The notes under the pieces: generated by a model | Database searches by the model: none | What the model was told of the DNA's origin: nothing | The model's input: the letters and a program-made list of their open reading frames with translations, nothing else | From: Verrucomicrobiota bacterium | GTDB taxonomy: Bacteria > Verrucomicrobiota > Verrucomicrobiia > Limisphaerales > VHDF01 | DNA length: 51,259 nt | NCBI GenBank assembly: GCA_016871495.1 | Contig: VHDF01000032.1 | Location: 1 to 51,259, forward strand | Direction: 5' to 3' | Program-made: the position numbers and the translations under genes | Shown: piece by piece, positions 1-51,259 of the stretch | Position numbering within the stretch: position 1 is the first letter of the stretch | How the letters are laid out: the number at the start of each line of letters is the position of its first letter

Positions 1-1846
1 TCCAGGCGTCCGTCTGGCGATGATAATAGACGACTTCCTGAACATTGCCTTCGCCACGGTCGATATCCACGCCAAAGGCGGCGTTCCCTTTATTGTTCAG
101 ACTGATTTTCCCGTTGATGCCGCCGCCGAACACTCCGCCCGAGGGCACCGCGCGACCGGGACGGGAAAGCACCTTGCCTTTTCCGTCCGCATCGACCATC
201 CAAGCGCCTTCGCCATCTCCGTAATCGGACACCCCGGTGACCGTTCCGGCATTGTTGGCATTCCCCACTTCGACTACCTTCGACAGGGTTTCGCCGGTGG
301 TGCTGAAAGGTTCATTCAGGCGGAAGAGTGACTTGTAAGAGTAGGTTTTGGATGTGAGCGGTGGCGCCGGTGCGGCTGGCCGGGCCAAGATCAAGTGCAC
401 CTTGCCATCATCGGTGCCGACCGGGAACCCGAGTTTGCCGTCGGTGGACAAGCCGAAGCCGCTATCGCCACCGATCGCCAGGCCGATGCCCGTCACTTTG
501 CCAATGTTCCGCATATCTTTGCCCACCCGGGCGGCTTCCGTCCAAGTTCCGTCCGGATGCCACAAATAAAGCCCGCGTTCATCGTTTTCAAAAATGGCGA
601 CGAACAGGACTGAACCATCTTCCCCAATGCGCACCTCGTTGCGGTAGCTGCTCCCCACCTGTTTGAGCGTGGCGCCGGCTACGGTGTCACCCGGGCCCGC
701 CACGCGGGTCAACTTACCCGAGCGGGTGCGCAGATACGCGCCCCATCCCTCCGCGGTTTTCCCCAGCGTGGCGACGTCGCCCCCAGAATTGGCAATGGGC
801 CCACGCAGTTCGTCAAAGGGAGAAGTCGTCGCTTGCCCTTTCTGATCCGGGGCCGCCGAGCCAAATGCGATCAGTTGCGTGACCACGCCGTCTTTCCATT
901 GATAGGCCCCGTAATTGGCCTCATCGACAATCTGGGCTTCAAACGTGATAATCCTTCCGATTTGACTGACTTGGACCCGGCGGGCATTGGCAATGGTTTT
1001 GCCCCCGACGGTATTGCCGGGTTCGAGGATGGGGGTGATGGTCTTGGTGGTCGGGTTGTGCCAATAGACGCCCGAGCCGCCGGTATCGAGGTTGGCCGCA
1101 AAAACTACATCCTCCGAGTCGTTAATGGTGGCAAAGCTTAGCGTCGCGGTGATGGTGCCTCCTTTGACCACCGTGCCTTTGCGCGCGATGGACGACCAGG
1201 CATCGCTGGAGCGATGGTAGTAAACCACCTCCTGGACATTGCCATCCCCGCGATTGACATCAACGCCGAAGGCAGCGTTCCCGCTGTTGTTGAGGCTGAT
1301 CTTTCCATTGATTCCTCCGCCAAAGTTCCCGCCGGGCGGCGAGGCTAAGCCGGGGCGAGAGAGGACTTTGCCTTTGCCATCGGCGTCAACCAACCAAGCG
1401 CCTTCGCCATTCCCGTAGTCGGAAACACCCGTCACGGTACCCAAAGTATTGACGTTGCCGAGCTCGATCACCTTGCTGAGCGTTTCGCCGGTGCCGCTAA
1501 ACTCCTCATCGAGTCGAAAGAGTGATCGATAAGAGTAAATCAACGGACCCGTGGGCCTCGCCGCGCCAGCCGAGCGATAGAACTTGGCTGGGCCGGAGAT
1601 CGGGAGTTCCGCGGGACTGCTCGCCCCCGAGACATCGAGCCAAGGACCGGTCACGCTGTCCGCGGATTGCAGGGTTCCTTCGTAGGTAACGGTGATCCCT
1701 TTGGCACTCCGAACCGCGGATATGCTCGACGCCGCGGAAGCGAGCACCGAGGAGATCAGAATCGACAAGGCGAAGCACGCGCCGAGTTTCAGCCGGGTGG
1801 TGAGGTGGTGAGGGGTCGAACGAAGGACATTAGGTTTGTTAATCAT
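1..1846 (-). CDS. Exported NxxGxxAF tandem-repeat protein (5' part, runs off left edge)
   Basis: An open frame runs from the ATG at 1846 to the window edge, 615 codons with no stop, so the C-terminus lies outside. The N-terminus has a positive stretch and a hydrophobic segment ending near ASAASS (about residues 18-40), a likely signal peptide. Residues about 45-95 resemble the small beta domains of Verrucomicrobia exported proteins (a GPWLDV...PAKFYR pattern). A large unit then begins at about residue 103 (YSYRSLFRLDE) and restarts at about residue 501 (YSYKSLFRLNE), a period of 398 residues (1194 bp). Each unit contains the motif NxxGxxAF (N186-F193 and N584-F591), the signature of the choice-of-anchor NxxGxxAF repeat proteins. 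These are predicted to be exported and surface-anchored; their function is unknown. The anchor would be in the missing C-terminus. No Shine-Dalgarno sequence is obvious. Confidence 0.85.
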   Translation of the reverse strand, partial: MINKPNVLRSTPHHLTTRLKLGACFALSILISSVLASAASSISAVRSAKGITVTYEGTLQSADSVTGPWLDVSGASSPAELPISGPAKFYRSAGAARPTGPLIYSYRSLFRLDEEFSGTGETLSKVIELGNVNTLGTVTGVSDYGNGEGAWLVDADGKGKVLSRPGLASPPGGNFGGGINGKISLNNSGNAAFGVDVNRGDGNVQEVVYYHRSSDAWSSIARKGTVVKGGTITATLSFATINDSEDVVFAANLDTGGSGVYWHNPTTKTITPILEPGNTVGGKTIANARRVQVSQIGRIITFEAQIVDEANYGAYQWKDGVVTQLIAFGSAAPDQKGQATTSPFDELRGPIANSGGDVATLGKTAEGWGAYLRTRSGKLTRVAGPGDTVAGATLKQVGSSYRNEVRIGEDGSVLFVAIFENDERGLYLWHPDGTWTEAARVGKDMRNIGKVTGIGLAIGGDSGFGLSTDGKLGFPVGTDDGKVHLILARPAAPAPPLTSKTYSYKSLFRLNEPFSTTGETLSKVVEVGNANNAGTVTGVSDYGDGEGAWMVDADGKGKVLSRPGRAVPSGGVFGGGINGKISLNNKGNAAFGVDIDRGEGNVQEVVYYHRQTDAW

Positions 1847-2072
1847 AAGCATAAAGTGCTATCCTTAATGGACAACGAAGCCAGTCTTCATGAAACGATT
1901 GTCTCGCAATTTCTCCCCCAACCAACACTCAAGGCCTGTGCATGAAGCCGTGAATCTTAAAAGCACAAGAGTGCCCTGGACGGCCGGTCCAAGCTATGAT
2001 ACGGGGAAACAAGGAAATTCTCAGAAGGATTATTTTCTGTCAAACTCATTTTCCTTCCTGCCGAACGCCCCC
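1847..2072. other. Intergenic region upstream of the exported repeat protein
   Basis: This AT-richer stretch precedes the minus-strand repeat-protein gene and must hold its promoter. I could not assign -35/-10 boxes with confidence: the best pair (TTGTCC and TATGCT on the minus strand) would leave almost no leader before the ATG. No convincing open frame is present. Confidence 0.4.
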
Positions 2073-2202
2073 GTGCATCCCGATGTTGTTGGTAGGGCGG
2101 GCCTGTCCCAGCCCGCCGCCCACTGGAGGCAAAACATCATGCTCCGGCGGCGCGCCGGGACGGACGCGCCCTACCTGCATCACCGGCAACATCGGGATGC
2201 AC
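2073..2202 (+). repeat. Palindromic dispersed repeat R1, copy 1
   Basis: A 130-bp element bounded by a perfect 16-bp terminal inverted repeat, GTGCATCCCGATGTTG at 2073-2088 and its complement at 2187-2202. Inside the ends the two arms also pair (GGTAGGGCG... against ...CGCCCTACC), so the whole element can fold into one long imperfect hairpin with a central loop near 2130-2150. Near-identical 130-bp copies lie at 20620-20749 and 48090-48219 in the opposite orientation. It carries no gene; open frames through it are shadows. Confidence 0.9.
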
Positions 2203-2224
2203 CGCGAACGCCCGAACGCCCGGA

Positions 2225-2320
2225 GCCTCCAGAGGTTGTCGGCGACCGGGTTGTCGTGGTCACGCAGACAGCCCTGTCTGCTGTTTCGCAGGCTGCCCCG
2301 CCTGCGGGGCGACGAAGGGA
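2225..2320 (+). repeat. Dispersed repeat R2, copy 1 (right end lost)
   Basis: This copy starts with GCCTCCAGAGGTTGTCGG and matches the R2 copy at 48233-48342 over most of its length. It keeps the internal palindrome CAGACAGCCCTGTCTG and a second stem built on GCAGGCTG. The right-hand terminal inverted repeat seen at 48327-48342 is missing; the sequence runs into R3-type material instead. Confidence 0.75.
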
Positions 2321-2480
2321 ACCCGGCGCGTGGAGAGCATGGCAGCTTCAACAGGCAAGGGTGCTGCCAGGAGGAAAGCATCCACCCAGAGCGGGCCATG
2401 AAACAGGACGAGATCGCCGCGGCCGATCGGCGCGAGCGGAAGCGCCGTGAACGGCGCGCCCCGACAGCATGCGGATGCAC
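2321..2480 (+). repeat. Dispersed repeat R3, copy 1
   Basis: Positions 2378-2480 (103 bp) start with GCATCCACCC and end with GCGGATGCAC. The same sequence occurs in reverse complement at 12624-12726. The preceding 2321-2377 also matches part of that copy's flank (GTGCTGCCAGG). The element shares the GCATCC/GGATGC ends of R1 and R2 although the interior differs. Confidence 0.7.
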
Positions 2481-2640
2481 CGAGCCCATGAGGCCCCCTC
2501 GCTTTATCCTTGATCGCTCCCGCCACTGAATATCTCATCCCCGGCGTGCAATGCTCCCGCCCCAGTGAGGGCCGCTTCACATTCATGGGGATGACCCCGA
2601 TTTGTGCCGTGCCCAGGGTCGGGCGCGGTCTCTCCCCCTC

Positions 2641-5600
2641 ATGCCATTGATTTGTCTCGACGGCGGCAACGCCCTTTCCTCGTTCCGAACCGCCGCGCTC
2701 CTGCCCCGGCTGCAGAGCATCCAAGCCGCCATCCGGTCGGTGCATGCCCGCTTCATTCACGCGGTCTCCGCGCCGCAAGACTTCCCGTCCTCATCGCGTC
2801 GCAAGCTCGCTGAATTGCTCACTTATGGCGATCCCTATGTCGGACCCGTCCAAGGCGTGAAACTGCTCATCGCCCCGCGGCTCGGAACCGTTTCGCCCTG
2901 GGCCTCCAAGGCCACCGATATCGCCCACAACTGCGGACTCCCTGTCCGGAGGGTGGAACGGTTGACCGAATTCATCCTGATCCTCGCCGATGCAGAATCC
3001 GAACTCGCTCCCTCCGAAAGCGCCGCTTGTGCGGCGTTGTTGCACGATCGGATGACGGAAAGTGTCCTTTCGCATCGTGACGCCATTCCCGCTTTATTCG
3101 AATCCAAGCCGGGACGGCCGATGGAGCACGTGGACGTTCTGGTTGGAGGGAAGGCGGCGCTGGAACGGGCCAACGAAACTTTCGGTCTGGCCCTGAGCGA
3201 CGACGAAATCGAATACCTGGCCAGCGCCTTCCGGGCGTTGCGGAGGAATCCCACCGACGTGGAATTGATGATGTTCGCGCAGGCGAACAGCGAGCATTGC
3301 CGCCACAAAATCTTCAACGCGGAGTTTGTCATCGACGGCGAGGCGCAAGAGCAGTCGCTCTTCCAAATGATCCGCCACACCCATCGCCTGGCCCCGCAAC
3401 ACACCGTCGTGGCCTACAGCGACAATGCCGCCGTCATGGAGGGGAAGCTCATCGAACGATGGGAGCCCACCCCGAATCCGCGCGACCGCCGTTACCAATC
3501 CTCCCAAGGTCTCGTCCACAATTTGATGAAGGTCGAGACGCACAATCATCCCACCGCCATTTCCCCCTTCCCGGGCGCCGCCACGGGCGCCGGTGGGGAG
3601 ATTCGCGACGAGGGCGCCACCGGCCGAGGCTCCCGCCCCAAGGCCGGTCTGACCGGCTTCAGCGTTTCGAACCTGCTGTTGCCCGGCACGCAGGAGCCTT
3701 GGGAAAAGCGATCCTCGAGCAAACCGGCCCATGTGGCCTCCGCATTGCAAATCATGATCGAGGGGCCGCTGGGAGGCGCGGCGTTCAACAATGAGTTCGG
3801 ACGGCCCAATCTGGGCGGCTACTTTCGAGTGTATGAACAATGGGTGAACGGCCAGTGCCGCGGCTATCATAAGCCGATCATGATCGCGGGCGGCATCGGA
3901 TCCATCGCAGCCGATCAAACCACCAAGGTCGCATTCGAACCCGGCGCTCTCCTCGTGCAATTGGGAGGGCCGGGAATGCGCATCGGCATGGGAGGAGGAG
4001 CCGCGAGCTCGCTGGCCGCGGGCGCGAACACGGCGGACCTCGACTTCGATTCGGTTCAACGCGGCAATCCCGAAATCCAGCGGCGCGCGCATGAAGTCAT
4101 CGTGCGATGCGCCGCCCTGGGCTCAAACAATCCCATCCTCTCCATTCACGACGTGGGAGCCGGGGGACTTTCCAACGCGTTCCCGGAACTGGTGCATGGC
4201 GCCGACCGGGGCGCGCGTTTCGATTTGCGCCAGGTGCCCCTCGAGGAATCGGGCCTGGCTCCCAAGGAAGTTTGGTGCAATGAAAGCCAGGAACGGTATG
4301 TCCTGGCCATCAGGCCCGAGTCGCTGGCCCTTTTCGAGGAGCTGTGCCATCGCGAACGCTGCCCGTTTGCAGTCGTCGGCCGGGCCACCGAAGCCCCCCA
4401 GCTCATTCTGGAGGACGGGCCTGAAGGCCTCCGCGCGATCGATCTGCCCATGGAAGTTCTGCTGGGCAAACCGCCCCGGATGCTTCGCCACGCCAGCCGG
4501 ATCCGACGGACTCCACCGCCCTTCGAACAAGCTTCTCTCGATTGGAAAAACGCCGCGCTGGACGTGCTCCGGCACCCCACCGTCGCGTCCAAACGATTTC
4601 TCATCACCATCGGCGACCGCACCGTCGGCGGATTGTCGTCCCGCGACCCCCTGGTTGGCCCTTGGCAGGTGCCCGTCGCAGATTGCGCGGTGACCCTCGC
4701 GGACTACGCCGGGTTCCGAGGAGAGGCGATGAGCATGGGAGAACGCACGCCCCTCGCCGCCTTCAACGCGCCGGCCTCAGGCCGCATGGCCGTGGGCGAA
4801 GCCCTCACCAATCTCCTGTCCGCTCCGATCGAGCTCGCCCGCGTCAAATTGAGCTGCAATTGGATGGCGGCCTGCGGAGAGGCGGGAGAAGACGCGGACC
4901 TCTGCGACACTGTACGGGCCGTCGGACTCGAGCTTTGCCCTGCCCTAGGCATCAGCGTGCCGGTAGGCAAGGACAGCTTGTCGATGCGCACCCGCTGGAC
5001 GGAAAACGGGGAATCGCGACAGGTCACCGCGCCGGTCAGCCTGATTGTGAGCGCGTTCGCCACGGTTGAAGACGTGCGTCCGGCACTCACCCCTTGGTTG
5101 AGTTCCGGAGAAACCGTGCTTATTCTGGTGGACCTCGGTTTTGGCCGTCACCGCCTGGGGGGATCAATCTTGGCCCAGGTCACGAACCAGTTCGGAGGAG
5201 AAACCCCGGACCTCGATGATCCGGCGCGCCTGATTGGACTGGTGCGCGCCATCAACTTGCTTCGCGGCGAGGGGCTTTTGCGGGCCTACCATGATCGGAG
5301 CGACGGCGGGTTGTGGAGCTGTTTATGCGAAATGGCGTTTGCCTCCCACCGAGGACTCGATATCGATCTCGCTCCGCTCCTGGCCCCTGGCTCATCCATC
5401 TCGGAAGAACTCGCGTGGCGGGCACTCTTCTCGGAGGAGTTAGGAGTCGTTTTGCAGGTGGACCGTGGCCACGTTCCGCGAGTGCTTGCAGCGCTGGAAC
5501 ACGAGGGACTGGCTGAGCACTCGCATCAGATCGCCACCCCCAATGAACGGTATGCGGTCAAGGTGTCCCTCGGACCCGCCCGGCTCTGGGAGCAACCACT

Positions 5601-6540
5601 TCAGGCTTTGCACCAAGTTTGGGACGAGGTGAGCTGGAGAATCGCGCGTCTGCGGGATCATCCCGAGGCGGCGGACTCCGAACACCGGCTGGCCGGCGAC
5701 CCGGTCGACCCTGGTCTGCACGCACACCTCACCTTTTCCCCGGCTTCTCCTGCGATGGCAAAGCGAGCTTCCGGCGCTCGGCCGCGAGTGGCAATTTTAA
5801 GAGAGCAGGGAGTCAACAGCCACTTGGAGATGAGCTATGCCATGTCCCTGGCTGGATTCGAAACGGTGGATGTTCACATGACCGACCTCCAATCCGGCCG
5901 TTTCCAGCTCGATGACTTTCGAGGCTTTGTGGCGTGCGGTGGATTTACCTATGGCGACACCCTGGGCGCCGGAGAAGGCTGGGCTCGCTCGATTCTGTTC
6001 AATCCGGAGTTATCAGCCCACTTCCAACAATTCTTTGCGCGGTCCGACACCTTTGCCCTGGGGGTTTGCAACGGCTGCCAGATGATGGCCGCTTTGGCTT
6101 CGATCATCCCCGGGGCGGAAGCCTGGCCGCGGTTCACCCGCAATCGCAGCGAGCAATTCGAGGCGCGTCTGAGCCTGGTGGAAGTGCTCGACAGCCCTTC
6201 GATCTTTTTCCGAGGCATGGCCGGCAGCCGCATCCCCATTGCGGTGTCGCACGGTGAAGGATTTGCCGACTTCTCCCAGCGCGGCGACCCCGACCTCGTC
6301 AAACGAGCCCTGCGCTTCGTGGATCACCTCGGCCAACCGACCGAGGTCTATCCCTTGAATCCGAATGGAAGTCTGGCCGGACTCACTTCGGTCACCACAC
6401 CCGATGGCCGATTCACCGTGCTCATGCCCCACCCGGAGCGGGTCTTCCGCAACATTCAAATGAGCTGGAGCGCTGGGAACCGAAGCGAGCGCAGCCCCTG
6501 GATGCGGATGTTCCACAACGCCCGTGAATGGGCCGGATAG
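2641..6540 (+). CDS. purL: Phosphoribosylformylglycinamidine synthase (single-chain PurL)
   Basis: This enzyme makes FGAM from FGAR, ATP and glutamine, the fourth step of de novo purine synthesis in the cytoplasm. At 1299 residues it is the fused large form (about 1295 in E. coli) and so needs no separate PurQ or PurS. Visible parts are the N-terminal PurS-like domain, two PurM-like halves with ETHNHP at 299-304 followed by a glycine-rich [12 protein letters not shown] loop, and a C-terminal class I glutamine amidotransferase. The nucleophile is C1143 in GVCNGCQ, and H1264/E1266 in MPHPER complete the triad. The open frame extends 13 codons upstream, but ATG 2641 ([10 protein letters not shown]) gives the family N-terminus. 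There is no clear ribosome binding site. It is transcribed alone, between a repeat cluster and convergent minus-strand genes. Confidence 0.97.
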
Positions 6541-6615
6541 AAAAAGTATCTACCCGTGTGCCTCCGCGGTCTTCCCCCGGCATTTTAGTCCCCTACCCGC
6601 TGCTTGGCGTAGGAC

Positions 6616-7567
6616 CTATTCTTTTCCGGTCGAAAAAACGTTGGTCTTTCCTTCCACGCTGTTCAACGCCCACCGCGCGAACATCGCGGTGTGCATATCA
6701 CGGTCCAGCGTCGCCTCCCGGATCAAGTCCTCGGCGGGCTTCGCCTTGACGCCCATGCGCAAGAACGCCGCCATCACCGCGCTGCGATCCCCAGGATCCC
6801 GATACCTTTTCCGCAAGAACTCCAGCGTTGCGGGGCTGGAATCCACGCCTCCTAAGGACTGGATCGCTTCGTGGCGCACTTTCAGGATCGGGTCGCGCTC
6901 CGCCCAGTCACGCAGATGGGGCGAAACTTCAGCGGCTTGAGGACCCAAGCGTCCAAGGCAGCGGATCCAGAACCAGCGGAGGCGTTCGTCACCAGCCGCC
7001 GCCACAAGATTGGTCAAAGCTGCGGCATATTTCTGCTCGGGATCCTGGACCCAGGCAAAGCCGGCGGCCGCGTGAGCATGGCCGGACCGCGGAACCTGCG
7101 CGAGCCGACCCATTCCGGTATCGATGTCCGGGCTCAGCCGGAGGAGCACTAAAGGGACACCAGGCCACGCGAAGTTCCAGCGCACGTTGAGATTCGGTGT
7201 GTCCCTGCGGCGGCGCAAGACCCAATCGATTTGGACTCAGCTTCCTCAGCATGACCCAGATCCAGCTTGATTGGTGAAATCTCTGTAAAGCGAGTTCCAA
7301 CTGCCGGGCATCCCGCCGCATCAACTCGGCGAGAGGCTCGACGATGCGATCTCCAAGCCTGAGAAACGCCACGACATTCGTATGGGACTCTGCCTCCGCA
7401 CGTTCATTCTGACCCGAAAGCGCGGGCATCGTCTCCATCCACTGAAGAAGGGTTCGCCCTCCGTATTTCGGAGGCATGCGCCACCAACTCAAGGCCGCCG
7501 CGGCCAATAAGAAGGCCAGCCCAGAGCAGGCCCACAAACGCGGGGATTTGAGAGGGATGCGTTTCAT
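6616..7567 (-). pseudogene. HEAT-repeat membrane-anchored protein, interrupted by a frameshift
   Basis: Two minus-strand frames together make one protein. The first starts at ATG 7567 with a hydrophobic N-terminal segment (about residues 9-29) followed by WWRMPPKYGGRTLLQWMET, an N-terminus typical of Verrucomicrobia HEAT proteins. The second ends at 6616 and carries helical-repeat sequence such as WIRCLGRLGPQAAEV and KVRHEAIQSLGG. The switch must fall between about 7240 and 7100, because the second frame has a TGA at 7235-7237 and the first becomes non-repeat sequence; I could not locate the exact base. The start overlaps the stop of queG by 4 bp (ATGA), so it is the last gene of the aroK-queG run. 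Function is unknown; HEAT repeats usually bind proteins. It is either a decayed gene or an assembly indel. Confidence 0.65.
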
Positions 7568-8625
7568 TCCGATGCCGCTGTTGCGGCTCGGCGGCGGCTC
7601 TCAATTTCCGCGATCGCCCATCGCGCGTGTTCTTGCACGAGGGGCTCGGGATCCTGGACTGCTTTGGCCAAGGGTGCCAGGGAATCAGCGTTCCCCACAT
7701 TGCCAAGGGCCACGCAGACGTTGCGGAGCAAACCTCGCCGCTTTGTTCTCCACATCGGTGTCCCGGCAAAACGGCGCTTGAACCCCGCGTCATCCAACTG
7801 AAGCCACTCATGCAGCGGCACCGACCGGAGGTCGGGACGCGCCGCGGCATTCATCATTCCAGCTTCTTTCGCGAACCGGTTCCAGGGGCACACTTCGAGG
7901 CAATCATCGCAGCCAAAAACTCGCCCCCCGATCGGACGCCGCAAGGATTCTGGAATCGACCCCTTCAGTTCGATCGTCAGGTAACTGATACAACGGCGGG
8001 CGTCCATCTCGAAGGGCGCGACCAGCGCGCCGGTCGGGCAGGCGGCAAGGCACCGGGTGCAGGATCCACACCGATTGGTCTCGGGCGGGTCGGGTTCAAA
8101 CAAAGCCGTGGTCAGAATCTCGGCGAGAAGAAACCAATTGCCCAGCCGCCGCCCGATCAAGTTGGTATGTTTGCCGATGAAGCCGATTCCGGCAGATTGA
8201 GCCGCGTCACGTTCCAAAATGGGCCCGGTATCGACATAAGCCAGGCATTGGGTCTCCCCGCCCCCTTGCCGCTCGATAAATCTTGCCAGATCGTCAAGCG
8301 GCTGGCGCAGAACCTCGTGATAATCTGCGTGCCAGGCATAGCGTGCCACCTGGCCGCGAGGCTCCGACACCGCTTGCGCCGGAGGCTGCTCGGCATCCCG
8401 GAACGTATAAGCGATAGCCAAGACGATGAAGGTGCGAACTCCGGGCAACACCCGCTGAGGGTCGAGGCGTTTCTCCGCGTTGCGTTGAAGATACGCCATT
8501 TCGCCGTGACGGCCCGCTTCGAGCCAGCGGGAAAACGCCCCCCCGGATCTTGGAACCTCCGCGGCGGCGAAGCGGCACTCGGAAAAACCCAGTTCGATCG
8601 CCTTGCGGCGGACCGCGTCCTTCAT
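7564..8625 (-). CDS. queG: Epoxyqueuosine reductase QueG
   Basis: QueG reduces epoxyqueuosine to queuosine in the wobble position of tRNAs with GUN anticodons, using cobalamin and two 4Fe-4S clusters. The 353-residue product shows both ferredoxin-type clusters: CGSCTRCLAACPTGAL and GCDDCLEVCPWN. The catalytic region VDTGPILERDAAQSAGIGFIG lies just upstream. The C-terminal 60 residues form the HEAT-like helical tail usual for the family (LLRNVCVALGNVGN). Its start overlaps the stop of aroK, and its stop overlaps the start of the HEAT gene, each by ATGA, indicating translational coupling in one transcript. No other queuosine gene is visible in the window. Confidence 0.95.
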   Translation of the reverse strand: MKDAVRRKAIELGFSECRFAAAEVPRSGGAFSRWLEAGRHGEMAYLQRNAEKRLDPQRVLPGVRTFIVLAIAYTFRDAEQPPAQAVSEPRGQVARYAWHADYHEVLRQPLDDLARFIERQGGGETQCLAYVDTGPILERDAAQSAGIGFIGKHTNLIGRRLGNWFLLAEILTTALFEPDPPETNRCGSCTRCLAACPTGALVAPFEMDARRCISYLTIELKGSIPESLRRPIGGRVFGCDDCLEVCPWNRFAKEAGMMNAAARPDLRSVPLHEWLQLDDAGFKRRFAGTPMWRTKRRGLLRNVCVALGNVGNADSLAPLAKAVQDPEPLVQEHARWAIAEIESRRRAATAASE

Positions 8626-9173
8626 GAGGCATGGTGGCGGTTGACCGCGCGAAAATGATTGGCAATGTGCTGCGCCACCTCGCGCAACGACCGTCGCTCC
8701 GTGCTCACCAGCACATCCGCGTTGCGGTAGGCCGGAGTCCGGGCTTCCAACAGGGTCCGGATTTTTCGAGCGGGATCCGGATCGTTGAGGAGCGGACGAT
8801 GATTCTGGTTCTTCACGCGCTCATACAAGGTTTCCGGAGAGGCCCATAAACAAAACACCATCGCGTGCTTCTTCAGACTCTCCAAATTCTCCGGATTGAC
8901 GATCAATCCACCCCCCGTCGAAATGACGCAACGCTGGAGCCCTTCCAATTCGCGCACCACATCACTTTCCAGCTTGCGGAACGCCGGTTCGCCTTCGGTG
9001 GCGAAGATCTCGGAAATGCGTTTACCGGCCTTTTTTTCGATCCAATCGTCGGTATCGACGAACTTGAATTGCAACAAGCTTGCCAGCATGCGCCCGGTCG
9101 AGGACTTGCCACAGCCCATGAATCCCACCAACGCCAAGTTTTTGGGTGCTACACCATGACTCACGTCGGGCAT
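8622..9173 (-). CDS. aroK: Shikimate kinase
   Basis: AroK phosphorylates shikimate with ATP in the chorismate pathway. The protein has the P-loop GFMGCGKSSTGR near the N-terminus, the shikimate-binding DTDDWIE and the GEPAFRKLE helix, the STGGG motif, and the lid segment NHRPLL. ATG 9173 (MPDVSHGVAP, 183 residues) is chosen over an in-frame start at 9200 because it matches the family length of about 170-185. It is the first gene of a coupled run with queG and the HEAT gene, and is divergent from the Enzyme I gene, with about 115 bp between them for both promoters. Confidence 0.95.
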   Translation of the reverse strand: MPDVSHGVAPKNLALVGFMGCGKSSTGRMLASLLQFKFVDTDDWIEKKAGKRISEIFATEGEPAFRKLESDVVRELEGLQRCVISTGGGLIVNPENLESLKKHAMVFCLWASPETLYERVKNQNHRPLLNDPDPARKIRTLLEARTPAYRNADVLVSTERRSLREVAQHIANHFRAVNRHHAS

Positions 9174-9287
9174 CCTAACCCCGCGCAACCTGCGAATCAT
9201 CCCTTTTCCAACGCAAACTGCGCCGCCCCACCCAAGTTGGAGGAGAATTTGATTCCATTCCTCCCCATTTTTGGGCTAGGGGAACCC

Positions 9288-11066
9288 GTGCCCCTGCACG
9301 CCCAAAAAGCCGAACGCGTCTTTCGCGGCATTCCCGCCTCCCCTGGAATCGCCCGGGGTCTTTCGTTGTTCCTGGCCCACGGAGAGGAATCCGCCGCCCC
9401 GCGCTCCATTTCCGAACAGGAAGTGTTGGGTGAACGCCATCGATTCGAGCAGGCGCTGCATCGGACTCGCGAGCAAATTGTCGCCGTGCAACGGCGCGTC
9501 GAGGAAACCATGGGCGGCAGCTCCGCGGGGATCTTCGACGCCCACCTGCTTCTCCTCGAGGATCCCACGCTGCTGGGGGAAGTCAACAAGCACATCGAAG
9601 GGCGCCGGTTGAACGCGGAAGCCGTGCTCCAGGGGGTGGGCGAACGATACTCCCAGGCGATGGCCTCCGCCGAGGACGAGTACTTGAGCGAACGCGCCCA
9701 CGATTTGCGCGACGTGGTCTCCCGCATTTTGCGCAACTTGCTCGGCCTGGATCCTGACCTCGCCGGAACCGCCTTGCGCGAGCCGGCCATCGTCATCAGC
9801 CACGATCTGGCCCCCTCCACCACGGCGTCGCTCAACAACACCTTGCTCCTCGGCCTGGCCACCGACACGGGAGGAAAAACGTCGCACACCGCAATTCTGG
9901 CGCGGTCACTCAAAATTCCGGCCGTGGTCGGATTGAAACATGTTTCGGAGGAGATTCATTCCGGCCTGCAAGTGCTCATCGACGGCTATAACGGTTTGGT
10001 CATCGTCAATCCCACGGACCAAACCCTCTTCGAATACGGCCAAGTCGTGCGCAAGCAAGCCAGTCTGCACGAACGACTGGATTCCATCCGGCAATCCGCC
10101 GCCGTAACCCTGGACGGCACCCGCGTCACACTCTCGGCGAATATCGAATCCGCGGACAACATTGAGGCGGTCCAGTCCTCCGGCTCGGAGGGGGTCGGTT
10201 TGTTTCGCACCGAGTACTTGTTCATCAATCGGGAAAACCTTCCCACGGAGGAGGAGCAATTCGAATCGTACAGCAAGGTCGCCGCCGCCTTGCAGCCCCA
10301 GCCGGTGATTGTGCGGACCCTGGACATCGGAGGAGACAAGCTCCTTTCCCATTCGAAGATGTCCCAGGACTTGAACCCCTTTCTGGGCTGGCGTGCCATT
10401 CGATTTTGCCTGCAAGAGCGTGACATCTTCAAACAGCAGCTTCGCGCCATCCTGCGAGCCAGCACGTTCGGCAACGTGAAGCTCATGTACCCCATGATCT
10501 CGGGTCTGGAAGAATTCCAGCAGGCCAGCGAGATCCTCGAGGAATGCAAGCGGGAGTTGACGGAGCGAGGGCAAACTTTCAACCCCCAACTCGAAGTGGG
10601 CGTCATGATCGAAGTGCCCTCCGCGGTCATGATTGCCGATGCGCTGGCCAGGCGCGTCAAATTCTTCAGCCTCGGCACGAACGACTTGATCCAGTACTCA
10701 CTGGCCGCCGATCGCTTGAATGAACGCATCGCGCACTTGTACGAGCCCACGCATCCCGCCATCCTGCGGTTGATGGCGCATACCATCGGTGCGGCCCACA
10801 AGGCCGGCATCTGGGTGGGTGTCTGCGGGGAAATGGCCGGAGATCCCCTGCTCACGCCGCTCTTGCTGGCGCTCGGCGTGGACGAATTGAGCGCCTCACC
10901 CTCCTCCGTTCCGAGCGTGAAGTATCTCGTCCGGCGTTTGAAAGCGTCGGATTTCAAGCCTCTCGCCGAATTCGCCTTGAATTGCGAATCCGGCACGGAG
11001 ATTTTAGCCCGCTCCGAGTCGATGGCTCGGCTGAGCGCGCCCGAATTGTTCCAGAATCAGAAATGA
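9288..11066 (+). CDS. ptsP: Phosphoenolpyruvate-protein phosphotransferase (PTS Enzyme I)
   Basis: Enzyme I takes phosphate from PEP onto a histidine and passes it to HPr. The 592-residue product starts with the family hallmark FRGIPASPGIARG, has the active-site His200 in GGKTSHTAILARS, and later LGTNDLIQYSLAADR and VGVCGEMAGDP of the PEP-binding TIM barrel. The open frame extends far upstream, but that part is antisense to aroK. GTG 9288, preceded by AGGGGA 5 nt upstream, gives the usual length (about 575) and is the best start. There is no N-terminal GAF domain, so it is Enzyme I-like rather than Enzyme I-Ntr, despite the symbol used. No HPr or EIIA gene is visible nearby. It lies 4 bp before the nucleotidyltransferase gene. 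Confidence 0.93.
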   Translation: MPLHAQKAERVFRGIPASPGIARGLSLFLAHGEESAAPRSISEQEVLGERHRFEQALHRTREQIVAVQRRVEETMGGSSAGIFDAHLLLLEDPTLLGEVNKHIEGRRLNAEAVLQGVGERYSQAMASAEDEYLSERAHDLRDVVSRILRNLLGLDPDLAGTALREPAIVISHDLAPSTTASLNNTLLLGLATDTGGKTSHTAILARSLKIPAVVGLKHVSEEIHSGLQVLIDGYNGLVIVNPTDQTLFEYGQVVRKQASLHERLDSIRQSAAVTLDGTRVTLSANIESADNIEAVQSSGSEGVGLFRTEYLFINRENLPTEEEQFESYSKVAAALQPQPVIVRTLDIGGDKLLSHSKMSQDLNPFLGWRAIRFCLQERDIFKQQLRAILRASTFGNVKLMYPMISGLEEFQQASEILEECKRELTERGQTFNPQLEVGVMIEVPSAVMIADALARRVKFFSLGTNDLIQYSLAADRLNERIAHLYEPTHPAILRLMAHTIGAAHKAGIWVGVCGEMAGDPLLTPLLLALGVDELSASPSSVPSVKYLVRRLKASDFKPLAEFALNCESGTEILARSESMARLSAPELFQNQK

Positions 11067-11070
11067 CCCT

Positions 11071-11808
11071 ATGAAAGTTGTCGTGCTGGCCGCGGGATAT
11101 GCGACGCGCTTGTACCCGCTCACGCTGACCCAGCCCAAGCCTTTGCTGCTTGTGGCCGGCAAGCCCATGGTCGAATACGTGATGGACAATCTCGCACCCA
11201 TCGGAGGCATCGAGAGGCTTTACATCGTCACCAACGCCAAATTCGCTCGGCAATTCGAAAAGTGGGCCGCGACGTACCAGGCAGCTCACAACCTCGAATT
11301 CACCATCGTCAACGACGGATCCACCGACGACAGCAACAAACTGGGCGCCATCGGGGACCTGGATTTGGTGTTGCGAAATCAAAGCATCGAGGACGACATC
11401 ATCGTGGTTGCCGGAGACAACCTCTTCAGCGAGCCCCTGACCGAATTTGGAAAGTATTGCCGCGAGAAAAACGCGCCGGTGCTCGGAGTTTACGACGTGG
11501 GCAGCCTTGAGGATGTCAAAAAGTTCAGCTGCATTGAACTCGACGACTCCGGACGCATCTCCAAATTCGAGGAAAAACCCAGACAACCCGGCAGCACCCT
11601 GATCGGCATCGCCCTCTACTTTTATCCCAAAGCCTCGCTGCCCCTCATCCGGCAGTATGTCGCCGAAGGCAACAATACCGACCAGCCCGGGCGGCTGATT
11701 CAGTGGATGTACCCCCGCACCCCGGTTTATTCCTGGACCGTGCCCGGCACGTGGTACGACATCGGCTCCAAGGAGACCCTTGAGGAAGCCAACCGAATCT
11801 TCAGCTGA
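11071..11808 (+). CDS. Sugar-phosphate nucleotidyltransferase
   Basis: The 245-residue protein belongs to the NTP_transferase family, which joins a sugar-1-phosphate to a nucleoside triphosphate to give an activated sugar. The N-terminal signature is intact: VVLAAGYATRLYPLT, followed by QPKPLLLVAGKPMVEY. The metal-binding acidic residue sits in VVAGDNLFSE, and there is a SKFEEKP segment near residue 165. It resembles glucose-1-phosphate thymidylyltransferases more than bifunctional GlmU, and it lacks the C-terminal hexapeptide repeat domain. Substrates cannot be read from sequence. It follows Enzyme I by only 4 bp, so the two are probably cotranscribed. Its stop codon directly abuts that of the convergent pseudopilin gene (TGATCA). 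Confidence 0.88.
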   Translation: MKVVVLAAGYATRLYPLTLTQPKPLLLVAGKPMVEYVMDNLAPIGGIERLYIVTNAKFARQFEKWAATYQAAHNLEFTIVNDGSTDDSNKLGAIGDLDLVLRNQSIEDDIIVVAGDNLFSEPLTEFGKYCREKNAPVLGVYDVGSLEDVKKFSCIELDDSGRISKFEEKPRQPGSTLIGIALYFYPKASLPLIRQYVAEGNNTDQPGRLIQWMYPRTPVYSWTVPGTWYDIGSKETLEEANRIFS

Positions 11809-12558
11809 TCACCACCACGCGTTGGTCGGGCTGACACGCGCGCTCATTTGATTCGGACCGTAGTCCTTGGGGAAGCGGAACTGGGCGACATGCCCGTCAC
11901 CGTACATCAAGTTCCATCCACGCACGCCGCGGTTGTTGTGCCAAACGCTCTTCTCCCTCGAACCGCGGCTCACCGCTCCGTCCCCCGCATCCCGTGAGCC
12001 ATGCCAGGGCCAGTCGCCCTGAATGATTTTGTTGACCGGGCTGAGCGCGATTTCTCCGGTCTTGATCGGCGTCGCCTCCGGCGACCCTCGGGCCGCTTTG
12101 CTATCCGCCGTCGTGTGCTTCACCCCAAACCAATCCACCGACCACATGGGCAGGTAACTATTGCCCCACCCGGCGTAACAGGAAGGCTTCGACTCGTTGG
12201 GCCAGTAAGAATCGCCGCGGTCTGAGGGACAATGGAAAGCCTCGGCCGCCGACACATAGAGGTTGAGGGGACGGTTCGTCTCCCCGGCGCGGTCATGCAC
12301 CACGGGCCGGGTGCGCACGTTGCTGCGGATCAGGCCCCCAACGGTTCCCCAATCCCCATGCGCCGGATAGAAATCGGAATTGTCGTCGGCGTACATGTGG
12401 TAGCCCAGATACTGTTGCTTCTGATTGGAAACACATTTCACCGCCTGGGCCTTGATCTTCGATCGGGAGAGCGCGGGCAAAAGCATGCCAGCCAGAATGG
12501 CGATGATGGCAATGACAACCAGCAGCTCGATCAACGTAAAACCGGCTCGGGGCTTCAT
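11809..12558 (-). CDS. Type II secretion/pilin-like prepilin (Verrucomicrobia type)
   Basis: The 249-residue protein begins [20 protein letters not shown], a class III prepilin signal with cleavage expected before the F of GFTLIE. A hydrophobic helix follows, and then [28 protein letters not shown], the usual post-helix segment of large Verrucomicrobia/Planctomycetes pseudopilins. The C-terminal part is extracellular and includes [15 protein letters not shown], equivalent to the H-x9-DG region of this superfamily. The open frame extends 83 codons upstream through repeat R3, but ATG 12558 is the true start. Role is inferred: a minor pseudopilin or surface protein processed by a prepilin peptidase. 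Many paralogues are normal in this phylum; another lies at 26587-27477. Confidence 0.9.
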
Positions 12559-12623
12559 ATTCGGGAATGTGGTCCCAAGTGAACACGCCAGCAAGCGCAA
12601 AAGGAACGGCCCGCCGCCAGGCG

Positions 12624-12786
12624 GTGCATCCGCCATGTGTCGGGGCGCGCCGTTCACGGCGCTTCCGCTCGCGCCAACCTGCCGCGGCGATCTCCTCCCG
12701 CTCCTTGGCCCGCCCTGGGTGGATGCCTTCGCCCCTGGCAGCACCCCGGCACTGCCGCGCGCATCACCGACAACGAGTGGATGCAC
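12624..12786 (-). repeat. Dispersed repeat R3 (copy 2) with an R2-like right module
   Basis: This 163-bp unit starts with GTGCATCCGCC at 12624 and ends with GGATGCAC at 12786. Positions 12624-12726 are the reverse complement of the R3 copy at 2378-2480. The remaining 60 bp carry, on the minus strand, a GTTGTCGGTGATGCGCGCGG head resembling the copy at 32551-32600. It lies directly upstream of the pseudopilin gene and is not coding. Confidence 0.75.
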
Positions 12787-12814
12787 GGGCCGCCAGACCC
12801 CGTCCACCCATTTT

Positions 12815-12857
12815 CAGCCGGAGCGCGACGGGGCTGAAAGCCAGTGGCCGCAGACGA
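12815..12857 (+). repeat. Dispersed repeat R4, copy 1
   Basis: Positions 12820-12856 (GGAGCGCGACGG...GCTGAAAGCCAGT) match 27608-27643 with few differences. It sits between the R3 unit and the pseudouridine synthase gene. The rest of the 386-bp gap at 12559-12944 shows nothing I can identify. Confidence 0.65.
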
Positions 12858-12944
12858 CTCGATGAAACTCGATGGCTCACATCTGAAACTTCCACCCCCC
12901 TCAAGGCTTCCGACCGTTCGATGGAACGCAGCACGAGACCCATC

Positions 12945-13691
12945 TCAAGCTTTCCGGCGACCCAATCCCCGCACTTCCTCCGCCGTCAGCCTACGCCAAG
13001 CGCCTTTCGCCAGACTCCCCAGTTGCACCGGACCGATGGCCACCCGCACCAAGCGCAACACTTCGAATCCGCCCGCCTCCAGCATCCTGCGAATCTGCCG
13101 GTTCTTCCCCTCATCCAGCACAATTTCCAGCCAGCAATTCACTCGCCCCTCTCTCCAGTAGGAGGCTCGGACCGCGCGCAAACGCTCGCCTTCAATGACG
13201 AGGCCCTCCTCCATGTGCTTCAGTTGCGGCAAGCCCACCTTCCCGCGCACTTGAACATGGTAACGCTTCTCCACCCGCGAATGCGGATGGGCAATACCGT
13301 TCGCCCACGCGGTATCGTTCGTCAGCAGCAGCAAGCCTTCGCTGGCCTGGTCCAGCCGGCCCGCCAAACCCAAATGCCCAATCCCCGCGCCGCCCAAAAG
13401 CGAAAAAATCGTGTCGCGTCCCTTTTCGTCCTTGGATGTGCAAACATATCCGCGCGGCTTGTTGAGGGCGAAATACTCGAACAAGGCCTTCCGCACCGCT
13501 TTCCCATCGAGCCGGATGTCGTGTCCCCCGCCTTGCACCGGATGTTCAGGATCCCTCACCACTCGTCCGTCCAAAGCCACCCGGCCCGCCAGGATGAAGG
13601 CCCAAGCCTCGGAACGTGAACAAACACCCCATTTGGAGAGGATCCGGGCCAGTCCGAAGGCGCGTCCACCGTATCGGGCAGGCGGATGCAA
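12945..13691 (-). CDS. rRNA pseudouridine synthase (RsuA/RluB/RluE/RluF family)
   Basis: The enzyme isomerises uridine to pseudouridine in ribosomal RNA. Residues about 14-60 form the S4 RNA-binding domain (LARILSKWGVCSRSEA, AGRVALDGRVV). The catalytic domain contains NKPRGYVCTSKDEKGR and GRLDQASEGLLLLTND with catalytic Asp114, and ends with DEGKNRQIRRMLEAGG. Which rRNA position is modified cannot be told. The frame opens with TTG at 13691 without a clear ribosome binding site; a slightly different start is possible, but the S4 domain begins just downstream, so little would change. The start is close to the FKBP terminator hairpin, suggesting that the gene has its own promoter overlapping that region. 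Confidence 0.92.
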   Translation of the reverse strand: MHPPARYGGRAFGLARILSKWGVCSRSEAWAFILAGRVALDGRVVRDPEHPVQGGGHDIRLDGKAVRKALFEYFALNKPRGYVCTSKDEKGRDTIFSLLGGAGIGHLGLAGRLDQASEGLLLLTNDTAWANGIAHPHSRVEKRYHVQVRGKVGLPQLKHMEEGLVIEGERLRAVRASYWREGRVNCWLEIVLDEGKNRQIRRMLEAGGFEVLRLVRVAIGPVQLGSLAKGAWRRLTAEEVRGLGRRKA

Positions 13692-13700
13692 GGGGGATAG

Positions 13701-13736
13701 GAAAGGAAAAGCCCCGGAGCGGAACCGCTCCGGGGC
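13701..13736 (-). terminator. Rho-independent terminator of the FKBP gene
   Basis: GCCCCGGAGCGG at 13711-13722 pairs perfectly with CCGCTCCGGGGC at 13725-13736. On the minus strand the hairpin is followed by CTTTTCCTTTCC. It lies about 30 bp after the stop of the FKBP gene. Confidence 0.85.
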
Positions 13737-13764
13737 GAGGGTTGGTTAGGGAGGTTTGGATTCC

Positions 13765-14601
13765 CTACTTCTTCTGCGGAACTTGATCGGCCTTGATCAC
13801 CTCGATCTTGGCGCCCTTCTTTAATTCCTCCGCCGAGGGCACTTTGATGATGTCGCTGGTGACAGGGGCCGAGGAGGTGATCGGGGCCGGCGGGGTGGGC
13901 GGCTTGATCTCCAGCAACTCCATTTCGAAAATCAGGAGTGAACTGGCCGGAATGTTGCCCCGGGGAAATTCTCCGTAGCCCAGATCGGGCGGAACGTAGA
14001 GCATCCATTTGGACCCGACGTTCATGTTCATGAGCGCCTCCGTCCATCCTTTGATCACCGCGTGCGTGGAGGTCTCGAAGGGCGCGCCGCGATCGTGCGA
14101 ACTGTCAAACTTCGAGCCGTCGATGAACGTGCCCGTGTAATGCGCTTTGACCACGTCGTTGGTCTTCGGCTTGGGACCCGTGCCCGCTTTAAGGACTTTG
14201 TATTGGAGTCCGCTCGGGAAAGTTTTAACCCCTTCCTTGGCCTTGTTCTCGAGGAGAAACTGATCGGAAATCTGCTTGTTCTTGGCGGATTCAACCCGGC
14301 GCTTTTCCTCGGATTTCGCACGTGCCTCGCGTTGGAAATCCATTTGGGTTTGGCGCATGTCCGCCTCACTCATCGCCGTCGGCTTGCCTTCCAGCACATC
14401 CTTCACCGCGCGACGGAAGACCTCGAAATCGAGATCCACGTCTTGTTGTTTGAGAAACTTGCCATAGCTTGCGCCAAGACTGTAACTCACCTTCGACTTT
14501 TGATCGTTCAAAGCGGGTTTGTCCGCGCTCTCGGCGGCGAAGCCTAAAGTAGTCCAGGCCGCCATCGCCGTCATTGCCATCCATCGTGTGTTCATAATCA
14601 T
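13765..14601 (-). CDS. FKBP-type peptidyl-prolyl cis-trans isomerase, exported
   Basis: The 278-residue protein has an N-terminal signal-peptide-like segment (WMAMTAMAAWTTLGFAAES), an alpha-helical FKBP_N dimerisation domain (KVSYSLGASYGKFLKQQ... with a charged helix rich in E, K and R), then an FKBP catalytic domain from about residue 140: SGLQYKVLKAGTGPKP, VKAHYTGTFIDGSKFDSS, VIKGWTEALMNMNVGSKW and LGYGEFPRG. A proline-rich tail and about 40 further residues follow, longer than in E. coli FkpA. It most likely assists folding in the periplasm. Two ATGs lie close together (14601 and 14595); 14601 has AGG 5 nt upstream. It follows the DHH gene with about 90 bp between and ends at a strong terminator, so it is the last gene of that run. 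Confidence 0.93.
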   Translation of the reverse strand: MIMNTRWMAMTAMAAWTTLGFAAESADKPALNDQKSKVSYSLGASYGKFLKQQDVDLDFEVFRRAVKDVLEGKPTAMSEADMRQTQMDFQREARAKSEEKRRVESAKNKQISDQFLLENKAKEGVKTFPSGLQYKVLKAGTGPKPKTNDVVKAHYTGTFIDGSKFDSSHDRGAPFETSTHAVIKGWTEALMNMNVGSKWMLYVPPDLGYGEFPRGNIPASSLLIFEMELLEIKPPTPPAPITSSAPVTSDIIKVPSAEELKKGAKIEVIKADQVPQKK

Positions 14602-14690
14602 TCGTGCCTGCGCGAGTCGGAGCCCGCGTGGGCCCCGTTCTTTCGCGAAACGTCGGTTTTTACCAGCAAGGTTCCGGGAAGTCGAGCCCT

Positions 14691-15623
14691 TCAAATGTCC
14701 TTGAAGGCCTGCTCCAAGTCGTCCTTCCCCTCCGCCGCCACCGGTTTGATCTTGCCCGTCAACTGGACTCGAAGATAACGGGCCGCCTCACCCGCTGAAT
14801 TGATGGACTTGGGCAAGGTCGCTCCGGCCGCGTTGGGATGTCCCCCGCCCTGCACCGCCACCGCCGCCGCCAATGCTTGCCCTCCGCGGCTGCGGAAGCT
14901 GGCCAGCATCGTCCCGTTGCCCTTCCGGAATAATGTCACCAGGACCGGATAAGGATTGGAGGGGTCCTTGAGCATTCGATGGACGATCAGATTGGGATTC
15001 CCCACCGTCGTGGGAACCCAAGCCACACCGGGACCCAAGCTCTCGATCTTGCCCCGGCTCCACTCGTAACCGAGCGGGTCTTCGACCCGTCGCTTCACCT
15101 CCATCACTTCGAGCAAAGGGTGATGCAACAGCCTCTCCGGCTCACCCTCGATCAATTGGAACACGTTCCAGAATCCGTAAATCTTGACGAGGTGGGCGTA
15201 ATCACACGCCAGATCGAATTCGGGATCAGCATCCAAAAAAAGGTCCGAAACATTGTTCAAATGCACCAGCCGTGCCAGCACTTCCGACCCCAGCCCCTCC
15301 TCCAGGCAAAGTTCGTAACTTAACAATCCGGAAGACTTGGCCGCGTCATGAACTAGCTTGGCGTGGAGAGGCGCACATTCCGGCGGATGATGGTCCACCA
15401 CCATCCAATGGGGCCGGTCGAGACGCTTCTCAAACGCCAGGTCCGTAATCCAAGACACCTTTTCGCCGGGATTCCGGGACTTCCAATAATTATTGTGGAA
15501 GGCCTCGATGCGAGGTGCCAAACCGAACCGCTTCTTGGCCAGGCGGCGGAGCAGCAAGGCCGAAAGCAATCCGTCAAGATCCCCTTCGTGGGTGCAAATG
15601 ATTTCAGGCGCGATCACCGTCAT
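14691..15623 (-). CDS. DHH/DHHA1-family phosphoesterase
   Basis: The protein of 310 residues has the DHH-superfamily arrangement: an N-terminal CTHEGDLDGLLSALLL motif (the D-x-D metal ligands), VVDHHPPE (the DHH motif itself) near residue 80, and a C-terminal DHHA1 domain with GGGHPNAAGATLP. Members cleave phosphodiesters or small phosphorylated nucleotides, such as oligoribonucleotides, pAp or cyclic dinucleotides. The substrate here is not evident, and the region between the domains does not look like GdpP (no GGDEF or PAS part). ATG 15623 is preferred over an in-frame TTG at 15644. It begins 4 bp after the stop of the UxaA-type gene, indicating cotranscription. Confidence 0.85.
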   Translation of the reverse strand: MTVIAPEIICTHEGDLDGLLSALLLRRLAKKRFGLAPRIEAFHNNYWKSRNPGEKVSWITDLAFEKRLDRPHWMVVDHHPPECAPLHAKLVHDAAKSSGLLSYELCLEEGLGSEVLARLVHLNNVSDLFLDADPEFDLACDYAHLVKIYGFWNVFQLIEGEPERLLHHPLLEVMEVKRRVEDPLGYEWSRGKIESLGPGVAWVPTTVGNPNLIVHRMLKDPSNPYPVLVTLFRKGNGTMLASFRSRGGQALAAAVAVQGGGHPNAAGATLPKSINSAGEAARYLRVQLTGKIKPVAAEGKDDLEQAFKDI

Positions 15624-15627
15624 GGGG

Positions 15628-18300
15628 TCAGAGAGAAACCCCAAATCGCCCCCGAGTCACTTGAAAAGCAACCGCCGCGTCCGCCCGGACCTCACCCGAA
15701 CCGGCCCGGAGCAATTGGTCCAACCCAGCTCGCGCCGCAAGTCCGGAATCCAACTTCCCCTCACCTTCACCCTCCCCGTTACTCCAAGCCACCATGGGGA
15801 TGAAGGGATGATGATCATAGACGGGTCCTCCCGACACCACCGCCAGGACTTCAACTCCAGTTGCTGCCAAAGCTGACCACGCTTCAACCAAGTCATCCGT
15901 GGGAGTATCCATCCAGTGCATGCCGGCAGTCTTGAACCTCTCTCCACAGGCCAGCGTTGGACCTTTCCGGATCGATTCCCCGTCCTGGACCGTTCCCAGC
16001 CACTCAGGTTGTCCGGCTCCTTCTCCCGGAGCCACGACCACGGTGCCACCGAGACTCAGCCAGGTCTTGGCAATCAACGACAGTTTTCGACCCATCGCTT
16101 CCGGCAACGATTCCGTCCAGGCAATGCCCAGGGCTGGCCCATAAGGTTCAGAGGTTGTGGCGATTCCGGATTTCCCTGCCCGTTGGAGAAACCACGCCTT
16201 CGATTTGGCTACCGTGGCGTCGATCCCCCCATCCAATTGAATGCTGGACCAGCCGAATTGATTCAAATCCGCCCCGTCATTTCCAATCCACAGACGGAAC
16301 GCGTCGTTATGGGTCTTCTCACATCCATGTTCCATCAGCAACCCCGCTCCCACCCGCGGATGCCGGAGATGTCCGCTCATGACGCGCATCAAGATCTCTT
16401 CGGAGTCGCCTCCGGAATTGCCGCATCCCTCGGTATGAGGAAGGGCGGCAAAAGCCGCGAATGCTTTGGATCCAGATCCGTCCTGACTCAACTGCTCGGC
16501 TACCCTGGAGGCGATCTGGCCCGCACACAGGCTGGTGGGCAACACCAACCCCACACTGCGCCGGCGTGATTTGATGGACTCCAACCCGCGAATGGTGTCT
16601 GGCGAGGCAAGCCATTCCACCAGCATGGGCGGCAAAGGCTCGGAATCCACCCTGAGCGGCAGCGACTTCCTTTCCGAGGTCGCCATTTTGGCGGACGTCG
16701 CCGAAGTTTGCCTCCACTCCCGCCACAATTGCAGCTGCGAGTGCCCCGCCCTTTCGCCCACTGTCCTTTCGCCCGAGGCGACCCGCACCGTCAGGCCAAA
16801 GGCTTCCTGTCCGAGATTCTCCATCGATTCCCCGTCGAGATACCGACCCGCGTTGAAGTCCATGTCCCGGGACAACATCTCGAACCGGCCCGTGTTCGTC
16901 ATGACCTTGATCGTCGGAACGAATGGAAAATTCGTGATCGAGCCATTGCCGGTGGCGAAGAGAATCAAATTACACCCCGACGCGACCTGCCCCGCGATGC
17001 TCTCCAAGTCATTCCCCGGGCTGTCCATGAAGTAATACCCGGGACCCGGCATTGGTTCAGCATAGTCGATCACTCCGTCGAGCCGGACTTCGGGATCCTT
17101 TTTGCGAGCTGCTCCGATGGACTTAATGGAGATATTGTACAAGCCCCGATACATGTTCCCGCCGCTGGGGTTCCCTTCGGCGCTATGGCCATGCCAGCCC
17201 GCCCATTCCTGAAAGCGCCGCTGCGTTTCGAGGAACTTGAGCGCCACAGCCTCGCTCTTCACGCGAGCCAGAACATAGGGCTCGGCACCGATCAACTCGC
17301 TGGTCTCGGCGAGGTTGGCGGCACCTCCGTACCGCACCAACTCCTTGGACACCCAGCCCACTAAAGGATTGCCGGAAACTCCGGAAAAAGCGTCCGATCC
17401 GCCGCATTGCAGCCCCGCCCGCAAGAATTCCAACGGCACTTCGGTTCGAGCCATCCCCTTGGCCCAATCGAGCCAGCCTGTGATCAGCTTCGCCCCTGCC
17501 TGGCGGCAACGGTCCCAACCGTCGCGCAAACTCAGGCAGACGAGGGCCGGCAGGTTTTCGCCAGGCCATCGCTGCCGCAACCCTTCCCGCAATAGCGCAT
17601 TGTTCAACCCTTCTCCCCCCTCGTCGATGGCCAGCACGGCCGATAAATTGGGATGTCCAGCAAGACCCGCCAGGGTCCGGGCGGACAACTCCAAATTGTG
17701 CGGGCGTCCCGAACCTCCTCCCTCGGTGTGGCAAAGCGCCACCACTCCATCGAAGTTGGACATCCCCCCGGGAGCTTCGCGAAACATGGCCGCCAACGTC
17801 CGGGCCATGCTTGACGCGCGCGACGAGACTCCCAACACGGCAATGAAATTTCGCGTCCCCGCTCCACGGAGGCCGCCTCGCCAAAAACCTTTGAACGATC
17901 CCGCACTCGTATGCCTGGCCACTTGTTCCACACAAGCCACCCCGCCGCGCGCCGGATCGAAATCGATGCGGGCATCCACGAAATTCGGACGTTCGGGCAG
18001 GGAGAAGTCCGGACGCCTTCCCGCCAGCGCCTTCAAGATCGCCGCGTTGCAGGCGTACTCGCCCGGAATGAGCGCCTCCACGGCCCGGCCAAAGGGCAAC
18101 CCCCACGAAGTCAAACTCTCGCCTTGGGCAACCGGTCGAATCGCGAAACGATGACCTTCGAGAATCGTGAACGGCAGTCGAGCCTGCCCCGTCGGCAACG
18201 CGATCGCAGCACCCGCCTCAAGCCGCTTGACCGCGATGGCAACGTTGTCGGTCTCCGCGGGCAATCTCGCGGCCGCCAGAAAATCAAGGGGTGAATTCAT
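15628..18300 (-). CDS. UxaA-family dehydratase, double-length (altronate dehydratase-like)
   Basis: UxaA-type enzymes dehydrate sugar acids such as altronate or galactarate using a metal centre. This 890-residue protein is far longer than usual UxaA (about 500). Residues about 15-100 form a SAF-like domain. A UxaA core begins near residue 140 (WRGGLRGAGTRNFIAVLGV), with VALCHTEGGGSG and GLQCGGSDAFSGVSGNP. It continues through NLILFATGNGSITNFPFVPTIK, the usual C-terminal UxaA motif. From about residue 590 a second, partial core appears: GLVLPTSLCAGQIASRV, LPHTEGCGNSGGDSEEILMRV and MEHGCEKTHNDAFR. The extra part may be a duplicated domain. ATG 18300 is chosen; ATG 18315 in the same frame is possible. 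It lies 14-29 bp after the methyltransferase and 4 bp before the DHH gene. Substrate unknown. Confidence 0.85.
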   Translation of the reverse strand: MNSPLDFLAAARLPAETDNVAIAVKRLEAGAAIALPTGQARLPFTILEGHRFAIRPVAQGESLTSWGLPFGRAVEALIPGEYACNAAILKALAGRRPDFSLPERPNFVDARIDFDPARGGVACVEQVARHTSAGSFKGFWRGGLRGAGTRNFIAVLGVSSRASSMARTLAAMFREAPGGMSNFDGVVALCHTEGGGSGRPHNLELSARTLAGLAGHPNLSAVLAIDEGGEGLNNALLREGLRQRWPGENLPALVCLSLRDGWDRCRQAGAKLITGWLDWAKGMARTEVPLEFLRAGLQCGGSDAFSGVSGNPLVGWVSKELVRYGGAANLAETSELIGAEPYVLARVKSEAVALKFLETQRRFQEWAGWHGHSAEGNPSGGNMYRGLYNISIKSIGAARKKDPEVRLDGVIDYAEPMPGPGYYFMDSPGNDLESIAGQVASGCNLILFATGNGSITNFPFVPTIKVMTNTGRFEMLSRDMDFNAGRYLDGESMENLGQEAFGLTVRVASGERTVGERAGHSQLQLWREWRQTSATSAKMATSERKSLPLRVDSEPLPPMLVEWLASPDTIRGLESIKSRRRSVGLVLPTSLCAGQIASRVAEQLSQDGSGSKAFAAFAALPHTEGCGNSGGDSEEILMRVMSGHLRHPRVGAGLLMEHGCEKTHNDAFRLWIGNDGADLNQFGWSSIQLDGGIDATVAKSKAWFLQRAGKSGIATTSEPYGPALGIAWTESLPEAMGRKLSLIAKTWLSLGGTVVVAPGEGAGQPEWLGTVQDGESIRKGPTLACGERFKTAGMHWMDTPTDDLVEAWSALAATGVEVLAVVSGGPVYDHHPFIPMVAWSNGEGEGEGKLDSGLAARAGLDQLLRAGSGEVRADAAVAFQVTRGRFGVSL

Positions 18301-18328
18301 GAATGGATCCAGCATTGATGGCGTGAAC

Positions 18329-19159
18329 TCAATCGTTCACTTTCCCCAACTCAGTCGAGTCTGAACCATGCGGGCTCAGGGCCGAATTCAAAACGCGCCG
18401 GGCTTTGAGCGCAAGAAACGGCGGCAAATAACTGCTCCGATGTTCGAAGGATCCTTTGGGAAAATCCGGATGGCCGCGACGAGGCTCCACCGCGGCTTCG
18501 ATCACCATCCCCGCCCGGCAAATGCCACCCAGAATGTCCTGCAACCGGTGCAGGAACTCGGAGGTTCCCGCCTCGCGATGCAAAGCTTCCGGCCCTTCGG
18601 CAGGCAGCGGCATCCCCGCCACCGAGTGCGTTTTCACGACGTATCCTCCCGCGCGTTCATCCCAGGCCGATCCCGCCTGCAAACATGAGGGCTGCTTGTG
18701 CTGGCTCAAATACAGTCCTCCCGCCTTCAAAACCCGTGCCACCTCGGCGAAAAGTCGGTCCAACTTGGGCAAGTAACAACTGCTGACAGGCTGAAAAACG
18801 GCATCGAAGGAACCGTTCTCAAAGCAGGAAAGGTCATCCATCGAACCCTCGAATACCCGGAGCGAGAGATTCCGCCGCGCAGACACTTGACGGTCCAATG
18901 CGAGCATCTCCGGGCTTAAATCAAGCACTGTCACATCAGCTTGCGCCGCCGCCAACAATGGACCGTGCCGCCCGCCCCCGGCTGCCAAGCAAAGAATCTT
19001 CATCCCCCGCACATCCGGCCCGAGCCATCCACGGGGACAAGCGGTTCGAAGCGGATCTTGGAAGTCCGACTCCGAGGCGGTATCCACATAGGGCGCACGG
19101 ATGCGGGCGCGGAAGTCCCAAGCCCGCCGGTTGTGATCCAATGCCTCCGCGCGATGCAA
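18329..19159 (-). CDS. Class I SAM-dependent methyltransferase
   Basis: The 276-residue protein shows methyltransferase motif I (KILCLAAGGGRHGPLL, near residue 55), the acidic end of strand 2 (VTVLDLSPEMLALDR), motif II/III (FDAVFQPVSSCYL) and the post-motif region ARVLKAGGLYLSQHK. It therefore binds S-adenosylmethionine. The methyl acceptor cannot be deduced; the fold is of the Methyltransf_11/25 small-molecule type. The frame opens with TTG at 19159, and another TTG at 19141 would also keep the domain intact. It stands between the DUF1552 gene (stop 24 bp upstream) and the UxaA-type gene, in one direction, so all could be one transcript. Confidence 0.85.
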   Translation of the reverse strand: MHRAEALDHNRRAWDFRARIRAPYVDTASESDFQDPLRTACPRGWLGPDVRGMKILCLAAGGGRHGPLLAAAQADVTVLDLSPEMLALDRQVSARRNLSLRVFEGSMDDLSCFENGSFDAVFQPVSSCYLPKLDRLFAEVARVLKAGGLYLSQHKQPSCLQAGSAWDERAGGYVVKTHSVAGMPLPAEGPEALHREAGTSEFLHRLQDILGGICRAGMVIEAAVEPRRGHPDFPKGSFEHRSSYLPPFLALKARRVLNSALSPHGSDSTELGKVND

Positions 19160-19182
19160 GAGTCAGTTCGGCGACCCGCCGC

Positions 19183-20535
19183 TTACCCCAAATAAGGAAG
19201 CTGACCGGTGCTGTCGCCCAAACGCGGAGCCGCCGCTCCCATCCCCTCCATCATGTTCAAGAAGAGGTTGTTCAACGGTGTGTTGGGTGAATAACGAACA
19301 TGGCGCCCGGGTTGGAAGACTCCGCCGCCCTTGCCCGCGAGCACGATGGGAAGATCGTCGTGGTTATGCCGGTTGCCGTCGCCAATGCCACTCCCGTAAA
19401 CCACCATGCACTGATCAAGCAATGTTCCGGTCCCTTCCTTAACCCCTTTCAACCGATCCATGAAATAAGCGAACTGCTCCATGTGAAATCGGTTGATCCT
19501 GGCGATCTGCTTCTTCTTTTCAGGACTGTTGCCGTGGTGCGAAAGATCATGATGCCCATCGGATACCCCAATGAAAGGATAAGGACGATTGCTGCCGTCA
19601 TGCGCCACCACAAACGTCGAAACCCGGGTGGTATCCGTCTGAAACGCCAGCACCATCAAATCATACATCAGCCGGATGTGCTTCTCGTACTCGCGGGGAA
19701 TGCCGATCGGACGCTCTTGATCCGGCAACGCCTGAACCGCCATCTCCGCCTTTTCGATGCGTTGCTCGAGCTCGCGCACCGCCGTCAAATACTCGTCCAG
19801 TTTGCGGCGGTCGGTTATGCCCAAGTTGGACTGAAGCCGGCGTGCGTCCTCCATCACGTAGTCGAGAATGCTCTGGTGATAGATCTTGCGCCGGGCACGA
19901 GCCTCCTTCGACTCGTTCTTGGCTGGTCCGCTGAAGAGGCGTTCGAACACCAATCTCGGATCTGTTTCCGGAGGCATCGGCGTGGAATCGTTGCGCCAAG
20001 AAACATTGAAAGAGTAAGCACAGCTGTACCCGGAATCGCAATTGCCCGAAAGCTGCGCTCGATCGCAACCCAATTCCAGCGAAGCAAAACGCGTCTTGTT
20101 GCCGATCTTCTGGGCCACCACCTGATCGACGGAAATTCCCACCCTGATGTCGGCGCCTTGGGTCTTGCGCGCCTGGCATCCCGTGAGAAAGGACGCCGAG
20201 GCCCGCGCGTGATCGCCCGCCCCATCGCCATTCGCCCGCGCCTTGTCCTGGGTCAGCCCGGTCAAGACCATCAAGTCCTCCTGGTGCGGCTTCAAAGGAT
20301 CAAGAATATAGGGAAGCTCAAACTTTGCCCCCTCCGACGCCGGGGTCCAATCATCCATGTTCGCGCCATTGGGGACATAGACGAACGCCATTCGCCGTGG
20401 TGCCGAAGAAACCGCTGGCGCCGCCGCGCCCGCGGCCCGACCCAGGGGAACCATGGCATCCAACAAAGGAAGCGCCATTGCTGTGCCTGCGCCCCTCAAA
20501 AAAGTCCGCCGCGGAAGTTGCCAGGTTTTCGTCAT
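19183..20535 (-). CDS. DUF1552 domain-containing protein, Tat-exported
   Basis: The N-terminus carries a twin-arginine signal (PRRTFLRGAGTAMALPLLDA) and the 450-residue protein then follows the DUF1552 pattern: RRMAFVYVPNGANMDDWTP, HQEDLMVLTGLTQDKA, GDHARASASFLTG, and near the end DQCMVVYGSGIGDGNRHNHDDLPIVLAGKGGG. DUF1552 proteins are abundant in Planctomycetes and Verrucomicrobia, belong to the alkaline phosphatase/sulfatase-like DUF1501 neighbourhood, and normally stand next to a DUF1592/DUF1588 cytochrome-type gene. No such partner is visible here, which is unusual. The location is predicted periplasmic. Function is unknown. The ATG start at 20535 is unambiguous. Confidence 0.92.
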   Translation of the reverse strand: MTKTWQLPRRTFLRGAGTAMALPLLDAMVPLGRAAGAAAPAVSSAPRRMAFVYVPNGANMDDWTPASEGAKFELPYILDPLKPHQEDLMVLTGLTQDKARANGDGAGDHARASASFLTGCQARKTQGADIRVGISVDQVVAQKIGNKTRFASLELGCDRAQLSGNCDSGYSCAYSFNVSWRNDSTPMPPETDPRLVFERLFSGPAKNESKEARARRKIYHQSILDYVMEDARRLQSNLGITDRRKLDEYLTAVRELEQRIEKAEMAVQALPDQERPIGIPREYEKHIRLMYDLMVLAFQTDTTRVSTFVVAHDGSNRPYPFIGVSDGHHDLSHHGNSPEKKKQIARINRFHMEQFAYFMDRLKGVKEGTGTLLDQCMVVYGSGIGDGNRHNHDDLPIVLAGKGGGVFQPGRHVRYSPNTPLNNLFLNMMEGMGAAAPRLGDSTGQLPYLG

Positions 20536-20619
20536 AAATGATGGGTCAGCTAGTTAGATTAAAAACTAGCAGAAGGAGAGCCAAAAACAAGGCCGAAAAC
20601 CAAGATTCCACGCTTCCCG

Positions 20620-20749
20620 GTACATCCCGATGTTGCCGGTGATGCAGGTAGGGCGCGTCCGTCCCGGCGCGCCGCCGGAGCATGATGTTTTGCCTCCAGT
20701 GGGCGGCGGGCTGGGACAGGCCCGCCCTACCAACAACATCGGGATGCAC
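20620..20749 (-). repeat. Palindromic dispersed repeat R1, copy 2
   Basis: A second 130-bp R1 element, reverse-oriented relative to 2073-2202, with ends GTACATCCCGATGTTG (one mismatch from copy 1) and CAACATCGGGATGCAC. It fills most of the 285-bp gap between the NHL-repeat gene and the DUF1552 start, where the promoter of the latter would be expected. The flanks (20536-20619 and 20750-20820) show nothing recognisable. Confidence 0.9.
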
Positions 20750-20820
20750 CGCACGCTTCCATTCGCATGAAACCTGCGCCGCCTGAAGCGCGCTTGCCGC
20801 CTGCCCGCACGGCCGCGCCG

Positions 20821-21918
20821 TCACGGCTCGATCTTCAAAAGGCGATGATTGGTGCTGTCGGCGATGTAGAGCGTGCCGTCGCGACGGACGTGGACGCCGT
20901 GCGGTTGATTCAACTCCGCGGCTTCCGGTGGGCCGCTGAGTCCGTTCGCGCCCTTGCGACCGTTGCCCGCGACCCGAACAATCCTGCCCTCTCGAGGAAG
21001 GTATTTCCGGATCAGGTGATTCTCGGCGTCGGCGATGATGACATTGCCGTCGAGATCGAAACAGAGGTGCTTCGGGCCGTTCAGCGTGGCCTTCCGGGCG
21101 TCGCCGCCGTCTCCACTGGCGCCTTTTTCCCCGGTCCCCACAACCGTGCGAATCCGGCCTTCGCGACTGACCACGCGCAACGCGTTCCCGCCGCGTTCAA
21201 GCACGTACAGGTCGCCATTCGCCGCGGCGATCACGGCACGCGGGTCGACGAGCGGCGCGTTTACGGCGACAGCCCCGTCTTCGGGCACCCCCCGCTGGCC
21301 GTTGCCGGCGACCGTGCGGACAAGTCGCGTTTTCAGATCGACGGCGCGAATGCGGAGATTGTCGAGGTCCGCGAGATACATCTGCCCGCCCGACGGATCG
21401 AGTGAAACGCAGTAGACGTTGCCAAATCTCGCCTGCGTCGCGGGACCGCCGTCACCGCTGAAGCCGCGCTCTCCCGTGCCGGCAATCGTCGAGACTCGTT
21501 GCGTCCGGGCATTGATTCTGCGGACGCGGTTGTTCCACGTGTCCGAAACGAGAATGTCGCCGTTGGGTGCGACGGCCAGATTGTGCAGGCCGTTGAACTG
21601 CGCCTCGATCGCCGGACCGCCGTCGCCCGCATCCCCTTTGGTCCCGACCCCGGCGACGGTGGCGAGACGACCCTTTCCGTCCACGCGACCCACGCGATGG
21701 CCGTTGAGTTCGACGAAATAGAGGTTGCCGGCGCGATCGAAGCCGACGCCGAACGGAGTGTCGAGTCTGGCCTCGGTCGCCGCGATCCCGGTGGCCGGGC
21801 CGGTGCCGCCACCGGCGACGAGCACCAGCCTGGCAGCGTGGGAATCGAGAGGCGGGCTCAGGGTGGACAGGCATGCTGCGACCAGCGGGAGTGTCAACAA
21901 ACGCGTTGGATTCTTCAT
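20821..21918 (-). CDS. NHL-repeat (six-bladed beta-propeller) exported protein
   Basis: The 365-residue protein begins MKNPTRLLTLPLVAACLS, a signal peptide, and then contains at least six repeats of the NHL type. They are recognisable by phrases such as LDTPFGVGFDRAGNLYFVE, NGLHNLAVAPNGDILVSD and NGPKHLCFDLDGNVIIAD, each followed by N(H/R)-R(V/I)R and a TVAGxGxxGxxGDGGPA linker. Such propellers bind proteins or carbohydrate and a catalytic role cannot be claimed. ATG 21918 has AGGA 6 nt upstream and is chosen over 22062, because the extra 48 residues precede the signal peptide. It is downstream of the cyclase-fold gene, 360 bp away. Confidence 0.9.
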   Translation of the reverse strand: MKNPTRLLTLPLVAACLSTLSPPLDSHAARLVLVAGGGTGPATGIAATEARLDTPFGVGFDRAGNLYFVELNGHRVGRVDGKGRLATVAGVGTKGDAGDGGPAIEAQFNGLHNLAVAPNGDILVSDTWNNRVRRINARTQRVSTIAGTGERGFSGDGGPATQARFGNVYCVSLDPSGGQMYLADLDNLRIRAVDLKTRLVRTVAGNGQRGVPEDGAVAVNAPLVDPRAVIAAANGDLYVLERGGNALRVVSREGRIRTVVGTGEKGASGDGGDARKATLNGPKHLCFDLDGNVIIADAENHLIRKYLPREGRIVRVAGNGRKGANGLSGPPEAAELNQPHGVHVRRDGTLYIADSTNHRLLKIEP

Positions 21919-22278
21919 GAGGTCCTTTCGATGGCGGCCGAAGTGCGGATGACGGTGCGGGTGGCTGGGATGGGGCTCGAAAATGTCGGCCAAGCCGGGA
22001 TCACGAGAGGCGTAGGGCGGCCGGCGAATGTTGATCTCCCTTCTGAGCTGGAGTTCGCGCACAGGTTGGCCCGTAGTTTCGTTGCTCGTCGGTCAGAGCC
22101 CCACGGTGGGGGACCCTCCCTCCTCTCGCCTCGCCACAGGCCAAACTGAGCGCAACAAAACACCAGCCATTTGTGAGACACTACACTAGGTTCTGCGTCT
22201 GCTCGATGATCTTGGCTCGAAGTTCAAATGGAAACTCAGAGCCGGAAATAAACCACCGACCATTTCACGAGACAGGCA
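21919..22278. other. Intergenic segment with a possible coding remnant
   Basis: No intact gene is visible. On the minus strand around 22180-22250 the sequence can be read as SEFPFELRAKIIEQTQNLV followed by a stop, which looks like the C-terminal end of a lost protein, but I cannot identify the family. The remainder is the 5' leader of the NHL-repeat gene. Confidence 0.3.
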
Positions 22279-23445
22279 TCAGTGGGCGGAAATGGCATCC
22301 AACTCGCCGCACAGGGCGAAGGCCTTCACCGCCTGTGCCTTGGCGATGTAGGTGATGTAGTGATAATTTCCCCGGTAAAGCGAGTGCATCCACCAACGCC
22401 CGCTCTCGCGCTGCTCCCGCCGCAGCCAGGTGAGGCCGCGCTGGATGCGTGGGTCGGCGGTGGGCACGTTGCTCTGCCGCAGGAGGACGACGGCGAGCGC
22501 GGTCATATAGGCGTCGCTCTCCGGGTTCTGGGCGTCAGGCAGCCCATTGATGAGATCCACCACGGTCTTGCTCATCTCGAAGTGCCAGTCGTTGACCGCA
22601 GACATGTCGCGGATGCTCCAGCCACCGTCGGCGTGTTGCTTGGCGGAGAGCAACGCCAACGCGGCGTCACGCTCCTTCGCCGGAACCAGTTCCGGCAGGT
22701 AGTGCGCGAGTTGGAGTTTTAGGATGCGGTCGAAATCGTTCTTCGGCGCGCCGGTGCGGAGGTATTCCTTCAGCTTGGCCACGCGGCCCATCAAGGTCTC
22801 GTCCTTCAGGCCCGCGAGCCAGCCCGGCGCGGCAGTCATGGCACGCGCGGCTTGCAATGACAACTCGAAGTCCGTGGTGATGTGCGGAATCTCCACTTCG
22901 CCGTGGCTCACGAACGCGCCGTTCTCCGACTGGTGCTCGAACAAGTCGCGCATCGAGCGTTCGGTCGGCTCGGAGAGTTTGCCCGTGATGTGCCGGTCCC
23001 ATTCGGCCAGCCCAAGGCTGCGCCATACGCTGTAGAACGTGCTCGGGTAATGCTTGTGACCGCGGGTCTCCGTCTCCTTCGCCGGCTTGACCTCCTTCGG
23101 CACCGAGCCGACAAAGTCGTGGTGAACTTCCGCGCTGGCGGGACCGAATTGCTTCGTCCACGCGGTGCGCTCGGTCAAGTAGGGGCCGGTGGTGTGGCAG
23201 TTCACACAGGATTTCTCGCGGACCCACGTCAATGCGCCCTGTTCGAGATACTTCGCGGCCAACTTCAGCGACGCAGGCCCGAACTGCTTCGCGCGCGGCT
23301 CGTCGGCAGTGGGAATTGCCGGAGCCGGCGCCTCCTTCGATTCAGAGCACCATGGAACTCGTCTCGCTGCCGACCGCGCCCACTGAAGGAGGGTTGTATT
23401 CCAGACTTTGGAAAGGCCTGCGTTGCAAATCAAATACTTACGCAT
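22279..23445 (-). CDS. Squalene-cyclase-fold (prenyltransferase-like) protein with CxxCH, 5' end probably replaced
   Basis: The 388-residue frame resembles the prenyltransferase/squalene-oxidase repeat proteins of Verrucomicrobia and Planctomycetes. A CVNCHTTGPYL motif near residue 80 could bind haem. Helical-barrel repeats follow, such as LLSAKQHADGGWSI, ALAVVLLRQSNVPTADPRIQRGLTWLRREQRESGRWW, with the QxxDGGW-type motif. It is not a complete triterpene cyclase, as no DxDD motif is visible. The first ~35 residues (from ATG 23445) are unlike a signal peptide, although a c-type haem protein must be exported. They do not resemble the family and coding statistics look poor there, so I infer that the native 5' end was lost and replaced. 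Homologous sequence starts at about SKEAPAPAIPTADEP (23340). Confidence 0.65.
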   Translation of the reverse strand: MRKYLICNAGLSKVWNTTLLQWARSAARRVPWCSESKEAPAPAIPTADEPRAKQFGPASLKLAAKYLEQGALTWVREKSCVNCHTTGPYLTERTAWTKQFGPASAEVHHDFVGSVPKEVKPAKETETRGHKHYPSTFYSVWRSLGLAEWDRHITGKLSEPTERSMRDLFEHQSENGAFVSHGEVEIPHITTDFELSLQAARAMTAAPGWLAGLKDETLMGRVAKLKEYLRTGAPKNDFDRILKLQLAHYLPELVPAKERDAALALLSAKQHADGGWSIRDMSAVNDWHFEMSKTVVDLINGLPDAQNPESDAYMTALAVVLLRQSNVPTADPRIQRGLTWLRREQRESGRWWMHSLYRGNYHYITYIAKAQAVKAFALCGELDAISAH

Positions 23446-23553
23446 CCCAAACCATGCCAGTTGCGAAAGACAGGTTAACTCCCTTGCGTGGCTCCCCCGA
23501 GTTCTCTAATTCTTTCCGGGCTCCAGCCGTGGAGAGTATTCCGCCTAGGGTCC

Positions 23554-24309
23554 ATGTCCTCGATGAGTTCGAAAACCCTGGTCATCGTGCCCACCTACAA
23601 CGAGCGGGAAAATCTGCCCGCGCTGGCCGACCGCCTTCTCAAGCTGCCCATCCCGGTCGATCTGCTCGTGGTGGACGACAATTCGCCGGACGGCACGGGT
23701 CGGCTGGCGGACGAACTGGCGGCCCAACACCCAAGCATCCACGTGCTCCATCGCTCGGAAAAGAATGGACTCGGTCGGGCCTATATCGCCGGTTTCCAAT
23801 GGGCCTTGGCGCGCGATTACGAATTCATTATGGAGATGGACGGGGATTTCTCCCATGACCCGGCCGAGATTCCGAACTTTGTTCGAGCTGCGGAGCATGC
23901 CGATCTGGTCCTGGGTTCGCGTTACACCAACGGCATTCGTGTCATCAACTGGCCACTTCAACGCCTGATGTTGAGCATGGGGGCGGCGCTCTACGTGAAA
24001 CTGGTCACGGGTATGCCGGTGAACGATCCCACCGGCGGATTCAAATGCTTCCGTCGCCGGGCGCTCCAATCCATCGATCTCAACGCGGTCCGCAGCAACG
24101 GATACAGTTTTCAAATCGAAATGACGCATAAAATCTGGCGGCAAGGCATGCGCATCGGGGAAGTGCCGATCGTGTTCACCGACCGATTCCAGGGCAGTTC
24201 CAAAATGTCCCGGAAAATTGTCTATGAGGCCATCTGGATCACGTGGAGCTTGTGGTTCCAAAACGGACTGAGGCGATCCCCCAGGCCGGGCGGAGCGGGA
24301 CCCGTTTGA
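23554..24309 (+). CDS. Polyprenol-phosphate mannose synthase-like glycosyltransferase (GT2)
   Basis: The 251-residue protein is a GT-A fold family 2 glycosyltransferase of the dolichol/polyprenol-phosphate mannose synthase type, which loads a hexose onto a lipid carrier for use outside the cytoplasm. Motifs: VIVPTYNERENLP at the N-terminus, VVDDNSPDGTG, the metal-binding EMDGDFSHDP, GSRYTNG and DPTGGFKCFRR, with the acceptor-side SNGYSFQIEMTHK. No C-terminal membrane domain follows, as in the short soluble form. The ATG at 23554 has TAGGG just upstream; ATG 23563 is also possible. The frame extends further upstream, but those codons are unlike the family. priA starts 13 bp downstream. Confidence 0.9.
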   Translation: MSSMSSKTLVIVPTYNERENLPALADRLLKLPIPVDLLVVDDNSPDGTGRLADELAAQHPSIHVLHRSEKNGLGRAYIAGFQWALARDYEFIMEMDGDFSHDPAEIPNFVRAAEHADLVLGSRYTNGIRVINWPLQRLMLSMGAALYVKLVTGMPVNDPTGGFKCFRRRALQSIDLNAVRSNGYSFQIEMTHKIWRQGMRIGEVPIVFTDRFQGSSKMSRKIVYEAIWITWSLWFQNGLRRSPRPGGAGPV

Positions 24310-24322
24310 AACGGAGCGGGAC

Positions 24323-26551
24323 GTGGTCGCCCGGGTCACACTCGAAATCGCGGTGGGGCAGGAATTCGATTACCTGATCCCCGCCGAACTCCTGAACCAG
24401 GTCTTCGTCGGATCCCGGGTCAAGGTTCCTTTCGGCCGCCGCGAAGTCATGGGGTGTGTCACCGGGCTCAGCGAAACTTCCACCCATCGAAACCTCCGCT
24501 CCCTCTCCGGGGTGGTGGGCAAGCAGTCCCTGGTCACGTCCAAAGTCCTGGCCCTGACGCGCTGGATCGCCGGTTACTATTGCTGCCCGCCGGAAATCGC
24601 GTTGAAAAGCGTGCTACCCGAGGTTGTCCGCCGGGAGAAAGAAGGCTGGCGGGAGCAACTCTTTGTCCGCGTGGTTCCCGGCGCCGGCGCTTTGCCGAAG
24701 CTCACCTCACGGCAGCGGGAGGTTTGGAACATCCTGGAGGAAGAGCGAGAAATCCTGCTGCAATCGCTCCTAGCCAAAGCGGGCACCACGGCCGAAACCG
24801 TCCGGCGATTGGAAAACCGGGGATTGGTCTCGATCGGCCCGGCCAGGGTCGAGCGGGATCCCTACGCCCACGAGGAAATCCTCCCCTCGAGTCCCTTGCA
24901 ACTCAACGCCGAGCAGGCATCCGCGCTGGAGCAAATCCGCACGGCTTTGGACTCCCCCAAGCAAGGGGCGGAGAAAGCGGTTTTTCTATTGCATGGCGTG
25001 ACGGGCAGTGGAAAAACCGAAGTGTACTTGCAGGCCATCGCCCACGCGCTCGATCAAGGCCGTGGTGCCATTGTCCTCGTGCCGGAGATATCGCTGACCC
25101 CCCAAACGGTCGAACGGTTCAAGGCGAGATTCAGCACCGGTCCCAAGGCGACGCTCGTGGCGGTGCTCCACAGCCACTTGTCGGCAGGAGAACGCCACGA
25201 CGAATGGCACAAAATCCGGCAGGGACGCGCGCGCATCGCCATCGGCGCACGTTCCGCCCTGTTCGCCCCGGTGGATCCCCTGGGATTGATCATCGTCGAT
25301 GAGGAACACGAGCCTTCCTACAAACAGGAAGAGGCCCCGCGCTATCACGCGCGGGACGTCGCGGTGGTGCGCGGCGCCATGGAAGGCGCGGCGGTCGTCC
25401 TTGGCTCGGCCACCCCTTCCCTCGAGAGCTACTACAACGCGAAGCACGGCAAATACCGGCTCCTGGAACTGAAAGCCCGCGTGGACCATCAGCGGCTGCC
25501 CGTGGTGCGGATCATCGACATGCGGGCCGAGTCGCGGAAACAAAAAGGTCCGCCGGTTTTTTCGCAACTCCTTCACGAAGCCATCTTGCAACGGCTCGAG
25601 CGCCGCGAGCAGGTGATGCTGTTCCTGAACCGGCGCGGCTTTTCAACCTCATTGCAGTGCCCGAAATGCGGCTACGTGGCGGGGTGCCCCAATTGCAGCG
25701 TGACCCTCACTTATCACCGGAAACGGCAGGTGATCGCATGCCACATCTGCGGCTTCCAAGCGCCCGCCCCGGCAGAGTGTCCCGAATCGGGATGCCGGAA
25801 TCCGGCCATCCGTTACAGCGGGTTGGGGACGGAAAAAGTGGAGGACGCCCTCGCGCGAACTTATCCAAAGGCGCGAGTGCGGCGCATGGATTCCGACGTG
25901 CTGCAGCGGAAGGAAGATTACCGGACGATTCTCGGGGACTTCCGGACGGGCAAGATCGACATTCTCGTGGGCACCCAAATGATCGCGAAGGGACTGCATT
26001 TCCCAAATGTGACCCTGGTGGGGATCATTCACGCGGACCTCAGCCTGCATCAGCCGGATTTTCGGGCCGGGGAAAGGACCTTTCAGCTCCTGACACAAGT
26101 GGCAGGACGGGCGGGACGCGGCGACATCGAAGGGGAGGTTTTGGTGCAGGCGTTCACGCCATTTCATCCGGCGATCCAGTACGCGCGCCGCCATGACTTT
26201 CTCAGTTTCTACGAACAAGAGACGGAGTTTCGAGAACAGCTGTCCTACCCCCCCTCGGCGCGGGTGGCGCTGTTGATCCTGAAAGGCCGGAATGAAGAAA
26301 AAGTAAAATTCTGCTCGGAACACTTGCGAAAGGAGATCGAGGGCCGGACGGGCGCCATCAGGGACTTGATCTTGGCGGGCCCCTCCCCGGCCCCGCTGAT
26401 GCGCGCCGAAACATTCTATCGTTACCATCTCATGCTGCGCACCCGCCAGATGCTCAAACTCAGCGGGATCTTGGGCACGCTGAGGTCGGAGTGGAATCCA
26501 CCGGACGACGTCCAATGGACGATTGATATCGATCCGGTGAATCTATCCTGA
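24323..26551 (+). CDS. priA: Primosomal protein N' (replication restart helicase PriA)
   Basis: PriA recognises stalled replication forks and reloads the replisome. The 742-residue protein has the N-terminal 3'-end-binding domain (EFDYLIPAEL, VKVPFGRREVMGCV), the helicase core with Walker A GVTGSGKTEVY at 225-235, the Walker B DEEH at 326-329, and GSATPSLESYY. The zinc-binding insertion holds eight cysteines (CPKCGYVAGCPNCS, CHICG, CPESGC), the last pair with one extra residue. LVGTQMIAKGLHFPNVTLVG is motif V. The start is GTG 24323, with GGAG a few bases upstream. It follows the glycosyltransferase closely, so they may share a transcript. Confidence 0.96.
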   Translation: MVARVTLEIAVGQEFDYLIPAELLNQVFVGSRVKVPFGRREVMGCVTGLSETSTHRNLRSLSGVVGKQSLVTSKVLALTRWIAGYYCCPPEIALKSVLPEVVRREKEGWREQLFVRVVPGAGALPKLTSRQREVWNILEEEREILLQSLLAKAGTTAETVRRLENRGLVSIGPARVERDPYAHEEILPSSPLQLNAEQASALEQIRTALDSPKQGAEKAVFLLHGVTGSGKTEVYLQAIAHALDQGRGAIVLVPEISLTPQTVERFKARFSTGPKATLVAVLHSHLSAGERHDEWHKIRQGRARIAIGARSALFAPVDPLGLIIVDEEHEPSYKQEEAPRYHARDVAVVRGAMEGAAVVLGSATPSLESYYNAKHGKYRLLELKARVDHQRLPVVRIIDMRAESRKQKGPPVFSQLLHEAILQRLERREQVMLFLNRRGFSTSLQCPKCGYVAGCPNCSVTLTYHRKRQVIACHICGFQAPAPAECPESGCRNPAIRYSGLGTEKVEDALARTYPKARVRRMDSDVLQRKEDYRTILGDFRTGKIDILVGTQMIAKGLHFPNVTLVGIIHADLSLHQPDFRAGERTFQLLTQVAGRAGRGDIEGEVLVQAFTPFHPAIQYARRHDFLSFYEQETEFREQLSYPPSARVALLILKGRNEEKVKFCSEHLRKEIEGRTGAIRDLILAGPSPAPLMRAETFYRYHLMLRTRQMLKLSGILGTLRSEWNPPDDVQWTIDIDPVNLS

Positions 26552-26586
26552 GTTTCCCGTCCATCGGGGCGGGTGGAATCAAGAGT

Positions 26587-27477
26587 TCAGCGCTGATACA
26601 CCGGCCCGTTGAAGATGGGGTTCGGGTAAGGATCGACGTTGATGTATTGCCACGAGGTCACCCACTTGACGAGATGGGCGCTCCCCCCGAACAGGCCGGC
26701 CACCGCGCCCCCGGGCAATCCTTTGAGGGTGCTCTGAGCGTTCGGATTGGGAAGCTGGTACCAAGCGGCCACACCCGCGTGCCGAATGGAAATACCGTTG
26801 CCCGTGTTGCCCGGCGGGGGAACGTTGCTCGCGTCGTTGAAGTTGAAGGCATCCAACTCATTCTGTTCCCACATTTGCCAGTCGGTCCCGAGAAAATCGC
26901 TGGTCTTGTATGTCCTTCCATCCGGAGAAACGGAAGGTTTTCCAATATTATTGTATCCGCCGATGGTTCCATTCCAGCAATAGGACGTCAGCTTGACGGG
27001 ACGTCCAAGCCAAAGGGTTTTCAGTTTTCCCGTGCCCCGGGTCGCGACATCTTTCGGACACCAAGCCACCTTGTGATCGCTGAGGAATGGACCCAGCTGG
27101 CTGATCTTGAAAAACGACACTTGATTGCTGAACTGGCTGGAATTGACGTCGCGCCCGGCGGCGGAGACGACGGCGGAAGGTCCGCCAGGGATGCGCCCGT
27201 TGTTGCGAGTGGCGTAAATCCACCCGTCGGGTCCGCTTAAATCCCCTCCCCAGGTCGGGTGCGCCAAGTAATCGGCATTGTCCGTGGCGTAGAGCTGGCT
27301 GGCGAGGAGCACCTGCCGGACGTTGTTCAAATCGAGCGTCATTTGGGCCCGATCTTTGGCGCGGCTGAGGGCGGGAAGCAGCATGCCCGCCAGAATCGCG
27401 ATGATGGCGATGACCACGAGCAGTTCGATCAGGGTGAATGCGCGAACCACGGACAGGGCGGAAAATCGGGTCTTCAT
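26587..27477 (-). CDS. Type II secretion/pilin-like prepilin (second copy)
   Basis: The 296-residue protein has a short basic leader, then [19 protein letters not shown], the class III prepilin signal, followed by [20 protein letters not shown]. The remainder is a large extracellular part with many aromatic residues ([30 protein letters not shown]) and ends [20 protein letters not shown]-like sequence (actual: [14 protein letters not shown]). The family is the Verrucomicrobia/Planctomycetes group; the leader is a little longer than in the copy at 11809-12558. It is convergent with priA, about 35 bp apart. Probable role: pseudopilin or surface structure subunit, not resolved. Confidence 0.9.
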
Positions 27478-27537
27478 GGGGTTAATTGATCAAAGGACGA
27501 GGCTCGAAAACCTTCAAGCAGATTCCTTCGACGTCGA

Positions 27538-27646
27538 CGCATCCGCCGGTTGCTGGAACGTTCCGCTCACGGCGCTTTCATTGGACACAGCCGCGCTCCG
27601 GTGCACTGGAGCGCGACGGTGCTGAAAGCCAGTCGCAGCAGACCGC
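27538..27646 (+). repeat. Dispersed repeats: R3-like end and R4 copy 2
   Basis: Positions 27539-27580 resemble the GCATCCGCC end of R3 (GCTCACGGCGCTT). At 27592-27599 and 27608-27615, CGCGCTCC and GGAGCGCG form a stem, and 27608-27643 match the R4 copy at 12820-12856 (GCTGAAAGCCAGT). It lies upstream of the minus-strand pseudopilin gene. Confidence 0.6.
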
Positions 27647-27769
27647 GCAGTATCACCTTGCTCTTGGGGGGGCAATTACCCAGGGGCGCCCCGCGTTGCG
27701 GGTCAACTCTGGTCTGAGTGATCCTTCATCCGACCGTAGGGATCACTCAACTTTCGAACGGCCTGGTGG

Positions 27770-28021
27770 CCAGGCTTGTTTCTGGAGAGCGAACGGTCTG
27801 TCGCCGACGCCGGACGTGGCCGATTTAGGGCCTGCCGATCCATTTTGCGTCGCCACTCTCGACGCCTTGCTCCGAATGAAGCTTACGACGTTTCGAGACG
27901 GGACCGGCCCCACCGGCGCGACCTGATGGAAGTCGGTTTGCTCGATGCCTCCGCGCCCGAACAAATTCCGGCCGAACTGCGCCCGCGCCTGCAACTCCTC
28001 CTGGAGACGCTCGAGGGATAA
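27770..28021 (+). pseudogene. Remnant of a nucleotidyltransferase-like gene (C-terminal part only)
   Basis: In one frame the sequence reads PDVADLGPADPFCVATLDALLRMKLTTFRD and then breaks. In the next frame it continues RPHRRDLMEVGLLDASAPEQIPAELRPRLQLLL to a stop at 28021. Joined, this matches the C-terminal end I associate with small nucleotidyltransferase-fold proteins of the AbiEii/MNT neighbourhood (LxALxRMKLTxFRDxDRxHxRDLxEVGLxD). One base appears to be missing near 27898, and a second shift is likely at about 27800. No N-terminal catalytic motif or start is present. It is therefore a decayed fragment. The family assignment is from memory and tentative. The rest of 27647-27769 and 28022-28141 holds nothing recognisable. 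Confidence 0.5.
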
Positions 28022-28141
28022 CGGCGGGGGTTAACGAGCATGGCTTAGTCTTGCTTGACGCGGATGAAGCGTCGCCCGTGAGGGGCGGTCAGGGCGCACG
28101 CTCTTTTCCTTGGGGGCGGTGCTTGAGGAGAGCACGGAACA

Positions 28142-28978
28142 TCAGAGTGAACTGTTTCTCAACATGGACTGGATCGACCGCCACCGGTCATTCCATTCCA
28201 CCCAGGACCACTCCCATTCCTTGCCGGCGAAGCGCTCGCGCATCAGGCCAAGGCGGGACTCGAATTCCCGGGCCGTTTGACGAAGACCCTTCATGTCGTG
28301 CCATTGGCGAAAAGCCTCCAGCAAGGCCAGTCCGTTGCCGGGATAGACGGGATCGAGTTCGAAGGCGCGAAGCAGATGCTGTCGTGCTTTCTTCTTGTTG
28401 CCAATGCTGGCGGGCCAGCCTGGGGCCTGGAAATAGAGCAGCCCCAACGATCGATCGGGACCGGCATGATCCACCCGCGCGTCCAAAGCGAGCGCGGCTT
28501 TAAGCGCCTTTTCGATTTCGGTGACCAGTCGCAATGCTCCAATCAATTTGGTGCGCGCGAGTTGTCCGCGATTCATGGCCAAAAAATAATGCCCCTCCGC
28601 GCCGTCGGGCTTCAGGGTGACGGCGGTCGAGCAGGCCGCGATGCCTTCTTCCGCCAGCTTGGCCCGATTCGTGGAAACTGCGGGGAATTCGGCGTAATCG
28701 AACGCGGCTTTGCCCATCCGCCAAGCTTCGCCGTAACGGTGCGGTTGACCTTGGAAATTCCGCCGAGCCTCCTCCAAGGCCGCCCTCGCCTGCTCCAGGG
28801 CTTCGGATTCGACCCGGGACGTGTCTGCACCCTGAGCGACGCCCAGCCAGAGCAGAACCATGACCGAGCTAAACCAGGCAAAGCAGGTTCGCCGGGCACG
28901 CCGCAAGCGCTGGGATCGAATCCGTTGCGTGAGGATGTTGAAAACCGGCCGCAGGCCGTCGCGAACGAGCACCGTCAT
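28142..28978 (-). CDS. TPR-like exported protein resembling the TatT/TRAP-associated family
   Basis: The 278-residue protein has a basic N-terminus and a hydrophobic segment (TCFAWFSSVMVLLWLGVAQG, residues 31-50), a signal peptide or anchor. Helical repeats follow: LEQARAALEEARRNF, AKLAEEGIAACSTAVTLKPDGAEGHYFLAMNRGQLAR, and ARQHLLRAFELDPVYPGNGLALLEAF, with the tetratricopeptide spacing. The layout resembles TRAP-transporter TatT proteins, but the assignment is only by general similarity. The open frame extends to 29761 antisense to hpnH; ATG 28978 (or 28993) is the sensible start, because everything upstream lacks family character. It is divergent from the lipoprotein-hpnH run, with 259 bp between. 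Confidence 0.75.
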   Translation of the reverse strand: MTVLVRDGLRPVFNILTQRIRSQRLRRARRTCFAWFSSVMVLLWLGVAQGADTSRVESEALEQARAALEEARRNFQGQPHRYGEAWRMGKAAFDYAEFPAVSTNRAKLAEEGIAACSTAVTLKPDGAEGHYFLAMNRGQLARTKLIGALRLVTEIEKALKAALALDARVDHAGPDRSLGLLYFQAPGWPASIGNKKKARQHLLRAFELDPVYPGNGLALLEAFRQWHDMKGLRQTAREFESRLGLMRERFAGKEWEWSWVEWNDRWRSIQSMLRNSSL

Positions 28979-29237
28979 GGGGCGAGCACGCATAGAATAT
29001 GCGACGGGATGAAAGAAAGAGACGGGGTGGCGGAGGGTCGTTTGACACAGCCGCGCGCCGGAGAGGAGGGGAGGTCTGCCCGGGAGGATCCGGCCCTCCG
29101 GCCGGGGTCGATGACGCGGAAAGCGGCCGGCGCGCGCGCGCCTCGATGAAGCGACTGAAACCAGAGCTCGTGACTCGGCTTGGGTCTTCCGGGAGATTGG
29201 GGTTGCGAACATGGCCAACGCTTCTATAGTGCCGCGA

Positions 29238-29456
29238 ATGAACTTTAGGTGGAAAAGCGCGCTGCGCGCAATCGCGATCCTTGGCGCCGCCTGCGTTCTG
29301 CCTGGTTGTGGCGGCGTGAGCGGGTCCCACAGTGTTTCGCCCGCGACGTTCCTGCTTCCCGGGCTGGTCCAAACCCCCGATTCCGCCAACCCAGGCGAGA
29401 TTCCACCCCCTGCCCCGGACATCGTTGCCGGAGGGGCCGAGGCCGCCGTGCCGTAA
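29238..29456 (+). CDS. Small lipoprotein upstream of hpnH
   Basis: The 72-residue product begins MNFRWKSALRAIAILGAACV and has a lipobox-like LPGCGG, so it is probably lipidated at the cysteine near residue 24. The mature part is short and proline-rich (SVSPATFLLPGLVQTPDS) with no recognised domain. ATG 29238 is chosen over an in-frame start at 29211, because the signal peptide begins there. It lies 41 bp before hpnH in the same direction and is probably cotranscribed, but a role in hopanoid synthesis is only inferred from position. Confidence 0.6.
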   Translation: MNFRWKSALRAIAILGAACVLPGCGGVSGSHSVSPATFLLPGLVQTPDSANPGEIPPPAPDIVAGGAEAAVP

Positions 29457-29497
29457 GGCCGAAGCCTCGTGGTCGATTCCGTTTCCTTTTCCCCGCT

Positions 29498-30910
29498 ATG
29501 CGATTTCCCTTCGCTCTGACGCTCAAGATTGCCAGCCATATCGTCCGGCACAAACTGGCCCGCACACCCAAATTCGCCATGGTTCTGCAACTGGAACCCT
29601 TGCACACGTGCAACCTCACCTGCACCGGGTGCGGCCGCATCCGCGAATATTCGACGAACTTGAAGGACATGGTCCCGCTGGAGGATTGCCTCAAGGCGGC
29701 TGAGGAATGCGACGCGCCCATGGTCTCGGTGTGCGGCGGCGAACCGCTGATTTACCCCCATATTGAAGCATTGGTGTCAGGGCTGCGCTCTCAAGGGCGC
29801 ATCATCTACATCTGCACCAATGGCGTGTTCATGCGAAAAAAAATGCGCGAATACATGACAGCGCATTGGTCGCCCGCCATGGCACCCAAGCTGGAACAAT
29901 TAGTCGCCCAAAAACTCGTCACCGAGAAGGAAGCGGAGGCTATTCGCCGGGGAAACGGAGGAGGTCAAACCAAGCCCACCCTGGCCCCGAGCCAATGGAT
30001 GTACTGGAACGTGCATGTGGACGGACTTGAGTTCACGCACGATCTCATCGTGGAACGCGAGGGGGTTTTCAAGGAATGCATCGCGGCCATCCAGATGGCG
30101 AAGATCCTGGGTTACCAGGTCGCCACCAACACGACGGTGTACAAGGAGACCGACGTCCGCGAGATCGAGTCGATGTTCGAGTACCTCTCCTCGCTGCAGG
30201 TGGATGGCCACACCATTTCCCCCGGCTACGACTATGACGCGGCCAAGAAGGACATGGTCAAGCGGCTCGGGAAAAATCCCACCGATTTCTTTCTCACCCG
30301 CGACCTCACACGCCAGAAATTCCGCGACATCGAACGGTGGGGCGAGCGCTTCACCATTTTCGGCACCCCTGTTTATCAGGAGTTCCTGGCCGGCAAGCGG
30401 GAATTGACCTGCACAGCCTGGGCCATCCCGACTTACAACGTGCGCGGCTGGAAGGCCCCGTGCTACTTGATGACCGACGGGCATTACCCCCGCTACGCGG
30501 ACATGTTGGCCAAAGTGGACTGGGAAAAATACGGAGTGGTCCAGGGGAAAGCCCGCGATCCACGATGCGAGAACTGCATGGTGCATTGCGGCTACGACCC
30601 CAGCGGCGCCCTGGGCACCAACTACCAGTCGGGCGACAACTGGAAGAACTTCCGCTATAATTTCGGATCCAAGCCCGCCCCGGTGCCCGCCTCCCCCGCG
30701 CTGGAACGTTCCGCGTTCAACGGCTTCTCGATCGGCAAAGGACACCTGGCCGAGGCCAAGGCGGCGATCCATTCCCCCGCGGCGGGTGCGCGCGGCGCGT
30801 TTTCGCGCCACGAAGAGACGCCCGCCCATCAGGAAAACGGCACTTGCGGAAACGGTGACACCTCGCAGCGGGATGATCTTCTGGGGAAGATCAAATCCGC
30901 CGCGAGATGA
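29498..30910 (+). CDS. hpnH: Adenosyl-hopene transferase HpnH (radical SAM)
   Basis: HpnH joins the 5'-deoxyadenosyl group of SAM to diploptene, giving adenosylhopane, the first step of hopanoid side-chain synthesis. The 470-residue protein has the radical-SAM cluster motif C38-NLT-C42-TG-C45 followed by GRIREYS, then VSVCGGEPLIYP, and a C-terminal cysteine-containing region (CENCMVHCGYDPSGAL). It is longer than most HpnH proteins (about 330-390): there is an insertion of about 30-40 residues near 118-160 (APKLEQLVAQKLVTEKEAEA) and a polar C-terminal tail. ATG 29498 gives the family N-terminus (RFPFALTLKIASHIVRHKL). Its stop overlaps the start of hpnJ by ATGA at 30907-30910. Confidence 0.93.
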   Translation: MRFPFALTLKIASHIVRHKLARTPKFAMVLQLEPLHTCNLTCTGCGRIREYSTNLKDMVPLEDCLKAAEECDAPMVSVCGGEPLIYPHIEALVSGLRSQGRIIYICTNGVFMRKKMREYMTAHWSPAMAPKLEQLVAQKLVTEKEAEAIRRGNGGGQTKPTLAPSQWMYWNVHVDGLEFTHDLIVEREGVFKECIAAIQMAKILGYQVATNTTVYKETDVREIESMFEYLSSLQVDGHTISPGYDYDAAKKDMVKRLGKNPTDFFLTRDLTRQKFRDIERWGERFTIFGTPVYQEFLAGKRELTCTAWAIPTYNVRGWKAPCYLMTDGHYPRYADMLAKVDWEKYGVVQGKARDPRCENCMVHCGYDPSGALGTNYQSGDNWKNFRYNFGSKPAPVPASPALERSAFNGFSIGKGHLAEAKAAIHSPAAGARGAFSRHEETPAHQENGTCGNGDTSQRDDLLGKIKSAAR

Positions 30911-32365
30911 ATTCGGCCCTCTTCCTTTCACCCCCAAGCTTCGACGGCTTCGACGGCGGAGCGGGTTCGCGCTATCAGGCGCGCCGCGAGGTCACCAGCT
31001 TTGGGTATCCCACCTGGCTGGCGCAACCCGCGGCCTTGGTGCCTGGAAGCCGACTGCTGGATTGCCCGCCCCACCGCATCGGAGTCGAGGAATGCCTGGG
31101 TATCGCCACCCAGTATCCTCATGTCATCATTCACACCTCCACCCCCTCGCTCAAAAACGACTGCCGGATCGCGGAGGCCATCAAACGAAACCGGCCCGAC
31201 ACCTGCATCGGATTCGTGGGTGCCCACGCGGCGGTGCTGCCCGCGGAAACCTTGAGCGCTTCTCCAGCCATCGACTGGGTGGGGCGCAAGGAATTCGATT
31301 ACACCTGCCAGGAAGTTTGTGAGGGGCGTCCGCTGGAGTCCGTCCGGGGCCTTTCCTACCGAACCCGCGAGGGACGTGTCGCGCATAACCCCGAACGGGA
31401 GTTGATTTCGAACATGGACGACCTGCCGTGGGTCGCGGACGTGTACCGGCGGGACCTGGCGATTGAGAATTACTTCATCGGCTATTTGCTGCACCCCTAT
31501 TTAAGCCTCTACACGGGGCGAGGGTGCCCGGCCCAATGCACCTTCTGCCTCTGGCCTCAGACCATCGGCGGCCATCAATACCGGACGCGCAGTGCGGAGA
31601 ATGTGGCGTCTGAAATGGCTTACCTCAGAAGGCTGTTTTCCGCAGGTCAAAGAGTTTTTCTTCGACGACGACACCTTCACGGCAAACCTGCCGCGAGCCC
31701 GTGAAATCGCCCGCCGATTGGCGCCTTTGGATCTGACATGGTCCTGCAACAGCCGGGCCAATTTGGACGAGACCACGATCCGGTTCTTCAAAGATTGCGG
31801 CTTGAGGTTGTTCCTGGTGGGGTATGAAAGCGGGAACGAAGAGATCCTGCGACGCATCAAAAAGGGCGTGTCGATGGATCAAATGCGCGCCTTCACCAGC
31901 GCCTGTCATCGCGCCGGCGTCATGATCCACGGCACCTTCGTTCTAGGGTTGCCCGTGGAAACGCCACAGACGATCGAAAACACCCTCCGGTTCGCCATGG
32001 AACTCGACGTCTTCAGCCTGCAAGTTTCCCTCGCCGCCCCCTACCCGGGCACCGAACTGTTTGAGACGGCGCGGCAAAACGGCTGGTTTGTGAAGCAGGA
32101 TAAAACGGACCTGGTCGAAACGGACGGATTCCAGCAATCCACTCTCGAATATCCAGGGTTGAGCAAAGACGTGATTTTTGAGGCGGTGGATCGATTCTAC
32201 CGCGCCTATTATCTTCGTCCAACACCCATCCTGCGCATTCTCAAAACCATGTTGGAGGACAAGCAGGTTTGCGTGCGAAGAATCCGGGAAGGATTTGAAT
32301 TTTTCCGCAGTCTTCGTCAGCGCCGAGAAGTTCAAAAAGGGACAGTGCAGTCGCTCCCCAGATAG
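30907..32365 (+). pseudogene. hpnJ: Hopanoid radical-SAM protein HpnJ, frameshifted
   Basis: HpnJ is a B12-binding radical-SAM enzyme placed in bacteriohopanetetrol cyclitol ether synthesis in hopanoid gene sets. The first frame gives the N-terminal cobalamin-binding half and the cluster motif CPAQCTFCLWPQ, ending in SAENVASEMAYLRRLF. The second frame resumes with PQVKEFFFDDDTFTANLPRAREIARRL and runs to the stop at 32365, giving a total of about 486 residues, normal for the family. Removing one T from the TTTT at 31636-31639 restores one open frame. The gene is therefore either a pseudogene or a homopolymer error in assembly. It overlaps hpnH by 4 bp and is probably cotranscribed. Confidence 0.85.
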
Positions 32366-32550
32366 GGCATTTCCTTCTCTTGCACCCCCGAATTCTGGTG
32401 GGCGTTTTGCGCACGCCGGAACCATGGCCGGGCCATCGACGCGCCGCGAAGCGCACGGACAGGTCGGAAGAGTCCAAATTCTTCAACGTGCGGCGGCGGG
32501 TCAAAGAACGATACCGTCGCGCTCAGCGGCAAAATGAGACCGACAACGCA

Positions 32551-32757
32551 TCCACAGGTTTTCGGTGATGCGCGCGGCAGCGCCGGGGCGCGGCGTTCAC
32601 GCTGCTTGAGGGCGTGTCTTCAAAGGGGCATGGCAGGTTCAACGGGATATCGGTCGTCCCTCCGGGACCTCACCCCCTTTGGCTTGCCCCAGCTCAGCGA
32701 TGAATCGCTGGGCTTTTGTCTCTCGCCGCCGGGCGGTTTCCACCGGCTCCCCGGGGG
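32551..32757 (+). repeat. Dispersed repeat region with R2/R3-like head and terminator-like hairpin
   Basis: GCATCCACAGG...TCGGTGATGCGCGCGGCAG at 32551-32580 matches the minus-strand module of the 12727-12786 unit. Further on, GGTCGTCCCTCCGGGACCT and a hairpin CAGCGA-TGAA-TCGCTG (32695-32710), followed by GGCTTTT, form a second repeat-like unit. Both are non-coding. The hairpin could terminate hpnJ transcription, though it is 330 bp away. 32366-32550 shows nothing else. Confidence 0.55.
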
Positions 32758-34622
32758 TTACTCGCCGCGCGCGTCCACCTCACGAAGGTGCTCGGTCAGG
32801 ATCTTGCGCATGACTTCGATGGTCTCGGGTTTGTCCTGACACGAGTGCGAGGCGCGCACCACGCTCGTGGGCACACCCTCGAGATGCGCGCTGCGGTATG
32901 CCACGACGCCGTCGCCACCCTCTTCAGGCAACCCCTCGCCCTCGACGGCGACGATGGAGTGGGCGCGCACGCCCGCAGCGATGGGGAGCACGGCCAGCGA
33001 TTGGAGCAGTGGATTGTCGGGAGACATGTTCTCCACACTGGTGGGAAGGATCGAGGGAAGTTCCAGGGGCGGACCTTCCTCCCCGCGGACCCTCAACAAC
33101 GCTTCTCCAAAGCGGACGACTTCGGCCGGAAAGGAAATCCAAGTCCGGAGAAGTTTGGCAAACCAGGGATTCGCCAAATGACTGCCCCGGTGCGGGGTGG
33201 CGATGAACACCACCCGTTTTACAAACGGCAGCGGATTCATAAAAAACGCTTTTCGACAAGATCGCGATCCTTTGCTTTGAGCATCGCGGGATCGAAGGGT
33301 TTCTTGTTCATCGACCGCCACAGGGTGTCCCCGCTTTCCACCACCGTCATTTTGGTGAGCAAACCACCCTGGCTGTGGCCCACCACCACCATCTCCCGCA
33401 GAGCCGGACCTTCCCCGTTCGGATCGTATCGATGAAGCGTGGAAGCGAGGGACTCCCGCAATTTGGCCGCAGAATGGTTGATGGGATTGCCGGTATTGTA
33501 GAGGTAAGCCCAAAATTGATAGCGTTTCCTCAGGACAGGATCGGCCCGCAATGAATTCCACATTTCGGCCCACCACACCGGGCTGCTGGCCGTCCCATGC
33601 ACGAAGACAACGGGAATTTTGCCTCGCTGGTAAGGCTGAGTAAGATAGACGTCGTTCTTGACCCACTGCTCGCCGGAAAAGAACTGGCGCAGCCCCAGTT
33701 CCCACAGGGGCGAATCCTCAAGCGCAAAGGCCAGGGGAGTGGTGTTGTCTGTTTCAAGCGGGATCCATCGCTCCTGAACCTGGACATTCTCCTCGTCGTA
33801 GGTGGAGTAGAGCTCGATGCGCGCCCGGACGCCGCCGCGCATCAAGTCAGACGCAGTTCCCTCGATCCGCAAAAAAGCCGTGGCCGCGGCGCGTCTTGGA
33901 AACGGCTGCTTGGCAGCCTCTTTCTCGATGGCGATGAAAGGCAGGCCGAGACCCGGATCGCGCAATCGCACGCTCACGCCGCGAACCGCGAAGCGATCTG
34001 AAGGTTCAAATCGTTCGAACCGGCTCAGTTCCCACGGAAATCTGGGCCTTTCCACCGTGATGTCCATGGACCCCACCGACAGCTCTCGCCGCCCCGCCAG
34101 GAATTGGATGCGACCTGTGCGACCGACGGAAAGCGCGGGAACCAGGGCGCGATTGTAGAGATCGCAGGCGAGGCGAAATTCCCGGTCGTAGGCAGCGGGC
34201 GGAGGATCGCGCTTATCCTCGGAGAACAAAAACCAATAGGCGTAGGCGGCGGAAGCCAAAAAGCAGCCCGCGGCTTGGGCTCTTCGCGAGGTTTTCGGGC
34301 TGCGCAAGGCACGTTCCCCTTCGGCGAAATTGACCTCGGACAGCGCCAGCAAGACATCACGGCGAGCATCGCCGAGGGCGATGTCGTGAAGGTCGCGAAG
34401 CACGCGGTCGGAGTTCGACCGCGAGTGCTCCGACAAGTTGTAGCGGTGGAGAACAGTCAGGGTCCCGGCACTGAGTCTCGTCCCGGTCAAGGCACTGGCA
34501 TTAACCTGCTCGTAGGCGCGTCGCGGAGAAACTGAGGAAACGCCGATGGGCGAATGATAGCCGACCAACCCGAGGAGCCCGGCGAGCGCCCAAACCCCCA
34601 TTCCGTGGAAAGATCTCCGCAA
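32758..34622 (-). pseudogene. Esterase/lipase (alpha/beta hydrolase), frameshifted
   Basis: The first frame (34622-33237) begins with a signal-like segment (GVWALAGLLGLVGY), a long N-terminal region and then the hydrolase part: IPVVFVHGTASSPVWWAEM (oxyanion region) and MVVVGHSQGGLLTKM with the nucleophilic serine. It stops at 33237 after DLVEKRFL. The next frame continues FFMNPLPFVKRVVFIATPHRGSHLA and ends at 32758 (HLREVDARGE), supplying the rest of the fold. Family members run straight through here (NFF-x-x-PLPFVKRVVFIxTPHRGS). The break is at the T run on the minus strand (A6 at 33241-33246): seven Ts would keep the frame open. Whole length is about 620 residues. Substrate unknown; probably exported. 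Confidence 0.82.
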
Positions 34623-34651
34623 AGTCGCGATCAGCGGTTGCCGTCTTCAGG

Positions 34652-35533
34652 TTACCGTTTGTTCCGCCTGGCTCCACGCACCGGAATGCTCTTGAACTCG
34701 CGGGTCAGCGAGGTGAGGGAATCCTCGACCGCAAGACGCTCCAGGCTGGATGCCCCCACGAAGCCCACGCAATCGGTATTCTCGTTGACATACGCGGCAT
34801 CCTTCGGAGTGCCAATCGGCCCTCCGTGCGACAGGAAAAAGATGTCCTTCCGGACGGATCGCGCCGCGTCGATGATAACCTGCGTGCGGCCCACGGCATC
34901 GTCCATCGAGCAAACCGCGCGACGAACGCCAATCGTGCCGCCGACCGTCGTGCCCACGTGGGCGATGATGGCATCCGCCCCCGCTTCCGCCATGGCTTTG
35001 GATTCCTCAGGCGAAGAGACATAGACGATGCTGAAGAGATCCATCTTCCTCGCGAGAGCCACCATCTCGAATTCCTTCTTCACACTCATCCCCGTTTCCT
35101 CGAGCACGTCGCGGAAATGGCCGTCGACGATGCAGTGCGTGGGGAAATTGTTGACGCCCGAAAACCCCATGTCTTTGACCTTCAAGAGCCAGTGCCACAT
35201 GCGGCGGCGGGGGTCGGTGGCATGCACCCCGCAGATGACAGGCACCTCTTGCACCACCGGCAGCACCTCATACTCGCCGATCTCCATGGCGACGGCATTC
35301 GCGTCCCCGTAAGCCATCAGCCCGCACGTGGATCCGTGGCCCGACATTCGGAACCTTCCGGAATTATAAATGATGATGAGATCGGCGCCGCCTTTCTCGA
35401 TGAACTTGGCGCTGATGCCGGTCCCGGCGCCCGCCGCGATGATGGGCTCACCCCTCTTCAGGGTGGCTCGAAGCCGTTCAATGACTTCTTTGCGAGTGTA
35501 AGGATTCCCTTTTCCTGTCCACGGATTCGGCAT
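34652..35533 (-). CDS. Phosphoenolpyruvate hydrolase family protein (TIM-barrel signalling type)
   Basis: The 293-residue protein matches the family listed as PEP hydrolase or TIM-barrel signal-transduction protein (PF09370), with N-terminal YTRKEVIERLRATLKRGEP, then GAGTGISAKFIEKGGADLI, FRMSGHGSTCGLMAYGDAN, VHATDPRRRMWHWL and a C-terminal ADAIIAHVGTTVGG and FLSHGGPIGTP. The reaction proposed for the family is loosely supported, so the substrate is not certain. ATG 35533 (MPNPWTGKGN) is chosen; the upstream frame to 35713 covers the promoter region of the divergent Gfo/Idh/MocA gene. It follows the start of the hydrolase gene by about 30 bp and may be in one transcript with it. Confidence 0.85.
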   Translation of the reverse strand: MPNPWTGKGNPYTRKEVIERLRATLKRGEPIIAAGAGTGISAKFIEKGGADLIIIYNSGRFRMSGHGSTCGLMAYGDANAVAMEIGEYEVLPVVQEVPVICGVHATDPRRRMWHWLLKVKDMGFSGVNNFPTHCIVDGHFRDVLEETGMSVKKEFEMVALARKMDLFSIVYVSSPEESKAMAEAGADAIIAHVGTTVGGTIGVRRAVCSMDDAVGRTQVIIDAARSVRKDIFFLSHGGPIGTPKDAAYVNENTDCVGFVGASSLERLAVEDSLTSLTREFKSIPVRGARRNKR

Positions 35534-35727
35534 AGTCGATGAGGCGTTGTTCGATGAATGTGGCCGCAGGCACGGGCGCCCATGGTGTGCCGGCGACGGC
35601 GGAGGAGAATGTCGATTGGACTGAAGAAAGGCAACACTGGAGCCGTCGAAACTGGCGGAATCGAAGGATTCGGGATTGACCGAGAAGTGGCTTGAGCTAA
35701 ATCTAACTCTCACATCTCAACCCTAGA

Positions 35728-37110
35728 ATGCAACTGCATATGGAACAGAAAACAATGACCCCAACACAAGGTTCTTCACGCCGCGAATTCATACGCACGG
35801 CTTCCGCCGCCGCCGCCGTGGTCGCCGCCGGTAACGTCCTCAAAACCCCGGTTTACGGGCAAAACCAAGCGCCTTCCGCCGGACGCGTCGTTGGGGCCAA
35901 TGACCGCATCGTCATCGGCTTCATCGGCGTCGGCGGTCAAGGCATGGCCCACGTGCGGAGCATCAAAAACAATGCCGCCGACAACAACGTGGCGCTCGCG
36001 TCCGTATGCGACGTTTCAAAACACCGCATCAACGAGGCGAAAGCCGCCATCGGCGGTGATTGTGCCGGATTCGAAGATTATCGCAAGCTACTGGAAAACA
36101 AAGACATCGACGCCGTTTGCATTTCGACGGTGGACCACTGGCATACGCCCTGTTCCATCGACGCCATGAACGCGGGCAAGCACGTCTACGTGGAAAAACC
36201 CATGACGCGCTATCTTGATGAGGCCTTTCGCATCCACGACACCGTCAAGAGCACCGGCAAGAAGCTGCAGGTGGGTTCCCAGGGATGCTCGGACGCCAAG
36301 TGGCACAAGGCCGCTTCGCTCGTGAAGGGCGGCAAGATCGGCCCTATGGTCATCGCCCAGGGCTCCTACATGCGCAACAGCCACAAAGGTGAATGGAACT
36401 ACCCCATCCAATCCTGGTGCACCCCGGAGGACGTCAATTGGAAGGCGTGGCTGGGCGGGGTCCACAAAAAAGTGGAATTCAACAACGACCACTATTTCCG
36501 CTGGCGGAAGTATTATCCGTATTGCTCGGGCTTGCTTGGCGATCTGTTCCCACACCGCCTCCATCCCTTGATGCTGGCCACGGGCAGTCCGGAATTCCCG
36601 ACCCGCGTCTGCACCATCGGAACCAAAGCGATTCACACCGACCGACTGACCCCGGGGACACCGGAACGCGACGTGGCGGAAAGCATCCAGATGCTGGCTG
36701 AGTTCCCCAGCGGCCTCACGCTCATCGTGGCGAGCTCGACCGTCAACGAACAGGGCTTCCGTGACATGATCCAGGGCCACAAAGCGACGCTCTACATGGC
36801 CGGCAACCGTGTGCAATTGACGCCCGAACGTCCTTTCACCGAGGACATCGATCCGGAAACACACGAAGGGATTCAACCCGGCGAGGACATCAAGTGGCAC
36901 GAGAAGGATTGGTTCCAAGCCATTCGCACCAACAAGGAGCCTCACGCCGGCATCGATCTCGGCATCAAGGTGCAAACAGTCATCTCCCTGGCGGAAATGT
37001 CGGACCGGCTCAAGATCACCTGCCTCTTCGACGAAAAGACCCGCAAGATCACCACGGCCGACGGCAAGGAAGTGAAGCCGCTCACCTACGGCTCGTCGGA
37101 CTTGTCCTGA
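35728..37110 (+). CDS. Gfo/Idh/MocA-family dehydrogenase with Tat signal
   Basis: The protein (460 residues from ATG 35728, 451 from ATG 35755) has a twin-arginine export signal (SSRREFIRTASAAAAVVAAG), then the Rossmann motif IGFIGVGGQGMAHV, the strand DAVCISTVDHWHTP and the conserved EKPMTR, typical of NAD(P)-dependent oxidoreductases of the Gfo/Idh/MocA family. A periplasmic member of this type is usual in Planctomycetes and Verrucomicrobia, where many act on sugars; the substrate is unknown. The N-terminal starts differ only before the Tat signal. It is divergent from the PEP-hydrolase gene, separated by about 195 bp, and ends at a strong terminator. Confidence 0.93.
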   Translation: MQLHMEQKTMTPTQGSSRREFIRTASAAAAVVAAGNVLKTPVYGQNQAPSAGRVVGANDRIVIGFIGVGGQGMAHVRSIKNNAADNNVALASVCDVSKHRINEAKAAIGGDCAGFEDYRKLLENKDIDAVCISTVDHWHTPCSIDAMNAGKHVYVEKPMTRYLDEAFRIHDTVKSTGKKLQVGSQGCSDAKWHKAASLVKGGKIGPMVIAQGSYMRNSHKGEWNYPIQSWCTPEDVNWKAWLGGVHKKVEFNNDHYFRWRKYYPYCSGLLGDLFPHRLHPLMLATGSPEFPTRVCTIGTKAIHTDRLTPGTPERDVAESIQMLAEFPSGLTLIVASSTVNEQGFRDMIQGHKATLYMAGNRVQLTPERPFTEDIDPETHEGIQPGEDIKWHEKDWFQAIRTNKEPHAGIDLGIKVQTVISLAEMSDRLKITCLFDEKTRKITTADGKEVKPLTYGSSDLS

Positions 37111-37131
37111 GATTCCATTCCATCAAGCAAG

Positions 37132-37166
37132 GGCCGCGCACAACACGTGCGCGGCCTTTTCTTTTT
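37132..37166 (+). terminator. Rho-independent terminator of the Gfo/Idh/MocA gene
   Basis: A 10-bp perfect stem, GGCCGCGCAC (37132-37141) and GTGCGCGGCC (37147-37156), is followed by TTTTCTTTTT. It lies 21 bp after the stop codon. Confidence 0.9.
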
Positions 37167-37237
37167 GCCAACGGAACAAGAAGCCCCTCGAACTCGGGAC
37201 GGGCAGCAGCGACCAGCCCCCAGGTTGAAAGCGTGAT

Positions 37238-40027
37238 TCAGAACGGCTGCTTGCCTCGCTCGAACCACGCTTCGATCTCGGATTGGAGCGTGCGGCAAAT
37301 CTGCTGAACCCTGGATTCACCCGTGACGGGAAGCCCCGCGTGTTCGCCCACCCCCTCCACGGCATAGAACACGTCGGTGACGGCTCCGTTCTCCGTGCAA
37401 ATCTTCGCCAACTGCAGGTCGAGCTGAAGTTTTGCCAGGGTTTTGGAGATGACGTAGAGCAAACCCGAGCGATCCGGGGCGATGACCTCAATGGCCGTGC
37501 GCTTGGAGGAAGCGCGGTTATCAAGCTTCACTTCAACCGCCAATTCCCTCACTTCGATCCACGCCGGAACGGCTTCCGCCCTGATCGCCTGACGAACCTC
37601 CGCGTCAAGATCGAGTCTTCCCGCGAACAGCTTCTCCAGGTTTTCCTCAAACCCGGATCGGCGGGCCGGCGACGCGTAAGGGTTCTTGCCGGATTCCTGG
37701 ACATAGAAGGTGTCGATCGCGATGCCGTCGTTTCGCGTGAAGACTTGCGCTCCCAGAATGCTCAGGCCGGAGGCTGACAACGATCCCGTCAGACGGCTGA
37801 AAAGCCCGGCTCGATCCCAAGTGCAGATGCGCGCCTCGGTAAACCCTCGGTCCACGTCGTCGTGCCAGCGCACGACAGGCTTGGAATTCCCGCTTCCCTC
37901 GCGCAGGCGGCTTTCCTTGAACTCCCGCACCATGCGGATGTCGCCCAAAATCGTCGGGGCTTCGAAGACGCGAAAGTATCGGGAGGGCATGCCTTGAAAA
38001 TGAGCGTCGACGTCCTCGGCCTCCACCACCCCCCGGCCAAGCCGGCGCACCTCCTGCGACAGGTGCTGCTCCAGGACCTGCTGGGTCGATATCCGGTGGG
38101 TTTGCTCGAGCAACAATTCGGCCGCGCGGGTGTAAAGCGTCCAGATCAGCGAGTCCTTGAATCCGTTCCACATCTGATTGTTGGTGCCCAGCGAATCGGA
38201 TCGTGTAAGCAGCAGCAGCATGCGCAACTGATCCATGGAACCCACCCGTTGGGCGAATTCCTGGATTTCGGCGGGGTCGTCCAAGTCGCGCTTCTGCGAA
38301 ACCTGGGCCATGAGCAGATGATGCTCGACGAGGAAGAGCAAGTTTTCCTCAGCGGCGGGATCGAGTTGAAGGCGCCGGGCCACGCGAGCGGCGATTTTCA
38401 CCCCGGAGATTTCGTGCCGCTCCCCTTTCTCGGCCTTGCCGGCGTCGTGCAACAGGAGAGCCAGGGACAGCACATGGGGAGCGTCCAATCCTCGAAAAAC
38501 CTCGAGATAACGCTGATCGGAACACTGCTGATCGTTCCAAAGTTCATCGAGTTTCTCGAGGCAAACCAGCGTGTGCTCATCCACGGCGTATTGGTGAAAA
38601 AACTCGTGCTGCACCTTGCACGTAAGACGGCCGAACTCGGGCAGATAACGCCCCAGCAAACCCGCTTCGTGCATCTCGTGCAACACGCGGCCCACCTGGC
38701 CGCGATAACCCAGGATTTCGAGAAAGGTGGTCCGCACGTGCTCGTCCTTGAGAAACTCGCGGTCCACCAATCCCAAGCTTTGTTTCACGAGCTGAACGGT
38801 GTGGGGATGCAGCACCACCTGGCGGCTTTGGGCATGAAGAAACAAGCGCATGAGCCGCCGCGGGTCCGCCTGGATCACCTGCTCATGCTCGGGATACACC
38901 TCCCCGTCGATGAACTTGAAGCCATCGACCGGATACTGGGCCCGTTCCTTGCGCTGCTGGAGAAACTGTTTAAACGTGGGCAGCCGCTTGGGTTGCGGCA
39001 GGAGCGCCAATCGCCGCTCGACCGTCTTGGTGGTCAGATACACGTTCCGCATGTGCGCATACAAATCGCCCATGAACTCCTCCAGCCTCCCGCTGGGGGA
39101 GCGGCTGGAATAGCCCAAGCCCGTCGCCACGGAAGGCTGAAAGCTCTTATGCAACACATCGATCCGCTTCGCGTAGCGGAAATGCAGCTCGTTGCGCACA
39201 CGGAGAAGAAAATCATGCGCCGCATGAAGCGCCTCCCGCTCTTCCGCGGTGATGTGTTTCTGGGACTCAAGCGCCTCCAAGGAACGCGCCCCGTACCGAA
39301 ACCGCGCCATCCACAGCAGGTTCTGGTAGTCCCGCAGCCCGCCACACCCGTTCTTGAGGTTGGGCTCCACCATGCAGGCCGAATTTCCAAACTTGGAACG
39401 GCGATCGATCTGATCTTGCAGCCGCATCTCGATGTATTCGTTCTCGTGGCCATGAACGCACTTGTCCGCCAAAACTTTCGAAAACTCGGAAAAAAGGCCG
39501 CGGTCTCCCGCCAGCAGTCGAGTTTCCAGGAAAGCGGTTTTTGAAACCATGTCCTGATTGGCATGCCGAATCGCCTCGTCGATCGAAAAGCAGAGGGGAT
39601 TCGACTCCAACCCCAAATCCCAGAGCAATCCCTCCCCCGCCACACACTGCACCCAGGGATGATCCCTGACACCTTTCTTTAACGTTCCGTCGTGGAGAAA
39701 AAGAAGGTCCACGTCGCTGCAGGGGCTCAGTTCCTCGCGTCCGTACCCGCCATGAGCCACCACCGCCAGCCGGGGCAACCGCGCCGGCGATCCGTTCCCC
39801 AAGGGAATCCCGGCCAGCACCGAAGCGAGAAACAAATCCAGAGCCCCCGAGCATGCCGTGCAAAGCTCCCGCCCGCCCGCGCCCTCCTCATGCCATTCTC
39901 TCAAGCGGCGATTCGCCCAGGGAAGAAACTCTTTGAAGCGCGGGAGCGCGTCGCGAACATGGGACTCCGGAGCGACCGCCAGTTTCAACGCGGCCTCGGT
40001 CCGGATGACATCGAAAACTCGGGACAC
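37238..40027 (-). CDS. glnD: PII uridylyltransferase / uridylyl-removing enzyme GlnD
   Basis: GlnD senses glutamine and adds or removes UMP on PII signal proteins, thereby controlling nitrogen assimilation. The 929-residue protein has the nucleotidyltransferase domain (VVAHGGYGREELSPCSDVD), the GlnD central part, the HD domain for UMP removal (HQYAVDEHTL, LALLLHDAGK, HEISGVKIAARVA) and two C-terminal ACT domains (RICTWDRAGLFSRLTGSLSA, IEVIAPDRSGLLYVISKTL). Length is close to E. coli (890). The start is GTG 40027, since the upstream XRE-metallo-beta-lactamase gene ends 10 bp earlier. No PII (glnB) gene is in the window, although a type II glutamine synthetase lies about 10 kb away. Confidence 0.96.
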   Translation of the reverse strand: MSRVFDVIRTEAALKLAVAPESHVRDALPRFKEFLPWANRRLREWHEEGAGGRELCTACSGALDLFLASVLAGIPLGNGSPARLPRLAVVAHGGYGREELSPCSDVDLLFLHDGTLKKGVRDHPWVQCVAGEGLLWDLGLESNPLCFSIDEAIRHANQDMVSKTAFLETRLLAGDRGLFSEFSKVLADKCVHGHENEYIEMRLQDQIDRRSKFGNSACMVEPNLKNGCGGLRDYQNLLWMARFRYGARSLEALESQKHITAEEREALHAAHDFLLRVRNELHFRYAKRIDVLHKSFQPSVATGLGYSSRSPSGRLEEFMGDLYAHMRNVYLTTKTVERRLALLPQPKRLPTFKQFLQQRKERAQYPVDGFKFIDGEVYPEHEQVIQADPRRLMRLFLHAQSRQVVLHPHTVQLVKQSLGLVDREFLKDEHVRTTFLEILGYRGQVGRVLHEMHEAGLLGRYLPEFGRLTCKVQHEFFHQYAVDEHTLVCLEKLDELWNDQQCSDQRYLEVFRGLDAPHVLSLALLLHDAGKAEKGERHEISGVKIAARVARRLQLDPAAEENLLFLVEHHLLMAQVSQKRDLDDPAEIQEFAQRVGSMDQLRMLLLLTRSDSLGTNNQMWNGFKDSLIWTLYTRAAELLLEQTHRISTQQVLEQHLSQEVRRLGRGVVEAEDVDAHFQGMPSRYFRVFEAPTILGDIRMVREFKESRLREGSGNSKPVVRWHDDVDRGFTEARICTWDRAGLFSRLTGSLSASGLSILGAQVFTRNDGIAIDTFYVQESGKNPYASPARRSGFEENLEKLFAGRLDLDAEVRQAIRAEAVPAWIEVRELAVEVKLDNRASSKRTAIEVIAPDRSGLLYVISKTLAKLQLDLQLAKICTENGAVTDVFYAVEGVGEHAGLPVTGESRVQQICRTLQSEIEAWFERGKQPF

Positions 40028-40037
40028 CGGGACAGGT

Positions 40038-40865
40038 TCAGCCAGGGTAGAACGGATTGTGCTCGCGCTCCTGGCCCACGGTGGTCAGCGGTCCGTGCCC
40101 GGGGCAGATGAGCGTGGAGGGCGGCAGGGAAAGGATCTGTTCGCGAACCTTTTGCTTGGCCAGCGGGCCATGATCCTTGGCTCCTCCCATGGATCCGGCA
40201 AAGATCGCGTCACCCACCACGGCGAGGTTGGGCGCGTCGTCCGGGAAATTCCCCACCACATACGTCACCCCGTCCTCCGCGTGCCCCGGAGTATCGCGAT
40301 TGGTGATGCGCAGGCTCCCGACCTGGACAAAGTCGTTGGGGCGATTGCGTTGGTCCGGCGGGGCGGCCTTGATGTTGGAATGCAAGCGGACGTTGGGGTA
40401 GCGGTCGCGGAGCGGCTGCAAGGCTGCCAGATGATCCGCATGGCTGTGCGTGATGAAGAGGTGTTTGAGATCCAGGCGATGCTGGTCCAGCAACGCCACG
40501 ATGGGAGCGGCGTCGAATCCCGTATCAAAAAGAGCGGCTTCGCGAGTCGCCTCATCCCAAATCAAGTAGGCATGCACGGCCATGCCGTCCCCTTCCGTGG
40601 TGATTTGCCGAAATTCCCGCCACGCGGAAAGCACGGGTGGCGTGGGCAGCCAGCCTTGACCGATCTTCTCTGCCCGCTTGCCGTCGATGCCCAACAGCCC
40701 ACCCAGCTTGATCAAGTCAGGCGTTCGGGCGCACTTGCCGGTATCTTCCAATTGTCCGTAGTCAGACTCGGACAGTCCGGCCACGCGAGCCGCATCCGCC
40801 AATTCAACCTTCGCCATCATGCGCGCTTTGCGCAGCACATCGCCCAAATTGTCTTCAAGGTTCAT
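40038..40865 (-). CDS. XRE-type HTH fused to a metallo-beta-lactamase-fold hydrolase
   Basis: The 275-residue protein has an N-terminal helix-turn-helix like that of XRE regulators (residues about 5-65: LADAARVAGLSESDYGQLEDTG). It is followed by a metallo-beta-lactamase domain with THSHADHL (residues about 138-145), GHAEDG, VVGDAIFAGSMGG and ICPGHGPLTT, which are the zinc ligands of glyoxalase II-like enzymes. The fusion may be a regulated hydrolase or a repressor that senses a thioester or related metabolite; which one is unknown. It lies 10 bp before glnD, so they are likely cotranscribed. I did not find a parallel for this order in memory, though XRE-MBL fusions do occur in Verrucomicrobia. 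Confidence 0.88.
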   Translation of the reverse strand: MNLEDNLGDVLRKARMMAKVELADAARVAGLSESDYGQLEDTGKCARTPDLIKLGGLLGIDGKRAEKIGQGWLPTPPVLSAWREFRQITTEGDGMAVHAYLIWDEATREAALFDTGFDAAPIVALLDQHRLDLKHLFITHSHADHLAALQPLRDRYPNVRLHSNIKAAPPDQRNRPNDFVQVGSLRITNRDTPGHAEDGVTYVVGNFPDDAPNLAVVGDAIFAGSMGGAKDHGPLAKQKVREQILSLPPSTLICPGHGPLTTVGQEREHNPFYPG

Positions 40866-40948
40866 GGCGAAAGTTTAGGCGGGCGGCAAGCGTCCGGCAA
40901 CGCCAGACTGTCCGAAAGGGCCACCCCATCAAGACGCGCGTTGCGGTC

Positions 40949-41737
40949 TTACCGCGAGGATTTGGCGTCCAGGCGAGTCGCGACTTCCTGGGCCAGCACC
41001 TCGTAGGCGGAAGCCCCTGCGCTGTACTTGTCATAGTCGAGGATCGGTTTCCCGAAACTGGGCGCCTCCGCCAGCCGGGTCGTGCGGGGAATGACGGTCT
41101 CAAAAACCTGGCTGCCGAAATGTTCGCGAACCTCTCCCACCACTTGCTGGGAAAGGCGCGTTCGCCCGTCGAACATCGTCATCACCACGCCCAGCAAAGC
41201 CAGCCCCGGATTCGCTCCGTTGTCGCGCAACTGTTGCAGCAGCCGGGTAATCATCGAGATCCCCTCCAGGGCGTAGTATTCGCATTGCAAGGGAACGAGC
41301 AAATAGTCCGCCGCGCAAAACGCGTTGAGCGTCAGAATGCCGAGCGAAGGGGGACAATCGATGAGAATCAGTTCGTGCGTCTGCTCCGCTTGCAATGGAG
41401 CGAGGGCCATCTTGAGCCGCTCCAAATGGCGGTCCAACCTCGCGACTTCGATCTCCGCTCCGCACATGTCCACCTCGCTCGGAATGATGCACAAACGCTC
41501 GTAACGCGTGGAAACTCGCTGGGAAGCGAGCGGTTGTTCTCCCAACAACGACGGGTAAGCGCTTCGTCCGGCCACCTTCTCCACGCCAAGCCCGCTCGTG
41601 GCATTGGCCTGGGGATCCAAATCGAGCAAAAGGACGTTTTTCCCCATCGCGGCCAGACTGGCGGCCAGGTTGACGGCGGTGGTGGTCTTTCCCACCCCTC
41701 CCTTTTGATTCGCGACCGCGATCACTCGTGCAGGCAT
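40949..41737 (-). CDS. parA: ParA-family chromosome partitioning ATPase (Soj-like)
   Basis: The 262-residue protein has the deviant Walker A KGGVGKTTTAVNLAA near residue 12, LLLDLDPQANATSGLG (Walker A' region), LILIDCPPSLGILTLNA and LVPLQCEYYALEGISMI. It lacks an N-terminal HTH, so it is the chromosomal Soj type that works with ParB at parS sites. No parB follows in the window: the next gene downstream, 83 bp away, is the XRE-MBL fusion. ATG 41737 is chosen because the upstream residues (from 41815) do not match the family. I did not search for parS by eye across the window. Confidence 0.93.
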   Translation of the reverse strand: MPARVIAVANQKGGVGKTTTAVNLAASLAAMGKNVLLLDLDPQANATSGLGVEKVAGRSAYPSLLGEQPLASQRVSTRYERLCIIPSEVDMCGAEIEVARLDRHLERLKMALAPLQAEQTHELILIDCPPSLGILTLNAFCAADYLLVPLQCEYYALEGISMITRLLQQLRDNGANPGLALLGVVMTMFDGRTRLSQQVVGEVREHFGSQVFETVIPRTTRLAEAPSFGKPILDYDKYSAGASAYEVLAQEVATRLDAKSSR

Positions 41738-41822
41738 GCGACTATAGAAAAGCCTGCCGACTCGGCTGGCAAGGCTTTCAACTAGCGTTGAACGTCGGCC
41801 TCCAGCAGTTCTCATTTGGGTG

Positions 41823-41897
41823 GGTGGGGCGCGTCACTCCGTGCGCGCCGCCATTGGAATCACCCGGTTTCGGCGCGCAGCGGAGTGCGCGCCCTAC
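41823..41897. repeat. Imperfect palindrome of about 75 bp (R1-related ends)
   Basis: The left arm GGTGGGGCGCGTCACTCC and the right arm GGAGTGCGCGCCCTACC pair with few mismatches around a centre near 41856-41866. The outermost part matches the GGTAGGGCGCG inner ends of R1. It lies between parA and the DUF1549 gene. The remainder of the gap (41738-41822 and 41898-42072) is without recognisable features. Confidence 0.7.
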
Positions 41898-42072
41898 CTT
41901 GATCAGTCAAAATGAGAACACCCCGGACTTTCTCCGCGCGTTGCGTCCATGAATCTCAGCACGTGGAACTGCTTCATAATTAAGGGTGGCGATTTGAGGT
42001 TCATGGGCAGAACGGCTGGTCGTCCGCCAAACGCTATGGACCCAATCGACCGCTTCTGCCATCCTTCCATCC

Positions 42073-45000
42073 ATGGTCCATTCCGCCCGCTTGACTTGGA
42101 AAACGGTTCTTTCGCGCGTCTTGGGCTTGCTCAGTTTCGGATTCCTGATCGGCAGTTCGGCGCCCGCCCAAGCCGCGGCCACGGTCGACTTCCAAAAAGA
42201 CATCCGCCCCATTCTTTCCGACCACTGTTTCAAATGTCATGGACCGGACGAGGCGGAACGCAAAGGCAAACTCAGGCTCGACACCCGCGAGGGCGCTCTG
42301 CAGACCGCTTCGGGTCAGGTCGTCCTCGTTCCGGGCAACGCCAAAGCCAGCCCGCTCTGGCAAAGGTTGGTGACGTCGGATCCGGACGAGAAGATGCCCC
42401 CGGCCCAAGCGAAAAAGCCCCTGACAGAGGCCCAAATCGCGAAGATCCAAACTTGGATCGATCAAGGCGCGCCCTACGCCTCGCATTGGGCGTTTTCTTC
42501 GCCGACACGCCCTCCCATTCCGTCCATCCCCGATTCCAAACCCTCCCCGCATCCCATCGATGCCTTCGTCAAAGCCCGGCTGGAACGAGAGAAACTCTCC
42601 ATGGCGCCGGAAGCCGACCGCACCACGCTGCTACGACGGCTTTCCTTGGACTTGATCGGCCTGCCTCCCGCGCCTTTCGAAGTGGGCGCCTTCAACGCCG
42701 ACCGGAGCCCCGGGGCTTACGAAAGGCAAGTGGACCGCTTGTTGAAGTCCGAACACTACGGCGAGCGATGGGGGCGGCACTGGCTGGACGCCGCGCGTTA
42801 CGCCGATTCGGATGGGTTCGAGAAGGACAAATCCCGGGCCGTCTGGTTTTATCGCGACTGGGTCATTCAATCCCTCAACCGGGACCTGCCTTACGACGCA
42901 TTCCTCGTCGATCAAATTGCCGGGGATCTGCGTCCACGAGCCACTCAGGACCAAATCGTCGCCACCGGTTTTCTTCGCCACGCGATGTTGAACGAGGAAG
43001 GCGGGGTGGACCCCGAGCAATTTCGGATGGATGCCATGTTCGACCGCATGGATTGCATCGGCAAGAGCGTCCTCGGCCTGACGATTCAATGCGCCCAATG
43101 CCACAACCATAAATACGATCCCCTCACCCAGGAGGAGTATTACAAATTGTTCGCGTTTCTGAACAACGACCATGAAGCCCAGCGGGTCGTTTATGCAGCG
43201 GATGAACTGATGAAGATCGAGGAAATCAAACGTTCGATCGGCGAGCATGAATCCAGGCTGCGGGAGGCTCATCCCAACTGGGAGGAGCAGATGGCCGTCT
43301 GGGAGCGCGGACTCAAGGCGCCTGATCGCTGGACCAGTCTTTCGCTCACGAACGCCGGCGATCACGGCCAGCGTTACCTCGCGCAAGCCGATGGCTCGAT
43401 CTTGGCCCAAGGCTACGCTCCCACGAAATTCACCACCCACCTGCGCGGCCACCTCACCGAAGCGCACATCGGCAGCTTCCGAATCGAGCTCCTGAACGAT
43501 CCCAACTTGCCTTGCAACGGCCCGGGACGCTCGTTCATGGGTACCTGCGCGTTGACAGAGTTCGCCGTCGAAGCCACCGATTTGGCAGAACCCACCAACA
43601 AAATCACCGTCCGATGGACCAAGGCGACGGCGGATTACGCCAATCCGGAACGGGAGCTGGAATCGAATTTTTACGATAAAACGGACAAGCGCCGGGTCAC
43701 CGGCCCCGTGAGCTTTGCCATCGACGGCAAGGACGACACCGCCTGGGGCATGGACGCCGGACCCGGTCGGCGGAACGTCCCGCGACAGGCCGTTTTTGTT
43801 CCCGAAAAGCCGCTGCGTTTTCCCAAGGGCGTCATCCTGGATCTCAAACTACGCCAGAACCATGGCGGGTGGAATTCAGACGACCACATGAACAACAACC
43901 TCGGCCGATTCCGGCTGAGTTTTGCCGAGTCCACCCAAGCGGAAGCGGATCCCCTGCCGCCCAGGCTCCGTGAAGTCCTCGCCAAACCAGCTTCGGAAAG
44001 AACGCCGGCTCAGAAATTGGCGCTCTTTTCCCACTGGCGGGCAACGGTTCCCGCCATGGCTCCCATCAACGAAAAAATAGAGCAGCTCTGGCAGCAATGG
44101 CCGGCTGGGTCCACAACTTTGACCTTCCAATCCCGCGACGAACCCCGCATGACCAGCCTGCTCAAGCGCGGGGACTGGCTCAAACCCCTGTCGAAGGTGG
44201 ACGCGGGCGTGCCAGCCTTCATGCACCCGCTCCGCCCCGGCAGCGAACCCGCGCGCATGCGCTTCGCGCTGTGGCTCGTGGACCGAAGTTCGCCCACCAC
44301 GGCACGGGTCATCGTGAACCGCGTCTGGCAAACCTATTTCGGCACCGGGTTGGTGGCGTCCCCCGAGGACTTCGGGGTCCAGAGCGAAGCCCCTTCGCAT
44401 CCGGAACTGCTCGATTGGCTGGCCGTGGAATTCATGGATACCGGCTGGAGTTTGAAAAAACTCCACCGCCTCATCGTCACTTCCAAAACCTACCGCCAGC
44501 ATTCGCGCGTCAGCCAGGAACTCCTGGAAAGGGATCCCTACAATCGACTTCTGGCTCGCGGCGCGAGGCTGCGGGTCGAGGGAGAAATCGTGCGGGACAT
44601 CGCGCTCGCGGCCAGCGGCCTGCTCAATCCCAAAATCGGAGGGCCGTCCCTCTTTTCGCCCGCACCCGAATTCCTCTTCCAACCTCCGGCGAGTTACGCC
44701 CCTTTTCCCTGGAAGGAGGAAACCGGGCCGGACCGGTATCGCCGCACCGTCTACACCTTCCGCCGCCGTTCCACCCCTTACCCTTCCCTGCAAATCTTTG
44801 ACACTCCGAACGGTGACGCGGCGTGCGTGCGCCGTTTGCGCTCCAATACGCCCTTGCAGGCGCTCGTCGCCCTCAACGACCCGGTCTTTGTCGAATGCGC
44901 CCAAGCCCTCGCCAAAACCACGCTCGATCACGGCGGCAATTCTGACTCCGAACGCGTTCGCTACGCCTTCCGCCGAGTGCTCTCCCGCGCTCCCTCGAAA

Positions 45001-45201
45001 GACGAGGAGCGGGAACTCCGCGGCTTGGTGGAACGACAGTCAAAACGCCTGGCCGAAGGCTGGATCTCGGCCTCCGAGATCGCCACGGGCAAATCCGCCC
45101 CGCCTCAGGGATTGAAGGGATCCAGTCCAACTCAATGGGCTGCCTACACCGTTTTGGCCCGGGTGCTGCTGAATTTGGACGAGACCATGACGAAGGAATA
45201 G
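42073..45201 (+). CDS. DUF1549/DUF1553 protein with planctomycete-type cytochrome C domain
   Basis: The 1042-residue protein has a signal peptide ([21 protein letters not shown]) and a PSCyt1 domain with the haem motif CFKCHG near residue 53. DUF1549 follows ([35 protein letters not shown]) together with [11 protein letters not shown], and DUF1553 forms the C-terminal third ([40 protein letters not shown]). These proteins are hallmark exported proteins of Planctomycetes and Verrucomicrobia and are normally encoded next to a DUF1501 protein, as here, 16 bp away. They are thought to act in oxidation or polysaccharide processing, which is not shown by sequence. The ATG start at 42073 is supported by the signal peptide. 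Confidence 0.95.
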
Positions 45202-45217
45202 AAAGACCAGCACGCTC

Positions 45218-46663
45218 ATGAATAGAACCACACGGTCGCAAGACTTGGCTTTGGAGTATCGGCGCTACCGGACGCGGCGATGGTTTTTCCGGGAGTGTGG
45301 AGTCGGTCTGGGCTCCATCGCGTTGGGCTCGCTCCTCGCGGATCCCACGCTGCAAGCCGCCGCCCAAGCAGGATCCAATCCCCTCGCCCCCAAGCATCCC
45401 CACTTCCATGGGAAGGCCAAACGGGTCATTTACCTCTTCATGGCGGGCGCACCCAGTCATCTGGAACTCTTCGATTACAAACCCGAACTGGCCAGGTTCA
45501 ACGGCAAGTTGCCGCCCGCGGAACTGCTCCAAGGTTACAGGGCGGCGTTCATCAACCCCCAATCCACGCTGCTCGGACCCAAGTTCAAGTTTGCCCGGCA
45601 CGGAAAATCCGGCGCCGAACTCAGCGAACTCCTCCCGCATCTGGCGGGCGTGGTGGACGACATCGCGATCGTGAAATCGCTCCATACCGAGGCGTTCAAT
45701 CACGCTCCGGGACAAATCTTCATGAACACCGGGTCGCAAATGTTCGGACGACCCAGCCTGGGAGCGTGGACCACCTACGGTTTAGGGAGCGTTTCCTCGG
45801 ATCTGCCGGCGTTCGTGGTCTTCAGCTCCGGCTCGAAAGGCACCAGCGGCGGCGCGTCCAACTGGGGCTGTGGATTCCTCCCCTCGCTTTACCAGGGCGT
45901 GCTGTTCCGGAATTCAGGCGATCCCGTGCTCTATCTGTCCAATCCCAAAGGCATGGACACCGAAGTACAGCGCGATTCCCTGGATGTCCTTCGCAAGTTG
46001 AACGAGAAGCGCCTGGGTGCGGTGGGCGATCCTGAAATTGCGACGCGCATCAATGCCTATGAAATGGCCTATCGCATGCAATCCGCGGCCCCGGAGCTGA
46101 TGGATCTTTCCAAAGAACCGAAGTCCGTGATCGAAGCTTACGGCGCGGAACCCGGCAAAGCCTCGTTTGCCAACAACTGTTTGCTCGCACGCCGGTTGGT
46201 CGAGCGAGGCGTCCGTTTCGTCCAACTCTTTCACGAAGCCTGGGATCAACACGGCAATTTGGTCAAAGACCTGCAGAAAAACTGCCGTGACACGGATCGA
46301 GCCTGCGCCGCCCTGGTGAAAGATCTGAAGGATCGCGGCATGCTGGAAGATACCCTGGTCATCTGGGGGGGCGAATTCGGCCGCACGCCCATGGTGCAAG
46401 GCGGAGACGACGGGCGGGATCATCACCCGAATTGCTTCACCATGTGGATGGCGGGAGGCGGAACGAAGCCCGGTATCTCTTACGGGGAATCGGATGAATT
46501 GGGATTCAATGCCTCACGCGACAAGGTCCACGTGCATGACCTGCACGCCACCATCCTGCACGCGCTGGGTTTCGATCACACCAAACTGACCTATCGATTC
46601 CAGGGCCGAGATTTCCGCCTCACCGACGTGCACGGCCACGTCGTCAAAGATCTGTTGGCCTGA
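45218..46663 (+). CDS. DUF1501 domain-containing protein
   Basis: The 481-residue protein has an N-terminal [23 protein letters not shown], a Tat-like export signal. It continues with [22 protein letters not shown], which begins the DUF1501 fold of the alkaline phosphatase/sulfatase superfamily. Further features are [60 protein letters not shown] and [13 protein letters not shown], likely carrying metal ligands. It follows the DUF1549/DUF1553 gene and is the usual partner of it in the phylum. Substrate is unknown. It is convergent with purA, with 14 bp between. Confidence 0.95.
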
Positions 46664-46677
46664 AGTTTGGCCGGCAT

Positions 46678-47946
46678 TCAAGCTGAGAACGTTTGTTCGC
46701 GAGCCGGGCCGACGGAAACGATCGATAACTTCGCGCCCGTCAACTCCGCGACGGCCTTGAGATACTGGCGTGCCGCCAGCGGCAGATCCTTCCACCGCCT
46801 CACCGATTCGGTGGAACGCCGCCAACCGGGGAATTCGACATAGATCGGACGGCAAGCCGCAAAATCCTCAATGCGATTCGGAACATGATCCAATCGGCGC
46901 GACCCAACGCGGTAGCCGATGCACACCTTGACGACTTCGAGCGTGTCCAACCCGTCGAGATTCGTCACCGCGATATCGTCAATCCCATTGACGATCGCCG
47001 CTTGCCGCGTCACCACCGCGTCCAGCCAGCCGCAACGGCGGGCTCGACCTGTCGTGGCGCCGAACTCGCGGCCCATGCCGTGCAAAAGATCACCCAGGGC
47101 CGGATCCTCCGTCGGCAGCGGACCTTCACCCACGCGAGTCGTATAAGCCTTCATCACCCCCACCACGCGATCGATGCGGTTGGGCGGAACCCCGGACCCC
47201 GTGCAAGCCCCTCCCGCCGTCGTATTCGAGGAAGTCACGAACGGATAGGTTCCGTGGTCGATATCCAGAAACGTTCCTTGCGCGCCCTCAAAGAGAACTT
47301 CAGCGCGCCGCCGGGTCGCCGCGTGCAGGAACACGACGGTGTTGGTCACATGGGGACGCAATCGCGAAGCCGCCTTGGTCAGGTCCGCCAAAACCTTCTT
47401 GAATGAAAGCGGCCGGACTCCTCCCGCCACGAGCACCCGGTTGTTTTCCTCAACGCGTTCCCGTAACAACTCTGGAAAGCGTTTCGCATCCAGGAGATCG
47501 ATGACGCGAAGGCCCACTCGCGCGGCCTTGTCCCCATAAGCCGGTCCGATCCCGCGCTTGGTCGTTCCGAGTTTGCGCGATCCCTTGGCCAACTCGCGCA
47601 AGGCGTCGAGTTCGCGGTGATAAGGCAACACGACGTGGGCCGTTTCGCTGAGCCAAAGGCGTCCAGCCACCTCGATGCCAAGCTTCTTCAATCCGTCGAT
47701 CTCGCCCACGAGCGATACGGGATCCACCACGACGCCGTTGCCGATGACGCAGATTTTGCCCTGGCGCAGAATGCCGGACGGAATCAGGTGGAGGACATAT
47801 TTGTCCCTGCCCACATAGACGGTGTGCCCGGCGTTGTTGCCGCCTTGCGAACGAACGACGATTTCAGCCCCCTCGGTGAGGACGTCGATGATCTTACCCT
47901 TGCCTTCGTCGCCCCATTGAGCGCCGACGAGGATCGTATTGGCCAT
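46678..47946 (-). CDS. purA: Adenylosuccinate synthetase
   Basis: PurA joins IMP and aspartate using GTP, the first step from IMP to AMP. The 422-residue protein begins MANTILVGAQWGDEGKGKII, with the GDEGKGK P-loop, then GGNNAGHTVYVG, KRGIGPAYGDKAAR, FEGAQGTFLDIDHGTYPFVTSS and GEGPLPTE, all family signatures. The length is normal (about 430). With purL at the other end of the window it gives two purine genes that are not adjacent. It starts about 34 bp after a terminator-like hairpin, so it has its own promoter or is subject to attenuation. Confidence 0.97.
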   Translation of the reverse strand: MANTILVGAQWGDEGKGKIIDVLTEGAEIVVRSQGGNNAGHTVYVGRDKYVLHLIPSGILRQGKICVIGNGVVVDPVSLVGEIDGLKKLGIEVAGRLWLSETAHVVLPYHRELDALRELAKGSRKLGTTKRGIGPAYGDKAARVGLRVIDLLDAKRFPELLRERVEENNRVLVAGGVRPLSFKKVLADLTKAASRLRPHVTNTVVFLHAATRRRAEVLFEGAQGTFLDIDHGTYPFVTSSNTTAGGACTGSGVPPNRIDRVVGVMKAYTTRVGEGPLPTEDPALGDLLHGMGREFGATTGRARRCGWLDAVVTRQAAIVNGIDDIAVTNLDGLDTLEVVKVCIGYRVGSRRLDHVPNRIEDFAACRPIYVEFPGWRRSTESVRRWKDLPLAARQYLKAVAELTGAKLSIVSVGPAREQTFSA

Positions 47947-47979
47947 ATGCGCGAATCGAATTGAGCCCTCGCCGCAATG

Positions 47980-48008
47980 AAAAAGCCCCGAACGTTCCAG
48001 TCGGGGCT
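47980..48008 (-). terminator. Terminator-like hairpin upstream of purA
   Basis: On the minus strand AGCCCCGA (48008-48001) pairs with TCGGGGCT (47991-47984), followed by TTTTTC (47984-47979). It would end transcripts arriving from the PP2C gene, whose stop is 510 bp upstream, beyond the repeats, or act as an attenuator in the purA leader. Confidence 0.7.
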
Positions 48009-48089
48009 CTCATGCGGCGGAAACGCTGTGACCCTAGGCAAGCTTCAAGGACCCTGTCAAACACCTTTGTCCCGTTGAGTTCGACGCCG

Positions 48090-48219
48090 GTGCATCCCGA
48101 TGTTGCCGGTGATGCAGGTAGGGCGCGTCCGTCCCGGCGCGCCGCCGGAGCATGATGTTTTGCATCCCGTGGGCGGCGGGCTGGGACAGGCCCGCCCTAC
48201 CAACAACATCGGGATACAC
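48090..48219 (-). repeat. Palindromic dispersed repeat R1, copy 3
   Basis: The third 130-bp R1 element, oriented as the copy at 20620. Its left end is GTGCATCCCGATGTTG and its right end CAACATCGGGATACAC has one difference. The centre differs from the other copies (GCATCCCGTGG in place of GCCTCCAGTGG). Confidence 0.9.
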
Positions 48220-48232
48220 GGGTTCGACGCGG

Positions 48233-48342
48233 TGCCTCCAGAGGTTGTCGGTGACCGGGTTATCGTGGTCACGCAGACAGCCCTGTCTGCTGTTTCGCAG
48301 GCTGCCCAGCCTGCGCCACACGACAAACAACCTCTGGATGCA
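48233..48342 (+). repeat. Dispersed repeat R2, complete copy
   Basis: A 110-bp element with terminal inverted repeat TGCCTCCAGAGGTTGT (48233-48248) and ACAACCTCTGGATGCA (48327-48342), one mismatch. Inside lie two perfect hairpins, CAGACAG-CC-CTGTCTG and GCAGGCTG-CC-CAGCCTGC. It follows copy 3 of R1 by 13 bp. Between it and the PP2C stop (48343-48517) I see nothing further. Confidence 0.85.
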
Positions 48343-48517
48343 CTGGCTCGACGGCTCGACGCATGCACGGGCAAACGTTTGCGGCAACGCGAGACGACAA
48401 AGCCTCCTCCCGAGCGGCGCGAGTCGGCGCCTTGAACCGGAAATTTCCTTTTGGTCGCGGATCACGGGAGCAGCTTCCGGATCCGAGAGAGCGTATCCCG
48501 GCCGCCTCGTCGGGTGG

Positions 48518-49360
48518 CTAGAGAAGTTCGATCACGATGGCGGTTGTGTTGTCCCGTCCGCTGTTCCGGACCGCATGGGCAACCAACTTTTCCGCCGGGT
48601 CTTCCTTGGCGGGCCAAGGAACGGATGGACGCAGCACATCGAGCAGGCCGGTGTCGAACAAGCCATCGATGAGACCGTCGCTGCAAATGAGAAACTTGTC
48701 GCCCGCCTCGCATTTCACCACGCCCACCTGCGGATCGACAAATTGATTCCCGCCCCCGAGCGCCTTCTGCAGCACGTTCCTTCGGGGATGCGTGCGTGCT
48801 TCCCGATCGTTAATCTGCCCCGTGCGCAACAACCAACCCACATAGGTGTCATCCTGGGTGACTTGTTTCAACTCCCCCGTGCTTTGGGGAAGATAGTAAA
48901 TCCGGCTGTCCCCCACGTGCCCCAAGTACATTCGCCCGGGCACAAACCAGCACAGGCTCAGCGTGGATTCCATCCCCGCACACTCGGCATACACCCGTCC
49001 GTGCTCAATGAGCGTGCGATGAATCTGGTCGAACAACTCGGCCAGCACATCGGGGATGCCCGCCTCCAGGCCGGCAGCCGCCAACTGAAAACACCGCGGC
49101 AAAAGCGTGGTGAGGCGTTCCGTGGCAATGTGGCTCGCGTATTCCCCGGCGTTGGCCCCACCCATGCCATCACTGACCGCGAAGGCGAAATCAACCGACG
49201 CGCTCGAAATCTCGCCGCTCTTGCCCAGGCGATGAATCTCTTTGCCGTCGTACATCAAACCGAGAAAGGAATCCTCGTTGTTCTTGCGATAGCGACCGAC
49301 ATCAGTCCAGCCGTGCCAGCGCAACCGGCCTTTGGGTTTTCCGCGTTTGGCGTAAGACAT
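48518..49360 (-). CDS. PP2C-family serine/threonine phosphatase
   Basis: PP2C enzymes remove phosphate from serine and threonine using two metal ions. All the expected motifs are present in this 280-residue protein: TDVGRYRKNNEDSFLG, FAVSDGMGGANAGEYAS (metal-binding Asp), MYLGHVGDSRIYYL, DKFLICSDGLIDGLF and NSGRDNTTAIVIEL. The gene starts 12 bp after the stop of the small kinase-like gene at 49373-49753, in the same direction, so the two are likely one transcript and functionally coupled. The start ATG 49360 is unambiguous. It is followed, after 510 bp of repeats and leader, by purA. Family members work with Hanks-type kinases; none of normal size is in the window. Confidence 0.93.
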   Translation of the reverse strand: MSYAKRGKPKGRLRWHGWTDVGRYRKNNEDSFLGLMYDGKEIHRLGKSGEISSASVDFAFAVSDGMGGANAGEYASHIATERLTTLLPRCFQLAAAGLEAGIPDVLAELFDQIHRTLIEHGRVYAECAGMESTLSLCWFVPGRMYLGHVGDSRIYYLPQSTGELKQVTQDDTYVGWLLRTGQINDREARTHPRRNVLQKALGGGNQFVDPQVGVVKCEAGDKFLICSDGLIDGLFDTGLLDVLRPSVPWPAKEDPAEKLVAHAVRNSGRDNTTAIVIELL

Positions 49361-49372
49361 GAAATAAACAAA

Positions 49373-49753
49373 TCAACCGGGCTGAAGAATGGTCGCGAAT
49401 TCGAAATCAATGACGCAAAAACGTCCGTCCGAGGGACGATAGGTCACATTGCGCATCTCCGGGTCGTCGTGACGGACACCGAAACTCTCCAACTCCGCGA
49501 AGAGTTCCCTCGTCCGTTTCTCGTCCAGGTGATCCACGCGTCCACCGCAACTGGACGTAATGAGCTTCAATTGCCCGGCATCGGCCTCCAGCACCCGCGG
49601 CACAAAAAAACATCCCTTTCGCTCGAGGTAACGCAGCACCTTGACCTCGTTGGCGAAACGTTCCGCGGCGTTCGGACCGTGAAACACCTTTACGACGCGT
49701 CCGTCGTAGGTCAGATGCACGGTGGATCGCAAGGTGTCCTTGACTTTCAGCAT
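49373..49753 (-). CDS. Small protein-kinase-fold protein (126 residues)
   Basis: The protein is far shorter than a kinase domain (about 250 residues) but shows the pattern of its active site. A lysine in VVKVF (K22) is in the place of the ATP-binding lysine, E36 in FANEVKVL is in the place of the helix-C glutamate, and the catalytic loop reads RHDDPEMRN, giving HxDxxxxN with D97 and N102. CVIDFEFA supplies DFE (116-118) in place of DFG. It looks like a compact RIO/aminoglycoside-kinase-like fold without a full C-lobe. It could be a true mini-kinase or a pseudokinase. It sits 12 bp upstream of the PP2C gene. The start is ATG 49753. No annotation is known to me. Confidence 0.7.
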   Translation of the reverse strand: MLKVKDTLRSTVHLTYDGRVVKVFHGPNAAERFANEVKVLRYLERKGCFFVPRVLEADAGQLKLITSSCGGRVDHLDEKRTRELFAELESFGVRHDDPEMRNVTYRPSDGRFCVIDFEFATILQPG

Positions 49754-50118
49754 GGCGGGCGGTCGTGGTGATGACGGGACTCGTTAAAATGGGATGATCG
49801 GAAATGAAACCGGTGTTCCGCCCAAGGAATTCATGGCTGAGCGGTCAAATGCAAGATCGGAACGTCTCCGTGTCTCGTTTTGATCAGATTGCGCAAAAAT
49901 CGCCACCATCGCAGAAGGAAAGTCGAAAGCCCATGGAGACCCCGATCCATCGATACACGATTGATGATCAATCACAAACATCGACCAAACCGGAGCGATC
50001 ATGAAAAGAACTTGCGATGGGCACGCATGGTGCTCATGGTCGGCCGTTCAAAGTGCTTTTCGGGGGCTCCGGCTCCCGCGAGATTAGAACCGTACAAACC
50101 CAAAAATACTCAGCGCAC
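49754..50118. other. Intergenic region between the kinase-like gene and glnII
   Basis: The two genes are divergent, so both promoters must be here. I looked for a sigma-54 (GG-N10-GC) site upstream of glnII and found none with correct spacing; a GG...GC pair at 49833-49852 is 4 bp too wide. No convincing open frame is present and the glnII start lacks a Shine-Dalgarno sequence. Confidence 0.4.
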
Positions 50119-51168
50119 ATGGCCAAATACAAACTCGAATACCTCTGGCTCGACGGCTACGAACCCGTCCCGAACATCCGCGGTAAGACGAAAGTGGCGG
50201 ATTACAACAGCTTCCCGAAACTGGATCAACTTCCCCTCTGGGGTTTCGATGGCAGTTCCACTCGCCAGGCCGAGGGACACAGCTCGGATTGCATGTTGAA
50301 GCCCGTCGCGCACTTCCCCGATCCCACCAAAAAGAACGGCGTGCTGGTCATGTGTGAAGTCATGATGCCGGACGGCAAGACTCCGCACGCGAGCAATTCC
50401 CGCGCGACCATTCTTGATGACCCGGACGCTTGGTTCGGTTTCGAACAAGAATACTTTCTCTACCAAAACGGAGTTCCCCTCGGCTTCCCCTGTGGCGGCG
50501 GTTATCCTTTTCCTCAGGGCGAGTACTACACCGGCGTGGGCTACCGGAACGTCGGCGACGTCGCCCGCGAAATTGTCGATACGCACCTCGACCTCTGCCT
50601 GGAAGCGGGCATCAACCACGAAGGCATCAACGCCGAGGTCGCCAAAGGACAATGGGAGTTCCAAATCTTCGGCAAGGGTTCCCGCAGCGCGGCGGATCAA
50701 ATGTGGGTCGCACGCTATCTCATGATGCGCCTCTGCGAAAAATACCGTGTCGACGTGAATTTCCACTGCAAACCTCTCGGCAAAGACGTGGATTGGAACG
50801 GCTCGGGCATGCACACCAATTTCTCGACCAAACACATGCGTGAAGTGGGCGGCAAGGAATACTTCGAAGCGCTGATGGCAGCCTTCGACAAATACAAGAA
50901 CGAACACATCGCCGTGTATGGTCCGGACAATCATCTCCGCCTCACCGGCCTGCACGAAACTCAATCCATCGACAAGTTCAACTATGGCGTGGCCAACCGT
51001 GGCGCCTCGGTCCGCGTCCCCCATAGCTTCGTGAACAATAACTATCGCGGCTACCTCGAAGACCGCCGCCCCAACAGCCAGGCGGAACCCTACAAGGTGA
51101 CCAGCCGCATCCTGCAAACGATTGCGACGGTACCGACCAAGGCCGCCAAGCCGTCGAAGGGCAAATAA
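50119..51168 (+). CDS. glnII: Glutamine synthetase, type II (eukaryote-like)
   Basis: The enzyme condenses glutamate and ammonia with ATP. The 349-residue protein is the short type II form, typical of eukaryotes and some bacteria. N-terminal KLEYLWLDGYEPVPNIRGKTK and LPLWGFDGSST give the beta-grasp domain, and WFGFEQEYFLY, INAEVAKGQWEFQIF, NFHCKPLGKDVDWNGSGMHTN and NRGASVRVPH mark the catalytic parts, including the metal-binding glutamates. ATG 50119 is chosen over the open-frame start at 50017, since the family begins with MAKYKLEY. GSII is not adenylylated like GSI, so regulation by GlnE would not apply; glnD in the same region may act via PII. A strong terminator follows. Confidence 0.96.
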   Translation: MAKYKLEYLWLDGYEPVPNIRGKTKVADYNSFPKLDQLPLWGFDGSSTRQAEGHSSDCMLKPVAHFPDPTKKNGVLVMCEVMMPDGKTPHASNSRATILDDPDAWFGFEQEYFLYQNGVPLGFPCGGGYPFPQGEYYTGVGYRNVGDVAREIVDTHLDLCLEAGINHEGINAEVAKGQWEFQIFGKGSRSAADQMWVARYLMMRLCEKYRVDVNFHCKPLGKDVDWNGSGMHTNFSTKHMREVGGKEYFEALMAAFDKYKNEHIAVYGPDNHLRLTGLHETQSIDKFNYGVANRGASVRVPHSFVNNNYRGYLEDRRPNSQAEPYKVTSRILQTIATVPTKAAKPSKGK

Positions 51169-51194
51169 CCAGCGGCTTCCGAACGGCATTCATA

Positions 51195-51226
51195 AACCAG
51201 CGCCCGCAAGGGCGCTGGTTTTTTTT
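51195..51226 (+). terminator. Rho-independent terminator of glnII
   Basis: AACCAGCGCCC (51195-51205) pairs perfectly with GGGCGCTGGTT (51210-51220) around loop GCAA, followed by a run of Ts to 51226. It is 27 bp after the stop. Confidence 0.93.
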
Positions 51227-51234
51227 CTGCCGCC

Positions 51235-51259
51235 CGCATCCAGAGGTTGTCGGTGACCG
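51235..51259 (+). repeat. Dispersed repeat R2, left end (cut by window edge)
   Basis: GCATCCAGAGGTTGTCGG at the window end matches the start of the R2 copies at 2225 and 48233. The rest lies outside. It again sits immediately behind a terminator. Confidence 0.8.

Follow-up and report, generated by a model that had tools for sequence, protein, structure and literature searches.

Glutamine synthetase under reversible covalent control is the textbook example of enzyme regulation; such control is known for the type I enzyme (GSI) through GlnE, a bifunctional protein that both adenylylates and deadenylylates it, and GlnD acts on the T-loop of PII, which it modifies at Tyr51. The type II enzyme (GSII) can be controlled by other means, as in S. 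meliloti, where its control is described as mainly transcriptional, with GstI acting on translation (PMC8829014). In cyanobacteria, Ser49 of PII is phosphorylated and PphA is the phosphatase, the kinase being unknown (PMC4285133, PMC11863333). Bacteria often carry a PP2C gene next to a kinase gene (PMC6213207). In the Stp1, PstP and PphA systems the canonical PP2C has a full-length Hanks-type kinase as its partner; PphA has a role in nitrogen control. Among small kinases, ArkI (COG2112; 8yv4, 7vnx) has a reduced fold whose metal loop reads DFE; HRD is replaced by HGQ, and subdomains IX and XI at the C-terminus include a YKR helix that binds RNA. Its PDB chains are 171–216 residues long. Bud32/PRPK, the KEOPS kinase, has a small RIO-like core, and the WbdD-type methyltransferase-kinases of glycan synthesis carry a similar small kinase module.

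The locus reported here shares something with each of these systems and coincides with none. It lies in a 51,259-nucleotide stretch of a Verrucomicrobiota contig, called the window hereafter, and comprises the following features:

49373..49753, minus strand: miniature kinase-like protein of 126 residues, the mini-kinase (open reading frame, motifs, fold model, conserved residues)
49361..49372, no strand: 12-bp spacer between the kinase stop and the phosphatase start
48518..49360, minus strand: PP2C-type Ser/Thr phosphatase of 280 residues (DGMGG, GHxGDSR, SDG and GRDN motifs; PF13672)
49754..50118, no strand: 365-bp divergent intergenic region between the kinase–PP2C pair and glnII, presumed to be a shared promoter region
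50119..51168, plus strand: GlnII, type II (eukaryote-type) glutamine synthetase of 349 residues, divergent from the kinase gene (NF041605, GSII structures)

Like ArkI, the mini-kinase has a reduced kinase fold and a DFE metal loop, but it is shorter, retains HxD and stops just past DFE. It resembles Bud32/PRPK in its small RIO-like core, with a weak sequence match, yet is shorter still and tied to PP2C and GSII. Where the Stp1, PstP and PphA phosphatases have full-length kinase partners, this PP2C has a partner of 126 residues, and the pair tracks GSII. GlnE is an analogue in two respects, its genomic slot and the way in which, being bifunctional, it controls glutamine synthetase covalently and reversibly, although its folds and chemistry are unrelated to those of the pair. 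In genome G207 (L111 4632-5999) a methyltransferase that resembles the WbdD-type enzymes carries, as a fusion, a similar miniature kinase module (HRDMNRKN, DFE; 36% identity over 105 residues), but its partner, its phylogenetic class and the substrate presumed for it all differ. In the open-access literature searched we found no description of the 126-residue kinase partner, its fusion to PP2C or its exact link to GSII.

Searches for RNA families in the region of the pair returned no match. An interspersed repeat, CCAGAGGTTGTCGGTGACCG, occurs in the window at 48238-48257, 51240-51259 and 2229-2248, with 98 copies in the genome at no more than one mismatch (control, 0); one copy sits at the extreme end of the contig, and that at 48238 falls between the purA and PP2C genes, inside inverted repeats.

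An earlier note on this DNA had read the two minus-strand genes as a compact phosphorylation switch, and had named three findings that would count against it: the lack of a kinase-like contact between N- and C-lobe, homologues away from PP2C, and a longer kinase in relatives of which this would be a 5'-truncated part. Both open reading frames lie where that note had placed them, 12 bp apart, and the motifs it had picked out are present as the beta3 lysine K22, the HxDxxxxN catalytic loop (H95-D-D97-PEMR-N102) and D116-F-E; the alphaC glutamate is E36. The mini-kinase is a genuine gene under purifying selection, not a fragment. It is present once in its own genome, and a scan of genome contigs yielded 270 candidates, the best 80 of which are relatives with 67–80% identity over 123–126 residues from many Verrucomicrobiota MAGs. 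None of the residues K22, E36, H95, D97, N102, D116 and E118 varies among 119 sequences, and F117 is present in 118 of them, while mismatch rates of 0.18/0.12/0.51 at codon positions 1/2/3 point to purifying selection and not to a chance reading frame. The start, MLKVKDTLR, is conserved, and in many relatives a stop codon lies only a few codons upstream of it, so the mini-kinase does not represent the 3' end of some longer kinase; nearly all relatives end a few residues past DFExAxxL, except in fusions, where PP2C continues. Truncation of a longer kinase is thus ruled out, since the relatives share the same short start and end. A viral or plasmid origin was also rejected, since searches of viral contigs, phages and plasmids yielded no relatives, as was a role in anti-phage defence, for which matches were negligible.

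The AlphaFold model of the mini-kinase, built with 67 relatives (pLDDT 93.8, pTM 0.87), runs from beta1–beta3 through alphaC, beta4–beta5, one helix, the catalytic loop and beta7–beta8 to DFE, and the chain ends about 8 residues later, without an activation segment or the later C-lobe helices. In the model a kinase N-lobe is joined by a minimal C-lobe. In Foldseek, the best PDB match is the archaeal RNA kinase ArkI (8yv4; E 3.4e-7, TMq 0.72), accompanied among the best matches by Bud32 of Bud32–Kae1 and by Rio2; VIA-align places PRPK first (Z 13.1, rmsd 2.7, 125 residues aligned), with Rio2 (Z 12.8) and several other kinases tied within 1 of it. A profile search for a close PDB relative gave matches at chance level only. 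The residues that define the protein-kinase-like fold (beta3 Lys, alphaC Glu, HxDxxxxN, DFx) are all in place, and there is no Pfam match to Pkinase (PF00069), whose full two-lobe domain the mini-kinase lacks. It scores above the gathering threshold for APH (PF01636; 36.6 against 23.2 bits), and 67/67 aligned family members match at E<=0.01, but its 126 residues face a 239-position profile and align best over positions 11–95, short of a full-length APH. The Bud32 equivalog (TIGR03724) gives 21.3 bits against a cut-off of 125, the Kdo kinase profile matches weakly, and membership in ArkI (COG2112) fails on the HxD with its invariant D97 and on the missing C-terminal YKR helix. Taken together, the fold matches and the absence of ArkI's C-terminal RNA-binding parts mark this as a kinase fold trimmed to its ATP site. 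With the activation segment and C-lobe gone, the model offers no obvious platform for a protein substrate.

The partner is the canonical PP2C that the earlier note had taken it for (PF13672, 2.1e-17, 63.8 bits against a cut-off of 24), with D64, G65, D151, D228 and D270 invariant. Its score to the Stp1 equivalog NF033484, 174.7 bits, falls below the cut-off of 230, and among solved sequences the nearest are bacterial PP2Cs, PphA and PstP for example. Pairing of kinase and PP2C is conserved: the phosphatase gene is directly downstream on the same strand in 100/117 mini-kinase loci and fused to the kinase in a single open reading frame in 9/117. At one further locus (L072) PP2C overlaps the kinase by about 80 nt and so fell outside the distance filter behind this count, which brings the adjacent loci to about 101/117. 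Homologues are thus found next to PP2C, and in many of them a -4 (ATGA) stop/start overlap replaces the 12-bp spacer of the window. At least two families contain fusions (f5 g14, f3 g42); the model of the fused protein shows two domains (pTM 0.68) and does not settle their mutual arrangement. Adjacency is lost in a few places. In four loci (L104, L105, L106, L108) no PP2C lies beside the kinase and PP2C adjoins GSII elsewhere in the genome (L133-L136); two (L029, L075) have kinase and GSII and no PP2C at the locus; and one more without an adjacent PP2C is at a contig end. The first four belong to a single family and share an overlap of the kinase gene with the 3' end of a gene for an MgtE-type magnesium transporter.

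The kinase–PP2C pair is linked to GSII by gene order and by exact co-occurrence. GlnII of the window matches NF041605 over the whole model (E 5.6e-110, 367.6 bits), falling short of the equivalog cut-off of 500, whereas it reaches only 49.9 bits for GSI and 29.3 bits for GSIII; it also matches type II structures and is 75% identical to S. meliloti GSII. This makes it a type II enzyme, yet one outside the curated equivalog cut-off. GSII neighbours the mini-kinase in 90/112 testable loci, divergently in 85 and, in 5, downstream in the same orientation, and the order kinase–PP2C–GSII is found in another family (L102, L103, L107, L109, L110). Among 289 genomes of the phylum, 94 of them of the same class, the mini-kinase is present in 52/94 same-class genomes; the PP2C subfamily (E<=1e-45) and the GSII of this class are in the identical 52, and the remaining 42 have none of the three (Fisher p 1e-27 by genome and 1.3e-12 by genus, uncorrected for relatedness). 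Three families (f3, f5, f11) each contain genera with all three genes and genera with none, and co-occurrence holds even where kinase and GSII are unlinked, in nine genomes (G252, G179, G269, G278, G125, G116, G131, G211, G235). Outside the class, 6 genomes have a GSII (57–61% identity) with neither kinase nor PP2C, and of two weak matches to the kinase profile, one is a methyltransferase-kinase and one an APH-type kinase, both distinct proteins. GSII is the sole glutamine synthetase in the 4 kinase-bearing genomes checked. The window's own genome (G000) holds a second glutamine-synthetase-like gene on contig C7 at 77654-78643 (L125; 345 bits to PF00120).

GlnE is scarce in the genomes that carry the pair. 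Full GlnE is found in 10/10 tested same-class genomes that have GSI or GlnE-type genes and lack the pair, and GlnE (PF03710) is absent from 14/15 kinase-bearing genomes tested, that of the window among them; the GSIII-type same-class genomes without the pair that were tested also have no GlnE. One genome, G128, is the only one tested in which the kinase/PP2C/GSII set coexists with a true GlnE. Lack of GlnD was rejected as the reason for the pair, since full GlnD is present in 52/52 kinase-bearing genomes. In the window a full-length GlnD (PII uridylyltransferase) lies at 37343-39907 on the minus strand, about 10 kb from the GSII/kinase/PP2C cluster.

The tie to GSII, absent from the earlier note, makes the control of nitrogen assimilation, not a generic switch, the likely function: because the pair is found in exactly the GSII genomes of this class, it probably provides an on/off control of nitrogen assimilation that has not been described before. 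The compact switch proposed earlier is plausible, as none of the three findings named against it was made. The link to GSII is shown; that the mini-kinase is catalytically active, that GSII is its direct substrate, which way GSII would be affected and what signal would be sensed are what we infer. We suggest, at roughly even chances, a dedicated writer and eraser in the slot of GlnE. The mini-kinase would be an ATP-binding miniature kinase that retains N-lobe, catalytic loop and metal loop and that would phosphorylate GSII, a GSII-bound protein or a close regulator; PP2C would take the phosphate off GSII or the GSII-bound regulator, and the pair would occupy in this class the place that GlnE holds in GSI genomes. 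The narrower proposal, that a kinase of about 123 residues ending at DFE and its partner PP2C reversibly phosphorylate bacterial GSII itself instead of GlnE adenylylation, we put at somewhat below even. Against the proposal, no position stood out as specific to kinase-bearing genomes when conserved Ser/Thr/Tyr were scanned across 96 GSII sequences. The GSII of rhizobia, about 75% identical, has no relative of the kinase on the same plasmids among those searched, so GSII itself has no need of the pair. The missing platform for a protein substrate, the coexistence of pair and GlnE in G128 and the two loci that have kinase and GSII but no PP2C (L029, L075) also speak against it.

A target other than GSII, namely PII (GlnB/GlnK), is unlikely but has evidence behind it. 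Here the mini-kinase would phosphorylate T-loop Ser49 and PP2C would remove the phosphate, in the manner of cyanobacterial PphA, which acts on a site whose kinase is missing. Many loci have nitrogen genes just beyond the pair (amtB in 44/83 testable loci, PII in 40/62), all 43/43 PII sequences from pair loci carry Ser49 in the T-loop RGSEYTVDF, and the best PDB matches of the PP2C family include structures of PphA, among them 2j82 (named as PphA after PMC6213207). Conversely, PII of same-class genomes without the pair has the same Ser49 T-loop, so Ser49 does not track the kinase and was dropped as a specific target, PII being retained as a rival only. Moreover, the GlnD of every kinase-bearing genome acts on this same loop at Tyr51, and the exact co-occurrence is with GSII, PII being more widespread.

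That the mini-kinase does not work as a kinase at all, and is instead a pseudokinase that binds nucleotide or senses phosphate and regulates PP2C while another kinase sets the marks, strikes us as quite improbable. The half-length domain without an activation segment would fit such a regulator, as would the conserved pairing and the fusions modelled as two domains. All catalytic and metal-binding residues are invariant, however, which is unusual for a pseudokinase, and the kinase gene lies away from PP2C in four genomes, so that gene order does not demand an obligate complex. Very unlikely, finally, is a small-molecule or RNA kinase of APH-like or ArkI-like type in nitrogen metabolism with PP2C acting elsewhere, since the above-threshold APH score and the best structural match to an RNA kinase that also has DFE are set against a catalytic-loop Asp that ArkI (HGQ) lacks, the absent YKR helix, and the ties to a protein phosphatase, by fusion and by exact co-occurrence, that argue for a protein substrate.

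If the pair does act on GSII or its close regulators as we propose, it would represent a new covalent control of glutamine synthetase, and the mini-kinase would rank among the smallest active kinase folds, raising the question of how little of a kinase suffices for catalysis. The pair is also a lead on the phosphorylation of other PP2C-controlled nitrogen proteins whose kinase is missing, such as cyanobacterial PII. As a dedicated kinase/phosphatase pair in perfect step with GSII throughout a class, it would add another solution to the problem of controlling glutamine synthetase.
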